From an uncultured Tateyamaria sp. (GTDB lineage: Bacteria > Pseudomonadota > Alphaproteobacteria > Rhodobacterales > Rhodobacteraceae), in assembly GCF_947503385.1 (NCBI RefSeq), contig NZ_CANNDO010000002.1, positions 124,001 through 188,000 of the forward strand: DNA of 64,000 bases, given 5' to 3'. This document shows positions 1 through 64,000 of the stretch, piece by piece. Positions within the stretch are counted from its first letter, which is position 1. Every line of letters begins with the position of its first letter. The position numbers and the translations under genes were made by a program. The notes under the pieces are model-generated. The model had not been told where the DNA came from. It worked only from the letters and a program-made list of their open reading frames with translations, and ran no database searches.

Positions 1-691
1 TCCGTTTGAGGAACCCCATGGCGATCAGCCGGTTGCGCATGATCGCCACCGCGTCGCCTGATTGACCGGGCTTGAGCGATTTGGCGGGCACCGTCTGGCC
101 CCAGCCGCCTTTGGCCAGCAGCCGCTCCATGCGCAGCTTTTCCTTCATCAGGGCGTTGTATTCAGTGGTCTTCGGTGACAGCGCCTTGAAGAAACCCGAA
201 GGCGAGGATTTCGTGAAATTCACCAGATAGGACGTCCGGTCACGGTAGGGCACCTGCCGCACGATGGCGCGGTCCACGCGGCTGGGCACCAGAACACCGG
301 TTTGCAGATCGCGCGAGAATTGCAGGAAGGTACGGCTGATCTCGACCTCAACCTGACCACGGTCACGCGGCGTTTTCGCAGCTTTCATCTTGGCCTGAAG
401 ACCCGCCGCATCATAGCGGGCCGTGGGCAGGCCGTGATTGCCCGACTGGCTAAGCGCCTTGAAAAGAGCGACGCGACGTTGCCGTTCGCGCCCGCTTTTG
501 CCGGTCCAAATGCTCTTGTACCCGTTGGCCTGATAGAAGGCTGCGATGTCAGCGTCACGCGCGGCAGCTTCGGCCACCGCCTGTTTGAATGCGGTCACCT
601 GCGCGGTTGCAGCGGTGGGCAGGCTCAGGGTCAGCGCCGCAGCCATCGCAACGAGCGCAAACACCCATGCGCGGAAAATCGTCACTGTCAT
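1..691 (-). CDS. Murein L,D-transpeptidase, YcbB/LdtD family (C-terminal part outside window)
   Basis: The reading frame starts at the ATG at 689-691 and runs off the left edge, giving the first 230 residues. It begins with a signal peptide (about residues 1-30, hydrophobic core followed by an Ala-rich cleavage region). The next ~150 residues resemble the scaffold domain of YcbB-type enzymes, and the visible end (KPGQSGDAVAIMRNRLIAMG) is the start of a peptidoglycan-binding domain. The YkuD catalytic domain with its Cys must lie beyond position 1. Such enzymes make 3-3 cross-links in periplasmic peptidoglycan. The divergent neighbour is a DUF882 murein peptidase, a pairing that fits a shared cell-wall role. 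The family call is by pattern recognition; catalytic residues are not visible. Confidence 0.75.
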   Translation of the reverse strand, partial: MTVTIFRAWVFALVAMAAALTLSLPTAATAQVTAFKQAVAEAAARDADIAAFYQANGYKSIWTGKSGRERQRRVALFKALSQSGNHGLPTARYDAAGLQAKMKAAKTPRDRGQVEVEISRTFLQFSRDLQTGVLVPSRVDRAIVRQVPYRDRTSYLVNFTKSSPSGFFKALSPKTTEYNALMKEKLRMERLLAKGGWGQTVPAKSLKPGQSGDAVAIMRNRLIAMGFLKR

Positions 692-1006
692 TGTGGTCCC
701 TCATTATTCTGATGTGGCGAGCATCTTTCACTTATCCTAAACGCGCCGCGCGGCTGTCTATTCACAACTGAAAGAGCGTGCCGTCTTCGTCCGCCCGTGA
801 TGCAGTGATGCACCGGGTTCAAGAGGAATTCACGGTTTTTGCAACATCTTGGCAAAATTCTGCGCAACACTCTTGCGACAATAAAAATCCGGATTCAGCC
901 CTTGGTAAACGAATCGCGTTATGCCATAAGAATGTTGCATCTGGGGATGAGATAGCAAAACCCGTGTAACATCACGGGTGGCAGGCGTACGGGACGGCGT
1001 AGAAAT

Positions 1007-1576
1007 ATGACGGATTATACCTCTCCGGGTTTGACCCGCCGGGCTTTGCTTGGTGCATTTGCAGCAACAAGCGTCGTGGCAGCTCCAACTTACTCCAAGG
1101 CCGCAGGTTTCTTGCGTGGATCGGGCGACATCCGCCGGTTGCGCATGTATTCAGGGCGCACTGGTGAACGGATCGACATGATTTACTGGCTCGAGGGCAA
1201 GTACATCAAAGACTCCGTCAAAGAGATCAATCACTTCATGCGGGACTGGCGCACCAATCAGGTCAAATCCATTGACCTGCGCACCGTCGATATCATGGCC
1301 GCCGCACACAACCTTCTGGACGCGGAAGAGCCTTATATGCTGCTGTCGGGCTATCGCAGCCCGCAAACCAACGCCATGTTGCGCTCGCGCAGTGGCGGTG
1401 TGGCCAAAAATTCGTTGCACATGAAAGGTCAGGCCGCCGACCTGCGCCTGTCCACACGGTCCGTCAGCCAGATGGCCCGCGCCGCAGCGGCCTGCCGTGG
1501 TGGTGGTGTCGGTAAGTATTCCGGCTCGAACTTTGTCCACATGGATTGCGGCGTCGTCCGCAGTTGGGGCCGCTAA
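1007..1576 (+). CDS. Tat-exported YcbK-like DUF882 (M15-type) murein peptidase
   Basis: 189 residues. The N-terminus carries a twin-arginine signal (LTRRALLGAF, Arg11-Arg12, then a hydrophobic stretch to about residue 30). The C-terminal half has the zinc ligands of the M15/DUF882 fold: SLHMKGQAADLRL (His and Asp) and FVHMDCG (second His). The length is normal for the family. The role is inferred as a periplasmic zinc peptidase acting on peptidoglycan peptides. About 315 bp of AT-richer non-coding sequence separates it from the divergent transpeptidase gene and should hold both promoters. A rho-independent terminator follows it. Confidence 0.85.
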   Translation: MTDYTSPGLTRRALLGAFAATSVVAAPTYSKAAGFLRGSGDIRRLRMYSGRTGERIDMIYWLEGKYIKDSVKEINHFMRDWRTNQVKSIDLRTVDIMAAAHNLLDAEEPYMLLSGYRSPQTNAMLRSRSGGVAKNSLHMKGQAADLRLSTRSVSQMARAAAACRGGGVGKYSGSNFVHMDCGVVRSWGR

Positions 1577-1604
1577 GCCCTTACTGACAGTCCGACACCA
1601 GATC

Positions 1605-1630
1605 AAAGCGCTCTTCCGGGCGCTTTTTTT
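1605..1630 (+). terminator. Rho-independent terminator after the DUF882 gene
   Basis: Arms AAAGCGC (1605-1611) and GCGCTTT (1620-1626) pair perfectly around an 8-base loop and are followed directly by a T run to 1630. It ends the transcript of the gene at 1007-1576 before the convergent tRNA gene. Confidence 0.8.
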
Positions 1631-1645
1631 GTGTTGCGGTAAGGA

Positions 1646-1722
<77 letters not shown>

Positions 1723-1781
1723 AGTGATTTGCCTATACCCGGCGTGCCGATGCGCTGCAATTGCAAATCGCGCAGCCCGGG

Positions 1782-3002
1782 TCAGCCAAAGAGATCGTGT
1801 GCCAGTTCCAGCGCGTCGACCAGCGCATCGACCTCGGCCTTGGTGTTGTACATGCCAAAGGAGGCGCGACAGGTGGCGGTCAGTCCCATATGTTCCATCA
1901 ACGGCCCGGTGCAGTGCTGGCCCGCACGCACCGCCACCCCCTTTTTGTCAAGGATCGTGGATATGTCATGCGCGTGCCCGGCCCCGTCAAGCGTGAAGGA
2001 AAAGATCGCGCCTTTGTCCGGCGTTGTGCCCTGTACCTGCAACCAGTTCAGCCCACCCAGCCGGTCAACGGTATAGTCGCGCAGCGACGCCTCATGCGCG
2101 GCGATGGCGTCCATCCCGTGGCCCATCATATAGTCCAGTGCCACGCCCAGACCGATCATCTGCACGATGCCGGGCGTACCGGCCTCGAACTTCATCGGTG
2201 GGTCGTTATAGACAACGGTGTCCTTGAACACGTCCTTGATCATGTCGCCGCCGCCGATAAAGGGCTGCATTTCCGCCATGCGCTCAGACGTGACGTAGAT
2301 CGCGCCAGATCCCGACGGACCATAAAGCTTGTGCCCCGTGATCGCGTAGAAATCCGCGCCCAGATCCTGCACGTCTACCGGCATGTGGACGGCCGCCTGA
2401 CTGCCGTCGACCAGCACGGGCACGCCGCGCGCATGGGCCGCCTCGCAGATTGTCTTGATGTCGACCACGGTGCCCAGCACGTTGGACATATGTGTGATCG
2501 CCACCAGCTTGGTCTGTGGGCCAATGGCGTCGATTACCTTTTGCGGGTCCAGCGCACCGGTGCTGTCCACATCGACCCATTTCAATTGCACGCCCTGCCG
2601 TTCGCGCAAGAAATGCCACGGCACGATATTGGCGTGGTGCTCCATCACCGACAGAACGATCTCATCACCCGCCTGCATCCGCGGCATGGCCCAGCCATAA
2701 GCCACCATATTGATGCCCTCGGTGGTGCCCGAGTTCATTACGATCTCATCCTCGGACCCTGCGTTCAGGAACCGCGCCAACTTGCCCCGGACGCTTTCGT
2801 AATTCTCGGTCGCGAGGTTTGACAGAAAGTGCAGGCCCCGGTGCACGTTGGCGTATTCCTCGGAATAGGCTTTGGTGATCGCGTCGATCACGACTTGCGG
2901 TTTCTGCGCCGACGCCCCGTTGTCGAGATAGACCAGCGGCTTGCCGTTCACCTCGCGGCTCAGGATCGGAAAATCGGCGCGGATCGCGTCAACGTCATAC
3001 AT
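1782..3002 (-). CDS. sufS: Cysteine desulfurase SufS (group II)
   Basis: 406 residues, the usual SufS length. It is a PLP enzyme that takes sulfur from cysteine and passes it as persulfide to the Suf scaffold. The PLP lysine is Lys225 in ITGHKLYGPSG, EHHANIVPW (121-129) is the conserved His motif, and the persulfide Cys is Cys364 in RAGQHC, on the short loop typical of group II enzymes. It is the last gene of the suf operon; its start overlaps the end of the upstream membrane gene by 8 bp. No SufE or SufU homologue lies next to it here, so the sulfur acceptor must be SufB itself or a protein encoded elsewhere. Confidence 0.95.
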   Translation of the reverse strand: MYDVDAIRADFPILSREVNGKPLVYLDNGASAQKPQVVIDAITKAYSEEYANVHRGLHFLSNLATENYESVRGKLARFLNAGSEDEIVMNSGTTEGINMVAYGWAMPRMQAGDEIVLSVMEHHANIVPWHFLRERQGVQLKWVDVDSTGALDPQKVIDAIGPQTKLVAITHMSNVLGTVVDIKTICEAAHARGVPVLVDGSQAAVHMPVDVQDLGADFYAITGHKLYGPSGSGAIYVTSERMAEMQPFIGGGDMIKDVFKDTVVYNDPPMKFEAGTPGIVQMIGLGVALDYMMGHGMDAIAAHEASLRDYTVDRLGGLNWLQVQGTTPDKGAIFSFTLDGAGHAHDISTILDKKGVAVRAGQHCTGPLMEHMGLTATCRASFGMYNTKAEVDALVDALELAHDLFG

Positions 3003-3594
3003 TGCTCACCCCTCCTGCGAGGCCAAATAGTGTGATAATCAGCATCAGGCCCAACAGCAGACCCGCACTGACCGCAATCAGAATGCCAAAGGCACGCAAC
3101 AGCGAGGCAAGGTGCAGGGCCGCGCTGATAAAGTGCAGCATGAGCCAAAAGGCGACGATCATCACAACCAGCGCCAAAAGCCCGGCCACGCCGGGCACCA
3201 GCATACTCAACGTCAGGATGACCAGTTGCGCCGCCACGCGCAGCGCTTGCAGCCACGCCATCAGCGCAATGAGATCGCCCAGATCACCCCTGCCCCCCAT
3301 GGCGTTGCCCGCCCAATACAGCGCATGGACCATCACAATCAGCCCGCCCGCGGTCAGCACAAACAGCGCCAGCGGCCGCTGAAACAGTGCAAGCACCGGC
3401 ACCGCTTCCAGCAATTGGGGGTCTGCGGGTGGTCCAAGGGTTGATACCGTGCCCACGATCAACGCGGTCAGCGCCGAGACCGCCAGCAGCGCGATGTACA
3501 ATTCGGTGCGCGGCACCTGCCAGCTCATGATCCGCGCGGCGGCATCCTGCGGATTGCGCAAGGTGTCCACGGCAAGATCGGCCCAAAATTTCAT
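2995..3594 (-). CDS. Yip1-type integral membrane protein, second of a pair
   Basis: 199 residues from the ATG at 3592-3594, which overlaps the stop of the upstream gene (ATGA); a longer upstream reading would run across that gene. About five hydrophobic segments are visible after a short cytosolic N-terminus (WADLAVDTLRNPQDAAARIM, a pattern common at the start of Yip1-domain proteins). The function is unknown. It sits inside the suf operon between sufD and sufS together with a sibling membrane gene, with overlaps on both sides, so translation is probably coupled. Confidence 0.75.
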   Translation of the reverse strand: MKFWADLAVDTLRNPQDAAARIMSWQVPRTELYIALLAVSALTALIVGTVSTLGPPADPQLLEAVPVLALFQRPLALFVLTAGGLIVMVHALYWAGNAMGGRGDLGDLIALMAWLQALRVAAQLVILTLSMLVPGVAGLLALVVMIVAFWLMLHFISAALHLASLLRAFGILIAVSAGLLLGLMLIITLFGLAGGVSNV

Positions 3595-4073
3595 GGCGTA
3601 CGCTCCATCGCGATGCTGCCGCCGATCCAGAACCACATGAATATGCAGAACCAGATCAGCCCAACGCCCTGCAATTCGATCCCCGGCCCGACAAAACCCG
3701 CCGTCAGCCCGTGCAACAGCAAGAGCGGCGACGAGGCCAACAGCGCCCAGAACAACGCCAGCCGCGCGCCGTAGGCCGTGCCCTTGCCGCCCAGCACCCG
3801 CCCCACGATACGCGCCAAAAAGGCGATGCCGTAAAACAGGAGCGGCGCAATAAAGATCCACGCCATCAGGCTGCCGCCCAGCAACATGTTCAGTTCCTGT
3901 CCTGTCAGGTGCGCCTCACGCGCAAGGCGCGGCAGTTGCGCCACAAAGAACAGCGCGCAGGCCCCCATGATATAGGCCAGCGCGCGATCTTCGCGTGGCC
4001 CCATCGCAAGCAGACGGCGGATCACCGCGCCCGGCCCGCGATAGGTGGCGACGATATTGCGAGAAATGGACAT
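3591..4073 (-). CDS. Yip1-type integral membrane protein, first of a pair
   Basis: 160 residues with four to five predicted membrane segments (around residues 30-48, 63-90, 103-125 and 133-152). The N-terminal ISRNIVATYRGPGAVIRRLL resembles the start of other alphaproteobacterial Yip1-family proteins. Two bases separate it from sufD and it overlaps the next membrane gene by 4 bp. Function is unknown. Its fixed place in the suf operon suggests a link to iron-sulfur assembly or to envelope stress, but that is inference. Confidence 0.75.
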   Translation of the reverse strand: MSISRNIVATYRGPGAVIRRLLAMGPREDRALAYIMGACALFFVAQLPRLAREAHLTGQELNMLLGGSLMAWIFIAPLLFYGIAFLARIVGRVLGGKGTAYGARLALFWALLASSPLLLLHGLTAGFVGPGIELQGVGLIWFCIFMWFWIGGSIAMERTP

Positions 4074-4075
4074 GC

Positions 4076-5353
4076 TCAGCCGCGATGACGCTCCAGCCAG
4101 CCCTGCAAGCGGTCCACAAGTGCGTCGCGCAGGGCTTCGTCCTCAATCTCTTCGACCGCTTCGGCAAGAAAGGCCAGCGTCAGCAGGTCCGTCGCCTCGC
4201 TTTCCGGCACACCGCGCGACCGCAGGTAAAACAGCGCCTCTTCGTCGATCGCACCAGAGGTCGAGCCATGCGAACAGGCCACGTCGTCAGCATAAATCTC
4301 AAGCTCGGGCTTGGCGAGGAACTGGCTGTCATCGTCCAGCAGCAGCGATTGACTGATCTGGTAACCATCCGTTTTTTGCGCACCTTCCTTGACCAGAATT
4401 TTGCCTTGGAACACGCCCACGGCACCGTTGCGCAGAACCTTTTTAAAGACCTGACGGCTTTCGCAGCCGACCGCGTCATGAGTCACGAACACGGTGTCGT
4501 CGTGATGGAAATCACCGTCACCAACACACGCCCCCGCCACATGCGCAATCGCGTCGTCACCTGTCAATGTGATCACGCATTCGTTGCGCGTCAGCCGCCC
4601 ATTCACCGTGAGGGTAAAGGATTTGAAGGTGGATTCCTTGCCCAACCGGGCAAAGCTGTGGGTGACCGCACGCCGTTCATGGTCGCGCCCCTGCGCCCGC
4701 ACGTGGTGGAACGTGGCACCATCGGCCACATCAACCTCCATGCATTTGTTGAACCGTGCCGCGGCGGGACCGGTTTCAAGCAACGTCATCTCGGCGTCCG
4801 CATCCAGCTTGATCAGATGATGCAGGATCGCATCCGACGTCTCATCCTGATGCAAATATATGAAATTGATCGGCTTTTCCGCCTTGCCCGTCACGTGAAT
4901 CAGCACGCCGTCGCTGGCATAGGCGGTGTTCAGGGCCGCCAGCGGGCGCGGCACGTAATGACCATCCGCCTCAAGCGAGCCATAGAGATCAGCCGCCCAA
5001 TGGATGTCCGCGGGCTCTGCCAGCCGATCAATGCGCACGCCCGCCATCTCCAGATCGTCGGAGGCGTCTGGGTCAAACACGCCGTCGACAAAGACGACCT
5101 TGAGCCGGTCCATTTCGTCAAAAAGCGGGCCCTCGTCATTGTGAAACAGGGCCGCGTGCGGCGCGTCAGGTTGCACCAGCGTGTCGGGACGAGTGTATTT
5201 CCAATACTCGTCGCGCCGCTCGGGCAGTTGCATGTCCACCACGCGCTTGGCCGCAGCGTCACGTGCACTGTGCGACCACGCTGCGGCGTCCGGCTTGGCA
5301 ATCGCTGCCAGCCGCGCGTCGGTTGCGTTTGTCTTGGGGGCCGGGTTCGCCAT
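4076..5353 (-). CDS. sufD: Fe-S assembly scaffold protein SufD
   Basis: 425 residues from the ATG at 5351-5353 (MANPAPKTNATDARL). An upstream in-frame start at 5383 would overlap sufC, while this one starts 1 bp after the sufC stop. The middle is a beta-helix-rich Suf core and the C-terminus has DVACSHGSTSGAIDEEALFY followed by LRSRGVPESEATDLL, the conserved SufB/SufD signature. SufD joins SufB and the ATPase SufC in the SufBC2D scaffold that builds and transfers Fe-S clusters. The gene lies directly downstream of sufC in the operon. Confidence 0.95.
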   Translation of the reverse strand: MANPAPKTNATDARLAAIAKPDAAAWSHSARDAAAKRVVDMQLPERRDEYWKYTRPDTLVQPDAPHAALFHNDEGPLFDEMDRLKVVFVDGVFDPDASDDLEMAGVRIDRLAEPADIHWAADLYGSLEADGHYVPRPLAALNTAYASDGVLIHVTGKAEKPINFIYLHQDETSDAILHHLIKLDADAEMTLLETGPAAARFNKCMEVDVADGATFHHVRAQGRDHERRAVTHSFARLGKESTFKSFTLTVNGRLTRNECVITLTGDDAIAHVAGACVGDGDFHHDDTVFVTHDAVGCESRQVFKKVLRNGAVGVFQGKILVKEGAQKTDGYQISQSLLLDDDSQFLAKPELEIYADDVACSHGSTSGAIDEEALFYLRSRGVPESEATDLLTLAFLAEAVEEIEDEALRDALVDRLQGWLERHRG

Positions 5354-5354
5354 C

Positions 5355-6110
5355 TCAGGCCACCTCGGCCAGGATGTCGGCATAGCCGTTGTTCTCGACC
5401 TCGAGCGCCAGCTCGGGCCCGCCGGTTTTCACAATCTTGCCGTCCGCCATGATGTGCACGACGTCGGGTTTGATATGATCCAGAAGCCGCTGGTAGTGGG
5501 TGATCACCAGAAAACCCCGCCCTTCGGAGCGCAGCGCGTTCACACCTTCGGCCACCAGCTTCATCGCGTCCACGTCAAGGCCCGAGTCAGTTTCGTCGAG
5601 AATACACATCTTTGGCTCAAGCATCGCCATCTGTAGAATTTCGTTGCGCTTTTTCTCACCGCCCGAAAAGCCCACATTTACAGGTCGTTTGAGCATGTCA
5701 GCGTCGATCTTGAGATCTTTGGCCTTGGCGCGGATGTCTTTCAGGAAATCGGCGGCGCTGATTTCGTCTTGGCCGCGCGCCTTGCGCTGTGCGTTCACGG
5801 CCGTGCGCAGGAACGTCATGTTGCCCACACCGGGAATCTCGACAGGGTACTGGAACGCAAGGAACAGACCGGCTGCGGCCCGCTCTTCCGGCTCCATCTC
5901 CAGCAGGTCCGCGCCATCCAGCGTGGCAGCGCCACCCGTCACCTCGTAGCCGTCGCGGCCCGACAGGACATAGGACAGCGTGGATTTTCCGGACCCGTTT
6001 GGCCCCATAATCGCATGGACCTTGCCCGCCTCGACCTCCAGATCGACGCCCTTGAGGATCTGCTTGCCCTCTTCTTCCAGTTGCACGTGCAAATCGTTGA
6101 TCTTCAGCAT
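5355..6110 (-). CDS. sufC: Fe-S assembly ATPase SufC
   Basis: 251 residues from the ATG at 6108-6110 (MLKINDLHVQ); the longer frame upstream has no family match. It is an ABC-type ATPase: Walker A GPNGSGKS (36-43), signature FSGGEKKRNE (148-157, the SufC-specific form), Walker B MCILDETDSGLD (168-179). SufC dimerises on SufB and SufD and drives their rearrangement during cluster assembly. It is followed 1 bp later by sufD and preceded by a 75-bp gap after a small membrane protein gene. Confidence 0.97.
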   Translation of the reverse strand: MLKINDLHVQLEEEGKQILKGVDLEVEAGKVHAIMGPNGSGKSTLSYVLSGRDGYEVTGGAATLDGADLLEMEPEERAAAGLFLAFQYPVEIPGVGNMTFLRTAVNAQRKARGQDEISAADFLKDIRAKAKDLKIDADMLKRPVNVGFSGGEKKRNEILQMAMLEPKMCILDETDSGLDVDAMKLVAEGVNALRSEGRGFLVITHYQRLLDHIKPDVVHIMADGKIVKTGGPELALEVENNGYADILAEVA

Positions 6111-6185
6111 GATGTCCTCACATAGCAAAAGCCGGCCAGACAAATGCCTGACCCGCTGCATTACGGTTCGATTGATATTGTGTGC

Positions 6186-6683
6186 CTACTGCGGCACAGT
6201 CACGTATCCGGCCTGCGCAAGCGTCAGTGTCACATAGTCCGGTGTGTAGATGAGCGACCACAGCCAAGGCAGCGCGGCCATCATTTGCAGTTCGTAGCAC
6301 GCCACGAGGACCGTGCTGAGTACGAACAAAAGCAGCGCGATCCACTGCTTGTTGAGAAACAGAACCAACGCCACAGCCGCCGAAGCGCATCCCGCCAGAC
6401 CGCTGCGCCCCAACAAGGATTCGATCACGGCGAGGTCGTATGCACTTACGTCCCGGTTCTGCTCTATATAGTGAAACAGCGCCGCGTCCGTCCCGACATA
6501 GACGGCGATGGCCAGCAGGATCACCAGCGGATAGATCAACAGGCCGCGCGCGATCATCACGTCCAGCCGCACCGTGCGGCGTAGCTTGGCCGGAATTTCG
6601 GTGGTCACGGTCACGCCCTGCGCGGCATGATCCGTTGCAATCTTGGACAGGCGATCCTGAAAATTGGTGTGTGACACGGGCAT
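6186..6683 (-). CDS. Integral membrane protein of unknown function in suf operon
   Basis: 165 residues if translation begins at the ATG at 6681-6683 (MPVSHTNFQDRL); an ATG nine codons upstream is possible. A 45-residue polar N-terminus is followed by about four hydrophobic segments, the first near residues 51-66 and the others in the second half. I do not recognise the family. It lies between the YbjQ gene (105 bp away) and sufC in the same direction, so it is probably cotranscribed. Confidence 0.65.
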   Translation of the reverse strand: MPVSHTNFQDRLSKIATDHAAQGVTVTTEIPAKLRRTVRLDVMIARGLLIYPLVILLAIAVYVGTDAALFHYIEQNRDVSAYDLAVIESLLGRSGLAGCASAAVALVLFLNKQWIALLLFVLSTVLVACYELQMMAALPWLWSLIYTPDYVTLTLAQAGYVTVPQ

Positions 6684-6788
6684 ATGGCCTTTGCGGAACT
6701 GATGCCGCACAGGAAACTGGCGAAACCTGACAAAAACGTGGCCTGTCAGGTGCCATTTCGGGACATATGCGCGTCACGGTGGGTCGCA

Positions 6789-7103
6789 TCAGTCCAGCAC
6801 CACCGCTGTGCCCGACACGCTGACCATCAACATGCTGTCGCCCACCACTTCGTAGTCGAGGTCGATGCCCACAACCGCATTGGCGCCCTGTGCCCGAGCG
6901 CGGTCCTGCAACTCGGCCATCGCCGTGTCGCGGGCGTCCTGCAACTTTGCCTCATACGCGCCTGACCGGCCCCCGACGATGTCGGTGATCCCGGCAAAGA
7001 AATCGCGGACCACGTTGGCCCCCATGATCGCCTCACCCACGACAATGCCTTTGTAGGCGGTGATCTTGTGCCCTTCGACGCTAGAGGTGGTGGTCAAGAT
7101 CAT
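6789..7103 (-). CDS. YbjQ/UPF0145 family protein
   Basis: 104 residues from the ATG at 7101-7103, which overlaps the upstream stop by 4 bp (ATGA). The sequence fits the YbjQ family throughout: [13 protein letters not shown] at the start, [31 protein letters not shown] in the middle and [13 protein letters not shown] near the end. Members form pentamers and are often labelled heavy-metal-binding, though the biochemical role is not settled. Its place between sufB and sufC suggests, but does not prove, a role in iron or metal handling. Confidence 0.9.
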
Positions 7104-7366
7104 GCCTCTTCCTCCGTTGCGGTCGAAAACAGCTGTTGCACGCCCAATGCAATGACCACTGCAAGCATCAACAGCGCAAACCACACCCAGAACGAGGTGA
7201 GCGCTCCGGGAGCCAACGTCGCCGCGACAATCATTCCGGACAGAACGGAGATGACAAAAGCCAGCCCGCCCTGCTGCGTGCCATCCATGTCGGACACAAC
7301 ACGTGTGCGGTACAGACGCTGCCGCGCAATTTCATCGTCGCCATGGACCGCCGTTTCATTGCTCAT
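7100..7366 (-). CDS. Small two-helix membrane protein, unknown
   Basis: 88 residues. The first 35 are polar; two hydrophobic helices follow (about 36-54 and 58-76), then a short acidic tail. It overlaps both neighbours by 4 bp (ATGA at each end), so it is translated as part of the suf operon. No family recognised; the overlaps and the normal codon use make it a real gene. Confidence 0.7.
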
Positions 7367-7710
7367 TTTTCATGGCTCCGAGTGTCTGCAACCGCCTGCC
7401 GCACCTCTTCTTCGGTGCGGGAATTGCCGTTGGTGTGTTCATCCGGCGCTGGCTCGACGACAAACAAGATCCAAGCCGTCCGAGCGGCGAAGGCGAACAT
7501 TGTGCCGCCAATGAACCCCGCAAAGCCAAATCCCCAGATCGCGCCGACACATGCCCCTAAAACGCCGCCGAACGCCGCAAAGAACAACGTCTGTAACAGG
7601 CGTGTCGCGGAAGATGTCCGCTCGCGCGAACAACCTGGCGCATCCACGGCCGCTTTGGGATGGGTAGAGGTGCGCCCAACCAGACTGTTATCCTCAGTGC
7701 CGCCGTCCAC
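7363..7710 (-). CDS. Small membrane protein, unknown, downstream of sufB
   Basis: 115 residues starting at a GTG (7708-7710) 3 bp after the sufB stop. A 40-residue polar N-terminus is followed by two Gly/Ala-rich membrane helices (about 42-65 and 66-86) and an acidic tail. The Gly spacing (FGGVLGACVGAIWGFGFAG) suggests tight helix packing. No function recognised. It is the first of four small genes inserted between sufB and sufC. Confidence 0.65.
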   Translation of the reverse strand: MDGGTEDNSLVGRTSTHPKAAVDAPGCSRERTSSATRLLQTLFFAAFGGVLGACVGAIWGFGFAGFIGGTMFAFAARTAWILFVVEPAPDEHTNGNSRTEEEVRQAVADTRSHEK

Positions 7711-7713
7711 GAT

Positions 7714-9246
7714 TCAGCCCACTGACCCCTCAAGGGAGATTGCCACAAGCTGTTGCGCTTCCATGGCGAATTCCATGGGCAATGCCTGCAACACGTCCTT
7801 GCAGAACCCGTTGACGACCAGCGCCACAGCCTCTTCTTCATCCATACCGCGCGAGCGGCAGTAGAACAGTTGATCGTCGTCAACCTTGGACGTCGTCGCC
7901 TCGTGTTCCACGCGGCTCGAATTGTTCTTTACTTCGATATACGGAACCGTATGCGCGCCGCATTTGTCGCCGATCAACAGCGAGTCGCACTGCGTGTAGT
8001 TGCGCGAATTCTTTGCCTTGGGGTGCATCGACACAAGGCCACGATAGGTGTTCTGGGCCTTGCCCGCGCTGATCCCCTTGGAGACGATCCGGCTCTTGGT
8101 GTTCTTACCCAGATGCACCATCTTGGTGCCCGTATCGGCCTGCTGCATGTTGTTGGCGATGGCGATAGAGTAAAACTCGCCCTGACTGTCATCGCCGCGC
8201 AGAATGCAGGACGGGTATTTCCACGTCACAGCCGACCCGGTTTCGACCTGCGTCCACATCACCTTGGCCCGGTCGCCCCGGCAATCGGCCCGCTTGGTGA
8301 CAAAGTTGTAAATGCCGCCCTTGCCGTTCTCGTCGCCCGGATACCAGTTCTGCACGGTGGAGTACTTCACTTCGGCATCTTCCATGATCACGATCTCGAC
8401 CACGGCCGCGTGCAACTGGCTGGTGTCGCGCTGCGGGGCTGTGCAGCCTTCGAGGTAGGACACATAGCTGCCCTTGTCTGCGATGATCAACGTACGCTCA
8501 AACTGGCCTGTGTTCTCCGCGTTGATGCGGAAATAGGTCGACAGTTCCATCGGGCAGCGCACGCCCGGCGGCACATAGACAAAGGACCCGTCCGAGAACA
8601 CGGCAGAGTTCAGCGTGGCATAGAAGTTGTCCGATACGGGCACGACCGAGCCGAGGTATGTCTTGACCAGTTCGGGATGTTCCTTGATCGCCTCGGAGAT
8701 CGAGCAAAAGATCACGCCCGCCTTCTTCAACTCTGCCTGAAACGTCGTGCCCACGGACACGGAATCAAACACCGCGTCCACAGCCACCTTGCGGCCTTCG
8801 GCAGGTGCATCCTCGGCCCCTTCGACACCGGCCAGGATCATCTGTTCCTTCAGCGGAATGCCCAGTTTTTCGTATGTGGCCAGCAGCTTGGGGTCCACCT
8901 CGTCCAGCGACTTGGGCTTGACCTCCATCGATTTGGGCCGCGCGTAATAATACTGGTCCTGAAAGTCGATCTCAGGATAGTCGACCATCGCCCAATTGGG
9001 CTCTTTCATCTGCAACCAGCGCTCATAGGCCGCCAGCCGCCACTCGGTCATCCATTCGGGTTCTTCGTTTTTTTCCGAGATCAGGCGCACGATGTCCGGC
9101 GTCAGCCCCTTGGGGGCGTATTCCATCTCGATGTCCGTTTCCCAGCCATATTTGTAGGTGCTTACGTCCCGCACCGCGTCAACCGTCTCCTGATCAACAC
9201 CGTCCTTGACCACAACATCGTCCACAACATTGTCCATATCAGACAT
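7714..9246 (-). CDS. sufB: Fe-S assembly scaffold protein SufB
   Basis: 510 residues from the ATG at 9244-9246; a second ATG three codons later (MDNVVDD) is better spaced from the GAGAGGGA ribosome site and may be the real start. The protein has the SufB pattern throughout, including [40 protein letters not shown] and the C-terminal [20 protein letters not shown]. SufB is the main scaffold: it accepts persulfide sulfur and holds the nascent cluster with SufC and SufD. It is unusual here in being split from sufC and sufD by four other genes. Confidence 0.97.
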
Positions 9247-9266
9247 TCCCTCTCGTGCTTGGGGGC

Positions 9267-10310
9267 TCAGGCCGCCCGCGCCTCGTGTTTCTTCAACTTT
9301 TGCGCCCATACATCGGCAAAGCGCAAAACATCCCGTTCCGTCGTTTCCAACCCCAGCGACACGCGCACTGCGCTTGCTGCATCTGCCTCCGAATATCCCA
9401 TCGCGATGAGAACCCGGCTTGGCTTGACCTTGCCAGAGGAGCAGGCCGATCCCGCCGAAATGGCAAAACCGGCAAGGTCCATCTGCATGACCTGCGTCTC
9501 ACCCTTCCAACCGGGTGTGATGAAACAGGACGTGTTGGGCAATCGTGACGACTCTTTCCCGACAAAAATAGTAGTATTCGAGGCGTCAGCAAGGGCACTT
9601 TCTAGAATATTTCTAAGTTTCTCGACCCGGTCCCATTTTCCATCGGCCAAATCTTGTTGTGCGGCCTGTGCCGCGGCACCAAATCCGGCAATGCCAATGA
9701 CGTTCTCGGTGCCGGAGCGTCGCCCCATTTCCTGCCCGCCGCCCCTGATCTGTGCCGCCACGTCCAGCCCCTGCCGCAGCACCAGCGCACCGATGCCCTT
9801 TGGCCCACCCAGCTTATGCGCGGAAATCAGGCCCATCTCCGCACCCGATGCATCAAAACGGAACGGGATCTTGCCAAATCCCTGCGTCAGATCGCTTAGC
9901 GCGAGACCGCGGGGCAGCTCCTGCACAATTCCTGTTTCTGAGTTGGCCAGTTGCAAGGTAGAGGCCGCAGCCGTGTCCACAACGACACCGCCACCGGCGC
10001 GCACCGGCAGGGCTTCGGACACCCACGCGCCCACCGCGTCATGCTCAATCGCAGCCCCGTGCAACGACCGCCCGGCGCAGGCAAGGGCTGCGGCTTCTGT
10101 TGCGCTGGAGGTAAAAACAATGTCAGCACCCGCAGCCCCCAATGCATCCGATATCTGGGCACGCGCCTTCTCGACAATGGCTTTGGCCGCCCGACCTTCC
10201 GCATGGACCGACGACGGATTGCCCACCGCATCCATAGCGTCCAGCATCGCGTTGCGCGCCTCGACCCGCAACGGCGTGGTCGCATTGTGATCCAGATACA
10301 CCCGGTTCAT
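9267..10310 (-). CDS. Cysteine desulfurase, NifS/IscS type (group I)
   Basis: 347 residues from the ATG at 10308-10310 ([14 protein letters not shown], the usual NifS/IscS start). The PLP lysine is in [10 protein letters not shown] and the persulfide Cys is in [14 protein letters not shown], the long flexible loop of group I enzymes. It is shorter than canonical IscS (about 404) and belongs to the compact desulfurases often placed right after the Rrf2 regulator in alphaproteobacterial suf operons. The operon thus has two desulfurases of different groups, this one at the front and SufS at the end. Confidence 0.9.
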
Positions 10311-10311
10311 A

Positions 10312-10358
10312 CTTCTTCTGACCAAAAATACCACGGGGGTCTGGGGGCTGGCCCCCAG
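10312..10358 (-). repeat. Dispersed intergenic hairpin repeat, copy 1
   Basis: On the minus strand a perfect hairpin CTGGGGGC/GCCCCCAG (10341-10358, 2-base loop) is followed by ACCCCCGTGGTATTTTTGG and CAGAAGAA. The same layout, with about 30 nearly identical bases after the hairpin, recurs at 20875-20919, and a looser copy is at 32965-33026. It lies between the iscR-like gene and the desulfurase gene, so it is transcribed with the suf operon. Confidence 0.8.
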
Positions 10359-10364
10359 TCGACA

Positions 10365-10826
10365 TCAGCCATCATCGACCACCGCAAAAAGGTTGGGCAC
10401 CGCCGGACAGGGCGCAAGCTCATTTTCCACCACGTCCGACAGCCGCGTTTGATGCAGGAACACGTAGACATGGGCGCTCAGGCCTTCCCATAGCCGGTTG
10501 GTCAGCGATTGCGCCCGCGACCCCGAAGCCGCACCGGACGCCCCTGCCCCTTTGTGCATCGCATCAACCGTCTCATCGACCGCCGCCAGAATCTCCGCCA
10601 CGCGGATTTGCGATGCCGGTCGGGCCAGCCGGTAGCCGCCCCCCGGACCACGCACCGACGTCACCAGATCGGCCCGGCGCAGCTTGACAAACAGCTGTTC
10701 CAGATAGGGCAACGAAATATCCTGCCGCCCAGAGATATCACCCAAGCTCACCAGCGTATCTGTCGACTGCAACGCGATGTCGGCCAGTGCGACCATCGCG
10801 TACCTGCCCTTTGTCGATAGTTTCAT
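10365..10826 (-). CDS. Rrf2/IscR-type transcription regulator without the Cys triad
   Basis: 153 residues. The N-terminal winged helix fits Rrf2/IscR (MKLSTKGRYAMVALADIAL, ISLPYLEQLFVKLRRADLV, VRGPGGGYRLARP). The cluster-binding segment differs: where IscR has three Cys and a His, residues 90-106 here read MHKGAGASGAASGSRAQ, with no Cys. The only Cys is Cys140 near the C-terminus. It is the first gene of the suf operon and is presumably its iron-responsive regulator. Rhodobacter sphaeroides IscR is known to bind a cluster with a single Cys, so this is likely a lineage feature. Confidence 0.9.
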   Translation of the reverse strand: MKLSTKGRYAMVALADIALQSTDTLVSLGDISGRQDISLPYLEQLFVKLRRADLVTSVRGPGGGYRLARPASQIRVAEILAAVDETVDAMHKGAGASGAASGSRAQSLTNRLWEGLSAHVYVFLHQTRLSDVVENELAPCPAVPNLFAVVDDG

Positions 10827-10905
10827 CGCGCACGCCCCCGATTGACGTCACAGCCCGCAGGCCATACATGCTTTGCCACCGCAGGAATTGCGTCCTGCCC
10901 AGAAA

Positions 10906-10922
10906 TTTAGAACCGTTCTAAG
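10906..10922. promoter_or_regulatory. Irr-type ICE box upstream of iscR-suf operon
   Basis: TTTAGAA-CCG-TTCTAAG is a near-perfect match to the iron control element bound by Irr (TTTAGAA-N3-TTCTAAA). Its core TTAGAAC-C-GTTCTAA is a perfect palindrome. It lies about 80 bp upstream of the iscR-like start codon and 65 bp upstream of the divergent hydrolase gene. The match is seen directly; binding by Irr is inferred. Confidence 0.7.
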
Positions 10923-10986
10923 GTCCCTGACCCATTTCGTCAAGAAATCAGGACACCAAAAGACGCGACGAGGACAAAAATCGCAC

Positions 10987-11640
10987 ATGCCCGAGGTCAT
11001 TTTCCCTGGACCCGAAGGTCGTCTCGAAGGCCGCTACCATCCACAAAAAGAGCGTGACGCGCCCATCGCCATCATTCTGCACCCGCACCCGCAGTTTGGC
11101 GGTACGATGAACCACAAGGTGGTGCACGCGCTGCACTACGCATTCTTCAAAATGGGTTTTACCGTGTTGCGGTTCAATTTCCGCGGCGTGGGGCGCAGCC
11201 AGGGTGAATACGATCAGGGCATCGGCGAGCTGAGCGATGCCGCCTCGGCCCTCGACTACCTGCAATCCATGAACAACAATTCCAAGCATTGCTGGGTTGC
11301 GGGGTTCTCGTTTGGTGCTTGGATCGGGATGCAGCTTTTGATGCGGCGCCCCGAGATCACTGGGTTTATCTCTGTCTCGCCGCCTGCGAATATGTACGAC
11401 TTTTCGTTCCTCGCGCCCTGCCCGTCCTCCGGTCTGATCATCAACGGTGCCGCCGACCGTGTGGCCCCGCCCGCCGATACTGAGGCGCTGGTGGGCAAAC
11501 TGCACGAACAAAAAGGTATCACGATCACCCACACCCAGATCGAAGGCGCGGGCCATTTCTTTGAGGAACCGCATCTCGACACGATGATCGGGCACACAAC
11601 GGATTACGTCAAACGCCGCCTGACGGAGACGTCGCGTTAA
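10987..11640 (+). CDS. Alpha/beta hydrolase (COG2945-like)
   Basis: 217 residues from the ATG at 10987, preceded by GAGGA; upstream in-frame ATGs fall in the ICE-box promoter region and lack family sequence. HPHPQFGGTMNHKVV (32-46) is the oxyanion region, the nucleophile elbow is GFSFG with Ser108, followed by the acid in NGAADRVAPP and the catalytic His in GAGHFFEE. The substrate is unknown. It overlaps the next small gene at TAATG, and an HD-domain gene follows, so the three form an operon divergent from suf. Confidence 0.85.
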   Translation: MPEVIFPGPEGRLEGRYHPQKERDAPIAIILHPHPQFGGTMNHKVVHALHYAFFKMGFTVLRFNFRGVGRSQGEYDQGIGELSDAASALDYLQSMNNNSKHCWVAGFSFGAWIGMQLLMRRPEITGFISVSPPANMYDFSFLAPCPSSGLIINGAADRVAPPADTEALVGKLHEQKGITITHTQIEGAGHFFEEPHLDTMIGHTTDYVKRRLTETSR

Positions 11641-11876
11641 TGGCCGATCCCGTTGTCACGGAAATGGCCAACAAGCTGGCCGAAGAATGCCTCGCTGTTC
11701 AGAAAGAGGTGGATGACGACCGGTTGTTCATGAAGGTCGGCGAGGTGCTTGGCGCTTCGTCCCAGACGCTCGAAGAGGCTTTCGTGACGGCGATCCGCAC
11801 ACGTATGGCCAATGACGCAGGCCGCCGCTTTCTTGCGCAACAACTCAAATCACACCGCGCGCAGACGCCAGAGTGA
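11640..11876 (+). CDS. Small helical protein, unknown
   Basis: 78 residues, largely alpha-helical and charged, with no signal peptide or Cys. The start ATG overlaps the stop of the hydrolase gene, and the end overlaps the HD gene start (GTGA). Tight coupling on both sides argues for a real gene. I do not recognise the family. Confidence 0.7.
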   Translation: MADPVVTEMANKLAEECLAVQKEVDDDRLFMKVGEVLGASSQTLEEAFVTAIRTRMANDAGRRFLAQQLKSHRAQTPE

Positions 11877-12448
11877 GCAGGCTCGACCGGCAAATCGCCT
11901 TTCTGGTCGAGGCGGACCGGCTCAAATCCGTAAACCGCGCAACCACCTTGGCCGATGCCTCGCGCGTTGAAAACAGTGCCGAACATTCGTGGCACCTGTC
12001 GCTTTATGCGCTCGTCCTTGCGGATCATGCGGGACCCGACGTCGATATCGACCGGGTCATCCGAATGCTTATCCTGCATGATCTGGTCGAGATCGACGCA
12101 GGCGATGTGCCGATCTTTGCCGATGTGGACGCCGCGGCCCTTGCCGCGCGGGAACAGGCGGCAGCGGACCGCATCTTTGGCCTTTTGCCGCAAGACCAAT
12201 GTGACCGATTGCGCGCCGTGTGGGATGAATTCGAGGCGGCAGAAACACCGTCAGCCCAATTTGCCAAGGCGCTCGACCGGTTTCAGCCGCCCATGCAGAA
12301 CCTTGCATCCGGCGGCGGCAGTTGGACAGCATTCAACGTCACACCGGACAAGATCGAAGCACGGGTGGCCCCCGCCATCAAACGCGCGGCGCCGCGCCTG
12401 TGGACCTATGCCAAAGCGCGGATAGACGCGTTCTTTGCGCTCAGGTGA
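11873..12448 (+). CDS. HD-domain phosphohydrolase (YfbR/HDDC2-like)
   Basis: 191 residues starting at GTG 11873. The HD metal site is visible: His38 in SAEHSWHLS, His69-Asp70 in LILHDLVEID, and a later Asp in KALDRFQPPM. The size and motif spacing match the YfbR/HDDC2 group, which removes phosphate from deoxynucleoside monophosphates. A nucleotidase role is inferred from the family. It ends convergent with the lipase gene, the two stops overlapping by 8 bp. Confidence 0.85.
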   Translation: MSRLDRQIAFLVEADRLKSVNRATTLADASRVENSAEHSWHLSLYALVLADHAGPDVDIDRVIRMLILHDLVEIDAGDVPIFADVDAAALAAREQAAADRIFGLLPQDQCDRLRAVWDEFEAAETPSAQFAKALDRFQPPMQNLASGGGSWTAFNVTPDKIEARVAPAIKRAAPRLWTYAKARIDAFFALR

Positions 12449-13640
12449 TCACGTTCATGGCAGCCGATGCCGCGATACGGATCGGGCGCATCACCAGATC
12501 CAGAATGTAGCGCAGGAAGCTGACGGTCAGGTCTGCAATGGTCAGCGCACCACGGATCGCGGCCCCGGCGAATTTCAGCGCCAGCTTGGCAAAACGCACC
12601 AGATAATCGCCAATCTTCGCGGCAAAGCGCGCGCCGCTGCGGATCAGTTCGATCAGCACATCCGCAAGCGTGAACCCGATGGTGATCGTGGCCGAGATGA
12701 TGTGCGCTCCGGCATAGAGAATGGCCTTGAGCGCTTTGGCGAGAAAGAAATACCCAAGGCTCGACCCGATACTGCCCACTTGGCCCTCGGCCTGTGTCAG
12801 CCAATAACCGGGGTCGGATTTCGAGGACATGCGCGATTCCGGCGGCCAGCCGGTCATCGGCATTTTCGGGATGTAATTGTCCCTCATGCTGTGGGCCTGC
12901 CCCGAGAACGCCTTGTTGTCGTCCACAAACCCTGTTGATCCAGGCCCCACATGGCAAAACGGCGACAGCGGGATCATCGGCACCGGGTCCGAGATCGAAT
13001 AGACGCGCTTGAGCCGTTCACGCCCGATCATGCGCACCACATCCGACCCAAGGCCCAAGGATCCCACGCGCGGCGCACCAAAGGTATAAAGGTGCGAAGT
13101 GGCTGTGCCATTCTGTGCGAAATCTATCGCCGCCAGAGTTGCCAGTGCCCCGCCCAGAGAATGGCCGACAAAATGGATGCGGCTGGGGTTGGCACCGGTG
13201 ATCATCCGCTGCACATCCGACCGCATGGCGGAATAAATGTCCATGAACCCCGAATGCACGAGCGATCCGGTGGGGCCCCGTGTCATCCCGATCTGGTAGT
13301 TCGAAATCCAGTCCTTGGAGGTGCCCATCTGCCCTGTCGTGCCGCGCATGGCGAAAATGTATTCGCCCTTTTGGCCGCCATGCCGCTCCAGCAATACGCC
13401 AAAGCCCGCCTTTTCCTTGACGATGCCGCCCGACTGGCTGACGACCGCCTCCATCGGGGTGACGTCAACGCTCAGCTTTGGGTCATCGGTTTCCGCATTT
13501 GCGTCGAACGCCTGTTCACGTTGCGCGAAGAGGTCGGCGTCTGCCTTCACATCTCTGGACGTGCTGGCCTTGGCCGCGGCCACGGCATAGGCACCTTCGG
13601 CAATAATGGCCGCGTTGCGACCGTGCATGTTGAAACTCAT
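12441..13640 (-). CDS. Class 3 lipase with hydrophobic C-terminal extension
   Basis: 399 residues. The Lipase_3 core covers about residues 85-260: FVGHSLGGALATL with nucleophile Ser161, the acid in YSISDPVPMIPLSP and the His in FCHVG. No signal peptide is present. Residues 290-399 are a separate Ala/Ile-rich region with several amphipathic or membrane-like helices. Cytosolic lipases with such tails and no signal peptide occur among type VI secretion effectors, and the next gene is of the DUF6795 family often seen beside them. No VgrG, PAAR or Hcp gene is present nearby, so that reading stays an inference. Confidence 0.8.
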   Translation of the reverse strand: MSFNMHGRNAAIIAEGAYAVAAAKASTSRDVKADADLFAQREQAFDANAETDDPKLSVDVTPMEAVVSQSGGIVKEKAGFGVLLERHGGQKGEYIFAMRGTTGQMGTSKDWISNYQIGMTRGPTGSLVHSGFMDIYSAMRSDVQRMITGANPSRIHFVGHSLGGALATLAAIDFAQNGTATSHLYTFGAPRVGSLGLGSDVVRMIGRERLKRVYSISDPVPMIPLSPFCHVGPGSTGFVDDNKAFSGQAHSMRDNYIPKMPMTGWPPESRMSSKSDPGYWLTQAEGQVGSIGSSLGYFFLAKALKAILYAGAHIISATITIGFTLADVLIELIRSGARFAAKIGDYLVRFAKLALKFAGAAIRGALTIADLTVSFLRYILDLVMRPIRIAASAAMNVIT

Positions 13641-13678
13641 AAGAAAACCGTCCCCAGGTCTTTGGCCCGTCTAAAAGC

Positions 13679-14137
13679 TCAGTTCAATTGGCACTGTCCC
13701 CAACCAAGTGGCGTGTTGCCCGGCGCATTGCGCAAATCGCAGGTCACGGCGAATGTGGCCCCGCCGGTTTCATGCAGCGGATTGAGGCTGCGCGAGTTGA
13801 TATAGAGGATTTCGACCTCCTCGCCGCCGACATCTGCATAGTATCGCTGAAGCACGACAGGTGTGGACAGACCCGAAAACCACCGCTTGCGCGGCGCTGG
13901 CACCGCGTCAAAACCAAAGCGGCCCGCGTCGTCGGTCCGCACCGTGTCACTTTGGGATTTGTCGTTGTAGCTCCATTCGCGGCGCACCGACGCGCCCGCC
14001 ACCGGTGCCCCGTCAGATCCGATCAAAACCCCGGACATGGGCGAACAGATATATTGTTCGGCTGCGTTGGACATGGTTCCTCCGACAATGGCCCCGATCA
14101 GGACAACAGCACTGACAAGTATGGCGATGCGGCGCAT
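13679..14137 (-). CDS. DUF6795-like secreted or membrane-anchored protein
   Basis: 152 residues from the ATG at 14135-14137. Residues 1-25 form a signal peptide or anchor (RRIAILVSAVVLIGAIVGG). The rest is one beta-sandwich-like domain with ICSPMSGVLIGSDGAPVAG, then DTVRTDDAGRFGFDAV, a pattern shared by carboxypeptidase-regulatory-like and DUF6795 proteins. It lies 38 bp upstream of the lipase gene in the same direction. It may be the periplasmic partner or immunity factor of that lipase; this is a guess from gene order. Confidence 0.65.
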   Translation of the reverse strand: MRRIAILVSAVVLIGAIVGGTMSNAAEQYICSPMSGVLIGSDGAPVAGASVRREWSYNDKSQSDTVRTDDAGRFGFDAVPAPRKRWFSGLSTPVVLQRYYADVGGEEVEILYINSRSLNPLHETGGATFAVTCDLRNAPGNTPLGWGQCQLN

Positions 14138-14278
14138 GACAGCCCGTCCCGTTCCCCTGTGATTGCCTGCCAGCCTACGCAATCGTCTGCACAATCGCTA
14201 TGGGGGATTTGCCTACCCCAAACGGAAACGGGCACCGCGATGGGTGCCCGTCTGTAGTCAGATGCGTTTGAACCTAAG

Positions 14279-16489
14279 CTAGCCGATGATCGCGTTCAGC
14301 GTGGCCGAGGGCCGCATGACGGCTGCGCACAGCCCGTCGTCGTTGCGAAAGTAACCGCCCGTGTCGGCAGGACGGCCCGCATGTGCGCCCAGTTCCGTCA
14401 GAATGGACTCTTCCTTTTCGGCAAGGGTTGCCGCGACAGGCGCAAACTCGGCTGCAAGATCGGGATCGTCGGACTGTTCGGCCAATGCTTCGGCCCAGTA
14501 ACGGGCGAACCAGTAATGCGAGGCGCGGTTGTCCGGGAGGCCGACTTTGCGTCCGGGCGAGCGGTCGTGATCAAGGATACCTTGGGTTGCCGCCTCTGCC
14601 GCCGCGCCAAGCACGGCAGCCTTGGCGTTGCCCTTTGCATCGGCAAGGAAGTTGAGAGACTCGCCCAAAGCGCAGAATTCACCCATCGAATCCCAGCGCA
14701 GGTGATTTTCGGCGTGCAATTGCTGCACGTGTTTGGGTGCAGAGCCGCCCGCACCCGTTTCGAACAGACCGCCCCCCTGCATCAGTTTGACAATCGACAG
14801 CATCTTGGCCGACGTGCCCAGTTCAAGGATCGGGAACAGGTCCGTCAGGTAGTCCCGCAACACGTTGCCGGTGATAGCGATGCTGTCGCGGCCCGCAGTG
14901 ATGGTTTCCAGCGACTGGCGCGTCGCCTCGCGCGGGGCCATGATCATGAATTTGTCCGCGACACCAGCCGCGTCCAGCGCGGGTTTGACATAGGCGATCA
15001 ATTCGGCGTCATGGGCGCGGTTCGCGTCCAGCCAGAAAATCGCCTCCGACCCGGTCAGACGCTGGCGATCCATGGCCAGCTGAATCCAGTTCTCGATCGG
15101 TGCTTTCTTGACCGTGCAGGACCGCCAGATGTCGCCCGCTTCGACGCTGTGCGAATGCAGCGTGTCGCCATTTGCCAGCACGATGCGCATCGTGCCCGTG
15201 GCCGGGGCTTCGAAGGTGGTGGGGTGCGAGCCGTATTCCTCGGCCTTTTGGGCCATCAGGCCCACATTTGCCACCGCACCGGCTGTGGTCACATCCAGCG
15301 CGCCGTTGGCTTTGAAAAAGTTGATCGTTTCGTCATAGATCGTGGAATAGCAGCGGTCGGGGATCACGCAGTTGGTGTCACCATTGGCCCCGGTTTCATC
15401 CCACCCTTTGCCGCCTGCACGGATCACGGCGGGCATGGAGGCGTCGATGATCACGTCCGACGGGACGTGCAGGTTGGTGATGCCCTTGTCGCTGTCGACC
15501 ATATACATCGACGGACGCTCCAGCGCGGCAATCTCCGCCTTGACCGCGTCCGCGTTGTCCATCGTGTCGATAGCCGCCAGCACGTCCCCGAGACCCGCAT
15601 TCGGGTTGCCGCCCGCGGCCTTGATCGCGTCACCGTGATTGTCCCAAACCGGACCCAGCCAAGCCTTGACCGCGTGGCCAAAAATGATCGGGTCCGACAC
15701 TTTCATCATTGTGGCCTTCATGTGCAACGAGAACATGGTGCCGTCCGACATGGTGTCCTTGATGGCGTCGCCAAGGAAGGACGACAACGCGGATGCGGAC
15801 ATAAAGGTCGCGTCAGCCACTGTCCCCTCTTCCAAAGGCCACGTCTCTTTCAGAACGGTCACTGTGCCGTCCGTCGCTTCGAATTCGATGCGCGCGTCAC
15901 CGGCCTGTGCCGCTGTAATAGTCGTGGACACTTCGTTTGCGTAAAAATCCTGACCCGGCATCGACGACACTTTGGTCTTGCTCGACGCCTCCCACGTGCC
16001 CATGGAATGGGGGTTGGCTTGGGCAAAATTCTTGACCGCACGCGCAGCGCGGCGGTCCGAATTGCCCTCGCGCAGGACTGGGTTCACCGCCGAGCCCTTG
16101 ATGCTGTCATAGCGGGCGCGAATGTCTTTTTCGGCGTCTGTCTGCGGGTCTTCGGGGTAGTCGGGCAGCGCATAGCCCTTGGCCTGCAACTCCTGCACCG
16201 CCGCCACCAATTGCGGCACCGAGGCCGAGATGTTGGGCAGCTTGATCACGTTGGCGCCGGGCGTTTTGACCAGTTGACCCAGTTCCGCAAGGTGGTCGTC
16301 CTGCCGCTGCGCCTCGGTCAGGTGGTCGGGAAAGGTCGCGATGATGCGACCCGCGAGGCTGATATCCTTCACCCCGACTTCGACACCGGCAGCCTGCGCA
16401 AAGCGGCGGATGATCGGCAGGAACGATGCGCTGGCCAGTTCCGGCGCCTCGTCAACCTTGGTGTAGATGATATCGGGGGAATTGGTCAT
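14279..16489 (-). CDS. Isocitrate dehydrogenase (NADP), monomeric type
   Basis: 736 residues, the normal length for the monomeric NADP-IDH family, which is unrelated in length to the usual 400-residue enzyme. It shows family blocks such as IIYTKVDEAPELAS, ANVIKLPNISASVPQL, NPVLREGNSDRRAA and GEFCALGESLNFLA. It oxidises isocitrate to 2-oxoglutarate and CO2 with NADP in the cytosol. It is divergent from a second, homodimeric IDH gene with 184 bp between the start codons. Confidence 0.95.
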   Translation of the reverse strand: MTNSPDIIYTKVDEAPELASASFLPIIRRFAQAAGVEVGVKDISLAGRIIATFPDHLTEAQRQDDHLAELGQLVKTPGANVIKLPNISASVPQLVAAVQELQAKGYALPDYPEDPQTDAEKDIRARYDSIKGSAVNPVLREGNSDRRAARAVKNFAQANPHSMGTWEASSKTKVSSMPGQDFYANEVSTTITAAQAGDARIEFEATDGTVTVLKETWPLEEGTVADATFMSASALSSFLGDAIKDTMSDGTMFSLHMKATMMKVSDPIIFGHAVKAWLGPVWDNHGDAIKAAGGNPNAGLGDVLAAIDTMDNADAVKAEIAALERPSMYMVDSDKGITNLHVPSDVIIDASMPAVIRAGGKGWDETGANGDTNCVIPDRCYSTIYDETINFFKANGALDVTTAGAVANVGLMAQKAEEYGSHPTTFEAPATGTMRIVLANGDTLHSHSVEAGDIWRSCTVKKAPIENWIQLAMDRQRLTGSEAIFWLDANRAHDAELIAYVKPALDAAGVADKFMIMAPREATRQSLETITAGRDSIAITGNVLRDYLTDLFPILELGTSAKMLSIVKLMQGGGLFETGAGGSAPKHVQQLHAENHLRWDSMGEFCALGESLNFLADAKGNAKAAVLGAAAEAATQGILDHDRSPGRKVGLPDNRASHYWFARYWAEALAEQSDDPDLAAEFAPVAATLAEKEESILTELGAHAGRPADTGGYFRNDDGLCAAVMRPSATLNAIIG

Positions 16490-16673
16490 GACGCACCTCG
16501 TTTTTCACAGGATTGGGACATGCGCACGGGCGGCGCACCGTTGCGCCGGGGCCTACCGAAGCCACGCGCCGAGGTCAATGCATACGAATGTATACAGACT
16601 GCGGCTTTTTGTGCCATCCCTGCCCCGGGAAATCTGTTAGAGACGCCGCAACAATACACAAAGGAGCCAGCCC

Positions 16674-17882
16674 ATGTCCAAGATCAAGGTCGAAAACCCC
16701 ATCGTCGAAATGGACGGGGATGAGATGACGCGCATCATGTGGGCCTTTATCAAGGACAAGCTGATCCTGCCTTATCTCGACATCGACCTGCTCTACTACG
16801 ATCTGGGCATCGAGGCCCGCGACGCGACCGAGGATCAGATCACCATCGACGCCGCCGAAAAGACCAAGGAGGTGGGCGTCGCCGTGAAATGCGCCACCAT
16901 CACACCGGACGAGGCGCGGGTCGAGGAATTTGGCCTCAAGAAGATGTGGCGCAGCCCGAACGGGACGATCCGCAATATCTTGGGCGGCGTGATCTTTCGC
17001 CAGCCGATCATCTGCAAGAATGTGCCGCGCCTTGTGCCGGGCTGGACCGATCCGATCGTGGTGGGCCGCCATGCCTTTGGCGACCAGTACAAAGCCACCG
17101 ACATGAAGTTCCCCGGCGCAGGGACGCTAACGATGAAATTCGTGGGCGAAGACGGCGCGGTGATCGAACACGAGGTCTACAAATCCGATGGGCCGGGCGT
17201 GTTTATGTCGATGTATAACATCGACAAGTCGATTTATGACTTTGCCCGCGCCTCTTTCAACTATGGACTGAACATCGGCTGGCCGGTCTATCTGTCGACC
17301 AAGAATACGATCCTCAAACAATATGACGGGCGGTTCCTCGAGATTTTTCAGGAGGTGTACGACGCCGAATTCCGCGACCAGTTCGAGGCCAAGGATATCT
17401 GGTACGAACACCGGCTGATCGACGACATGGTCGCCTGCGCGATCAAGTGGAACGGCAAGTTTGTCTGGGCCTGCAAGAACTATGACGGTGACGTGCAGTC
17501 GGACGTGGTCGCGCAGGGGTTCGGCAGCTTGGGCATGATGACCTCGCAACTGATGACCCCCGATGGCAAGATCGTTGAGGCAGAGGCCGCACACGGCACC
17601 GTCACCCGCCATTACCGGCAGCATCAGGAGGGGCAATCGACCTCCACCAACTCGATCGCGTCAATCTATGCGTGGACCGGCGGGCTCAAGCACCGGGCCA
17701 AACTTGATGACAATGCGCAACTGATGGCATTCGCGGAGACCTTGGAAAAGGTGATCGTGGACACCGTGGAAAGCGGCCACATGACCAAGGACCTCGCCCT
17801 GCTGGTGGGACCGGATCAGGGATGGCTGACGACGATGGGCTTTCTCGAAAAGCTGGACGAGAACCTGCAAAAGGCACTGTGA
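16674..17882 (+). CDS. icd: Isocitrate dehydrogenase (NADP), homodimeric eukaryote-like type
   Basis: 402 residues, beginning [20 protein letters not shown] as in type II homodimeric NADP-IDH of alphaproteobacteria and mitochondria. Substrate-binding motifs are present: [14 protein letters not shown] (isocitrate-binding Ser and Arg), YDGDVQSD and [14 protein letters not shown] (metal and NADP sites). It catalyses the same TCA step as the monomeric enzyme encoded divergently next to it. A Shine-Dalgarno AAGGAG precedes the ATG at 16674. Confidence 0.97.
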
Positions 17883-17967
17883 TGGCCTGCATGTGGCGTC
17901 GGTTGCCCGGCACGTCCCGGGGCCGCCGACCACCTGCGCCGCACCCTGCCCGACAAAGGATGCCCCC

Positions 17968-18303
17968 ATGCCGCTGCACTACATCTATCTGATCGTTGCC
18001 GTTGCCGCCGAAACCATTGGCACAACCGCACTGCAAGCCAGCAATCAATTCACCCGCGCCGGTCCGACAGTGGTGGTTGTTCTGGCCTATGGCGTTGCGT
18101 TCTATTGTCTTGGCATCGCGCTCAAGCACATCCCCGTGGGCATTGCATATGCGTTATGGTCCGGCCTTGGCATCGTGCTGATCGCGCTGATCGGCTTTTC
18201 CATATTTGGCCAGACACTGGACGCCGCCGCCATCGTTGGTCTGGCCCTGATCATTGCGGGGATCATCGTGATCCAGCTGTTTTCGGACACGGCAACACAT
18301 TGA
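17968..18303 (+). CDS. Small multidrug resistance (SMR/EmrE-like) transporter
   Basis: 111 residues from the ATG at 17968, with four membrane helices filling the protein. The essential glutamate of the family is Glu15 in AVAAETIGTTAL. The signature WSGLGIVLIALIG and FGQTLDAAAIVGLALIIAGI segments are normal. It works as a dual-topology dimer exchanging protons for cationic drugs in the inner membrane. It follows icd by 85 bp and may share its transcript. Confidence 0.9.
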   Translation: MPLHYIYLIVAVAAETIGTTALQASNQFTRAGPTVVVVLAYGVAFYCLGIALKHIPVGIAYALWSGLGIVLIALIGFSIFGQTLDAAAIVGLALIIAGIIVIQLFSDTATH

Positions 18304-18378
18304 CCCTGCCCCGCCCCAAACTTGCAAGACAGCTCCTTCGCGGCTTTTATAGTGGCATTATCTCGCACAGGAGCGGCC

Positions 18379-18924
18379 ATGCCTTATCAAAAAACATATA
18401 CCACCGACGAAGCCCGGTTCATGCTTCAGGTCTACGAAGGTGCCCACGCATTCCGGGGTAGCAATGCTACCCACCAGATTCAGCGCCACGGCGCTGCGGC
18501 CCACGCATCGCTGCACGGTGGCGCGGGCTTTGATGCGCAGCGTGCGCGCGTCAACACGCCGGGACAACCCCGGACCACCGGCACATTCCATACCAAGGAC
18601 GACCAAGTGGCCGCCCTCACTCACGCCCTGAACAGCGTGCCCGGCCAGACCGCCCTTGGGCAACTGGACGCCAATCCGGGCCAGCGCGAAATCAAATTTA
18701 ACACCGGTCTGCCGCCGGGGCGGTTCCGGATGACCAACCACGCTGATGTCTCTTCGAACCTGGATGCGCACGGCAACGCGCTGCCGGGACATGTCGCCAA
18801 AAACAACGCCGCACGCATCGGTGCCGGGTCGACCCAGACAAGTGCGGCCGCGACAGGCATTTTTGTCTTTGCCATGCGTGCACCGGGCGGCAAGCTACAG
18901 ATCCAGACCTGCTATCCAACCTGA
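18379..18924 (+). CDS. Orphan protein resembling RNase A-like (CdiA-CT) toxin domains
   Basis: 181 residues from the ATG at 18379, with AGGAG eight bases upstream; no signal peptide. The segment HQIQRHGAAAHASLHGG, the block TFHTKDDQVAALTHAL and the end MRAPGGKLQIQTCYPT are arranged like the RNase A-like domain of CdiA toxins, including the closing Thr-x-Tyr-Pro (Thr177, Tyr179), where that toxin family has catalytic Thr and Tyr. The resemblance is weak elsewhere and was judged by eye. No recognisable immunity gene is adjacent: an SMR transporter precedes and typA follows. It could instead be an unrelated His-rich protein. Confidence 0.5.
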   Translation: MPYQKTYTTDEARFMLQVYEGAHAFRGSNATHQIQRHGAAAHASLHGGAGFDAQRARVNTPGQPRTTGTFHTKDDQVAALTHALNSVPGQTALGQLDANPGQREIKFNTGLPPGRFRMTNHADVSSNLDAHGNALPGHVAKNNAARIGAGSTQTSAAATGIFVFAMRAPGGKLQIQTCYPT

Positions 18925-19049
18925 TCAAACCACCGGATCGACGGTCGTCCCCGTGTGATCCGGTGCCGCGTTCCTGCAGGGGGCGTTAGGGCTTTCTTTC
19001 TGCAACGCAGCGCTATATGGGCCGCATCAAAGCACCAATGAGGCCCGTC

Positions 19050-20867
19050 ATGGATCTGCGCAACATCGCCATTATCGCCCACGTCGACCACGGCAAGACA
19101 ACGCTGGTGGACGAACTGCTCAAGCAGTCGGGCACCTACCGCGAAAATCAGGCCACGACCGAGCGGGCGATGGACAGCAACGATCTGGAACGCGAGCGCG
19201 GGATCACCATTCTGGCCAAGGCGACCAGCGTCGAATGGAAAGACACGCGCATCAACATCGTGGACACCCCCGGACACGCCGATTTCGGTGGCGAGGTGGA
19301 GCGTATCCTGTCTATGGTGGACGGCGTGGTTTTGCTTGTGGATGCCGCCGAAGGGCCAATGCCGCAGACCAAGTTCGTGACGTCCAAGGCGCTGGCGCTT
19401 GGACTGCGCCCGATCGTCGTGCTGAACAAGGTCGACAAGCCCGACGCAGAGCCGGACCGGGCGCTGGACGAGTGCTTTGACCTCTTTGCCAACCTCGGCG
19501 CGGACGACGACCAGCTTGATTTCCCGGCCATGTATGCCTCGGGCCGCAGCGGCTGGGCGGACATGGAACTGGACGGCCCGCGCGCGGACCTGTCGGCGCT
19601 GTTCGACTTGATCGTGGATCACGTCCCTGCGCCCGCCCAGATCGCGGCACGGGACGAACCGTTCCGGATGTTGGCCACAACGCTTGGGTCCGACCCGTTC
19701 ATCGGACGCATCCTTACGGGCCGCGTGGAAAGCGGCACGCTCAAGGCCGGGGAAACGGTCAAGGCCCTGTCGCGCGACGGCGCGCTGGTCGAAAACTTCC
19801 GCTGCACCAAAATTCTTGCGTTCCGGGGGCTGGGCCAGCAACCCATTGATCTTGCCGAAGCAGGCGACATCGTGACCCTAGCGGGCATGTCCAAGGCGAC
19901 CGTGGCCGACAGCATTGTCGCCCCATCCGTGACCGAGGCGCTGCCCGCCCAGCCCATCGACCCGCCGACCATCACTGTGACCTTCGGCATCAACGACTCA
20001 CCGCTGGCGGGGCGCGACGGCAAAAAAGTGCAGTCCCGCGTGATCCGTGACCGCCTGATGAAAGAGGCCGAAAGCAACGTGGCCATCAAAATCAGCGACA
20101 CCCCCGGCGGTGACGCGTTTGAGGTCGCGGGTCGCGGCGAACTCCAGATGGGCGTGCTGATTGAGAACATGCGCCGCGAGGGGTTCGAACTGAGCATTTC
20201 GCGCCCGCAGGTCCTGTTTCGCGAGATCGACGGCGTGCGCCACGAACCCATCGAAGAAGCAACCATCGACGTCGATGACGAATATTCCGGTGCGGTGATT
20301 GAAAAGCTGACCGGCACCCGCAAGGGCAATCTGGTGGAAATGAAACCGGCAGGTGCCGGCAAGACCCGCATCGTGGCGCATGTGCCATCGCGCGGGCTGA
20401 TCGGCTACCATGGCGAATTTCTGACCGACACGCGTGGCACCGGCGTGCTGAACCGTGTGTTCCACGAGTGGGCCCCGCACAAGGGACCCATTCCGGGACG
20501 GCGCGCAGGCGTGCTGATTTCCATGGAAAACGGCCAGTCGGTGGCCTTTGCACTGTGGAACCTCGAGGAGCGCGGGCGCATGTTCATTGGCGCGCAGGCG
20601 GACGTTTATACAGGTATGGTCATCGGCGAGCACTCGCGCGAAAACGACCTTGAGGTGAACCCGCTCAAGGGCAAGAAGCTGACCAACGTGCGCGCCTCTG
20701 GTACGGATGAAGCGGTGCGCCTGACCACGCCGATCACGATGTCGCTGGAAGAGGCGATTGCCTATATCGACGATGACGAGTTGGTCGAGGTGACACCAAA
20801 TGCGATCCGGCTGCGCAAGCGGTATCTGGACCCGCATGAACGCAAGCGGATGGCGCGGGCGTCATAG
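19050..20867 (+). CDS. typA: Ribosome-associated GTPase TypA/BipA
   Basis: 605 residues from the ATG at 19050 ([20 protein letters not shown]), chosen over ATGs at 19017 and 19038 for its GAGG site and family start. GTPase motifs: P-loop AHVDHGKTT, switch [13 protein letters not shown], and NKVDKPD. Elongation-factor domains II, III and V follow, and the BipA-specific C-terminus is complete. It helps 50S ribosome assembly and adaptation to cold and stress. Confidence 0.97.
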
Positions 20868-20874
20868 GTCAGAA

Positions 20875-20919
20875 CTGGGGCGCTGCCCCAGACCCCGTGG
20901 TATTTTTGGTCAGAAGAAA
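20875..20919 (+). repeat. Dispersed intergenic hairpin repeat, copy 2
   Basis: Hairpin CTGGGGC/GCCCCAG (20875-20891, loop GCT) followed by ACCCCGTGGTATTTTTGG and CAGAAGAAA. Apart from one C, the part after the hairpin is the same as copy 1 at 10312-10358. It lies 7 bp after the typA stop and may act as its transcript end. Confidence 0.8.
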
Positions 20920-20950
20920 CGGGTGAGCGGCGGATGTCTGCCGTTTGCGC

Positions 20951-21238
20951 TTAGTCCGTCGTTTCCACGATGAGCAGTTCCCGTTCCGAAGCGCCGCGGG
21001 CATGTTCAAGGGCGGCCTGATAGGCGTCGGAATGATAACAACGCTCTGCTGTTTCGACATCCGGAAAACGGGCCACAACATTGCGCGGTCGATCCTTACC
21101 TTCGAGTTGGACGTAACGCCCGCCGCGCGCGATGAAGGTGCCGCCGTGTTCGGCAATCGCCACGGTCGCGCCTGCGGCGTATTTCTTGTACGCCGCTTCG
21201 TCGGTGACGGTCACATGTGCAATCCAGAGTGCTGGCAT
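20951..21238 (-). CDS. DUF1330 family protein
   Basis: 95 residues from the ATG at 21236-21238 (MPALWIAHVTVTDEAAYKKY). It is a dimeric ferredoxin-like alpha+beta barrel by pattern: HVTVTDEAAYKKYAAGA, GGTFIARGGRYVQLEG, NVVARFPDVETAERCYHSDAY. The biochemical role of the family is unknown. It begins 1 bp after the alaS stop and is probably cotranscribed. Confidence 0.9.
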   Translation of the reverse strand: MPALWIAHVTVTDEAAYKKYAAGATVAIAEHGGTFIARGGRYVQLEGKDRPRNVVARFPDVETAERCYHSDAYQAALEHARGASERELLIVETTD

Positions 21239-21239
21239 T

Positions 21240-23894
<2,655 letters not shown>

Positions 23895-23960
23895 GGGTCA
23901 TGTCCCGAAGGCTTTGGAAGGTCGCTCTGACATAGCCTTGGGCGCGGGGACTGTCCACAA

Positions 23961-23990
23961 ACGAAACAGGGTGCCACCGTCGTGACACCC
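23961..23990 (-). terminator. Probable terminator of recA
   Basis: Read on the minus strand, GGGTGTCACGACGGTGGCACCC folds with one mismatch and is followed by TGTTTCGTTTG. It lies 74 bp after the recA stop, just upstream of alaS. Confidence 0.55.
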
Positions 23991-24063
23991 CGTTCCGGAT
24001 ACTGTCCGTACCACGTCTGGCACGTCAGGGACGTTTTGGGCCGAGTCCCCCGTGCCCGACGGT

Positions 24064-25143
24064 TTACGCCTCGAGGATATCGTCGTCCTCGACCTTTTCA
24101 CTCTCCGGTATCTCGAAGTCGAGGCCATGTGCGGCGCGTATCTTGTCTTCGATATCGAGGGCGATGCGGCTGTTTTCCTTCAGGAAACTCTTGGCATTTT
24201 CACGCCCCTGCCCGATGCGTTCGTCACCGTAGCTGAACCATGCGCCCGATTTTTCGACCACACCGGCTTTGACACCGAGGTCCAGAAGCTCGCCCATTTT
24301 GGAGATACCCTCGCCATACATGATGTCGAATTCCACCTGTTTGAACGGCGGCGCCACCTTGTTTTTGACGACTTTGACGCGGGTCGCGTTGCCCACAACC
24401 TCATCGCGGTCCTTGAGCGCGCCGATGCGGCGAATGTCGAGGCGGACGGAGGAATAGAATTTCAGCGCGTTGCCGCCCGTGGTTGTCTCGGGCGAGCCGA
24501 ACATGACGCCGATTTTCATCCGGATCTGGTTGATGAAGATGACCATGCAGTTCGAACGGCTGATCGAGCCGGTCAGTTTGCGCATGGCTTGGCTCATCAG
24601 GCGGGCCTGCACGCCCACACTCGAGTCGCCCATGTCACCTTCAAGCTCGGATTTGGGCGTCAGCGCCGCCACCGAATCGACGATGACCATGTTAACGGCA
24701 CCGGACCGCACCAGCGTGTCCGTGATTTCGAGCGCTTGCTCGCCCGTGTCAGGCTGCGAAATCAGCAACTCGTCCAGGTTCACACCCAGCTTTTTGGCAT
24801 ATTGCGGGTCAAGCGCGTGTTCCGCGTCGACAAATGCACAGACCCCGCCGCTTTTCTGTTGCTCGGCCACGCAGTGCAGCGTGAGCGTGGTTTTGCCCGA
24901 GGATTCAGGGCCATATATCTCAACAATCCGCCCCATCGGCAGGCCGCCGATGCCCAAAGCGATGTCCAGACCAAGGCTGCCGGTGGAGCTGGCCTTGATA
25001 TCCTGAATGGCGCCCTCATCACCCAGCTTCATAATCGAGCCCTTGCCGAACTGCCGTTCGATCTGGGCCAGTGCGCTGTCCAGCGCCTTTTGTTTGTCTG
25101 CCGATTTTTTGTCTGTCATGTTCAAAAGGTCTGCCGTCGCCAT
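24064..25143 (-). CDS. recA: Recombinase RecA
   Basis: 359 residues from the ATG at 25141-25143 ([20 protein letters not shown]). An upstream in-frame start at 25248 would cover the LexA box and was rejected. Walker [10 protein letters not shown] (79-86), the L2 loop region around [22 protein letters not shown], and an acidic C-terminus are present. RecA forms filaments on single-stranded DNA, pairs homologous strands and triggers LexA self-cleavage. A LexA box lies about 60 bp upstream. Confidence 0.98.
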
Positions 25144-25204
25144 TGGTTTGGTCCTTTGTGTCATACCCCGGTCGGGGCGGCAATTGGTGCCGTGCTGCTT
25201 CGAT

Positions 25205-25219
25205 GTTCTCTTTGTGTTC
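25205..25219. promoter_or_regulatory. LexA (SOS) box of recA
   Basis: GTTC at 25205-25208 and GTTC at 25216-25219 are separated by exactly 7 bases: the direct-repeat SOS box of alphaproteobacteria (GTTC-N7-GTTC). It lies 62 bp upstream of the recA start codon, in the promoter region. Confidence 0.85.
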
Positions 25220-25342
25220 CTTATGAGATCAAAATGAGAACATTGCAATTAAAATTCTCCATAACCTACCTTTTGCCAAAGGTGGTTAAGGAGTAGTTTA
25301 CGGCGCAGAGCAAAAGAAGACGGACGGGGTGGGGCTGCGCGT

Positions 25343-25942
25343 ATGTTGGTGTTTTACAAGGCCAATCTGGTCTTTCTGTCGGTGCCCAAGACCGGAACGA
25401 CCGCCTACGAAGAGGCATTGCGGCTTCATGCGGACATGGCGATCATGTATCCGCCGATGCTGAAACATGCACCTGTATATCGCTACAATCGGTTTGTCCG
25501 ACCCATGTTTCTCAAGGTGTGCGACGCTGAACTGGAGGTGATGGCGGTGATGCGTGAGCCGATCAGCTGGCTGAGCAGTTGGTGGCGGTACAGGCAGCGG
25601 CCATTCATGAAAGACAAGCCAAACGCGACCCACGGCATCAGCTTTGATGATTTTGTGCTTGCCTATCTCAAGGGCAAGAAACCCGGATTTGCTGATGTGG
25701 GCAGTCAGGCACGATTTCTTGAGACGCAGCCAAATGGCACCGGGGTGACCCACCTGTTTCGCTACGAAAATCAAGAGCGGTTACAGGCCTTTTTGTCGGA
25801 TCGGTTGGACCTCACGTTTGCATTGGAGCGTCACAACGTGTCGCCCTCCATTCCGGCCGAACTGTCCAGCGACGTCGAAGCGCGGCTGAGACGGAAATGT
25901 GCCGAAGAATTCGAGCTTTACGACAGCATTCCGGTGGCCTGA
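25343..25942 (+). CDS. Sulfotransferase-family protein
   Basis: 199 residues. FLSVPKTGTT (11-20) matches the 5'-phosphosulfate loop of sulfotransferases, and VMREPISWLSSWW (about 69-81) matches the 3'-phosphate motif (R-x-P-x-x-x-x-x-S-x-W). The expected PAPS donor and the substrate are not evident; no carbohydrate locus is adjacent. It is divergent from recA, and the two start codons are 199 bp apart. Close relatives have sometimes been named gamma-glutamyl kinase, which nothing in the sequence supports. Confidence 0.75.
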   Translation: MLVFYKANLVFLSVPKTGTTAYEEALRLHADMAIMYPPMLKHAPVYRYNRFVRPMFLKVCDAELEVMAVMREPISWLSSWWRYRQRPFMKDKPNATHGISFDDFVLAYLKGKKPGFADVGSQARFLETQPNGTGVTHLFRYENQERLQAFLSDRLDLTFALERHNVSPSIPAELSSDVEARLRRKCAEEFELYDSIPVA

Positions 25943-25954
25943 CTGCGCCAGCTA

Positions 25955-28249
25955 TCAGTGCAGCTGACTGTGGACCGTTTCGGCCAGATCGTTCAACGAG
26001 AACGGTTTGGGCAAGAAGACCGAATTCGGGATCCGCTCACGCTGATCATTCAACTTGTCTTCGGCATAGCCCGAGACAAACACGACCCGCACGTCGGGCC
26101 GGTCTTGTAGCGCCTCGCGCACCCAGCTGGGACCGTCCTTGCCCGGCATCACCACATCCGTGACAAACAGATCAACGTTGAGATCGACATCTTCCAATGT
26201 TTTGAGCGCCGCCTCTGCGCTGTCCGCCTCCAGCACCGTATATCCCCGCAGGCGCAATGCGCGGCTGGCAAAGGCGCGAACCGGTGCTTCATCCTCGACC
26301 AGCAGGATCACGCCATCTCCCTTTTGCGGGCTGGGCGCTTTGACCTTGGGTTTTTCCGGCACAGGACTGCTGGTGGTGCGTTCGAGCACCGGGAACATGA
26401 TGGAAAAACAGGTGCCTTGATCCAGCTTGCTATCGACAAAGATAAACCCACCTGTCTGTTTTACGATGCCGTAAGCGGTGGACAGGCCGAGCCCGGTGCC
26501 CTCGCCTGTCCGTTTTGTCGTGTAGAACGGCTCAAACACCTTTTGCAGCTTGTCCGCCGGAATGCCGACGCCTTCGTCAATGACGCGCAGGCAGACATAT
26601 TGCCCGACGGGGACCGATACCCGGTCCCGTTCAAGCGGTTCGTTGAGTGTCACACATTCGGTTTCAATCTTGATCTCTCCGCCAGACGGCATTGCGTCAC
26701 GTGCGTTGACCACAAGGTTCATCAACACCTGTTCCAACTGGCGTTTGTCCGCGCGGATCGCTTTGAGAACGGGATCGTGGGTAAGGCTCAGACGCACCTT
26801 TTCGCCCACCAGACGGTTCAGCAGGTGGGTCAGGTCCGCCATGGTGTCGCGCAAATCCAATTCTTCGGTGCGCAATGTTTGTTTCCGGGAGAACGCCAGA
26901 AGCTGACCCACGAGCGCCGCTGCACGGTTGGCATTCTGGTTGATCTGCATGAGGTCGCCATAGTCGGCATCGCCCTGATCGTGACGCAACAACAGCAAAT
27001 CGCAATGCCCCGAAATGGCTGTCAGCAAATTGTTGAAATCATGTGCCACACCACCGGCCAATTGCCCAATCGCCTGCATTTTCTGGCTTTGTACGAACTG
27101 CGCTTCAAGCGTCTTGAGTTCTGTCGCATCCGACAAGACGGCCAAAACCGAGCTTTCGCCGCCCTCTTTCATCTGGTTGAGCGCGACCTGCACAAAAGTC
27201 TCCTTGTCGGTGCGGCGCAAGCGCAGGAATTCGCTTTGCTGAACGGCGCGACCAGACACTGTTTCGTCCAGCCAATCCTCCAGCGGACGCCCCAGACCTT
27301 CCATCAGATCACCCAGATGAGCATCCCTGACCAAGGTCTCACCCACGAGGTTGGCCGCCATGCGATTGTAGCTTTGCACTTTGCCTTCGGTGGTAAAGCG
27401 CACCAGCGGCACCGGCAAATCCTCAAAATCGTGCCAATGGGAGGCAGGCGTGATCTCGGGCGCGGGCAACAGATACATTGCCTGCCGCCCAGCCCCTGCG
27501 TCCACGGATGTCACCAGCACATCAAGCGATCCGCCTTCGGTGGTGATGCGGTTGACCATCCCCATAGACACCGGCATCGCGTCGAACAGCCCGTCCAGCG
27601 CAGTGGCACGTTTGCCCACCAGCGTGCGCGCCGCGTCGTTCATATAGAGGATCGCATCATTGCGCCCCAGCATGATCATGGGAAGGCCCGGACCATCCGG
27701 GCTGCGTGTCGCCTCGGCCACGGGTTCCAGCCGCCACAACAGCCGGTCGTCACCCATATTGTGCACCGCAAGTCGCACCTGCCCGCGCCGCGTCACGATA
27801 TCCTCACGCGCGGCTCCTTCGGCGTCGGCCACCGATTTGAGGCGAAACAGAATGCCACCGGGGTTGGCAAATGTCGTGCGCAATGTGCCAGCAAGGGTTT
27901 CGCCGCGCAGCGTCGCATAGCGCGCGCGCGCGGCGGCATTGGCGCTGAGCACCTCGCCATCGGCGCTGCACACAAAGCTGGGCGCGCTGTCCTTTTCGAT
28001 GAACCCGGCGACGGCCTGCATTGTCCGGTCCTGTGACGCCCGGTCGCGGCGCAACACAACCAAAAGCGCCGCCCCCAGCAACAGCAGCGTCACCGACGCA
28101 GCCAACAAGCCCAATTGAATAAGGGGTTCTGGGGCCAACATCCCCATCACACCCAACAACAAGGATGCAATCAACAGGCTGCGCCCGCGTCCTGCACCAG
28201 ACCGGGCAAAGCGGGCAAAGCCACCTGATTTGTCAGCCTGCGCTGCCAC
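25955..28249 (-). CDS. cckA: Hybrid sensor histidine kinase CckA
   Basis: 764 residues. Two membrane helices (about 24-40 and 44-67), two to three PAS-like segments (about 78-180, 190-260 and 275-380), HisKA with phospho-His403 in GGVAHDFNNLLTAI, ATPase N-box NLVVNARDA (511-519), G-box GEGTGLGLS and a receiver domain with Asp698 in TDVVMPGKDG and Lys748. The HDFNNLL motif and domain order are those of CckA. In alphaproteobacteria CckA passes phosphate through ChpT to CtrA, controlling cell cycle, motility and, in Rhodobacterales, gene transfer agents. A CtrA-type box lies just upstream. Confidence 0.93.
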   Translation of the reverse strand: MAAQADKSGGFARFARSGAGRGRSLLIASLLLGVMGMLAPEPLIQLGLLAASVTLLLLGAALLVVLRRDRASQDRTMQAVAGFIEKDSAPSFVCSADGEVLSANAAARARYATLRGETLAGTLRTTFANPGGILFRLKSVADAEGAAREDIVTRRGQVRLAVHNMGDDRLLWRLEPVAEATRSPDGPGLPMIMLGRNDAILYMNDAARTLVGKRATALDGLFDAMPVSMGMVNRITTEGGSLDVLVTSVDAGAGRQAMYLLPAPEITPASHWHDFEDLPVPLVRFTTEGKVQSYNRMAANLVGETLVRDAHLGDLMEGLGRPLEDWLDETVSGRAVQQSEFLRLRRTDKETFVQVALNQMKEGGESSVLAVLSDATELKTLEAQFVQSQKMQAIGQLAGGVAHDFNNLLTAISGHCDLLLLRHDQGDADYGDLMQINQNANRAAALVGQLLAFSRKQTLRTEELDLRDTMADLTHLLNRLVGEKVRLSLTHDPVLKAIRADKRQLEQVLMNLVVNARDAMPSGGEIKIETECVTLNEPLERDRVSVPVGQYVCLRVIDEGVGIPADKLQKVFEPFYTTKRTGEGTGLGLSTAYGIVKQTGGFIFVDSKLDQGTCFSIMFPVLERTTSSPVPEKPKVKAPSPQKGDGVILLVEDEAPVRAFASRALRLRGYTVLEADSAEAALKTLEDVDLNVDLFVTDVVMPGKDGPSWVREALQDRPDVRVVFVSGYAEDKLNDQRERIPNSVFLPKPFSLNDLAETVHSQLH

Positions 28250-28300
28250 TGCGCACCTCCTGCACGTCGAATCGTTCCCACGTTTCTGCGCCGCCAGGGG

Positions 28301-28316
28301 TTAACCGCCACTTAAC
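28301..28316. promoter_or_regulatory. CtrA-type binding site upstream of cckA
   Basis: TTAA (28301-28304), 7 bases, TTAAC (28312-28316) matches the CtrA consensus TTAA-N7-TTAAC exactly. It is 52 bp upstream of the cckA start codon. The motif is seen; binding is inferred, and would give feedback of CtrA on its own phosphorelay. Confidence 0.65.
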
Positions 28317-28378
28317 CACAGCCGGAGCCGTGCAGCTTCGGAACGGTAGTCGCTTACCTATGGTTGTGTCAAATGCTG

Positions 28379-29536
28379 CTATGCTCGCAAAAGACGAGCG
28401 AGGTAAAATCCGTCGCCCCAGTCATCCACCGGCCAATGCCAGTCGGCATCCAGCCGCCACTCTGGATTGCGGGCAACAAATGCGGCAGATTGTGCTGCGT
28501 TCTCTTCGACCAGCACGGAACAAGTCGCGTAGTAAAGCGCGCCGCCGGGCGTCACATAAACCTGTGCCGTATCAAGGATTTGCGCCTGAACCGTCGTCAG
28601 CTCTGCCAGACGGTCGGGCGTCAGGCGCCACTTGGCTTCGGGCGCGCGCCGCCATGTGCCCGCCCCGGAACATGGTGCATCACACAAAACCGCATCAAAG
28701 CGCCCCATTTGCGTCAGCTCAGACGGTTCAGACAGGTGGAGGTCATGTCCACCACGGGTCGCGCGGGCGGGCAAATCACGCATTCGGCTGGGGTCCGCAT
28801 CATGGGCCGTCACTGTCCAGCCTGCCGCGGCAAGGGCAAGCGCCTTGCCGCCACCACCCGCGCAATAATCCAACACCCGCCCCGACCCGGCAATCTGAGC
28901 GACGGCAGCCTGACTGGCTGCGTCCTGCAACTCCACCAATCCGTTTGTATAGGCATCCGAATTGCGCAGCTTGCGCTCGCCTGCCTCTATGGTCAGTGCG
29001 CTGTCGGCACGGGGATTTGCGATGGTCTGGACACCTGCATCTGCCAGTGAGTGCACTGCATCCGCCACGGTCCCGCGCGATGCATTCACGCGCAGTGTTA
29101 CCGGTGCGCGCCGCTGCAATGCCCGCGCGGTGCGGTCGGTATCCGCACCAAGGCTCGCATCAAACCGCTCAAGCAGCCAGTCTGGCAAATCGAGCGTTTC
29201 CGCGCGCGATGTCGGTGCTGCGCCGCTTCCCGTCTCTGCCTTGGTCACAGGTGCGGGCGCATGGCCGTTGCCATCAAAGAGCGTGGCAAGGTCCGCTCCT
29301 GCGTCCCGCAAACGCCCGATCATGCGCGCACGCCCTGTCTCACCGCCACCATAGGCCGCTGCGCTGCGCCAATGGCGCAAGACGTCAAAAACGTGATCCC
29401 GCACCGCTGCGCGGTCTTTGGACCCTGCATAACGACTGGCGCGCGCCCAGCGTGTCAACGCCTGTTCGGCGGGCGTGCCACCTGCAATGTGGTCAAGGAT
29501 TTCGATGGCCGCCGCCACGCGCGCGCCGGGTGTCAC
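28379..29536 (-). CDS. rsmB: RsmB-type 16S rRNA m5C methyltransferase
   Basis: 385 residues from a GTG start. The N-terminal NusB-like helical domain (about 1-130) is followed by a SAM-binding Rossmann domain with VLDYCAGGGGKALALAA. Both cysteines of the Nol1/Nop2/Sun family are present: the release Cys in CDAPCSGAGTW and the catalytic Cys in YATCSVL. RsmB methylates C967 of 16S rRNA. It is followed upstream by guaB in the same direction, 42 bp away. Confidence 0.88.
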   Translation of the reverse strand: MTPGARVAAAIEILDHIAGGTPAEQALTRWARASRYAGSKDRAAVRDHVFDVLRHWRSAAAYGGGETGRARMIGRLRDAGADLATLFDGNGHAPAPVTKAETGSGAAPTSRAETLDLPDWLLERFDASLGADTDRTARALQRRAPVTLRVNASRGTVADAVHSLADAGVQTIANPRADSALTIEAGERKLRNSDAYTNGLVELQDAASQAAVAQIAGSGRVLDYCAGGGGKALALAAAGWTVTAHDADPSRMRDLPARATRGGHDLHLSEPSELTQMGRFDAVLCDAPCSGAGTWRRAPEAKWRLTPDRLAELTTVQAQILDTAQVYVTPGGALYYATCSVLVEENAAQSAAFVARNPEWRLDADWHWPVDDWGDGFYLARLLRA

Positions 29537-29578
29537 AGGTCACCCATCACATGAATACCGTGACGCAACCTTCTGAAA

Positions 29579-31060
<1,482 letters not shown>

Positions 31061-31098
31061 TCATGTCTCATGCGCCGCACAGAAAGGAAAGGGCCAAA

Positions 31099-32007
31099 AT
31101 GCGTGTCTTGTCCAATGGGGCACGCTCGGGCCAGAGTGCGCGCATGGACAAGGTGCTTTATGAAAAAGACGGGCGGATTGCCCGCATCACCCTGAATCGG
31201 CCCGATGTGCTGAACGCCATTGATGACGAGGTGCCGCATCTGCTGGCCGAGGCGGTCGCGCGGGCTGATGGCGATGACGGCGTGCATGTGATGGTGCTGT
31301 CCGGCGCAGGCCCCGCATTTTGCGCAGGCTATGACCTGACCTATTATGCCGAGGGCAATGGTGCGGGGGCGGTGACACAGGACATGCCATGGGACCCGAT
31401 CAAGGACTACCAGTTCATGTGGTCCAACACGCAGGCCTTCATGTCGCTGTTTCGCGCGTTAAAGCCGGCGATTGCCAAGGTGCATGGCGCAGCCGTCGCG
31501 GGTGGGTCGGACATCGCGCTGTGCTCTGACCTCGTGTTCATGGCGGAAGATGCGCAGATCGGCTACATGCCTGCGCGTGTCTGGGGCTGCCCCACCACGG
31601 CGATGTGGGTCTACCGGCTGGGGCCGGAACGGGCAAAGCGGATGCTGTTTACGGGTGACAAGGTTACCGGAGCGGAAGCGGAGGCCATGGGGCTGATCCT
31701 GCGTGCCGTACCCGCAGATCAACTGGACGCGGAGGTCGAGGCCATGGCCGACCGCATGGCGCGGGTGCCAATCAACCAGCTTGCGATGCAAAAGATGGTG
31801 ATCAATCAGGCGATCGAGGCGACGGGTCTGATGAACACCCAGCGTCTCGCCACGATTTTCGATGGCATCACACGGCATTCACCCGAGGGGCTGAATTTCA
31901 AAGCGCGCGCCGAAGATGTGGGCTGGAAGCAGGCCGTGCGCGAGCGCGACACAGGCAGCTACGACTGGACGCTGGATCGTCCCATCAACACCACACGACA
32001 GGACTGA
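31099..32007 (+). CDS. Enoyl-CoA hydratase/isomerase (crotonase) family protein
   Basis: 302 residues from the ATG at 31099, which has an AAGGAAAGGG site; an alternative ATG at 31144 (MDKVLYEKDGRIARITLNRP) matches the family start but lacks a clear ribosome site. Oxyanion-hole motifs VLSGAGPAFCAGYDL and KVHGAAVAGGSDIAL are present. At the second site the usual acid positions are occupied by PARVWGCPTT, so the exact reaction (hydratase, isomerase or other) cannot be fixed. It overlaps nothing and runs 1 bp from the agmatinase-like gene, with which it is likely cotranscribed. Confidence 0.85.
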   Translation: MRVLSNGARSGQSARMDKVLYEKDGRIARITLNRPDVLNAIDDEVPHLLAEAVARADGDDGVHVMVLSGAGPAFCAGYDLTYYAEGNGAGAVTQDMPWDPIKDYQFMWSNTQAFMSLFRALKPAIAKVHGAAVAGGSDIALCSDLVFMAEDAQIGYMPARVWGCPTTAMWVYRLGPERAKRMLFTGDKVTGAEAEAMGLILRAVPADQLDAEVEAMADRMARVPINQLAMQKMVINQAIEATGLMNTQRLATIFDGITRHSPEGLNFKARAEDVGWKQAVRERDTGSYDWTLDRPINTTRQD

Positions 32008-32008
32008 C

Positions 32009-32965
32009 ATGGCACATGGATATGACAGCGGTCGGCTGAACCTGCCCTTTGTCGGCATCTCGACCTTTGGGAAGCGGCCCTATGTGGAGGACTGGAGCGC
32101 GCTGGAGGCGGACGTGGCCATCCTTGGCGCGCCTTTTGACGCGGGCACGCAGTGGCGGTCGGGCGCGCGGTTCGGGCCGCGCGCGGTGCGCGAGGCGTCG
32201 ACCCTGTTCAGCTTTGGCCATGCCGGGGCCTATGACCACGAAGACGACGCCACCTACCTGCCCGAAAGCGTGCGCATCGTGGATATGGGTGACGCCGACA
32301 TCATTCACACAGACACCGAAGGGTCCCACGCCAATATCGAGGCCGGTGTGCGCGCCGCCCTTGCCGCGGGCGCCCTGCCCGTCACCATCGGGGGCGATCA
32401 TTCGGTTAACATTCCTTGCATCCGCGCCTTTGACGGACAGGGGCCGATCCATGTGTTGCAGATCGACGCGCATCTGGATTTCGTCGATGAGCGCCACGGT
32501 GTGCGGCACGGTCATGGAAATCCGATGCGGCGCGCGGCCGAATGCGGTTACGTCACCGGGCTGACCCAAGTGGGCATCCGCAATGTCAGTTCCACCGCCA
32601 AAGAAGGTTATGCAGATGCCCGCGCCATGGGCTCGGACATCCTGTCTGTTCGTCAGGCCCGCGCATTGGGGCCAAGAGCCGTGATCGACCGCATCCCTGA
32701 AGGCGCTCGGCTCTACGTCACGATCGACATCGACGCCTTCTGCCCGTCCATCGCGCCCGGCACCGGCACACCCAGCCATGGCGGGTTTCTGTATTACGAT
32801 GTGCTGGAGATGTTGCAGGCCGCCGCCCGCCGCCACGACATCGTCGGCATTGATTTGGTCGAAGTGGCACCGGACTACGACCCCACGGGCAGCACCGCGA
32901 TTCTGGCGGCACAGGTTTTGATGAATTTGCTGGGTTTCATCTTTGACGCGCGCGCAACGGCATAG
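32009..32965 (+). CDS. Agmatinase/ureohydrolase family protein
   Basis: 318 residues from the ATG at 32009, 1 bp after the crotonase stop. The dimanganese ligands are present: His in GGDHSVN, Asp-x-His-x-Asp in QIDAHLD, and Asp-x-Asp in TIDIDAF. In the closing motif the usual Asp before Pro is replaced by Cys (DIDAFCPSIAPGTGTP); this Asp is not a metal ligand. The family includes agmatinases and related guanidino hydrolases; the substrate is unknown. A hairpin repeat follows directly. Confidence 0.85.
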   Translation: MAHGYDSGRLNLPFVGISTFGKRPYVEDWSALEADVAILGAPFDAGTQWRSGARFGPRAVREASTLFSFGHAGAYDHEDDATYLPESVRIVDMGDADIIHTDTEGSHANIEAGVRAALAAGALPVTIGGDHSVNIPCIRAFDGQGPIHVLQIDAHLDFVDERHGVRHGHGNPMRRAAECGYVTGLTQVGIRNVSSTAKEGYADARAMGSDILSVRQARALGPRAVIDRIPEGARLYVTIDIDAFCPSIAPGTGTPSHGGFLYYDVLEMLQAAARRHDIVGIDLVEVAPDYDPTGSTAILAAQVLMNLLGFIFDARATA

Positions 32966-33026
32966 GGCGGAGGGGGCGCTGCCCCCGCCCTACGGGCCCC
33001 CCGGAGTATTTTCCAAAGAGAAGAAG
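32965..33026 (+). repeat. Dispersed intergenic hairpin repeat, copy 3 (diverged)
   Basis: Hairpin GGGGGC/GCCCCC (32972-32986, loop GCT, same loop as copy 2) extended by GGGC/GCCC, then CCCCCCGGAGTATTTTCC and AAGAGAAGAAG. It has the same order of parts as the copies at 10312 and 20875 but more substitutions. It begins at the stop of the agmatinase-like gene. Confidence 0.6.
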
Positions 33027-33123
33027 CAGGGCAAGTGGCGCATCAGGGCGGACCTGTGTCGCGGTTTGACTTTTCCTTTGCCGCCATGGGCCTATGCTGG
33101 CCGCAAGCAGAAATGAGGCGTTC

Positions 33124-35160
33124 ATGAGCACCGATCCCCTTGTGGTTTTCACCCCGTCCGGCAAGCGCGGGCATTTTGCCGTGGGGACCCCGATCCTGAC
33201 GGCTGCGCGGCAACTGGGCGTGGATCTTGACAGTGTCTGTGGCGGCCGGGGCATTTGTTCAAAATGTCAGATCACGCCGAGCTTTGGCGAATTTCCCAAA
33301 CACGGTGTGACTGTGGCGGATGATGCCCTGTCTGCATGGAACAAGGTCGAGGAACGGTACAAATCAAAGCGCGGGCTGATCGATGGTCGCCGCCTTGGCT
33401 GTCAGGCGACCGTGCAGGGCGATGTTGTGATTGATGTGCCGCCCGAAAGTCAGGTGCACAAACAGGTTGTGCGCAAGCGCGCCGAAGTGCGCGACATCAT
33501 CATCAACCCCTCCACCAAGCTGTTTTATGTGGAGGTGCAAGCGCCGGACATGCACGACCCGTCGGGGGATCTGGAGCGGCTGGTGGCGGCGATCGAACAG
33601 GACTGGGCCGTGACCAACATCCACGCCGACCTGCACATCCTGCAGGCCCTGCAACCGGTGCTGCGCAAGGGCGACTGGAAGGTGACCGTCGCGGTGCATC
33701 TGGGCGACAACGAAAACGCGCCGCGCATCATGCATGTCTGGCCCGGCTATTACGATGGCACGGTCTACGGGCTGGCGGTCGATCTTGGCTCGACCACCAT
33801 CGCGGCGCACCTGTGTGATCTGGCGACGGGCGAGGTTGTGGCCTCGTCCGGCCTGATGAACCCACAAATCCGCTTTGGCGAAGACCTGATGAGCCGGGTC
33901 AGCTACGGCATGATGAACCCCGGCGGCGCGGACGAGATGACCGTGGCTGTGCGCGAGGGGCTGAACGCCCTGATGACCCAGATCGCAACCGAGGCCGCGA
34001 TTGACAAGACGCTGGTGGTGGATGCGGTGTTTGTCTGTAACCCGGTCATGCACCACCTTCTGTTGGGCATCGACCCGTTCGAACTGGGCCAGGCGCCCTT
34101 TGCGCTGGCCACGTCCGACGCGCTGCGGCTGCGGGCTGACGACATCGACCTGAACATTCACCCCTCGGCGCGTGTCTACCTGCTGCCCTGCATTGCGGGC
34201 CACGTCGGCGCGGACGCGGCTGCGGTTGCACTCAGCGAGGCGCCGGACAAATCCGACGACCTTGTGCTGGTGGTCGACGTCGGCACAAATGCCGAGATCC
34301 TGCTGGGCAACCGCGACAAGGTACTGGCCTGTTCCTCACCCACCGGCCCTGCCTTTGAGGGCGCGCAGATCACCGCCGGACAGCGCGCGGCACCGGGCGC
34401 AATCGAACGGGTCGAGATCGACCCGGTGACCAAGGAGCCCCGCTTCCGCATCATCGGCGTGGACCTGTGGTCCGACGAAGAAGGGTTCACCGAGGCCGCC
34501 GCAGGCAGTGGCATCACCGGCATCTGCGGGTCGGGCATCATCGAAGCCATTGCCGAGATGCGGCTGGCAGGTTTGCTGGACGCCTCGGGCCTGATTGGGT
34601 CGGCGGCGCAAACGGGCAGCGACCGCTGCGTGCCCGACGGGCGCACACAGGCCTATCTTCTGCATGACGGCACTGCGACGGGCGGTCCGCGCATCACCAT
34701 CACCAACCCGGACATCCGCGCCATCCAGATGGCCAAGGCAGCACTTTATTCCGGCGCGCGCCTCCTGATGGACAAGTTTGGCGTCGACACGGTGGACCGC
34801 GTGGTGCTCGCCGGGGCCTTTGGCGCGCATATCTCGCCCAAACATGCTATGGTGCTGGGCATGATCCCGGACGCCCCCCTCGACAAGGTGACCTCCGCAG
34901 GCAACGCGGCGGGTACTGGCGCGCGCATCGCCCTCTTGAACCGCGACGCGCGCGGCGAGATCGAAGAGACCGTGCGCCGCATCCACAAAGTCGAAACCGC
35001 GATCGAGCCGCGGTTCCAAGAGCATTTCGTCAACGCCTCGGCCCTGCCCAACAGCGCCGATCCGTTCCCCATCCTGCGCAGCATCGTGAACCTGCCCGAG
35101 GTGAGCTTTAACACTGGCGGCGGCGAGGACGGTGGCCGACGGCGGAGACGGCGGGCGTGA
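33124..35160 (+). CDS. 2Fe-2S/ASKHA corrinoid-protein reactivase (RamA/RACE-like, DUF4445)
   Basis: 678 residues from the ATG at 33124 with GAGG upstream. The N-terminal ferredoxin domain has Cys39-x5-Cys45-x2-Cys48 and Cys93. The rest is an ASKHA ATPase fold: VDLGSTTIAAHLCD, VDVGTNAEILLGN and VVLAGAFGAHISPKHAM. Such proteins reduce inactive Co(II) corrinoid back to Co(I) using ATP. In Phaeobacter inhibens a relative reactivates a split B12-dependent methionine synthase that lacks its own activation domain; the same role is inferred here, although no metH fragment is in the window. Confidence 0.88.
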   Translation: MSTDPLVVFTPSGKRGHFAVGTPILTAARQLGVDLDSVCGGRGICSKCQITPSFGEFPKHGVTVADDALSAWNKVEERYKSKRGLIDGRRLGCQATVQGDVVIDVPPESQVHKQVVRKRAEVRDIIINPSTKLFYVEVQAPDMHDPSGDLERLVAAIEQDWAVTNIHADLHILQALQPVLRKGDWKVTVAVHLGDNENAPRIMHVWPGYYDGTVYGLAVDLGSTTIAAHLCDLATGEVVASSGLMNPQIRFGEDLMSRVSYGMMNPGGADEMTVAVREGLNALMTQIATEAAIDKTLVVDAVFVCNPVMHHLLLGIDPFELGQAPFALATSDALRLRADDIDLNIHPSARVYLLPCIAGHVGADAAAVALSEAPDKSDDLVLVVDVGTNAEILLGNRDKVLACSSPTGPAFEGAQITAGQRAAPGAIERVEIDPVTKEPRFRIIGVDLWSDEEGFTEAAAGSGITGICGSGIIEAIAEMRLAGLLDASGLIGSAAQTGSDRCVPDGRTQAYLLHDGTATGGPRITITNPDIRAIQMAKAALYSGARLLMDKFGVDTVDRVVLAGAFGAHISPKHAMVLGMIPDAPLDKVTSAGNAAGTGARIALLNRDARGEIEETVRRIHKVETAIEPRFQEHFVNASALPNSADPFPILRSIVNLPEVSFNTGGGEDGGRRRRRRA

Positions 35161-35579
35161 GGTGGCTGGCGGCCCTCTTTGCGCTGATATCCGCGCCTGT
35201 GCTCGCGCAGGCGGTGATCCCAAGAGCCGAAGGTGACGCCGCCCTTGCCGCTGCGCTGGCACAGCCCGGTCTGATCGTCGATGGCGTGGCCGTATGGCCC
35301 GTGGATTGGGACCGCGCCACGCCCACTGACCTGCTGGTGCAGGTGGTCTATGCCTCTGCCACGGGGGGGAACGCGACCGATCTTGAATACCGGATCGTGA
35401 CACCATCACCCGACGGTCCCATCCTTGGCGCGCCCTTTGATCTGCCCGGCGATGGCATCAAAGAGGTGCAGACCCACCCGCAAGGCGCCTTGCTGACGCA
35501 ATATGTCTATCGCGCCGGTGATCCGCGTTGTTGTCACTCGGGCCTTATCAGCACCATCCTGAGCCGGGGCATCCCGTGA
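35157..35579 (+). CDS. Predicted periplasmic protein, unknown
   Basis: 140 residues starting at GTG 35157, overlapping the reactivase stop by 4 bp (GTGA). Residues 1-19 are a clear signal peptide ending in Ala-Gln-Ala. The mature part is about 120 residues with one Cys-Cys pair (PRCCHSG). No family recognised. It overlaps the next gene at its end as well, so it belongs to a three-gene operon. Confidence 0.75.
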   Translation: MRWLAALFALISAPVLAQAVIPRAEGDAALAAALAQPGLIVDGVAVWPVDWDRATPTDLLVQVVYASATGGNATDLEYRIVTPSPDGPILGAPFDLPGDGIKEVQTHPQGALLTQYVYRAGDPRCCHSGLISTILSRGIP

Positions 35580-36415
35580 CGAATCTCGACCAGCAAGCGT
35601 TCTGGACCGACTCTGCCGGTCCGGCATGGGTCGCATTGCAGCGCGAAATGGACACGCTGTTGGCCCCGGTACTGGATGTGGTGATGACGCGTGCCAAACC
35701 CGGCGTGGGCGAACGCGTGCTCGACATCGGCTGTGGCACAGGCGATAGCGTGGCGCGGATTGCGCAGGCGGTCGGGCCGTCCGGCCATGTCACGGGTCTC
35801 GACATCTCGGAAACGATGCTGCGCCACGCCCATGACCGGCTGGGGTTTCTACCGCAGGCGCGCCTGCTGCTTGCCGATGCACAAACACACCGGTTCGAGC
35901 AAGGCTACGACGTGATCCTGTCGCGGTTCGGGGTCATGTTCTTTGACGACACCGCCACCGCATTCCACAACCTCTGGTCCACGCTGCTGCCGGGTGGGCG
36001 CATGGTGCTGGCTGCGTGGGGGGCCGCACCGGACAATCCGTGGTTCATGGAACCGGCCGCCGCTGCACGCGACGTGCTGGGCCCGGTGCCCAAGGTCGAC
36101 CGCACCCTGCCCGGCCCGTTTGCCTTTGAGGATGCGGACGGTGTGCTTGCCACATTGCGCGGCGCTGGCGTCACGGACCCGACCGTTGAAACGCTTGACC
36201 TGATGCTCACACCGCACGGGACACTGGCCGATGCCGCGGAACTGTGCTGCCACATCGGCCCGGCGGACAGTGCGCTGCAGTACCACGAGGCCGACGCCGA
36301 GGGCAAAGCCGCCGTCAAGGCGGCCATTATCGGCCGATTTGCCAAGTTTGACGGGCCCAATGGGATACACATTCCGGCGGTGATCCATGTCTTTGAGGCG
36401 CGCAAACCCTCTTGA
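35576..36415 (+). CDS. Class I SAM-dependent methyltransferase
   Basis: 279 residues starting at GTG 35576 (overlap GTGA with the preceding stop). SAM motif I is VLDIGCGTGDS, followed by VTGLDISETML and LLPGGRMVLAAWG, the UbiE-like layout. The substrate is unknown. It is the last host gene before the tRNA-Gly and the prophage. Confidence 0.85.
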   Translation: MTNLDQQAFWTDSAGPAWVALQREMDTLLAPVLDVVMTRAKPGVGERVLDIGCGTGDSVARIAQAVGPSGHVTGLDISETMLRHAHDRLGFLPQARLLLADAQTHRFEQGYDVILSRFGVMFFDDTATAFHNLWSTLLPGGRMVLAAWGAAPDNPWFMEPAAAARDVLGPVPKVDRTLPGPFAFEDADGVLATLRGAGVTDPTVETLDLMLTPHGTLADAAELCCHIGPADSALQYHEADAEGKAAVKAAIIGRFAKFDGPNGIHIPAVIHVFEARKPS

Positions 36416-36453
36416 CGCCCCAAGCCCGCTTGCCTATCCAGACGCCTCAGCGC

Positions 36454-36527
36454 GCGGGTATGGTGAAAAGGTATCACGGCAGCTTCCCAAGCTTTAGTTA
36501 CGGGTTCGATTCCCGTTACCCGCTCCA
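36454..36527 (+). tRNA. tRNA-Gly (anticodon CCC), probable prophage attachment site
   Basis: Acceptor arms GCGGGTA and TACCCGC pair perfectly, the anticodon loop is TTCCCAA (CCC, for GGG codons), the T-loop is TTCGATT and CCA is encoded at 36525-36527. The anticodon stem has one mismatch and one wobble. Phage-type sequence begins within about 120 bp of its 3' end, the normal arrangement when an integrase uses the tRNA 3' part as attB. Confidence 0.92.
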
Positions 36528-36641
36528 CACTTACCCACCTATAACATCCTGTTTTTATGACTATTTTTTAAGGCAGATGGACAGAAATCTTTCGTCGGTA
36601 GGTTGCCCACATGGGAAAAATCAGGAACAGAATTGAAGGTT

Positions 36642-36658
36642 CGGGACATTGAGTCCCG
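36642..36658 (+). repeat. Inverted repeat GGGAC-N5-GTCCC, copy 1
   Basis: CGGGAC-ATTGA-GTCCCG. The same repeat with a 5 or 6-base spacer occurs at 36894-36909 and 37586-37600 just downstream of two promoters. Here no good promoter precedes it, although TTGCCC at 36603 stands at nearly the same distance as the -35 boxes of the other copies. Confidence 0.6.
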
Positions 36659-36837
36659 CAGAAAGTACCGCAGGTGTCAGCTTGAATTCAATTCGTGCAG
36701 CCATTGAACACGCCCGACTTGCGAGAAAACACCTCGAGGACGCCCGCCGCGAAGTGGGCACAGAGGCCGCGCGAGAAATGGCAATTGAACTGGTGGCCGA
36801 ACTAGAGCGATTGGCCGCCGGGAAACCCCAGAAATAA
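36649..36837 (+). CDS. Possible small helical protein
   Basis: 62 residues if the TTG at 36649 is used; a TTG at 36682 with AGGTG close upstream is the alternative. The sequence is a single charged helix (AAIEHARLARKHLEDARREV). The inverted repeat at 36642-36658 overlaps the first start, which argues for the second. It ends just before the promoter of the next gene. The call rests only on the open frame, its composition and position. Confidence 0.35.
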   Translation: MSPAESTAGVSLNSIRAAIEHARLARKHLEDARREVGTEAAREMAIELVAELERLAAGKPQK

Positions 36838-36850
36838 TTTCGAACACATA

Positions 36851-36879
36851 TTGCACTTATGGGCGCGCGCCCATATGTT
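36851..36879 (+). promoter_or_regulatory. Promoter with palindromic operator in the spacer, copy A
   Basis: -35 TTGCAC (36851-36856), 17-base spacer, -10 TATGTT (36874-36879). The perfect 18-base palindrome TATGGGCGCGCGCCCATA (36858-36875) fills the spacer. It is followed by the GGGAC/GTCCC repeat at 36894 and the gene at 36928. The same design is repeated at 37544-37572. A repressor or activator binding the palindrome would control entry of RNA polymerase directly. Confidence 0.7.
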
Positions 36880-36893
36880 CCAGTTATCGAAAC

Positions 36894-36909
36894 GGGACAA
36901 ACAGGTCCC
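36894..36909 (+). repeat. Inverted repeat GGGAC-N6-GTCCC, copy 2 (leader hairpin)
   Basis: GGGACAAACAGGTCCC, lying about 8 bases after the expected transcription start of promoter copy A. In RNA it forms a 5-bp hairpin; in DNA it could be a second operator. Confidence 0.65.
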
Positions 36910-36927
36910 ACAGATTGGAGATATTCG

Positions 36928-37491
36928 ATGAACCTGCACGAACAACTGCGCCCTGAGAATGCCCGGAAAATCACTGTCAAAGGTGGCCTGGCAACATTCT
37001 ACACGTACACCAACGGACGCGGGCAGCCTTGCGTAATGATCCTGAAAGGCCGCAGCCGCAAGGCAAAGCAATTCTGGTTTCGCTCTGACGCACGCCGCAG
37101 CGAATACATCGCACAACAAGTCCAGTCCATCTTAGCACGCAAGAGCGCGGCAGAGGAACGCCGCGCGGCCCGAAACAAGCCCCACAATTTGGAAACCGGC
37201 ATTATTCTCTACACCAATTGGGGTTACGACCAGACCAATGTCGAGTTCTACGAGGTGATCGACGTCCCGTCCAAATGCTACGTGATCCTGCAAGAAATCG
37301 GTGCGCCTTTGGTCCGGGGCGAAGAAAGCTTCATGTCAGGCAACAAGTTCCCTGACCCCGAATTGAAAATGGGCGAACCGATCAGGCGCAAAGTCGATAT
37401 GTCTGGCACCCGCCCAAGCGTCAGGATCAACAGCGTTGTTACCGCGTGGATCTGGGACGGTCAGGAAAAACTGTCGAGTTGGTACGCCTAA
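36928..37491 (+). CDS. Phage/plasmid-type protein with WGYDQTNVEFY motif, unknown
   Basis: 187 residues from the ATG at 36928 with GGAG upstream. The first half is basic (KGRSRKAKQFWFRSDARR, then ILARKSAAEERRAARN). The second half begins ILYTNWGYDQTNVEFYEVID and ends VTAWIWDGQEKLSSWYA. The WGYDQTNV-[DE]-FY motif recurs, as far as I can recall, in uncharacterised proteins of many phages and plasmids. Function unknown; the basic half suggests nucleic-acid contact. It is expressed from promoter copy A. Confidence 0.75.
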   Translation: MNLHEQLRPENARKITVKGGLATFYTYTNGRGQPCVMILKGRSRKAKQFWFRSDARRSEYIAQQVQSILARKSAAEERRAARNKPHNLETGIILYTNWGYDQTNVEFYEVIDVPSKCYVILQEIGAPLVRGEESFMSGNKFPDPELKMGEPIRRKVDMSGTRPSVRINSVVTAWIWDGQEKLSSWYA

Positions 37492-37543
37492 ACACCGGGG
37501 GCATCAGCCCCCGACTTTCTCAACTTTTCTTTGTCGATTATAC

Positions 37544-37572
37544 TTGCAAATATGGGCGTGCGCCCATATATT
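37544..37572 (+). promoter_or_regulatory. Promoter with palindromic operator in the spacer, copy B
   Basis: -35 TTGCAA (37544-37549), 17-base spacer, -10 TATATT (37567-37572). The palindrome spans 37550-37569 (ATATGGGCG-TG-CGCCCATAT apart from the two central bases). Aligned with copy A, the -35, palindrome, -10, leader repeat and spacing all correspond, while the genes downstream are unrelated. Confidence 0.7.
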
Positions 37573-37585
37573 AATGTCATCGACA

Positions 37586-37600
37586 GGGACAACAGGTCCC
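37586..37600 (+). repeat. Inverted repeat GGGAC-N5-GTCCC, copy 3 (leader hairpin)
   Basis: GGGACAACAGGTCCC, placed as in copy 2: about 8 bases after the expected start of transcription from promoter copy B and 24 bases before the ATG. Confidence 0.65.
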
Positions 37601-37624
37601 ACGAATGAGAAAAGGAGATTGTCG

Positions 37625-37930
37625 ATGAAAACAGAAATCATCATCCCGAAAAATGACAATGACGGTTCCGACAACGGTGCGTTGATCGAAACCACCATTG
37701 CCAGCATGTGCAGCCTCTACGGCGGTGCCACAGTGTACGCCGCACAAGGATACTGGAGCAATGAAGCCGGTCGCCTGTTTCGCGATGATGTTGCCGTTAT
37801 CGTCAGCGCCGCAACCGACAAGGCCGCAGCGCAAAAAGAACTCCGGGCACTGGCCCGCGACATTCTCAACGCCACGGACCAAGAGGCAGTGTTTCTGTCG
37901 GTCGGTGGCGATGCTGAGATTATCGAGTAA
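37625..37930 (+). CDS. Small acidic phage protein, unknown
   Basis: 101 residues from the ATG at 37625 with a strong AAAGGAG site. Acidic N-terminus (PKNDNDGSDNG), then an alternating alpha/beta core with YGGATVYAAQGYWSNEAGRLFRDDVAVIVSA. The arrangement loosely recalls small DUF3574-like proteins, but this is not enough for a family call. It is expressed from promoter copy B and is likely coregulated with the gene at 36928. Confidence 0.7.
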   Translation: MKTEIIIPKNDNDGSDNGALIETTIASMCSLYGGATVYAAQGYWSNEAGRLFRDDVAVIVSAATDKAAAQKELRALARDILNATDQEAVFLSVGGDAEIIE

Positions 37931-37984
37931 CCAAGCAGGGGCGGCACCGCCGCCCCTCACCCACCCCCATCGAAGGATGAACAA

Positions 37985-38455
37985 ATGCCTGTTGCAATTG
38001 TCATGTCAAACGGATCGGCAATCCCGGCGGTCCTCAGCGAGAACACCGAAAGCGCGTTGCTGGATGCCCTGCGCAACCTGTCTGACGCACCTGCACTGAA
38101 AACCGCCCATGAGGCGCGTCAATGGCTACAAAGCCTGCCAGCACCGTCCGGGTGGTTTGGTAGCCCAACAGAGGCGCGGGCACATGTTCAGCGGATGCAC
38201 GAACCCGTTCCGGCCCCCAGCGGTGACGAAGTGCGTCACGCGCGCGAAAGCCTGTCCATGTCCAGGGCGGACTTTGCGACAGCGCTCGGCTTCGGCGGGA
38301 ACACCAACACGCGCCACAAATTGATGCACGATATTGAGGTCGAGGCCGTGGATCGCAAGAGCGGCAGGCAGCGAGTTCTGAATGCGCAGGCAACTATGCG
38401 GATGCGGGCACTATTGTCCGATGCGAGCATCGATGCGGTTAAGAGCCACGACTGA
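37985..38455 (+). CDS. Phage protein with C-terminal helix-turn-helix
   Basis: 156 residues from the ATG at 37985 (GAAGGA upstream). Residues 81-118 (DEVRHARESLSMSRADFATA, then LGFGGNTNTRHKLMHDIE) read as an XRE-like helix-turn-helix: two helices with the turn at ALGFGG. The N-terminal 75 residues are unrecognised. It may be the DNA-binding regulator acting on the palindromic promoters just upstream, but this is inference. It is convergent with the leftward early operon, 18 bp away. Confidence 0.65.
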   Translation: MPVAIVMSNGSAIPAVLSENTESALLDALRNLSDAPALKTAHEARQWLQSLPAPSGWFGSPTEARAHVQRMHEPVPAPSGDEVRHARESLSMSRADFATALGFGGNTNTRHKLMHDIEVEAVDRKSGRQRVLNAQATMRMRALLSDASIDAVKSHD

Positions 38456-38468
38456 ACGGCCCTTAACC

Positions 38469-38785
38469 CTCCTTTAGTGAACAGTTTTCTTGCGCGCATC
38501 ATGCACGACGAACATGCGGCAAAAACGGCTGCGCTTATCTTCAAACTCCGGCTCGCGACCCAGCTTGCGAAAAAACGCACGGCACTGCGCATCGGTTGCC
38601 GGACGCATATCGCATGACACTGACGCCTCGCAGTGGCCGTCCGGCCCCAGCGTCACAATGAAGGTTGTGTTCCCCAACTCACCCAGAAAGCTGCGCGTCC
38701 CGGGCGGCGCACAAGGGGGCGTGCCAGCGTTAGGATCTACAAGATGCATAACGCCGGATAGGTCAGCTTCAATCATAACGGCTCC
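38469..38785. repeat. 317-bp direct repeat, copy A
   Basis: Identical to 40032-40348 except for one base (C at 38552, G at 40115). It covers a whole 100-codon gene with its ribosome site and a few bases on each side. The copies start 1563 bp apart in the same orientation. Confidence 0.97.
38474..38776 (-). CDS. Unknown phage protein, duplicated gene copy A
   Basis: 100 residues with four Cys (PPCAPPG, GHCEASVSC, AQCRAF, RFCRMF make five including the first). It ends in a basic tail (VVHDARKKTVH). A second gene at 40037-40339 encodes the same protein except Glu76 here against Asp there (GREPEFE against GRDPEFE). It is the last gene of the leftward early operon and overlaps the upstream gene by 4 bp. 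No family recognised. Confidence 0.75.
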   Translation of the reverse strand: MIEADLSGVMHLVDPNAGTPPCAPPGTRSFLGELGNTTFIVTLGPDGHCEASVSCDMRPATDAQCRAFFRKLGREPEFEDKRSRFCRMFVVHDARKKTVH

Positions 38786-38982
38786 CCTGCATTTGCGATG
38801 ATCTCCACATCATCGACTGAGAATTCATCTTGGTCACGGCGGATTGAGCGAACCTTTGATGGATCGCCGCCAAGGCGAACAATCTCCGCACGATACCCGC
38901 GCAAAACCCCGTCCATATTTTGCAATGCCTCGCGCTGGCGCGTGATCACTCCGACAAGCTGCTTGCGAGAAGGATTACCCAC
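38773..38982 (-). CDS. Small helical phage protein, unknown
   Basis: 69 residues from a GTG start preceded by GGGAGCCGT, a ribosome-site form also used by three neighbouring genes. The N-terminal half is a charged helix (RKQLVGVITRQREALQNMDG), the rest is acidic. It overlaps the next gene by 4 bp. Function unknown. Confidence 0.65.
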   Translation of the reverse strand: MGNPSRKQLVGVITRQREALQNMDGVLRGYRAEIVRLGGDPSKVRSIRRDQDEFSVDDVEIIANAGEPL

Positions 38983-38994
38983 TGGACGGCTCCC

Positions 38995-39243
38995 TTAGAT
39001 TAACTGTGACTCTGCAAATTCTTGGGAGGCCGCGACGACACGTTGGCCAGTGCTGTATCGCATCCACCATGTGTGGTCGCATCCCATGCAAACTGCGCTG
39101 AACTTGTTTACGGAGTACCCCGCGCCTTCGTTGCCGCCCGTCGCTACCACAACCCCGTTCTCAAAATGAGTGTACGCAGGGACCTCGAAGTATTCATGTG
39201 CCGTCAAGCTGGTGCTCCCGCACTTCGGGCATTTAAGCGCCAT
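38995..39243 (-). CDS. Small zinc-ribbon phage protein
   Basis: 82 residues from the ATG at 39241-39243 with GGGAGGG upstream; the longer frame to 39396 overlaps the upstream gene and was rejected. Two Cys pairs, CPKCGS near the start and CMGC near residue 55, form a zinc ribbon, followed by HTWWMRYSTG. Zinc ribbons of this kind bind nucleic acid or protein partners. It overlaps the upstream gene by 11 bp. Confidence 0.75.
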   Translation of the reverse strand: MALKCPKCGSTSLTAHEYFEVPAYTHFENGVVVATGGNEGAGYSVNKFSAVCMGCDHTWWMRYSTGQRVVAASQEFAESQLI

Positions 39244-39577
39244 CGCCAAGACCCTCCCTTTCTGATCCGGTGAAAGTGAAATCATCGAGCGCTTCCTCGA
39301 CTGCCGATTGAACGGTTGCAACAATCTCAGACCGCATCCGCTTGGCCAGCTTTTGGGCCTGCCGGGCTGGATGCTCCAATGTAGGTATGACGCCATCCTG
39401 CAAATCTACCTGCCTGCGCAATTCACGCCAAACTGCGTCACATGCCGCGCCGTGCTTGTCTGACGCAGAAAGGACGTCGCACCGCCACTCGGGGCCGCTC
39501 TCAGCCGCTATGGCCATGCGCGCCAGGGCCAAGAGACGTATGTGATCGTCTTCTATATCCGCGATGGATTCAGGCAC
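39233..39577 (-). CDS. Helical phage protein, unknown
   Basis: 114 residues, mostly alpha-helical and acidic, with one Cys in WRCDVL and one in AACDAVW. No family recognised. It abuts the upstream gene (stop and start adjacent) and overlaps the downstream zinc-ribbon gene. Confidence 0.65.
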   Translation of the reverse strand: MPESIADIEDDHIRLLALARMAIAAESGPEWRCDVLSASDKHGAACDAVWRELRRQVDLQDGVIPTLEHPARQAQKLAKRMRSEIVATVQSAVEEALDDFTFTGSEREGLGDGA

Positions 39578-40024
39578 TTATGGCTCCATTTTGTGAATGT
39601 CAGCCACCCGCTGCCAGACAGCCCCAATGCCACCGCATTCGGAACACCCCGCGCCCAGATAACAGCCGAAGGTCTTTGAGTATGGATAGTCGCCCGTTTC
39701 AGCGCCTTGATTGGTTGAGTGGCAGCCGCTGCACGAATACCAGAACCCATCGTCAGCTTCGATACCCTCCAGCTTGAAATCAGTCTGCACGCTCGGGCCG
39801 CCGTGCTGATTGACTAGTTCTTTCAGTGCGGCGCTTAGCATTACGCCCAGCCATTCGCGGCGCTGTTCATCTTCTTCGCCTTCGCGCTGATGCAAAACCA
39901 AAGCAAAGCTCTGCACACCGATTGTGAGTGTCGGTTCGTCAAACAGACCATGTGCTACAAAATGATGGCCGTAGCGTTCAATCGCGTCGGAGTGGCGCTC
40001 CATGATTGAGGTCATGTCACCCAT
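39578..40024 (-). CDS. Phage protein with C-terminal Cys cluster
   Basis: 148 residues from ATG 40024 with AAGGAGCCGTTCG upstream; ATGs at codons 4 and 8 are alternatives. The C-terminal 55 residues hold CSGCHS, CYLGAGCSECGG and look like a zinc-finger module. The N-terminal part is alpha/beta (HHFVAHGLFDEPTLTIG). Function unknown. It lies between the duplicate gene copy B and the 114-residue gene. Confidence 0.7.
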   Translation of the reverse strand: MGDMTSIMERHSDAIERYGHHFVAHGLFDEPTLTIGVQSFALVLHQREGEEDEQRREWLGVMLSAALKELVNQHGGPSVQTDFKLEGIEADDGFWYSCSGCHSTNQGAETGDYPYSKTFGCYLGAGCSECGGIGAVWQRVADIHKMEP

Positions 40025-40031
40025 CGAACGG

Positions 40032-40348
40032 CTCCTTTAGTGAACAGTTTTCTTGCGCGCATCATGCACGACGAACATGCGGCAAAAACGGCTGCGCTTA
40101 TCTTCAAACTCCGGGTCGCGACCCAGCTTGCGAAAAAACGCACGGCACTGCGCATCGGTTGCCGGACGCATATCGCATGACACTGACGCCTCGCAGTGGC
40201 CGTCCGGCCCCAGCGTCACAATGAAGGTTGTGTTCCCCAACTCACCCAGAAAGCTGCGCGTCCCGGGCGGCGCACAAGGGGGCGTGCCAGCGTTAGGATC
40301 TACAAGATGCATAACGCCGGATAGGTCAGCTTCAATCATAACGGCTCC
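40032..40348. repeat. 317-bp direct repeat, copy B
   Basis: The second copy of the repeat at 38469-38785, with one base difference at 40115. Confidence 0.97.
40037..40339 (-). CDS. Unknown phage protein, duplicated gene copy B
   Basis: 100 residues, identical to the protein at 38474-38776 except Asp for Glu in the GR[ED]PEFE segment. It follows the recombinase-like gene by 8 bp with the ribosome site GGAGCCGTT. Both copies are intact and expressed from the same operon, so the duplication raises dosage or is very recent. Confidence 0.75.
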   Translation of the reverse strand: MIEADLSGVMHLVDPNAGTPPCAPPGTRSFLGELGNTTFIVTLGPDGHCEASVSCDMRPATDAQCRAFFRKLGRDPEFEDKRSRFCRMFVVHDARKKTVH

Positions 40349-40914
40349 TATTCTTCTGTCTCGATTTTTCCCCGCGACTTACCGCAGAGGTTTTTCAGAT
40401 AGTCCCGCGATACCGGGTGCCCGACCAGTTGTTCTGCACCCGCCTGCACGTCCTTCAACTTCATGTACTTGCCGTCAGACATGGGATTGCACCACCACCC
40501 GCAGATGATCGAACGGTGTTCAGGCTTAGGGTCAGGATACTTTTTCGGCCTGCCCCGGTTCTTCTTTTGCTTAGCTGACGGGCGACCTGTCGGCTGAACT
40601 GCCTCAGCGTGAAAAACCGCCTTCTTTTCTGGGGTATCATACATGGCCGGCATATGCCCCGGCAGCTTGATAAGCACACCGGCCACCGCACACAACGTCA
40701 ACCACTTCTCCCGCTCTTTGGCCCGGCCCAACACTCGCGCGTGAGCCATCAAAAGCGTGTCGCCCTCGCGCAGCGCTTTTGCCTCGAACATCTGCATCAG
40801 CTCTGATTTCTCGAACTCGATGATGCGGTCGTTCACGCCCTCCGAAAAGACGGCGCGTTGCTCCGATACGGACCCAACTTTGGGGTCGCGAGAAAGAATC
40901 GCACGATATGCCAC
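40348..40914 (-). CDS. Degenerate serine-recombinase-like protein
   Basis: 188 residues, the size of a resolvase. The N-terminal 90 residues follow the resolvase fold: YRAILSR at the place of the Y-x-R-V-S strand, an EQ after it, IIEFEKSE like the usual I-x-E-x-x-S, and LREGDTLLMAHARVLGRAK like L-x-x-GD-x-L-V-x-x-x-x-DRLGR, then GVLIKL. A Ser is kept (Ser8), but the Arg two before it is Ile and the Asp-Arg pair before LGR is not conserved. An AT-hook-like stretch (NRGRPKKYP) and a helical C-terminus follow. Catalysis is doubtful; a DNA-binding or regulatory role is more likely. It is the first gene of the leftward early operon. Confidence 0.6.
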   Translation of the reverse strand: MAYRAILSRDPKVGSVSEQRAVFSEGVNDRIIEFEKSELMQMFEAKALREGDTLLMAHARVLGRAKEREKWLTLCAVAGVLIKLPGHMPAMYDTPEKKAVFHAEAVQPTGRPSAKQKKNRGRPKKYPDPKPEHRSIICGWWCNPMSDGKYMKLKDVQAGAEQLVGHPVSRDYLKNLCGKSRGKIETEE

Positions 40915-40932
40915 ACGAGCTTGTAAGCATTT

Positions 40933-41024
40933 TTACCCACTTTTCCAAACTTTTACCCATTTTCTGTATTTTTGGGTAAAAATCAAGGTTGAAGTGGGTA
41001 AATATATGCTCTATTTCTGGGTAA
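40933..41024. promoter_or_regulatory. Array of five TGGGTAA elements between divergent genes
   Basis: TTACCCA at 40933-40939 and 40953-40959, then TGGGTAA at 40973-40979, 40995-41001 and 41018-41024. Start-to-start distances are 20, 20, 22 and 23 bp, close to two helical turns, so all face one side of the DNA. The array fills the 138-bp gap between the leftward early operon and the gene at 41053. It may be a set of operators or iterons. Confidence 0.75.
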
Positions 41025-41052
41025 AATTCGAACCCAACTAGAGGACCGACTG

Positions 41053-41271
41053 ATGATCAAACTTTCTGATTTGAAAGCTGGCGACACCATCACACTGGAT
41101 GAAGGCTTTACCTGCCTAGACGCCGGAGACCACACCGTCCTAATGAACGACACGGGACCCTGCGTCCGTTGCTCGGAGGGGCTTCACTACCTTGATGCGC
41201 AAGAGGACATGCAGGGCGATCTTGTCGGCGTCATTGCGCACAAGCCCGCCAAGCGAGTCGGCCACATCTGA
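41053..41271 (+). CDS. Small phage protein, unknown
   Basis: 72 residues from the ATG at 41053 with AGAGGA upstream. KLSDLKAGDTITLDEGFTCL resembles the start of small beta-barrel phage proteins; three Cys (FTCLD, GPCVRC). It is the only rightward gene served by the TGGGTAA control region, a position where phages often encode a Cro-like or other early regulator, but no DNA-binding motif is visible. Confidence 0.65.
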   Translation: MIKLSDLKAGDTITLDEGFTCLDAGDHTVLMNDTGPCVRCSEGLHYLDAQEDMQGDLVGVIAHKPAKRVGHI

Positions 41272-41679
41272 GAAAGGACCAGTTCTAGGCATCCGTCCGC
41301 ACGACAATCTCGATGCCTGCCCCGACCGACAAGGAAAGCCCGACTGTGCCAGACATTCGGTACGCGGACATAGGAAGGGGGCGCTGCGGCGAAGAAAACG
41401 GGGCCTGTGCCGGGCCTCAAGATACCCCGCAGGGAAAGCCGTAACTGGAACGGCAGGCAGAGACACAAAGAAAGGACCCTCTACAGATCAACTCAAAATG
41501 TTCTGTTGTCATGCCGCGCCCGGTAAATTGAGTTCCAGGGATTGAAAAGTCCAAAAGTTCGGCCAGGATTATCTCATTGTTAATAAAAGGTTTTAAGCTT
41601 GACACCCCAGTGAATTTGGCCAGGTCGCTACTATCCGCGTTGGCAATTGATCTAACTGCACTTCGCAAAGAAATGACCG
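41272..41679. other. About 400 bp without a convincing gene
   Basis: The stretch holds two GAAAGGACC ribosome-site-like sequences (near 41273 and 41471) but no well-placed start behind either. A 43-codon frame at 41313-41444 (start ATG, one internal Cys pair) lacks a ribosome site. The region separates the early region from the end of the leftward late operon, so it should contain the late transcript end, though no clear terminator hairpin was seen. Confidence 0.5.
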
Positions 41680-41991
41680 TCATTCGCGCTCCAGCCGGTA
41701 TCCAACTCCGCGAACGGGCGTTATGGTCCACCCCATCACCTTTGCACTATCGCGACAGCGCGCCATCGCCTTTCGGAGCGCCTCGACCCCCTCACAATCA
41801 GAGCCGCGCACTTCGTCAAGGCTGGCGTTGAGCGCGTCCCGATCAACGGTATGACCGCAAGATTGCAAAAGCCGCCGCAACAACGCGGCGGGCGTCTTGG
41901 TTAAGCCGGTAGCGTCGATGATAACAGCTAAATCAGCCAGAAGGTTTGCCCGCTCAAAACTGAGCTGACTGGCCAGTTCGTCCGGGGTCAT
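41680..41991 (-). CDS. PhoB/OmpR-type winged-helix protein without receiver domain
   Basis: 103 residues. From residue 35 on it follows the trans_reg_C fold: LLRRLLQSCGHTVDRDAL, VEALRKAMARCRDSAKVMGW and ITPVRGVGYRLERE, the last matching the typical VRGVGYRLE end. There is no receiver or other signalling domain. It overlaps the tail-spike gene by 4 bp (ATGA), making it the last gene of the late operon. A late-expressed DNA-binding regulator is inferred. Confidence 0.75.
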   Translation of the reverse strand: MTPDELASQLSFERANLLADLAVIIDATGLTKTPAALLRRLLQSCGHTVDRDALNASLDEVRGSDCEGVEALRKAMARCRDSAKVMGWTITPVRGVGYRLERE

Positions 41992-43814
41992 GCCGCTGCG
42001 CTTCTGTCATCCACAGCGCCAATAGACCGGCACCACGCGTCGATGATCTCAAGATCTGTACCAGTGGGCGCAACGTCCCAATACATGACGGCCGTGTGGT
42101 TGCCATTTGAGTAACGATTGGTTTGCCCGCTCCGCCCCCCCCAACACAGAGTACCCGCTGCGCCCGTTCCTGTGCGTGTTGTCGTAGCTGACGGCACGGA
42201 CACACCGTTCGCGCGCATTCCGTTCGCATCGACATAGTTTGCGTGGATTGTGTAACCGCCCGCCGCACCCGGCAACGCGGTGATGAAATCAGGCTCATAT
42301 TCCTGCGCTGTGATCAGGCGCTGGCCGTTTTCCCCGATGTAAAAATCTGTCTCACCGGACCTCGACAAAATAGTGAATGTGCGGTTGTCGAGGTCCGCCT
42401 GCACCGCAGTACCCCCGTCAGAAACGCGACCCACCGCCAAAAGTGCCCCGGCGGCGGTGCCTGAAACACCGGACGCCACCAACATGATATTGTTTTCGTC
42501 GTTGCCCCAGCAGAACCGCCGCCCCTGGAACACAATGCCTTTCACAACTCCTTCCGGCGTGGAGGCGGCCGCGACAACCCGCGCAAATCCAGTGCCTTCC
42601 GGGGACATTGGAATGCCACTTCCCATTTGACAAGGTAGCGACGTAAGCCAAGCACCATCGTTGTCGGCCGCCGACATCATGGCCGCGGCGTCAGGTTCGC
42701 CGTTTCGGACGCCCGAAGTCAGAAATGAGATATCCGCCGATTGTGTCGTATTGCTCACAGTCATGGCGGGGCCGGTATAATCCGGGTTCAAACGGTACAT
42801 CGAATAGCACCGGGCTGGCTTGTTTGTCAGATTGCCGATGAAATCAATCCAAGACTTAGGGGCTTGGTCACGCGACTTTGCAACTCCCACGACCTCATGG
42901 GCGCGCGTGCCAATCTTGCGCAAACCAATGTTGCCGAAGTGGATATCTTCGGTGCTGTGCTGATCTACCGGGTCGCCGGGACCCTCGACATAAGCGGCAT
43001 TTGGCAAACCCTGCGACAGGCTTGAGATTGCAGCCGCGATTTTCGGGCTGACAACCGAACCAGAAAACGACCACGGCGGCGGTGCCGAATTGAAAATGAA
43101 CGGCATGTCCGGTTGCCCCCACGCGGCACGAAAGTCTTCGATGTAGCGGGCGCTCAGGTCGACCAGATCATGGTACTCCAATCCAGTGTCGTTTTCGTTG
43201 CCGATCTTGCCGAACGCAATGTCCGGCAGACGCGTCATGCCAGGGAACTCCGCCGCGATCAGGTCCGCAACCTGCGTGACGGTTTGCGGGTTTGTAACGT
43301 AGAGATAAATTGCGCCTCCCACCTTGGCGCCTGTGCTGCCGCTCCCATTGACGAATGCCGGGCCTACGCCGTCTGGGTGCAATGGGCCGAAATCACCTGT
43401 GCCGTCTGCCTTCAAACCCATGCCGCCAAACCCTTCGGAAATCGCGGCGACGTGCAACGTCCCTCCGTTTTGGGCCGTGTAGGCCGCCTGCAATTCGCGG
43501 ATCAGGTTCGGCACCGCATTGGTCGTGATGCTGACGGAGCCGCCCATGCGCGGAAACGGTTCCTCAGACAAAATCGGCTCAAGGACAGGTAGGCCTGTGC
43601 CGTCTGGATCATTGATGTTGACCCAGTATCCATTGGCAACCGTATCCTCAGGCGTCCGCGTCGCGAGTGGATCGTCATCGGCACCACCCTGGTCGTTTGA
43701 GGCGCCTTTTATGTGGGCCAGCATGACGGCGTCGCCGCTCACGGGTGGACCGCCGCCGGAAAAAAGACCCGTGGCATAGGGCGACAATCCCGCGGGCAGG
43801 ACGGGACTACGCAT
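41988..43814 (-). CDS. Tail spike with SGNH (sialate O-acetylesterase-like) domain
   Basis: 608 residues from the ATG at 43812-43814; a TTG three codons earlier is possible. The first 320 residues fit the SASA/DUF303 esterase layout: block I GASN (Ser39), GNEND in place of QGESD, PFIFNSAPPP, and the Asp-His block STEDIHFGNIG. The last 200 residues look like a concanavalin-like beta-sandwich, ending CWGGRSGQTNRYSNGNHTAVMYWD. Such phage proteins deacetylate surface polysaccharide during adsorption. It overlaps the genes on both sides. Confidence 0.75.
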   Translation of the reverse strand: MRSPVLPAGLSPYATGLFSGGGPPVSGDAVMLAHIKGASNDQGGADDDPLATRTPEDTVANGYWVNINDPDGTGLPVLEPILSEEPFPRMGGSVSITTNAVPNLIRELQAAYTAQNGGTLHVAAISEGFGGMGLKADGTGDFGPLHPDGVGPAFVNGSGSTGAKVGGAIYLYVTNPQTVTQVADLIAAEFPGMTRLPDIAFGKIGNENDTGLEYHDLVDLSARYIEDFRAAWGQPDMPFIFNSAPPPWSFSGSVVSPKIAAAISSLSQGLPNAAYVEGPGDPVDQHSTEDIHFGNIGLRKIGTRAHEVVGVAKSRDQAPKSWIDFIGNLTNKPARCYSMYRLNPDYTGPAMTVSNTTQSADISFLTSGVRNGEPDAAAMMSAADNDGAWLTSLPCQMGSGIPMSPEGTGFARVVAAASTPEGVVKGIVFQGRRFCWGNDENNIMLVASGVSGTAAGALLAVGRVSDGGTAVQADLDNRTFTILSRSGETDFYIGENGQRLITAQEYEPDFITALPGAAGGYTIHANYVDANGMRANGVSVPSATTTRTGTGAAGTLCWGGRSGQTNRYSNGNHTAVMYWDVAPTGTDLEIIDAWCRSIGAVDDRSAAA

Positions 43815-44082
43815 GGTCAACAACGACCTTGGAAACCGGATGCATCCGACCGATCATATACAGGTTCGGTCCGGCTCCGTGCGCGATTGCAGACGCTTCA
43901 ACGTCGCGTTCGCCGGTGCCCGCCGTGTACATCACACCGGAATCGTAGTCGTTTTCGGTATTGCCGCGGAACACCTCCACGGCTCCTTCCGTGACGGACC
44001 ATTTGATGACTGCGAACGCGCCATCATTCATCTGGACGGTCTCGCCAAACGCGACCGACAAAGGCTGCTGATTTCGGGGCAT
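43807..44082 (-). CDS. Small phage protein, unknown
   Basis: 91 residues from the ATG at 44080-44082 with CAGGAG upstream; the longer frame above it is not supported. Mostly beta by pattern (LSVAFGETVQMNDGAFAVIKW). It overlaps the tail-spike start by 8 bp (17 bp if the TTG is used). It could be a spike-assembly or base protein. Confidence 0.6.
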   Translation of the reverse strand: MPRNQQPLSVAFGETVQMNDGAFAVIKWSVTEGAVEVFRGNTENDYDSGVMYTAGTGERDVEASAIAHGAGPNLYMIGRMHPVSKVVVDHA

Positions 44083-44164
44083 GTCTATCTCCTGCAATGG
44101 TATAGTTTGTCTGACCGGCCACGCGGGCCGGGTGTCTGTCGTGGTTTCAGGTGGATCGGCGAAG

Positions 44165-44464
44165 TCAGTTCTTGGGCGTTTTCCAGTGCCGCACCCAAGG
44201 ATCGTTTCGCAGGCTTGCGGCGACGTTGCTGGTCGGATCAAAGATGCAGATCCAACCAAGAACACCAGCCGTGCCAACGTTAATGATCAGTGCAGGCGTC
44301 GGCAGCGCTCCACTGCTATGCAGAAGAAAGTCCAGCGCTGCACCTGCGATCATCAATCCGAAAACAGCAACTAGGACGGGCCGCCCTCGCAAAACTTGCA
44401 ACAGCGAAAACACCACAGCGACCACCGCCAAAAGGATGCGGGACGCGTCAGCTACCAGTTCCAT
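44165..44464 (-). CDS. Small membrane protein in lysis region
   Basis: 99 residues with three membrane helices (about 8-25, 28-48 and 58-75) and a polar tail. It overlaps the holin-like gene upstream by 17 bp. It may be a second holin or an antiholin; the sequence alone does not tell. Confidence 0.65.
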   Translation of the reverse strand: MELVADASRILLAVVAVVFSLLQVLRGRPVLVAVFGLMIAGAALDFLLHSSGALPTPALIINVGTAGVLGWICIFDPTSNVAASLRNDPWVRHWKTPKN

Positions 44465-44774
44465 CAGCCTTTCCTTTCACTTGCTTGATGACAAGGTTCA
44501 GCCCAAGCTGGAGTAGTGCCAGCCCGCCGAACCCAACGACCATGGCGCTGACCTTTGTCCAATCTTCGGCCATACCCCCCATGAAACGGGCAATGGAACC
44601 GGCGAAGGCGTCAGCGGCGGCCTCCGCAAAAACGATGGCAACCAACAACGACACAAACGCCTCGAGGATACCTTTGGGTCTGATCGTGACAGCCGACGCG
44701 GCCCAGCCAATAAACCCATAAAACGCGTGTGACATTTGCTCAGGTGCCAACCCAAGCGATTCCCAGATGCTCAT
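44448..44774 (-). CDS. Holin-like membrane protein
   Basis: 108 residues with two to three hydrophobic segments (about 18-32, 36-58, and 77-95) and a basic end (KQVKGKADGTG). Size, helices and position next to the spanin pair and endolysin suit a holin. The family is not recognised by sequence. Confidence 0.6.
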   Translation of the reverse strand: MSIWESLGLAPEQMSHAFYGFIGWAASAVTIRPKGILEAFVSLLVAIVFAEAAADAFAGSIARFMGGMAEDWTKVSAMVVGFGGLALLQLGLNLVIKQVKGKADGTGS

Positions 44775-44783
44775 TATTGCCTC

Positions 44784-45089
44784 CTATTGTGCGCCTGCCG
44801 CGAACCCAGCGCGCAGTTCGTCGTACCAAGCCGCACAGCGGCGAATTCGTTCGTTTTGACTTGTCAACGCGTCGTCAAATTTCAGCACGGCGCTGTCGAG
44901 CCGATCGCGGTGTGAGACACCCGCGCCAAGGGTTTTTCGGCAATCGCTTGGATAGTCCGGCAGTACCTGACTTTGGCGAGCCTGTGCCTCGCGTTGCGCC
45001 GCCTGCGCCAATCGCGACGTGTCAGTTGGACCGCAAGCGGCGCAGCAGATCATCATCGACCACACCGTCAGGATTGACGTCTGTTTCAT
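44784..45089 (-). CDS. Rz1-like outer-membrane spanin lipoprotein
   Basis: 101 residues from the ATG at 45087-45089. A lipoprotein signal with lipobox CCAACG-type ending (MMICCAACGPTD) is followed by a polar helical domain. Its start lies inside the Rz-like gene in another frame (68-bp overlap), the classic nested Rz/Rz1 arrangement. It should bridge the periplasm with Rz to fuse inner and outer membranes at lysis. Confidence 0.75.
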   Translation of the reverse strand: MKQTSILTVWSMMICCAACGPTDTSRLAQAAQREAQARQSQVLPDYPSDCRKTLGAGVSHRDRLDSAVLKFDDALTSQNERIRRCAAWYDELRAGFAAGAQ

Positions 45090-45387
45090 GCTCAAATGCC
45101 TCCAAATCAGCTTCAAAGCGTCGTGCTTCGCCCTCTGCGACTGCTGCGCGCTCCTGCAGATTTTCGTTCGCCGCAGCCGCAGCCGCGAGGCGTGCCTTCA
45201 ACTGCGTCACCTCAGCCTCTGCCGCGCGCAATTCAGCTTCTTTCACAACGCCTTCCATCGCCTTGGCGACCGCTGCGGCCTTGTCCAGCCTGTGCGCACC
45301 CCAGAGGCCCGCAATTACAAACAACAAAAGCGCCACACGCACCTTTAGACCAAGAGGCGGGCGAATAAGGTTCAACAGCGCCAGCAC
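45022..45387 (-). CDS. Rz-like inner-membrane spanin
   Basis: 121 residues from the GTG at 45385-45387 with GAGGTG upstream, 1 bp after the endolysin stop. One N-terminal membrane helix (about 15-32) is followed by a long periplasmic coiled coil (AVAKAMEGVVKEAELRAAEA onward). This is the shape of an i-spanin. Its end overlaps the Rz1-like gene. Confidence 0.75.
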   Translation of the reverse strand: MLALLNLIRPPLGLKVRVALLLFVIAGLWGAHRLDKAAAVAKAMEGVVKEAELRAAEAEVTQLKARLAAAAAANENLQERAAVAEGEARRFEADLEAFEHETDVNPDGVVDDDLLRRLRSN

Positions 45388-45388
45388 G

Positions 45389-46075
45389 TCACACCTCGTT
45401 GACCGTGGTGCGTATCCCCACTGTGTCTGCGTGGAACCGGCGATCAGATGTCTGGTGGCCAAGTGGCCAGCGGGCCTGCAAAAAGCGCGTTTTTGCAATG
45501 CGCGACACCGTCACCGCATTTGATTGGTTTCCGCCTAAGACATGAAAGTGTGTATTGTCTTCGGCATGGTAAAACCCGACGTGCCCTTTCCACCCCTTCT
45601 TACTTCCACGCCAAAACACCAGCACCGCGCCAAACTGTGGGGGGCACGCGCGCCCAAATTTCATCCAGTTGCGCGCACCCAAAGGGTTCTCCGGCAAATC
45701 AATGTCGTGTTGCCACTGACGGAACGCGGTCGCGACAAATGCGCCGCACCACGGAATTTCTCGCGGATCAATCCATGCGACTGAACGATCGAACCATGCG
45801 CGCAATACTCCAAGATCCCGTGCCTCGTGCAATCCGCGAACGTGAGCGGCCTCAAGCATCCACGGTAGCGTGCTCCGCCCGTCTATGGCGCTCTTTGCAC
45901 CAAACAAAGCGTCATAAGTCAGCGGGCCAAGATATGGCCGCGCACGCAAGCCGATTGACCTCTTAAAGTCAACGATTGCCGCGTCGGTCAGCGGACCGCG
46001 GAGGCCGTCAATCGCACCACCGTAAAACCCAAGACGGGCAAGCTGGTGCTGAACCATGATCCAGTCAATGTCCAT
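45389..46075 (-). CDS. Endolysin: peptidoglycan-binding plus CHAP-like (TIGR02594) peptidase
   Basis: 228 residues from the ATG at 46073-46075 (GTGGAG upstream). Residues 5-45 are a peptidoglycan-binding domain (VQHQLARLGFYGGAIDGLRG). Residues 90-200 carry PWCGAFVATAF with Cys110, GHVGFYHAED with His165 and HVLGGNQSNAV, the TIGR02594 amidase/peptidase pattern. No signal peptide, so release needs the holin. It opens the lysis cassette (endolysin, Rz, Rz1, holin). Confidence 0.85.
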   Translation of the reverse strand: MDIDWIMVQHQLARLGFYGGAIDGLRGPLTDAAIVDFKRSIGLRARPYLGPLTYDALFGAKSAIDGRSTLPWMLEAAHVRGLHEARDLGVLRAWFDRSVAWIDPREIPWCGAFVATAFRQWQHDIDLPENPLGARNWMKFGRACPPQFGAVLVFWRGSKKGWKGHVGFYHAEDNTHFHVLGGNQSNAVTVSRIAKTRFLQARWPLGHQTSDRRFHADTVGIRTTVNEV

Positions 46076-46086
46076 TTCAGTCTCCA

Positions 46087-46110
46087 CAAAAAAACCCGCA
46101 CGAAGCGGGG
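46087..46110 (-). terminator. Terminator between tail-fibre and lysis genes
   Basis: On the minus strand CCCGC/GCGGG arms (46095-46109, 5-base loop) are followed directly by seven T. The endolysin ribosome site begins within five bases of the T run, so transcripts reaching lysis genes must read through or start anew. Confidence 0.8.
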
Positions 46111-46138
46111 CTGTTGTCACTCAAGTTTCAGCAAGAGG

Positions 46139-46609
46139 TCAGACGTTGTGCACAATGTCGAAAACAGCATCCATGCTCTCGTCAGTGACTCCGCGCGCTT
46201 CCATTAGGAGCGGCACCAAACGGTCCATACGCCCAATATGTGTTTGTGTGCGAACAGCGATGCGCACTGCCAATCGTTCATCGGGCGGCACTCCAGTTTC
46301 GATCGTATCTGCTACGAACTGCGGCATACCGGCACCTGCGGCCCAGTCTTCGGCCTCGATCTCTGAAATCCAGCCTTGAGACGCAGCGCGCAGGGCAAAT
46401 TCTGTACGCGTCAGACGCGAAGTCCTACGCTTTTGCGACGCTGCTTCCGAAGAATCGACCTCCCATGCCTGCCCATTCCAAAAATGCGCAGGACCGGGTT
46501 TCAAAGGAACCTCTTGGTATCCTTTGGGGTAATTTTCGATCTGGGCCGTGGTCGGTTCCGACTTCGTCTGCCAATAACCGAGGTCGGGGTGAAAAAAGCC
46601 ATGTTGCAT
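46139..46609 (-). CDS. Tail fibre assembly chaperone-like protein
   Basis: 156 residues from the ATG at 46607-46609, overlapping the fibre gene stop by one base (TAATG). HPDLGYWQTKSEPTTAQI and PGPAHFWNGQAWEVD are typical of tail-fibre assembly proteins, followed by a helical C-terminal domain (SRLTRTEFALRAASQGWI). It should help fold or attach the upstream fibre protein. Confidence 0.7.
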   Translation of the reverse strand: MQHGFFHPDLGYWQTKSEPTTAQIENYPKGYQEVPLKPGPAHFWNGQAWEVDSSEAASQKRRTSRLTRTEFALRAASQGWISEIEAEDWAAGAGMPQFVADTIETGVPPDERLAVRIAVRTQTHIGRMDRLVPLLMEARGVTDESMDAVFDIVHNV

Positions 46610-47631
46610 TATGTATACTCCACCCAAGAACCTGCTGTTCCACCGTCAAGGCGATACCAATAATCTGGCGGCACGATGGCAAATGCACACTGAATGTAAG
46701 CGCCAAACTCACCAGTTTGCGCGACACGCACGTAGTTCGCAGGGTCTGGCCCTACCAAAAAACTGGTTGCTGAGCTGTTGTCGAGCAAATCGGTCAGCGC
46801 AATTCCCAAAGGACGATCAAGCGTGTTCTGATAATTTGTACCGCTGAAACGATTGGCCGTTTCGTCAACCAGCGTCGTCGAGCGGCCAAACGAAAGGGCC
46901 GAAATCGCTTCTTCGGTGCGCTGCGGCGTCATCAGCTTACTGGCAGAAGACCCGACCTGCGCTTCGACAGCAGATGCGACAGGCAAACGCGCGATGGCGA
47001 GCGTCCCTGCATTAAAATTGCTGACGTTGCGATAATATGCCCCGTGTTGGCCATCGAGTAGGTCAGCATCGATATCGGATCCAGCACCGTCTGCACCGGC
47101 CACACGCACAATTTTGCCATCCCAAAGAATTTCGCCATTGTCCTTGAGCTGCAACAGCTTTTCCTCACTCTCGGTTACGACGGCGATTCGCATTTCGTCT
47201 TCACGGCTTTGAATGAAGCCTTTCCGCTCCAACAAATTGTAGAAGGAAATCAATGGCCGCAGGTTCAAGCTGTCTCCAAACCGGATTTGTTCGTCCGCAG
47301 GCCTGCGCGCCAACATCAAGCCAGAAAAAATTGTGTTGATGTCCGACCTCATAAGCTGATTGCTTTGCAGCCCATCTAATTTGTCAGCATTCACCGCTAC
47401 ACATCCCTGGTCTGTAATGGTCGCGAGGGGGCGATCATCAGTTCCGTCAAACATCATCAAAGTCGGGTTAGGTACTGTTTCCTTCACCCACATCATTCCG
47501 TCGACTGCATAGCTTGGGCGGGACACGCCCTTATGAAGGCTATTCACAGCATCGCGAAAAGCGCCAAGCAATGCCGCCAATTGAGTACCTGTTGTGGGTT
47601 GTGGATCAATTGTTCCGAAATCATACTGCAT
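46609..47631 (-). CDS. Tail fibre protein
   Basis: 340 residues. Two repeats of the fibre shaft type, NADKLDGLQSNQLMRSD (about 81-97) and DADLLDGQHGAYYRNVS (about 187-203), plus TPQRTEEAISAL, are characteristic of tail fibres. The C-terminus (YIQCAFAIVPPDYWYRLDGG) is likely the tip. It lies between the J-like hub gene and its chaperone. Confidence 0.8.
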   Translation of the reverse strand: MQYDFGTIDPQPTTGTQLAALLGAFRDAVNSLHKGVSRPSYAVDGMMWVKETVPNPTLMMFDGTDDRPLATITDQGCVAVNADKLDGLQSNQLMRSDINTIFSGLMLARRPADEQIRFGDSLNLRPLISFYNLLERKGFIQSREDEMRIAVVTESEEKLLQLKDNGEILWDGKIVRVAGADGAGSDIDADLLDGQHGAYYRNVSNFNAGTLAIARLPVASAVEAQVGSSASKLMTPQRTEEAISALSFGRSTTLVDETANRFSGTNYQNTLDRPLGIALTDLLDNSSATSFLVGPDPANYVRVAQTGEFGAYIQCAFAIVPPDYWYRLDGGTAGSWVEYT

Positions 47632-47652
47632 GTGCTTTTTCCATTTCTGCCG

Positions 47653-50600
47653 TCATTCCTGCACCCGGCCGTATCCTTTGGCCAACCAATCGAACGTACA
47701 TGCGACACCACTGCCACCGGCGTCGACAAACTGTTGAAAAAATCCCTGAGCGGTAACGGATGATCGCACCGATCGCGCGCCGGATGGCAGTCCCTGCCCA
47801 TCTGCACTGATTGCAGGTCTGGCGGCAAAGGCAGGGTCGAATGTAATCTGCACACCGTCAGCGGGACAAACTATGTCCACGCCTTCAGCGACCCGATCCG
47901 GCATGTCCACGGTAACGGCAAGCTGCGTGACCCGAATTTCAATGGCGGGATCGTCCGAACCAAGAACAAGTCTGAACCTGAGCGCCCGCGCAACGTAGTC
48001 GCTGAGTTGGAACGGTTCCCAATCCGTCCAAGCAACGCCGACATCTCCCGGATCGTCTTGTGTTGTTGATATTTGCAATTGAATTGAATAGGCGTCTGGG
48101 CTTGCCCCCGCCAGGCTGTCCACCCCTTCGAGACTAGTCCATGAACCCATCGTGTTTGTGATCAATCCACCAAAACCTCGAACGTCTGCTGTAACGCGCG
48201 AAGAAAAAACCTGATTAAGGTCTACCACTTGATCAAAGAAATATGTCCCCGAAGCCACAACCGTGTCGTCGGCGGGATTTTTTGTACTCAATTCACCGCC
48301 GTCCACAAACAGCCCCGGAGTTTTGAAGCCCGCAAAACTCGGCGATTCAATTTTGGTCTCGACAACATTGATTGTCGCCAACCCAGCGCTTTGCACTATG
48401 ACTTCTGTTACATCTGGACTTTCCCGGCCAAACAGCGAAACAGCCTTGAGAAGATATCGACCTGACCGTGCGGGAGTGACGTACTGGTTTCCCAAAATTT
48501 GCGGATTTATTAAAGCCGCCTGCCGCCACCCTCCAGAGACGTCAGGTGCCAAATACCGCAATTCGTGATGGGAGACGACAGCGGGTCCGATATCCCATGA
48601 CAACGAAAGCTGCGACCCGGTTACAGCAGACTTGAAACCTGTCGGTCCTGGTGGCGTCTCTATTTGTACGTCTCGAAAAACAGTCTCACGCGCAGGCGGT
48701 GAAAGACCTGACGCATTGCGACTAACAACCTCGAAGGCGTGTGTGCCCAACTCGCGCACCTCGTACCGACCAACGGTCATTTGCGTGACATCAATTCGCT
48801 TTCTTACGCCGGTCGGCGTCGTGACGAAGACGACAAAATCGTCAGCGCTGAAGGCCGCCCCCTCGGTCCACTCGAGGTAGGCAAACACAGAAGCCGAGCG
48901 CTCGCCGCCCGCGCCTTCCAAAATTTCGATTCCGACCGTTGCGGACACGATGCGCGGGGTTGCAGGCCTCAACAATGTGTTGGGCACCACATTGGTGATA
49001 ACGGGTGTGTAGGGCGGGATTTCGCCTTGATCAGCTTGCAAAACATCCGGTGCTGCGGGCACACCGCGCAAGGCGGCCTGCAAGTCGCCGCTGTGCCGGA
49101 TCGAAGTTACCAAAACCTCCAGCGTCTCTTGCTGCATTTCTTCGATCGTGACCAGATCGCCCAAACCCATCTGAACCGCAGAAACTTGCCCCTGCACTGT
49201 CCAGATACCGTCAAAAGACGCCGGTGGTGCCGCCTCGAACGTCACGATCTCACCGTCCGCGCGGCGCAGGTTCACACGGAAACTTGCACCCACAGGCGAA
49301 ATGAATTCGTCCAGTTTAAAGCTGACCAGATTGTTTGCCGGATCCGTGACGATATCAGTAATCCGGCCTGAACCTACCCCGACCTTGGGCACGTCATGCA
49401 CCAACCGCACCTTGTCGCCCATGTTGCAGCGCAGATGATCTAGATCACTTTGCCATTCGAATGTCTCAGGCCGCAAAATCGCCTGCGCAAGGTGATACCG
49501 CAGCAGCCGCCACGCATTTCCGCCTGTTGCATCCTCTTCGGTAACAACCACGCCCCGGATTGTCATGGTCTCGAACTCGGTGGCGTTTGTCGCATCGTAA
49601 CCGTCCGCGTAGGCGATGATTTCGTCCTGTTGCCAATCCAGCCGCTCCGACAGCACCAGACCGCGGAATCCGTGGATTTCTTTCGGGAAGTTTATGGAAC
49701 CTTTGAAGCCATAGGAATTACGCGGGCTGAACTGCTGGACAACCGGCCCAGCACCACCGTCGCGGACGATGGAGAATTTCCAGTCTCGTAGCGTCCGGCG
49801 CGCGCGGCCGGTTGCACAGACCAAGTCCAGCACGTCGGCCATTGTGGTCTGTTGATCTATAACGGCGTCACATGTCCAATGAGGTTCCTGCTGAAACCAG
49901 TCCAGCAGGTCGTCCAACATGATCCGGTTTGCAGCAATCGGTGCACGCAACATTGGCCCCATTAGCGCGCGCGCGTAGATCCACGCCGGATGACGTACCA
50001 TCTGCGGCGCGCTCCAATTCGCCCCGTCCCAGATCGGGGCCATCTGTCGAACAATCCCGTTCACGCTTTCCAGTTGCCCATTCAGTTGATCGCTGGCCTT
50101 GATCCGAACGGCCATCTCGGCAATGTCTGGGTGGCTTGGCAGCGCGCCTGACCGCACGGAACGGATTGCCGTCAGATAGCTGTCGTCACGAATTAGCGGA
50201 TCGTCGCTGTCTTCTGACAGGCGCGTAACTTCAATGTCATATTCGCCTTCTTCCGGCAACTCGATCGTTCTGCTGAAAACCAACTGCGCTGTGGATGCGC
50301 CGGTATGATCCTCAATCCCCGCGTCGACCCACACGCTATCTCCGACTTTGCGGTATCGGATTTGAACGTGAACGGTGTGCAATTGCTTTTGGCTCTCGTC
50401 GTCAAAGCGAACAAGGCCCTGATAGGTTACATCGATCGAAACCGAGACGCATCGATCGCGGGTTACGCGCACCACGGACACGTCCTTTTGTAGACGCACC
50501 GAATAGCCGTCCTGCGCTATGTCGTCTGGATACAGTGTCATTGATTCATCACCGGAGCGCCATGCGACAACCAATGGCTCCAGATCCGGCATGAACGCGA

Positions 50601-51318
50601 GAGTTTGCGCCTCGTCCACGTTCACGAACTCCAACTCGACGCCGTCAAATTCCGTGATTGGTGTGGTGCCGATCTTGAGCGTTTCCAGTGCCACCGGGCC
50701 GTGGCCCCACGTGAAACGCCCGCGAAAGTAAATGTCCTCCCCTTCGCCCTCGGTATAACCACGCGCCGTCTTGGGCGGAAACATCTGGTGGCGGCCCAGC
50801 ACAGTCGGGAATATGCCATACCGATTTTCAGCGTTCGACGCTCCAGTGATGGAAAAGTTCGGGTTGTCTTCGCGTGCGGCGTCAGGAACCGTTGGCGGCG
50901 GGACCAGCGCATTGATCAATAGTGTCCCTACGATTGTCACTGCGGAATATACAAGCGCATAGCCTAGAGTGCCTGCCGCAAGTCCGAACAGAGTACCTGC
51001 GACATATCCGGCCGCTGACGGCAAAATCGCCGAAAGAATCACTCCTGCAAGAGGTCCTTCGACTTTGGGGAATACCTCGACAAAGGCGCCCTGTTTCGGT
51101 CGAACATTGCCCCACTTTCGGCGGGGCACGATTGAGGTACGCGTTCCGAAACTGATCACCACGTTGATGTCGTTGAGAAAGCGCGGATCTATGCCCGCGC
51201 CGTCGACAATCTCGGCCACCGTTACACCTTCTGCCATTGTCAGGTGCCGACGCCATCGCGGGCCTGTACGCAGCGGGTGTGTGCGCACCACCGTGTCAAA
51301 AGAAGGTTCAGGGCGCAT
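47653..51318 (-). CDS. Tail tip/host specificity protein (lambda J-like)
   Basis: 1221 residues, the usual size for J-like central hub proteins. It starts with an early hub domain including a Gly/Ala-rich hydrophobic stretch (about 90-145) as in J, then NRYGIFPTVLGRHQMFPPK. Later parts have fibronectin-like beta repeats (about 800-960) and a C-terminal receptor region. It closes the tail tip and contacts the host receptor. It overlaps the peptidase gene upstream by 11 bp. Confidence 0.88.
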   Translation of the reverse strand: MRPEPSFDTVVRTHPLRTGPRWRRHLTMAEGVTVAEIVDGAGIDPRFLNDINVVISFGTRTSIVPRRKWGNVRPKQGAFVEVFPKVEGPLAGVILSAILPSAAGYVAGTLFGLAAGTLGYALVYSAVTIVGTLLINALVPPPTVPDAAREDNPNFSITGASNAENRYGIFPTVLGRHQMFPPKTARGYTEGEGEDIYFRGRFTWGHGPVALETLKIGTTPITEFDGVELEFVNVDEAQTLAFMPDLEPLVVAWRSGDESMTLYPDDIAQDGYSVRLQKDVSVVRVTRDRCVSVSIDVTYQGLVRFDDESQKQLHTVHVQIRYRKVGDSVWVDAGIEDHTGASTAQLVFSRTIELPEEGEYDIEVTRLSEDSDDPLIRDDSYLTAIRSVRSGALPSHPDIAEMAVRIKASDQLNGQLESVNGIVRQMAPIWDGANWSAPQMVRHPAWIYARALMGPMLRAPIAANRIMLDDLLDWFQQEPHWTCDAVIDQQTTMADVLDLVCATGRARRTLRDWKFSIVRDGGAGPVVQQFSPRNSYGFKGSINFPKEIHGFRGLVLSERLDWQQDEIIAYADGYDATNATEFETMTIRGVVVTEEDATGGNAWRLLRYHLAQAILRPETFEWQSDLDHLRCNMGDKVRLVHDVPKVGVGSGRITDIVTDPANNLVSFKLDEFISPVGASFRVNLRRADGEIVTFEAAPPASFDGIWTVQGQVSAVQMGLGDLVTIEEMQQETLEVLVTSIRHSGDLQAALRGVPAAPDVLQADQGEIPPYTPVITNVVPNTLLRPATPRIVSATVGIEILEGAGGERSASVFAYLEWTEGAAFSADDFVVFVTTPTGVRKRIDVTQMTVGRYEVRELGTHAFEVVSRNASGLSPPARETVFRDVQIETPPGPTGFKSAVTGSQLSLSWDIGPAVVSHHELRYLAPDVSGGWRQAALINPQILGNQYVTPARSGRYLLKAVSLFGRESPDVTEVIVQSAGLATINVVETKIESPSFAGFKTPGLFVDGGELSTKNPADDTVVASGTYFFDQVVDLNQVFSSRVTADVRGFGGLITNTMGSWTSLEGVDSLAGASPDAYSIQLQISTTQDDPGDVGVAWTDWEPFQLSDYVARALRFRLVLGSDDPAIEIRVTQLAVTVDMPDRVAEGVDIVCPADGVQITFDPAFAARPAISADGQGLPSGARSVRSSVTAQGFFQQFVDAGGSGVACTFDWLAKGYGRVQE

Positions 51319-51688
51319 AGCGATACACCCCTTCTAGCCGCGCGCCCCAGGCGCTCACACGAAAATCTTCCAAAACGCTTTCGCTGACGTCTGCACTGGC
51401 GTGCAACATCCGGTTACTGTCCACGACAAAGCCAACGTGCATCGACAAACCACGCACATTGAACAATGCCGCGTCGCCTTCCTTGACGACACTGACCTTG
51501 CGCCAGTTTGGCTTGGCACCTTCCACAAGGCGTTTTCGCACCGCCGCTGACATTGTGCACAGCGGGTCGTCCAACATCCGACCGAAACGCGCACGCTGCA
51601 GTGCGAGAAACAACCCAAGACAGTCATAAGAGTCAGGTCCGCGCCCCAACGCTTCGTAGGGCAGACCAATCCAATCGTTTGTCCACAT
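51308..51688 (-). CDS. NlpC/P60-type tail-tip peptidase (lambda K-like)
   Basis: 126 residues. Catalytic Cys in DSYDCLGLFLALQ and His in MHVGFVVDS. In siphophages this tail-tip enzyme opens peptidoglycan for DNA entry. It lies in the standard place between the small tip genes and the J-like gene. Confidence 0.85.
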   Translation of the reverse strand: MWTNDWIGLPYEALGRGPDSYDCLGLFLALQRARFGRMLDDPLCTMSAAVRKRLVEGAKPNWRKVSVVKEGDAALFNVRGLSMHVGFVVDSNRMLHASADVSESVLEDFRVSAWGARLEGVYRYAP

Positions 51689-51689
51689 G

Positions 51690-52163
51690 TCAGAAAAGCG
51701 CCGGAGTCGTCGTTGTGTTCATGGTGAGGTAACCAAACTGCATATCAAGGATCGGCTCTACGCCGAGTGTGCCGCTGATCGATTGCGCGTTGTACTCAGC
51801 CACACGCATTTCCAGATCACCCGGCCCCATCTGAATGTGATCCGGGTCCGACGCCAGAACCCACATGATGCCAACCTGCACAGCGCCGCGAACCGCGCGC
51901 AGTGCTTCGACAAGGCGTCTGTCGGAATTGTCTGCCACCCATTCCAGAACCGGCACACCTTGCGCCTCTTCATCCGGCATACCAACCTCGAAGGCCAAAG
52001 GCTCGAAGACCTCGCCCATGTGCACAACCTGTTCCGTGTTCGGCACAAGTCGTATGGCGTCGGCCCAATCCACTTGCGTGAGACGAACAAGCGGCAAAAT
52101 GACCTCGCCAGAGCTTTCCGCGTTTATCGCCTCGAGCATTTGCGTCGAAAGTGTCGTTCTCAT
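51690..52163 (-). CDS. DUF1833-type minor tail protein
   Basis: 157 residues. The start MRTTLSTQMLEAINAESSGE, the middle MWVLASDPDHIQMGPGDLEM and EYNAQSISGTLGVEPIL match phage DUF1833 proteins. Part of the tail tip, comparable in place to lambda L. It overlaps the upstream gene by 4 bp. Confidence 0.75.
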   Translation of the reverse strand: MRTTLSTQMLEAINAESSGEVILPLVRLTQVDWADAIRLVPNTEQVVHMGEVFEPLAFEVGMPDEEAQGVPVLEWVADNSDRRLVEALRAVRGAVQVGIMWVLASDPDHIQMGPGDLEMRVAEYNAQSISGTLGVEPILDMQFGYLTMNTTTTPALF

Positions 52164-52522
52164 GGCAACAGCTCCATTGTGGTCGTCAGGCTGTAGGCGT
52201 CTTTTCCGATCGGCGTGACAGAATACGGCACGCCAGTTTGCACGATGCGGAACCGACCGGCGGTCTCGTAAATCGGATGCGGCATGTTGAAGTCCAGCGC
52301 ACCCATGGTCAGGTCGAAGCGGTAGAAGGCTTCGAAGGCCGAAATTTGGGTTTCTGTCATCGGCCGAAACTCCACCGAAAACGCCTGCGGGGCAGACGTA
52401 AAGCGCGGCCGCTGTTTGGCTGGGCCACTGTCCATTTCCGTCCGAAGTACGGCCCCGGCCGGTCCTTCCATAACCAGCGGATCAAAAAGGGGTCTGGGAA
52501 ATGTTTCTGGCCAGTCGGGCAT
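52160..52522 (-). CDS. Minor tail (tip) protein
   Basis: 120 residues, beta-rich. WPETFPRPLFDPLVMEGP at the start and FEAFYRFDLTMGALDFNMPHP in the middle fit small tail-tip proteins found directly after the tape measure (lambda M-like position). No enzyme motifs. Confidence 0.7.
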   Translation of the reverse strand: MPDWPETFPRPLFDPLVMEGPAGAVLRTEMDSGPAKQRPRFTSAPQAFSVEFRPMTETQISAFEAFYRFDLTMGALDFNMPHPIYETAGRFRIVQTGVPYSVTPIGKDAYSLTTTMELLP

Positions 52523-52524
52523 GG

Positions 52525-55500
52525 TTACGTCCCCCGCGCCTGACGTCGAAGCCCGAACACAGAATTCATCGGCCGGTCCAAACGGCCAGACAGCAACCCT
52601 TCTGCGACGGCGTCTATGACAAGAACTTTCAGCCCCTGACCATCCGGTGTCGGTTGTGCCTCGACGCGTGCAGACGTGGCGTGATTGTGGATCTCGACGT
52701 TCAAAAGCGGCGAACCCGAGATGGCCGGAGGGGGCATCGTCGAAACCAGCCCGCCTTGCGCAAAGCGCGGCACCGTCACCCCCGAGTTGATGGCGTGCAA
52801 CAGTGGTAGCGTCCGGGGGGTGACAGAACGTGCGCGCACAACGAACTCACCATCTGACAGCCGCGCCGGAATACTGTCGGACGTGGCAGTGCCGGGGCCG
52901 CGGATCAGCCCCCCTGTTGCCGCTTCCAAACCAAAAAACTTTTTTACAAAAGCACCCAAGCCCCTGCCACTTTGGCCAGAATTTATCTCCAGACTTGCAA
53001 ACTGTTCCCGCAAAAGATCAAAAGCGCGGTCATTGGCCAGTTGCAAAAGGCGGTCTTTTATCCCGCCGATCGCATCGCTCAAGTTGTCGGCGCTTTGGAC
53101 GATCGAGAACATGTCTTCTGCAATGGTCTCAAAGGTTTCCGTGCCGGTCTGTCCGACGTCTTTCAGTGTTTTTTCGTATCTGACCAATTCCGAGTTGATC
53201 ACCCGCTGCGCGTCAGCCTGGGAAAGTCCAAGTTCCCGAAGGGCGGGCAGAAGTTCACGCAGGCGTTCCCGCTCCGCATTCATCGACTCTTCGATGAAGA
53301 GTGCGCGTTGGCCATTCTCGGCAAGCAATGCCCGTGCGGCCGCAAGATCGCGCTCTTCCCTCGCGAGCCGTCCCGCGCCGCCGCTACGACCGCCAGAACG
53401 TGACCGTTGGTTCCGGCCATTCACGATGCTGGCCAACGCCCGATCTGTAATGGCCTTTTCTGCGTCTGTTTGCGCGGCGTCTCCGATCGCCTGCGGCGGA
53501 AGCGCGCCACTCGCAACACCTTTCCGAATGACACGTGTGGAAACATCGTTGGACAGTTTGAGGGCGTTGGCGAGGTTAAACGCCAGTCTGTTTGCCTCAT
53601 CAGCAGCTTCGGAAATGCCACCTGACATGTCAGTGTCGCCAAAGGCTTCGGCGTCGCCGGTCAGCCGCTGAATAATCTTGCGAAGCTCTTCCCCGGTTGC
53701 GGTCAGAAGAGCCAACTGATCGTCAGCGAGCTGCGACGCATCTGCAGCGGCCAAAAGATCCTTGACTACATCTTCTGCGATAAGCACCAGGTTTGCCAAT
53801 TCGCCACCACCTGCGGTAGCCAATTCATTCATAGCGTCACGAAACTCTTTTGCCGACGTTTCGCCTTCGGCAAACGCACGAACCACATCAAAAACTTCGG
53901 GTCGCAGGCGCTGCAAGTTCTGGAGGAACGGCTTCGATAGTTCCCCTTGCGCACTTTGCTGCGCACGTGCCAGCGCTTGTTGCAGGTCGCGGGCCTCTTT
54001 GGTCGCCTGAGCGATGGATATTCCGGCGATCGATGCGCGCATTTTGTCCAGGTTGCCGCCTGCTGTCGCATAGGCAGCTGCGAGACTATCAACACGACCT
54101 TTCAAGGCGCTGGTCGCCCGCTCAGCCGCCGCCGTGCGGGCGGACATAATGGCAAGCCCACCTGCGATCGCGGTGATGGCCAACCCAATTGGACCGCCGA
54201 AAAAAGCCATCGCGTTGGTCAATGCTCGTGTTCTCAGCGTCGCAAGACGCGTTTTGATAGACAACTGGCCTTGTGCCGCGGTCAACGCGCGCGTGGTCGC
54301 CAATGCTGACGTCTGCGCGCCCGTCAGTGCCGTGGCGGCACGTACCTGCCCGCGTTGGGCACGTTCCAATTCGAGCCTCGATGCCTTAGTGACGCGCCCT
54401 TGTTGGGCGCGTGTGCGTATGTCTGCCTGTGCGGCCCTGACACGCGCATCCGCCGCGTCCTTTTCGGCGCGATATTGAGCGAGATTTGCGCGCGACTGCG
54501 TTGCCTCTTCCTTGGCCACTGCCACCGCTGTTCGCCGCGCCTGTGCGGATGCAACGAATGCCGCCGTCACTGCGCCAACACCACGGTTTCCGGCAACGGT
54601 CAACGCGACGGTGCCTGCCACTGCGAGGATCTGGGCAAAAGTCTCGGCACCGGCACCCGCATCGCTCAGAAGTCGGCCAAGCGTCACCAAGACACCATTG
54701 ATCGCGTCAGTCGCACCCAACGCCTCGTCGACGTTACCGGCGTAGACCGTCAAGCCCGTGGTCAGAACATTAAACGCCTCTTCGCCCGAAACGGACAACG
54801 ATCCAAACTTTTGGTCTGCCGTACTGGCCAGATTGTCGAGGGCGTCCAGAACGATGTCGGTGGTCAACAACTGGTCTTCGGCAAACTCTTTCAGTTCCTG
54901 ACGGGTGATCCCGGCCGACTGTGCAAGTGCGTCGAGGAATTCAACCGGGGCGTTCTCACGGATGGACCGGAATTCGTCACCGGACAACACCCCGGATTGA
55001 AGCGCCTGACCGAGCTGCAACGACACGGATGCGCGCTCAGTTCCGCTAGATCCGGCAGAAGCCAAGAGCTTCTGCAACGTCTCTACGCGGCGCGACGTCG
55101 TGTCGAGATCATCGCCCGTGGATTTGGACAACCGCTGGATGGCTGCAGCGGTGCCGCTGATCGCGCTGCGGGTTCGCAAGGCCACGTCGACCAATTTCCG
55201 TTGTGAGGCTTCGGATGTCTCGCCGATCGATGTCAGGCGACGCTCTACGTCGCGCCACCCTTCTGCATAAGACCGCAGTTGCGACAGTGCGGTGCCCGAA
55301 ACAACCGAACCCAATCCAACAAGGGCGGTACGTTGGTTCAGAATGCTCCGCGTCGAACGCTCCCACCGTTGGTCGATGCGTCCGAGACGCTGGTTAACCA
55401 GCCGTTCTTGGCGGGCCAGCGTGCGGTCATACTCGCGTGCACCCCGACGAAAGCCGCGGGTGTCAGCGGTGTATTCCGTCAGAATTCTTTCGGTCGTCAT
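52525..55500 (-). CDS. Tape measure protein
   Basis: 991 residues. The N-terminus matches the TIGR02675-type tape-measure start (RLTSIGETSEASQRKLVDVA, ALRTRSAISGTAAAIQRLSK, SAGITRQELKEFAEDQL). Long helical and Ala-rich middle, a hydrophobic segment near residues 430-450, and a Gly-rich C-terminus. By the usual ratio of about 0.15 nm per residue the tail would be near 150 nm. It follows the chaperone pair, as usual. Confidence 0.92.
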   Translation of the reverse strand: MTTERILTEYTADTRGFRRGAREYDRTLARQERLVNQRLGRIDQRWERSTRSILNQRTALVGLGSVVSGTALSQLRSYAEGWRDVERRLTSIGETSEASQRKLVDVALRTRSAISGTAAAIQRLSKSTGDDLDTTSRRVETLQKLLASAGSSGTERASVSLQLGQALQSGVLSGDEFRSIRENAPVEFLDALAQSAGITRQELKEFAEDQLLTTDIVLDALDNLASTADQKFGSLSVSGEEAFNVLTTGLTVYAGNVDEALGATDAINGVLVTLGRLLSDAGAGAETFAQILAVAGTVALTVAGNRGVGAVTAAFVASAQARRTAVAVAKEEATQSRANLAQYRAEKDAADARVRAAQADIRTRAQQGRVTKASRLELERAQRGQVRAATALTGAQTSALATTRALTAAQGQLSIKTRLATLRTRALTNAMAFFGGPIGLAITAIAGGLAIMSARTAAAERATSALKGRVDSLAAAYATAGGNLDKMRASIAGISIAQATKEARDLQQALARAQQSAQGELSKPFLQNLQRLRPEVFDVVRAFAEGETSAKEFRDAMNELATAGGGELANLVLIAEDVVKDLLAAADASQLADDQLALLTATGEELRKIIQRLTGDAEAFGDTDMSGGISEAADEANRLAFNLANALKLSNDVSTRVIRKGVASGALPPQAIGDAAQTDAEKAITDRALASIVNGRNQRSRSGGRSGGAGRLAREERDLAAARALLAENGQRALFIEESMNAERERLRELLPALRELGLSQADAQRVINSELVRYEKTLKDVGQTGTETFETIAEDMFSIVQSADNLSDAIGGIKDRLLQLANDRAFDLLREQFASLEINSGQSGRGLGAFVKKFFGLEAATGGLIRGPGTATSDSIPARLSDGEFVVRARSVTPRTLPLLHAINSGVTVPRFAQGGLVSTMPPPAISGSPLLNVEIHNHATSARVEAQPTPDGQGLKVLVIDAVAEGLLSGRLDRPMNSVFGLRRQARGT

Positions 55501-55682
55501 TTTTGCTGTGCCTCAGCCTTTTTCTTGAACATGGCAAAAGCGGCCCAAAACTCCTTTGGAGTGGACCGCCAGAACTCAGTCGGTGCCCAGTTCATCTGGA
55601 CCACCGCAAACGAATACGTCGTGGTCAACCAGTCGTCGGCTGATCGAACAGCCCCAGCATCGGGGCCACCTCTTCGTCGAAC
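55497..55682 (-). CDS. Tail assembly chaperone, -1 frameshift extension (T-like)
   Basis: 61 codons in the -1 frame relative to the gene at 55625-56002, open from the A9 run at 55683-55691 to a stop overlapping the tape measure start by 4 bp. It ends MNWAPTEFWRSTPKEFWAAF, a motif known from a small chaperone gene of gene transfer agents. Joined by the frameshift, the fusion protein would be 168 residues. Independent start at the internal ATG (55597-55595) for a 32-residue peptide is possible. Confidence 0.7.
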   Translation of the reverse strand, partial: VRRRGGPDAGAVRSADDWLTTTYSFAVVQMNWAPTEFWRSTPKEFWAAFAMFKKKAEAQQK

Positions 55683-56002
55683 TTTTTTTTTGCCTCTGGC
55701 GGCGCATAGCTGCACGCCAGCAGAAACTTGCATAGCGACGTGCGCAAAGGCAGGCTGGTCAAACGCTCTTCGAACAGCGCATCCCCAAGAGCATCCACGC
55801 CGGAAAAACCTTCACCTGCAGACTCGCAGGCGTACCAGACAATCAAAACGGCCTCGTACATCTTCAAGCGCTGCGCCAGGACAAGGTCCAGAAGTTCGGG
55901 CACCGTCATGGTGGTCCGTTCTTCGATGTCCCGCATCGAACCATAGGAAGGCCTCATTGCATATGAGGCCCCCCCAAGAGTAATCGACAGACCATCCCGC
56001 AT
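55625..56002 (-). CDS. Tail assembly chaperone (G-like, gene-transfer-agent type)
   Basis: 125 residues. GLSITLGGASYAMRPSYGSM and the helical EAVLIVWYACESAG region fit GTA/phage tail chaperones encoded between tube and tape measure. Codons 105-107 read AAA AAA AAG within a run of nine A, a slippery site of the A-AAA-AAG type. Without a shift translation ends at residue 125. The start overlaps the stop of the tube gene (TGATG). Confidence 0.8.
   Translation of the reverse strand: MRDGLSITLGGASYAMRPSYGSMRDIEERTTMTVPELLDLVLAQRLKMYEAVLIVWYACESAGEGFSGVDALGDALFEERLTSLPLRTSLCKFLLACSYAPPEAKKKFDEEVAPMLGLFDQPTTG
55683..55691 (-). promoter_or_regulatory. Slippery site for -1 programmed frameshift
   Basis: Nine consecutive A on the minus strand followed by G, read in the 0 frame as GCA AAA AAA AAG. 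The -1 frame continues open for 62 codons to the tape measure gene. This matches the G/GT frameshift arrangement of lambda-like tails. Confidence 0.75.
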
Positions 56003-56412
56003 CAGGCTGTGATCCCCGGAACCGGATCATCGACAAAGCCCAGGCTGACGCTTTGCGAAATGACACCTTCCGTGCCAGCCGTTTCGGCACCAAGCGAAAC
56101 AGAAGCGCTCCCGGAACGCATCTCGCCGCCTGTGTTCTTGTCACCGTACTCGACCGCAACCAGCTCACCCGTTTCCGACAGAGTACGCAGACGCGTGTGG
56201 ATGGTCAGCGCGGGGCGTTCCTTCTCAAATGAAAAGGTCAGCGTTGCACCCGCTTCGGTCTGGTATGGGTGCGCGCCGTTTTTGGTGCGGGATACTTGCG
56301 TTTCCTTGCCGGTGTTGAATTCGGCCTCACCCTGATATGGGATCTCGACCATCGTTCCCGTACCGTCATCGATTTTGACCAGAAGGTCCTTTTGATTCAC
56401 TCCCTGACCCAT
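56002..56412 (-). CDS. Major tail tube protein
   Basis: 136 residues, beta-rich, from GQGVNQKDLLVKIDDG to VSLGFVDDPVPG. DLLVKIDDGTGTMVEI and GEAEFNTGKETQVSRTK fit tube proteins of GTA-like siphophages. It precedes the chaperone pair and follows the tail terminator-like gene, as expected. Confidence 0.8.
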   Translation of the reverse strand: MGQGVNQKDLLVKIDDGTGTMVEIPYQGEAEFNTGKETQVSRTKNGAHPYQTEAGATLTFSFEKERPALTIHTRLRTLSETGELVAVEYGDKNTGGEMRSGSASVSLGAETAGTEGVISQSVSLGFVDDPVPGITA

Positions 56413-56413
56413 G

Positions 56414-56833
56414 TCAGTCTCCTATGTGTGTTGAAAACCGGCTGATCCTGTGCTGGTTCAGCGGATCATCGTCTGCGGCGCTGTTGCTGCTGATATGTTC
56501 GATCCCCGTCGCGCCTGGTAACGGGAACCAATCCTCGAGTGCGGCGACGACAATGGGCTGCAGGCGGGCGACATTCTCACCCCCGCGCCCGGTCACGTCG
56601 CCTGTGCTGTCGTCAAAAACGTGCACACTGAATTCATGCCGACCGCGCCGACCGGCCTTTGTGGCGTGCGGCACAACAAGAAAACCGTCGATGCGCACGT
56701 GTAGGCGTTCAGGTTCGCGTGGAACATGGTCAAACACGGGAACGTCAGCCCCGCCTATGCCCTGCCCCATCAAGGCGTCGGTCAGCCTCTGCCACACAGC
56801 CTGTTGCAATGGCCATTGTTGCTGGATTGTCAT
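56414..56833 (-). CDS. Tail completion/terminator protein (DUF3168-like)
   Basis: 139 residues from the ATG at 56831-56833 (MTIQQQWPLQQAVWQRL), 1 bp after the stop of the gp10-like gene. VFDHVPREPERLHVRIDGF and EFSVHVFDDSTGDVTGRGGE fit DUF3168. It caps the tail tube at the head side. Confidence 0.8.
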   Translation of the reverse strand: MTIQQQWPLQQAVWQRLTDALMGQGIGGADVPVFDHVPREPERLHVRIDGFLVVPHATKAGRRGRHEFSVHVFDDSTGDVTGRGGENVARLQPIVVAALEDWFPLPGATGIEHISSNSAADDDPLNQHRISRFSTHIGD

Positions 56834-56834
56834 C

Positions 56835-57260
56835 TCAGACCCCGCGCACCCGGCCCCGACCATTGCGGCCAAGACTTGACGGCCCAGCCGCCAAACTCAG
56901 GGCACGTCGCATCCGGCGCTTGTGTTTCGGCGCCTGCTCTGCCACCGCCAAATCATGGAACGGTCGAGCGCTTGTGTACCGCGTCCCGTCATGCACGAAA
57001 CGGGCGTAGAACGCCGCCCTCCGTGCAGAGCGTGTAATGTACCCGACCAAACCAGTCTGCTTGGCTTTGCGCACAGTTTTGGAATACCGACGGCGCAACA
57101 GGCCCGAGCGACGTTTGACCATAGCAGCAATGTTCGCGCGCCCCGCCCCATGGACTGCGTCCACCGTGTCCCCGATCGCGTCAACCGTCACCTTGTCCAA
57201 AAGACCCGGTCGCGCCTTTGCGCGGCGGCGCGCCCCTCTGAACCCCCGCGCACGGCTCAT
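56835..57260 (-). CDS. HK97 gp10-like tail/neck protein
   Basis: 141 residues, very basic (GARRRAKARPG, KRRSGLLRRRYSK). YITRSARRAAFYARFVHDGT and ARPFHDLAVAEQ match the HK97 gp10 pattern (F-x-H-G-T then R-P-F). Part of the head-tail neck. It overlaps the upstream closure gene by 4 bp. Confidence 0.8.
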   Translation of the reverse strand: MSRARGFRGARRRAKARPGLLDKVTVDAIGDTVDAVHGAGRANIAAMVKRRSGLLRRRYSKTVRKAKQTGLVGYITRSARRAAFYARFVHDGTRYTSARPFHDLAVAEQAPKHKRRMRRALSLAAGPSSLGRNGRGRVRGV

Positions 57261-57601
57261 GTCGGTTGCCCCTCCTGCAGCACCATACTGATGCTGTTGT
57301 CGCGTATATCCGGGAACGCTGCGGATCGAACCGCAAACACGCGCCCATCAAGAGATTTGACCCGCCAGCCTGCGCGCACCTGTAGGGTGTCATCATCGGC
57401 GCGAACTTTGCACAGGTAATCTGGCACTTGCGTCATGTGACCGCCCACCTGCGCATCATCGTTGACACTTTGCGGCCGGACGGTGAATTCCGCTTTGCGA
57501 TCGAAACGGGGTGTCCAGGCAGTTTCATAGCCCCCCGCCCCGTTGCTGACGTTGACACTCTCTTCGAACGTCAACGGCGTGTTCAATCGCCCTGCCTGCA
57601 T
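57257..57601 (-). CDS. Head closure/head-tail adaptor protein
   Basis: 114 residues. Start MQAGRLNTPLTFEESVNVSN and middle ETAWTPRFDRKAEFTVRPQS, ending RVFAVRSAAFPDIRDNSISM, are typical of SPP1 gp16-like closure proteins, which seal the portal after packaging. Confidence 0.82.
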   Translation of the reverse strand: MQAGRLNTPLTFEESVNVSNGAGGYETAWTPRFDRKAEFTVRPQSVNDDAQVGGHMTQVPDYLCKVRADDDTLQVRAGWRVKSLDGRVFAVRSAAFPDIRDNSISMVLQEGQPT

Positions 57602-57607
57602 AACAGA

Positions 57608-57790
57608 TCAGCCCGCTTTCGCAGGCTTGTTGCCCGAAGGCTTGGCGACGTCATCGGCCACCTCTTCGACGCATTGAAGCGTTTTGCCGTCTGCAACATC
57701 GGCCGCGTCGACGGTATCCCCGACTTCATAGCGCTTGCGATTGCCGCTATCGTTTGGCTTCCCGACGAAGCCCCTGGTTGCTTTGAACAT
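57608..57790 (-). CDS. Small phage protein in neck region, unknown
   Basis: 60 residues from the ATG at 57788-57790, preceded by GAAAGGACC; an ATG seven codons upstream overlaps the connector gene end. RYEVGDTVDAADVADGKTLQ suggests a small beta domain, ending in a basic KPAKAG tail. Genes of this size and place are common between connectors in HK97-type phages; function unknown. Confidence 0.6.
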   Translation of the reverse strand: MFKATRGFVGKPNDSGNRKRYEVGDTVDAADVADGKTLQCVEEVADDVAKPSGNKPAKAG

Positions 57791-57807
57791 TGTGATGGTC
57801 CTTTCGT

Positions 57808-58110
57808 TCACTCACAGAAGTTTCGGTGTGGTTCCAGCAAGGCCTTGACGCCCATCGGAACCTCTGATGCGGTCGCGGCAATCACCGCCGCCTCGCGGAA
57901 TCGGTAGTAGTGCGCGACCAAAAGCCGGACGGCCTGCAGGATGTCGGCAGGCCAGCCGCTGGGGAATTCACTGTCGAGATCCCGACGAACATACCGCACC
58001 ACATGCGCTTCGGCGGCGTCGATATATGACTGCAACAAAACGTCGTCGCCGTTATGGTTCAGGGCGACATTGCATTGCGGCTTGACGTCCGCCGGGATCA
58101 ATTGGCTCAC
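57808..58110 (-). CDS. Head-tail connector (HK97 gp6-like)
   Basis: 100 residues from GTG 58110, overlapping the upstream stop (GTGA). SYIDAAEAHVVRYVRRDLDS and DILQAVRLLVAHYYRFREAA are the helices of the gp6/gp15 connector fold. Twelve or thirteen copies form a ring under the portal. Confidence 0.82.
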   Translation of the reverse strand: MSQLIPADVKPQCNVALNHNGDDVLLQSYIDAAEAHVVRYVRRDLDSEFPSGWPADILQAVRLLVAHYYRFREAAVIAATASEVPMGVKALLEPHRNFCE

Positions 58111-58664
58111 GTCTTAGCAGCCTTATTGCCGTCGGCCTTCCCCGATACTTCGGACTTTTCATTCTCCACCGCCCGCACCAGCGCTTCGAGATCAGAAGCA
58201 ACTTTGTCTGCGCGTTCGAGTGCTGCGTCGCGCTCGTTTTTGACTGCCTCGAGATCAGCCATGGCTTGCGTTGCCTCGTCGATCCGAACCTGTTCCGACT
58301 CGGCAAGCTTGGCAATCAAAACCGCTAAATCATCTTGCACTTCTGACAATTTCGCTTGGGCATCCCCGGCCTCCTCCAGCGCCTTGGCTTCGCCGGTCTG
58401 CGCCGATTTCAGCGCCGTCCGCAAATCGGCTGCTGTCGCCGCAGCATCCGGTGCGTTGGCTTGTGCGTTTGCCAGCTTCTCGGCCTTCTTCCGATCTTTC
58501 TGGACCTCGGCCTTGGTCATCGCTTTCAGTAGCGGTGGATCGCGATCCAAAAGCGGGCGAACGTGTTTCATCACTTTCGGGTTCTTTTCGTCAATGTCGT
58601 AGATGACACCGAACCGGAAGGTCTGGACGGACGTGTGGGCCGTCGACAAGCATTTTACGAACAT
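58107..58664 (-). CDS. Coiled-coil phage protein after capsid gene
   Basis: 185 residues. The first 50 form a small globular start (FRFGVIYDIDEKNPKVMKHV); residues 55-170 are a long Ala/Glu/Lys-rich coiled coil, followed by a basic end. The place between capsid and connectors suggests a head accessory or decoration protein, but it is not recognised. A terminator separates it from the capsid gene. Confidence 0.65.
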   Translation of the reverse strand: MFVKCLSTAHTSVQTFRFGVIYDIDEKNPKVMKHVRPLLDRDPPLLKAMTKAEVQKDRKKAEKLANAQANAPDAAATAADLRTALKSAQTGEAKALEEAGDAQAKLSEVQDDLAVLIAKLAESEQVRIDEATQAMADLEAVKNERDAALERADKVASDLEALVRAVENEKSEVSGKADGNKAAKT

Positions 58665-58677
58665 GGTCGTCTCCTGT

Positions 58678-58702
58678 AAAAACGGCGACCAGAAGGCCGC
58701 CG
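58678..58702 (-). terminator. Terminator downstream of major capsid gene
   Basis: On the minus strand CGGCGGCC and GGTCGCCG pair with one mismatch around TTCT (58683-58702), followed by five T. It lies 25 bp after the capsid stop and probably lowers expression of the later genes relative to capsid. Confidence 0.65.
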
Positions 58703-58726
58703 TATGTTGCGTCGTGTTCGCGCGGA

Positions 58727-60028
58727 TTACGCGAAAACGAAGTCCCCTTTGACCATGGCAAGGGCGCGCTTGATCGCCAGAGCAACACGCTTGCGGGCCT
58801 TCACCGTGATCATGTCTTCGATGAAGTTCTGGTCATGTTCGGTCGACATGATGACTTCGGTCTGGTTGCGATCGTAGAACGTCGCGGCCATCGGAAAATC
58901 CCCGGCCAGCCATTCGCCTGAAGACATCGAATTGGACTCGATCACGCCCTTGCCCCACAGTACCGGCGTGCCCTGAACACCGGGGTTCCCGTAGATGTAG
59001 CGATTGTCCGTGCCGCCAACTTTCAGCAGCTCGATGGCGGTCCAGTCGGTTGGGTTCAGCAGGAACTCTGTTGCCATGTAGTCTTCCAGAGTGATTTGAA
59101 GGATACCAAGGCGCAGACGGTCAACGTGGTTGACGTTCGGCAGACCTGCCGGGGCGGCAAATGCTGGTGCTGCGGGCAAAAGGCCTGTCAGGTTCTCGCC
59201 CAAACCATCGCCCGCGACGATCTGGCGTTCCTCTTCGAGGTCGATCAGGTAGCGCAGTTCGCCGTCAATTTCCGACTGCAGTTGATCCGCATCTGCCAGA
59301 GCCTCTTCGCTCAGGTTGGTGTGCGTGGCCACCTTCTTGACGCGCTCGACTGACTTTTCCCAGCCGAATTCCGACGGCCCACTTGGTGCACCTTCGGCGA
59401 CCATGCCTGTTCCGTCCGTGCGCAGTACCTGACGACGGTAGTGCACCTGGTCGGACCCGACACTTGCGGGCGTCAACAGGCCACGCACCATCAGGCGGCG
59501 GCGCGGCATCCGTACCGGGTCACGCTCTTCTTCGTGGTAGATCAGCCCGCCACCGGATCCGGCCGCAGTTGTGATCGCGTTGGCCACATCGATCGACATC
59601 GTGCCGCCGGTAAAGGATTTGACCCTTTCGTTTTGCACAATGGCTTGGCCAAGGGTCATGGGCTTGGCACCACCGCCCTTGTTGCCTTCGGCCACCTGCT
59701 GCGAAACGTCCAGCACCTTTGTGTCCAGACCTTCGAGCATCTCCTTCAGTTCGTTGACGACTTTCATGGTCGCCGTTTGTTCAGACAGCAGCTTGTCAGC
59801 CGCAGCCTTGGTTTCGGCGGAAACCTCACCAGCCCTTTTTGCCTCGTTCAGGGCATTCTCGGCCGTCTGTTTCACTTCGCCGTTAAGCGTGTCGAGTTTT
59901 TGTTCGACAGTCTTCAGCAGCGTTTCCGGGTCGCCGGTTCCTTCGTTGCGAACTTGGCCAAGAATGGAGTCCGGGCGCGCGGCTGCAAGTGCCGCCAAAG
60001 AAATGGCGGGCATTGAAAGCTTTTTCAT
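58727..60028 (-). CDS. Major capsid protein, HK97 family
   Basis: 433 residues. Residues 30-110 are a coiled-coil delta (scaffold) domain (LLKTVEQKLDTLNGEVKQTA), removed by the protease encoded next to it. The remainder has the HK97 core: YHEEERDPVRMPRRRLMVRG, WEKSVERVKKVATHTNLSEE and AGDFPMAATFYDRNQTEVIM. The gene follows the protease gene by 11 bp. Confidence 0.93.
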   Translation of the reverse strand: MKKLSMPAISLAALAAARPDSILGQVRNEGTGDPETLLKTVEQKLDTLNGEVKQTAENALNEAKRAGEVSAETKAAADKLLSEQTATMKVVNELKEMLEGLDTKVLDVSQQVAEGNKGGGAKPMTLGQAIVQNERVKSFTGGTMSIDVANAITTAAGSGGGLIYHEEERDPVRMPRRRLMVRGLLTPASVGSDQVHYRRQVLRTDGTGMVAEGAPSGPSEFGWEKSVERVKKVATHTNLSEEALADADQLQSEIDGELRYLIDLEEERQIVAGDGLGENLTGLLPAAPAFAAPAGLPNVNHVDRLRLGILQITLEDYMATEFLLNPTDWTAIELLKVGGTDNRYIYGNPGVQGTPVLWGKGVIESNSMSSGEWLAGDFPMAATFYDRNQTEVIMSTEHDQNFIEDMITVKARKRVALAIKRALAMVKGDFVFA

Positions 60029-60039
60029 AGCTTACCTCG

Positions 60040-60885
60040 TTAGATGGAGTTCAGTTTGTCCAGCGCGGTCTGCGCCAACTCTGCAACGGCAGCGCGCGGC
60101 GTACCGGATGGGGCAGCGTCTTGCGTGCCCCCTTTCAGACCGGCGATTAGCGACCGCCGTTCCGATCTCGTGACGCCCTGACGGGCCAACAAAAGATCAA
60201 CCTGACGCGTGGCCGCGACTGGGTTGTCTTTTGTGTTGTTCTGTGCGCCGCCTGCAATGGCATCGTCGCCAAGGATCGCATCCGCAAGGCCCAAGTCGAC
60301 GGCTTCGGTCCCGCCGATCCACGTTTCCTTGTCGAGCATGGTCGCGATCTCTTTTTCAGCGATCCCGCTCCGGGCGTGATAGACCTCGGCCGCCGCCGCG
60401 TCGAAGGGTTCAAGCCAATCCGCGACCTCGCGGAACGCATGACGATCCCCTGCGGCAAGAACCCATGTGTTGTGGATCATCAGAAAGGCCGCGCGTGAAA
60501 TCTGGATTTTGTCACCTGCCATCGCAATGATGGACGCGGCCGAAGCGGCGAGACCAAGGATCTTGATCGTCACGGCGCCCGGATGTTCGTTTAACAGGTT
60601 GTAAATTGCCAGCCCTTCAAAGAAATCACCGCCGGGGCTGTTGATCGACACGACGACGTCACGATCCCCAATGTTGCGCAACGCACCCGCGATACGCTTG
60701 GCCGTCACACCATCGCCAAACCAATCTGCGCCGATCGGGTCCAGGATCGAGATCGTTGCTTCGTCTTTGTCTGACCCAGCGGATTGAATGTCCGAATTCC
60801 AACGCTGAATTGCGCTTACGGCAATGTCGGCCTTTGCGCCTGGGCGGGTCGGCACCCGAGCGATGGGCAAATCACGTTTGGTCAT
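60040..60885 (-). CDS. Head maturation protease, ClpP-like
   Basis: 281 residues from the ATG at 60883-60885 with GGAAGGG upstream; it overlaps the portal gene end by 14 bp. ClpP fold with VVVSINSPGGDFFEGLAIYN, catalytic Ser115 in GLAASAAS and His138 in AFLMIHNTWVL. It cleaves the capsid delta domain during prohead maturation. Confidence 0.92.
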   Translation of the reverse strand: MTKRDLPIARVPTRPGAKADIAVSAIQRWNSDIQSAGSDKDEATISILDPIGADWFGDGVTAKRIAGALRNIGDRDVVVSINSPGGDFFEGLAIYNLLNEHPGAVTIKILGLAASAASIIAMAGDKIQISRAAFLMIHNTWVLAAGDRHAFREVADWLEPFDAAAAEVYHARSGIAEKEIATMLDKETWIGGTEAVDLGLADAILGDDAIAGGAQNNTKDNPVAATRQVDLLLARQGVTRSERRSLIAGLKGGTQDAAPSGTPRAAVAELAQTALDKLNSI

Positions 60886-62107
60886 TGTTGTCCCTTCCCA
60901 ATAGTTCAAGCGGCACCATCTGTGCCTGCGCCAACAAGGCATCCGCGTTAGGATCACTGTGGCGTTGAAGGTTCATCCGCTCGCGCCGTTCGTTGGCCGT
61001 CATTGTCCCACCCATGCCGAGTTTCAGCATCAGGTCGCCCTTGGCTTTACTGTCCATTTCGATCATCGCGTCACGGTCGAACTTGAAAAACTCCCGGCGA
61101 CGCGCCGCAGGCGGCAACAAATCCTTTTTCATCCGCTTTTCGAGCCGAACCAGAAACGGGTTGATGCCAAGTGTGCGCCAAGACAATAGAATTGCCTCAA
61201 CACCACTGCCCCACATAGTCTGACCTTCGTTGGCGTGACCAATGACAATTGGCGGGACACCGAACCAACGGCAAACGTCTTCAATCCCAAAACGGCGCGT
61301 GTCGAGGAGCTGCGCGTCCTCCGGGTTCATTTGAAGCTGTTTCCAGTCCAGACCGGCTTCCAGAACCATCGTCTTTCCCGCTTTAGACGATCCGACATAC
61401 TGTTCAATCAAAGTGTGCAGTTGGTCGCGTTGATCCTTTTTCAAGGTCTGTTCGGACTGCAAAATCCCGGCCGGTAGTGCGGCGTTGGAGAAAATCGACG
61501 CCGCGGTCTGATCAGCAGCCAATGCCGCACCGATTGAATTCGCACCGTAGCGGACAACGGACATGCCCAGGCCATCACCAGCACCAAAGCCGCGAAGGTG
61601 GAACACCTTATCAGCGGGCAGGTATTCGACCTTTCCGCGATCGACGATCCGATAACGAAACCCACCGCCTCGCAGGGCCTCTGCCGTACACCCCAAAAGA
61701 GGCTTTAGGCCAACGAGGCGATTCCCGATCATAAGCCGCTCGGAATAGGCATTTCCCTGCAGCAAGGTTTGGGCAATCACACCTTCCCAATACTCCGGGG
61801 CCGTTTGCTCTTGGTTCGGCGAATCCTTGACGATCTCGGCAACATCGTCCGCCAACGCGGTGCGCCCGCCGTTGCTGTCTCGCCGGTAATGTTCGACCGG
61901 CAGTGAAGAGATCATTTCCGCTGTCTTGCGCACGCAATCCCAAACGGCCGAATGTTCGAGCGATGATTTTGCATTGACCATCGGGCCTGCCTTGGACCGC
62001 GTCGCATTCATTGGCCATGGCGATCCGTTGGCGAATGGCGACCAGCCGGTTCCAAAGGTGTATTCCGCCTTCACGCCCCGCGCGGCCGCCTTCAAAAATC
62101 GGATCAT
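60872..62107 (-). CDS. Portal protein, HK97 family
   Basis: 411 residues. SSLEHSAVWDCVRKTAEMIS and PVEHYRRDSNGGRTAL open the family pattern, and FGIEDVCRWFGVPPIVIGHA with GSGVEAILLSWRTLGINPFL close it. Twelve copies form the DNA channel at one head vertex. It overlaps the terminase gene by 4 bp. Confidence 0.94.
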   Translation of the reverse strand: MIRFLKAAARGVKAEYTFGTGWSPFANGSPWPMNATRSKAGPMVNAKSSLEHSAVWDCVRKTAEMISSLPVEHYRRDSNGGRTALADDVAEIVKDSPNQEQTAPEYWEGVIAQTLLQGNAYSERLMIGNRLVGLKPLLGCTAEALRGGGFRYRIVDRGKVEYLPADKVFHLRGFGAGDGLGMSVVRYGANSIGAALAADQTAASIFSNAALPAGILQSEQTLKKDQRDQLHTLIEQYVGSSKAGKTMVLEAGLDWKQLQMNPEDAQLLDTRRFGIEDVCRWFGVPPIVIGHANEGQTMWGSGVEAILLSWRTLGINPFLVRLEKRMKKDLLPPAARRREFFKFDRDAMIEMDSKAKGDLMLKLGMGGTMTANERRERMNLQRHSDPNADALLAQAQMVPLELLGRDNNDQT

Positions 62108-63828
62108 GCGACAACCACCACGTTTGCAAGGAAATCATCCAGCCCGCCGCCCGATGGAACCGGGTTTTGCAGCATAAGCTGCGACGCGTTTAACAGACCC
62201 GCCACCACGTCGATCTTAGCCGCGCCCGCCAGTTCTTTCGTTATGTACTGGTTCGACCGCTTCAACTCGACTTTGGAGTTCCCGACGGACCACGCAAAAA
62301 GAGGTTGCCCGCCGTGTCGCATGATCCCGGATTTTAGCCGCAAAGGTATCGACTTGATCGACGCTTGCAACTGCCAGCCCTGACCTACACCCGTCAGAAA
62401 CGGCTGACCCAAACCGGCCAGATCCAGTTCATTCTGCAGTTCAGGCAAACCTGCAATGTCAACGCCCACCGCATTCTCTTCTGGCATCTTGCCGGTTTCA
62501 TGCAGCATCGTCACAATCGCCACGATGTCGTCCACGTGTTGGAACGGTGTTTTGCAAATGATCAGGTCGCCGTCCTTCTCGAAGCCTTCGAGAGCGGGCG
62601 CGATGGACTTGCGCAGCTTCAGAACTTCGGGCTGACACCACGCGCGACACCATGCCAGCAAGTTGCCTGTATCGATTTCCTTGCCAAGCGCGACCGCGCC
62701 GCACAGATCGTCATCACCGCCGCCATCAACGCCGAACGTGATAACCTCAGATCTCTCGATCAACTCGTCTAGCGTCTTCGGCCCTGTGTCTGCCTTGTCC
62801 CAATAGATCTGCGCGCGCCACCCGTCGTCGCCTTGGGCGGTGCCAATCTCGACATTGAAATGCTGACTGGCGACCAAGGACAAAGCTTCGGGGCCGTCGT
62901 CTTCTGCGGTTTCCAGCGCGTCACGCAAGAAATCGTAATCGACGCTGCGACCGATATGTGGATTGACGAAGTGCCATGTTTCTTCGTTCTTCCATCCGCC
63001 GTCCTTAACCACGTCCGCGGGCAGCTCGTAGATCAGCGCCAGCATGGGCCGTCGCAGTTGCCCGTCACGGACACGCCGCGCGGTTTTCAGTTCGGCTTTG
63101 AATACGCCGGTTGGCGGCTTCTTTGACTGTGTCGTGATCTGCAACAGAAAGTGCCGGTTCTGCGGATGGGACAACGCACCGCGGATTTCGACAAAAACAC
63201 CTTTTGCGGCAGGTTTGGTTGCAAAGGCGTGTGTTTCGTCGACAAGGATTGTCGCGTTCTTCGCGCCAGTGACAATGTCCGTGTCGGCCGCCTTGATGAT
63301 GATCTGCGACCTGATGTCTGGATTGAGGTTCTTGATCGTTCGCGTTGTCTCGCGTGGTTCTGAAAACAGCGGCCGGATCCGATCCGTCCTTTCGATAATG
63401 CCGGACGCAGTGCCGAACGCGAGTTGCGCCAATTTGATCGATGGCGCAATCAAGATGAATTCGGCAGACGGGCTGGTGTTCAGAATGCACGCCGTCACAA
63501 TGATCGCAGCGGCGATGGCCGTTTTGCCGTTCTTCTTCGGGATCATCACAAAGAATTCGCGCAAGTAACGCTTTTTCAGTTCCGGGTCGTAACTGCCAAA
63601 AATCAAACGCACCAACGCGAATACCCATTCGTCGCACGTCTCCCCAAAAGTCGGAAAACCATCCAGGTCTGGATTGCGCAACGACTTGAATATCCGTAGC
63701 GCCTTCTCGGCGTATGCATCATGCAGCGGCAACACTGGAAGTGGTGGCTTTCCGCCCAGGATCAGGTCTGCCCAATTCGGAACGGCCGTCGACCAGTCGT
63801 CAAACTGATTGAGCGCAAGCATCGACAT
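62104..63828 (-). CDS. Terminase large subunit
   Basis: 574 residues. ATPase: Walker A MIPKKNGKTA (95-104, Lys102), Walker B ATILVDETHAF (Asp197, Glu198). The nuclease domain begins around TFGVDGGGDDDLCGAVALG and includes EENAVGVDIAGL. It cuts concatemeric DNA and pumps it into the head. The start overlaps the stop of the upstream gene (TGATG). Confidence 0.94.
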   Translation of the reverse strand: MSMLALNQFDDWSTAVPNWADLILGGKPPLPVLPLHDAYAEKALRIFKSLRNPDLDGFPTFGETCDEWVFALVRLIFGSYDPELKKRYLREFFVMIPKKNGKTAIAAAIIVTACILNTSPSAEFILIAPSIKLAQLAFGTASGIIERTDRIRPLFSEPRETTRTIKNLNPDIRSQIIIKAADTDIVTGAKNATILVDETHAFATKPAAKGVFVEIRGALSHPQNRHFLLQITTQSKKPPTGVFKAELKTARRVRDGQLRRPMLALIYELPADVVKDGGWKNEETWHFVNPHIGRSVDYDFLRDALETAEDDGPEALSLVASQHFNVEIGTAQGDDGWRAQIYWDKADTGPKTLDELIERSEVITFGVDGGGDDDLCGAVALGKEIDTGNLLAWCRAWCQPEVLKLRKSIAPALEGFEKDGDLIICKTPFQHVDDIVAIVTMLHETGKMPEENAVGVDIAGLPELQNELDLAGLGQPFLTGVGQGWQLQASIKSIPLRLKSGIMRHGGQPLFAWSVGNSKVELKRSNQYITKELAGAAKIDVVAGLLNASQLMLQNPVPSGGGLDDFLANVVVVA

Positions 63829-64000
63829 CAGTGTACCTTCACGGGGTTCAGAAGATCGTCGCCGTCGATCGCAGCCACCGCTGCGTCAACTCGTTGATCC
63901 TTCTTGTTTCGCGGCGCGGGTGCCTCGGGCTTCTCTGCGGGCTGTTCGTCGTCGCCTGCAGCATCCCGAGAAAGATCCTTGATCCTCTCAGCCTGCAGGA
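63828..64000 (-). CDS. C-terminal end of probable small terminase subunit (partial)
   Basis: 57 codons read in from the right edge to a stop at 63828-63830. The visible part is charged and Pro/Ala/Glu-rich (GDDEQPAEKPEAPAPRN, then VDAAVAAIDGDDLLNPVKVH). The identity is inferred from its place directly before the large terminase gene; the DNA-binding part is outside the window. Confidence 0.55.
   Translation of the reverse strand, partial: LQAERIKDLSRDAAGDDEQPAEKPEAPAPRNKKDQRVDAAVAAIDGDDLLNPVKVH

Follow-up and report, generated by a model that had tools for sequence, protein, structure and literature searches.

In the HigBA and MqsRA systems, the second gene encodes a protein with an Xre-type helix-turn-helix (HTH) domain, and autoregulation proceeds via a palindrome in the promoter. 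MqsA carries an N-terminal zinc domain with cysteine pairs. The regulator Aca2 reportedly exerts its control by both DNA and RNA binding. For the Aca proteins, published work describes a single inverted repeat that is always located inside the predicted core promoter (PMC9410906). In Frpo, the folded strand imitates -35 and -10 elements in double-stranded form (PMC11541004). The phage SAM lyase Svi3-3 has a GlnB-like fold and a catalytic Glu69 (PMC7877911).

The window analyzed here is a stretch of 64,000 nucleotides from an uncultured Tateyamaria sp. (contig NZ_CANNDO010000002.1, positions 124,001 to 188,000). Two modules that share a design occupy positions 36851-36930 and 37544-37627; we checked both base by base. 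The modules and the features around them are as follows.

36483 to 36527, forward strand: attL, 45 bp from the 3′ end of tRNA-Gly, repeated exactly at attR (76278-76322)
36851 to 36879, forward strand: promoter 1, with -35 TTGCAC (36851-36856), a 17-nt spacer and -10 TATGTT (36874-36879), predicted from sequence only
36858 to 36875, forward strand: operator-like palindrome 1, dyad TATGGGCGCGCGCCCATA, filling the spacer and reaching 2 bases into the -10
36886 to 36930, forward strand: leader 1, from the predicted start A36886 to the ATG at 36928
36928 to 37491, forward strand: gene 1 (P0004, 187 aa, phrog_37844), with relatives on plasmids and phages
37544 to 37572, forward strand: promoter 2, with -35 TTGCAA (37544-37549), a 17-nt spacer and -10 TATATT (37567-37572), predicted likewise
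37551 to 37568, forward strand: operator-like palindrome 2, dyad TATGGGCGTGCGCCCATA
37579 to 37627, forward strand: leader 2, from the predicted start A37579 to the ATG at 37625
37625 to 37930, forward strand: gene 2 (P0001, DUF3574, 101 aa), whose model is closest to phage SAM lyase
37985 to 38455, forward strand: gene 3 (P0002, 156 aa), with a C-terminal Xre-type HTH; proposed repressor

In both modules, the spacer dyad (TATGGGCG-NN-CGCCCATA) is followed by the -10, six bases and a leader that opens with ATCGA. This confirmed the preliminary description, which had claimed two promoters of the same design, each with a spacer palindrome and a leader repeat. The palindrome had been placed exactly inside the 17-base spacer; it does fill the spacer, but it is not strictly within it because it extends two bases into the -10. 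The hairpin repeat begins 8 bases after the predicted start in leader 1 (GGGAC-N6-GTCCC, 36894-36909) and 7 bases after it in leader 2 (GGGAC-N5-GTCCC, 37586-37600), in agreement with the earlier estimate of about 8 bases. Around the hairpin, the first 6-7 bases of the transcript, counted from the predicted start, can pair with the stretch between the Shine-Dalgarno sequence and the AUG. In leader 1, the two strands that can pair are ATCGAA (36886-36891) and TTCGAT (36924-36929). In leader 2, ATCGACA (37579-37585) pairs with TGTCGAT (37620-37626), located between Shine-Dalgarno and AUG. The P0002 gene begins 54 bases past the DUF3574 gene.

Both modules are positioned just inside attL of a prophage of about 40 kb. 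The attR site (window-equivalent 76278-76322) is beyond the window, which places a prophage of ~39.8 kb in tRNA-Gly(CCC). The integrase gene adjoins attR (L323:11212-12258), and head and tail genes lie between the att sites. A third GGGAC-N5-GTCCC inverted repeat occurs near attL (36643-36657), with no promoter of the module design.

We collected relatives of the DUF3574 locus. The protein search returned 30 proteins, and the seven rows that carry an organism name are from Ruegeria, Pacificoceanicola, Phaeobacter, Roseobacter, Pelagimonas and Acuticoccus (two rows). Eleven loci with a full-length DUF3574 and readable upstream DNA were read, including that of the window. The others are the Phaeobacter plasmids pP24_g and pGal_G40 (L315, L316), Pacificoceanicola (L209), Roseobacter SK209-2-6 (L210), an uncultured Rhodobacteraceae bacterium (L211), Acuticoccus kalidii (L212), Roseibium (L213), Nioella (L214), Chelatococcus (L215, with near copies L220 and L221) and L219, which encodes exactly the same DUF3574 as a record named Acuticoccus sediminis. 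We left out of the locus counts L216, where the match covers only residues 55-101, and L312, a contig that begins at the DUF3574 ATG; neither had a readable promoter upstream. Plasmids pP24_g and pGal_G40 carry repA/repB as well as phage head and tail genes and are phage-plasmids; they are also present as equal-length IMG/VR records. Both bear LuxR/LuxI-type quorum genes beside the module (L315:36275-37508, L316:36575-37848).

The module was found upstream of DUF3574 in all 11 loci. A P0002 relative lies 3′ of DUF3574 in every one of them (3 kb read at each), which strengthens the earlier nomination of the protein at 37985 (P0002) as the candidate regulator. It directly follows DUF3574 in 10 loci, and in L210 the two are separated by a single small gene that has a module of its own. 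The Aca-type gene order, with the HTH gene after the effector gene, is kept in 11 of 11 loci, and a single operon is predicted. Altogether, 19 modules were collected from the 11 elements. The 11 DUF3574 copies were located by gene position and the extra copies with motif filters, so the geometry of the extra copies is partly by construction. Searches across genomes returned few carriers. A class-wide search of 385 genomes with the DUF3574 profile detected the window's own genome alone; the P0001 family search matched 3 of 295 genomes and the P0002 profile 6 of 394, in both cases with the own genome included. Of these six, L318 encodes P0002 without DUF3574 in the stretch read, and L322 is broken by two stops. 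Locus searches with single proteins returned 9 and 18 stretches, all unconfirmed.

We scanned for the module and its parts. The exact palindrome 16-mer occurs twice in the window. ATGGGCG-NN-CGCCCATAT was detected only at these two sites in the 4.57 Mb genome and was absent from the 60 other genomes scanned. Palindromes with up to three mismatches are at chance level in the window (7 seen versus 7.65 expected), so the evidence comes from the exact copies and the relatives. A strict composite scan of 327 records (2.9 Mb including overlaps), which combined promoter, dyad, inner hairpin, Shine-Dalgarno and outer helix, gave 11 distinct matches, all of the module family, and recovered 11 of the 19 collected modules; the reversed or complement-only controls gave none. 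The leader-repeat pattern matched only the window's own genome among 61 (2 matches). A similar composite pattern was detected in two of 295 genomes (the window's and G274), with one match (G075) in the reversed-pattern control. In viral contigs, the exact palindrome was present in 80 stretches, none of which had the leader repeat and three of which (L043, L047, L049) had a rough -35/-10 flag. The composite spacer pattern was found on two viral contigs, SK209 and L226. On the phage contig L226 (1927-2415, minus strand), ATGGGATTAATCCCAT and a near copy occupy -35/-10 spacers; these promoters are similar, but the leader is different and other genes lie downstream.

The spacer dyad is present in all 19 modules, and its letters differ between elements. 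The arms are ATGGGCG in the window, ATGGGCT in L210, L212 and L219, ATGGGTA in L209 and L211, AGTAGGG in L214, GGTGCT in the two phage-plasmids of Phaeobacter, and TAGTACT and TAGTGCA in L213 and L215. With respect to conservation among related elements, on which the first proposal had been made to depend, the design and the place of the dyad are kept but the palindrome sequence changes. Within an element, the same operator precedes unrelated genes (two copies in the window, three in each of the two Phaeobacter phage-plasmids, three in Roseobacter SK209 and two in Roseibium). We compared 12 copies with even dyads from seven elements, leaving out G40 as the sibling of P24 and the odd-length L213, L214 and L215. 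Of 18 bases, copies from one element differed on average at 1.0, copies from different elements at 6.2, and copies that precede the same gene in different elements at 5.6; when the labels were shuffled, 1 of 20,000 trials gave a value as low as that observed. An operator that is constant within an element and changed between elements fits a regulator that is encoded by the element and travels with it. Unrelated genes of one element share their operator, and the same gene carries different operators across elements. The comparison supports the small regulon that had been proposed, under one DNA-binding protein acting at the spacer. The shared design with changed palindromes suggests a family of mobile elements that run early, possibly anti-defence, genes by their own repressor. 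MerR-type activation was ruled out on the basis of the 17-nt spacer.

We assessed the leaders in the same set. The strands of the outer helix differ between elements: besides the two pairs of the window, they are ATTGAC/GTCAAT and ATCGG/CCGAT in L210, GTCAAC/GTTGAC in L212 and ATCAAC/GTTGAT in L214. For 17 of the 19 leaders (two near-identical G40 copies were left out and L213_DUF was shifted by one base), cognate strands formed a mean of 5.2 Watson-Crick pairs versus 3.7 for strands of different elements, and none of 20,000 permutations, made without kinship correction, reached the observed mean. A subset of 12 leaders gave 5.7 versus 3.8 pairs (0 of 20,000 permutations). Both-sided changes were observed at five of the six pairs, those at pairs 3 and 6 on one leader each; pair 6 is non-standard in 7 of 19 leaders. 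Four of the 17 leaders (P24_3, L213_DUF, L213_2 and L215) lack a five-pair helix. The inner hairpin also varies with its pairing kept (GGGAC/GTCCC, GGGAT/ATCCC, GGGC/GCCC, GAGCG/CGCTC, GGGCG/CGCCC). In single-sequence folding, the MFE structure of leader 1 kept the hairpin and lacked the outer helix, and the fold of leader 2 had a z of -2.41. Rfam gave no match to the leaders. Strands that lie tens of bases apart, at variable distance, and vary together are best explained as RNA, and from this comparison the leader looks like an RNA structure. A second control had been suspected at the leader hairpin; the comparison supports it, but the element is larger than the hairpin and includes the outer helix, which had been overlooked. 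The leader repeat was also considered as a second copy of the operator and rejected, because from one element to the next its sequence does not track that of the operator. The dual control by Aca2 is similar in combining promoter repeats with a structured leader on the same message, and differs from the locus here, where the hairpin and the operator do not change together. An RNA-binding protein is a possibility, as is a dual DNA and RNA role for the regulator itself.

P0002 has an N-terminal domain without an assigned fold. Its HTH domain structurally resembles those of Aca10, HigA2 and MqsA and is also near that of Aca2, and no Aca model was among its Pfam, NCBIfam and PADLOC matches. Its gene is the one regulator gene common to all the stretches read, and we infer that P0002 is the palindrome-binding regulator. 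The protein encoded at 40348, also suggested as a binder, had no Pfam or PHROG match. The acr-aca operons of Aca1-Aca10 (PMC9410906, PMC8434428) resemble this locus in being mobile-element operons in which an HTH gene follows the effector gene, in the inverted repeat in the core promoter (here in 19 modules of 11 elements) and in the HTH structure (Aca10 and Aca2). The locus differs in that it has no known anti-CRISPR and DUF3574 is the effector, one module is copied before several genes, and the leader structure covaries. Furthermore, the HTH of Aca2 is N-terminal, whereas P0002 has an extra N-terminal domain and its HTH at the C-terminus.

The locus is probably an Aca-like autorepressed early operon, with the spacer operator serving a repressor of the same element and a second control acting at the RNA level. 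On entry, gene 1 and the DUF3574 operon would be transcribed at once because a naive cell has no repressor. P0002, encoded after DUF3574, would then build up, bind the palindromes as a dimer and exclude RNA polymerase, turning off its own operon and every module-bearing gene. On the mRNA, the first 6-7 bases would pair, around the small hairpin, with the stretch between Shine-Dalgarno and AUG. This should hold back translation, shield the 5′ end, or both, and P0002 or another protein may be bound there. It is possible, though doubtful, that P0002 represents a separate regulator class, which would recognize both the palindrome of the spacer, in the DNA, and the covarying leader, in the RNA, and would thereby keep a two-level hold on early genes of anti-restriction, among them one for a SAM-lyase-like enzyme.

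The palindrome could instead serve as operator for the main lysogeny repressor or for some other protein of the element, with a different role for P0002. The link between the P0002 helix and the operator is broken in L210, and the phage-plasmids encode other HTH and LuxR-type proteins. Against this, the module, DUF3574 and P0002 occur with no gene 1 within 1.2 kb upstream in L209, L211, L212 and L214 (large genome contigs) and in L219 (an IMG/VR record), although the wider neighbourhood of these loci may encode another regulator. We consider this explanation rather unlikely.

The DUF3574 model has a GlnB-like (ferredoxin-like) fold, as in Svi3-3, and is nearest to phage SAM lyase by a modest margin, with designed ferredoxin folds within 1.0 Z. 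Profile comparison of DUF3574 with the phage SAM lyases Svi3-3 (PMC7877911) and T3 SAMase (PMC8406200) gave no sequence match, and the activity of DUF3574 is only predicted. We infer an anti-restriction function for the module-driven genes. A literature search on DUF3574 with phage found nothing related; the module may still be published.

HigBA and MqsRA share with this locus a second gene with an Xre-type HTH and a promoter palindrome, autoregulation here being proposed. On their model, DUF3574 would be the toxin and P0002 the autorepressing antitoxin of a reversed-order toxin-antitoxin operon, with the leader limiting toxin translation. This shares autorepression with the Aca-like reading and differs in the roles of the genes. 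It agrees with the conserved two-gene neighbourhood of DUF3574 and P0002, with the closeness of the P0002 HTH to HigA2 and MqsA, and with a weak match of P0002 to TIGR03830 of the MqsA family (E 0.0049, far below the cut-off). However, P0002 has no cysteine, including those of the zinc domain, and hence no MqsA-type zinc domain; other genes are driven by the same promoter design, giving several separate targets. The DUF3574 model does not resemble an mRNA interferase but a SAM lyase or PII-like fold, and DUF3574-like genes (27-36% identity) are carried by three Pelagibacter phages and one Staphylococcus phage. A toxin-antitoxin operon is unlikely.

Gene 1 belongs to the WGYDQTN family, which is common: viral contigs contain at least 566 stretches that encode a member, and a further 1973 records are from plasmids. 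Its relatives occur in plasmid transfer regions, one of them near ssb and an antirestriction gene. Together with the palindromic promoter, this is a likeness to Frpo (PMC11541004), and the module could be a single-stranded-DNA promoter active on the entering strand. The dyad does fold as single-stranded DNA, and the MFE structure of copy 1 pairs most of the -10 with upstream bases. Yet here it is the spacer that forms the main stem, rather than the -35 and -10, and the fold of copy 2 pairs only the first bases of the -10. The dyad also changes in sequence while its symmetry stays, as in a protein site. A promoter of this kind is very improbable, and the Frpo structure was rejected because the -35 and -10 are not both within the duplex stem, the -35 being unpaired in both DNA folds.

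If the reading as an Aca-like early operon holds, module promoters mark the entry-phase genes of mobile elements, and the module would thus be usable as bait for new anti-defence genes in alphaproteobacterial phages and plasmids. Elements with differing operators and recognition helices form a ready series for repressor-operator co-change, and the leader offers a compact case of 5′-end pairing with the start region. If the two-layer regulator class is true, anti-defence genes would follow an immunity-group logic, in which co-resident elements would not cross-silence entry genes because the operator is element-specific.

Beyond gene 3, the window contains an exact direct duplication of 300 bp (38469-38768 and 40032-40331). 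It holds most of a 100-aa open reading frame twice (38474-38776 and 40037-40339, minus strand).
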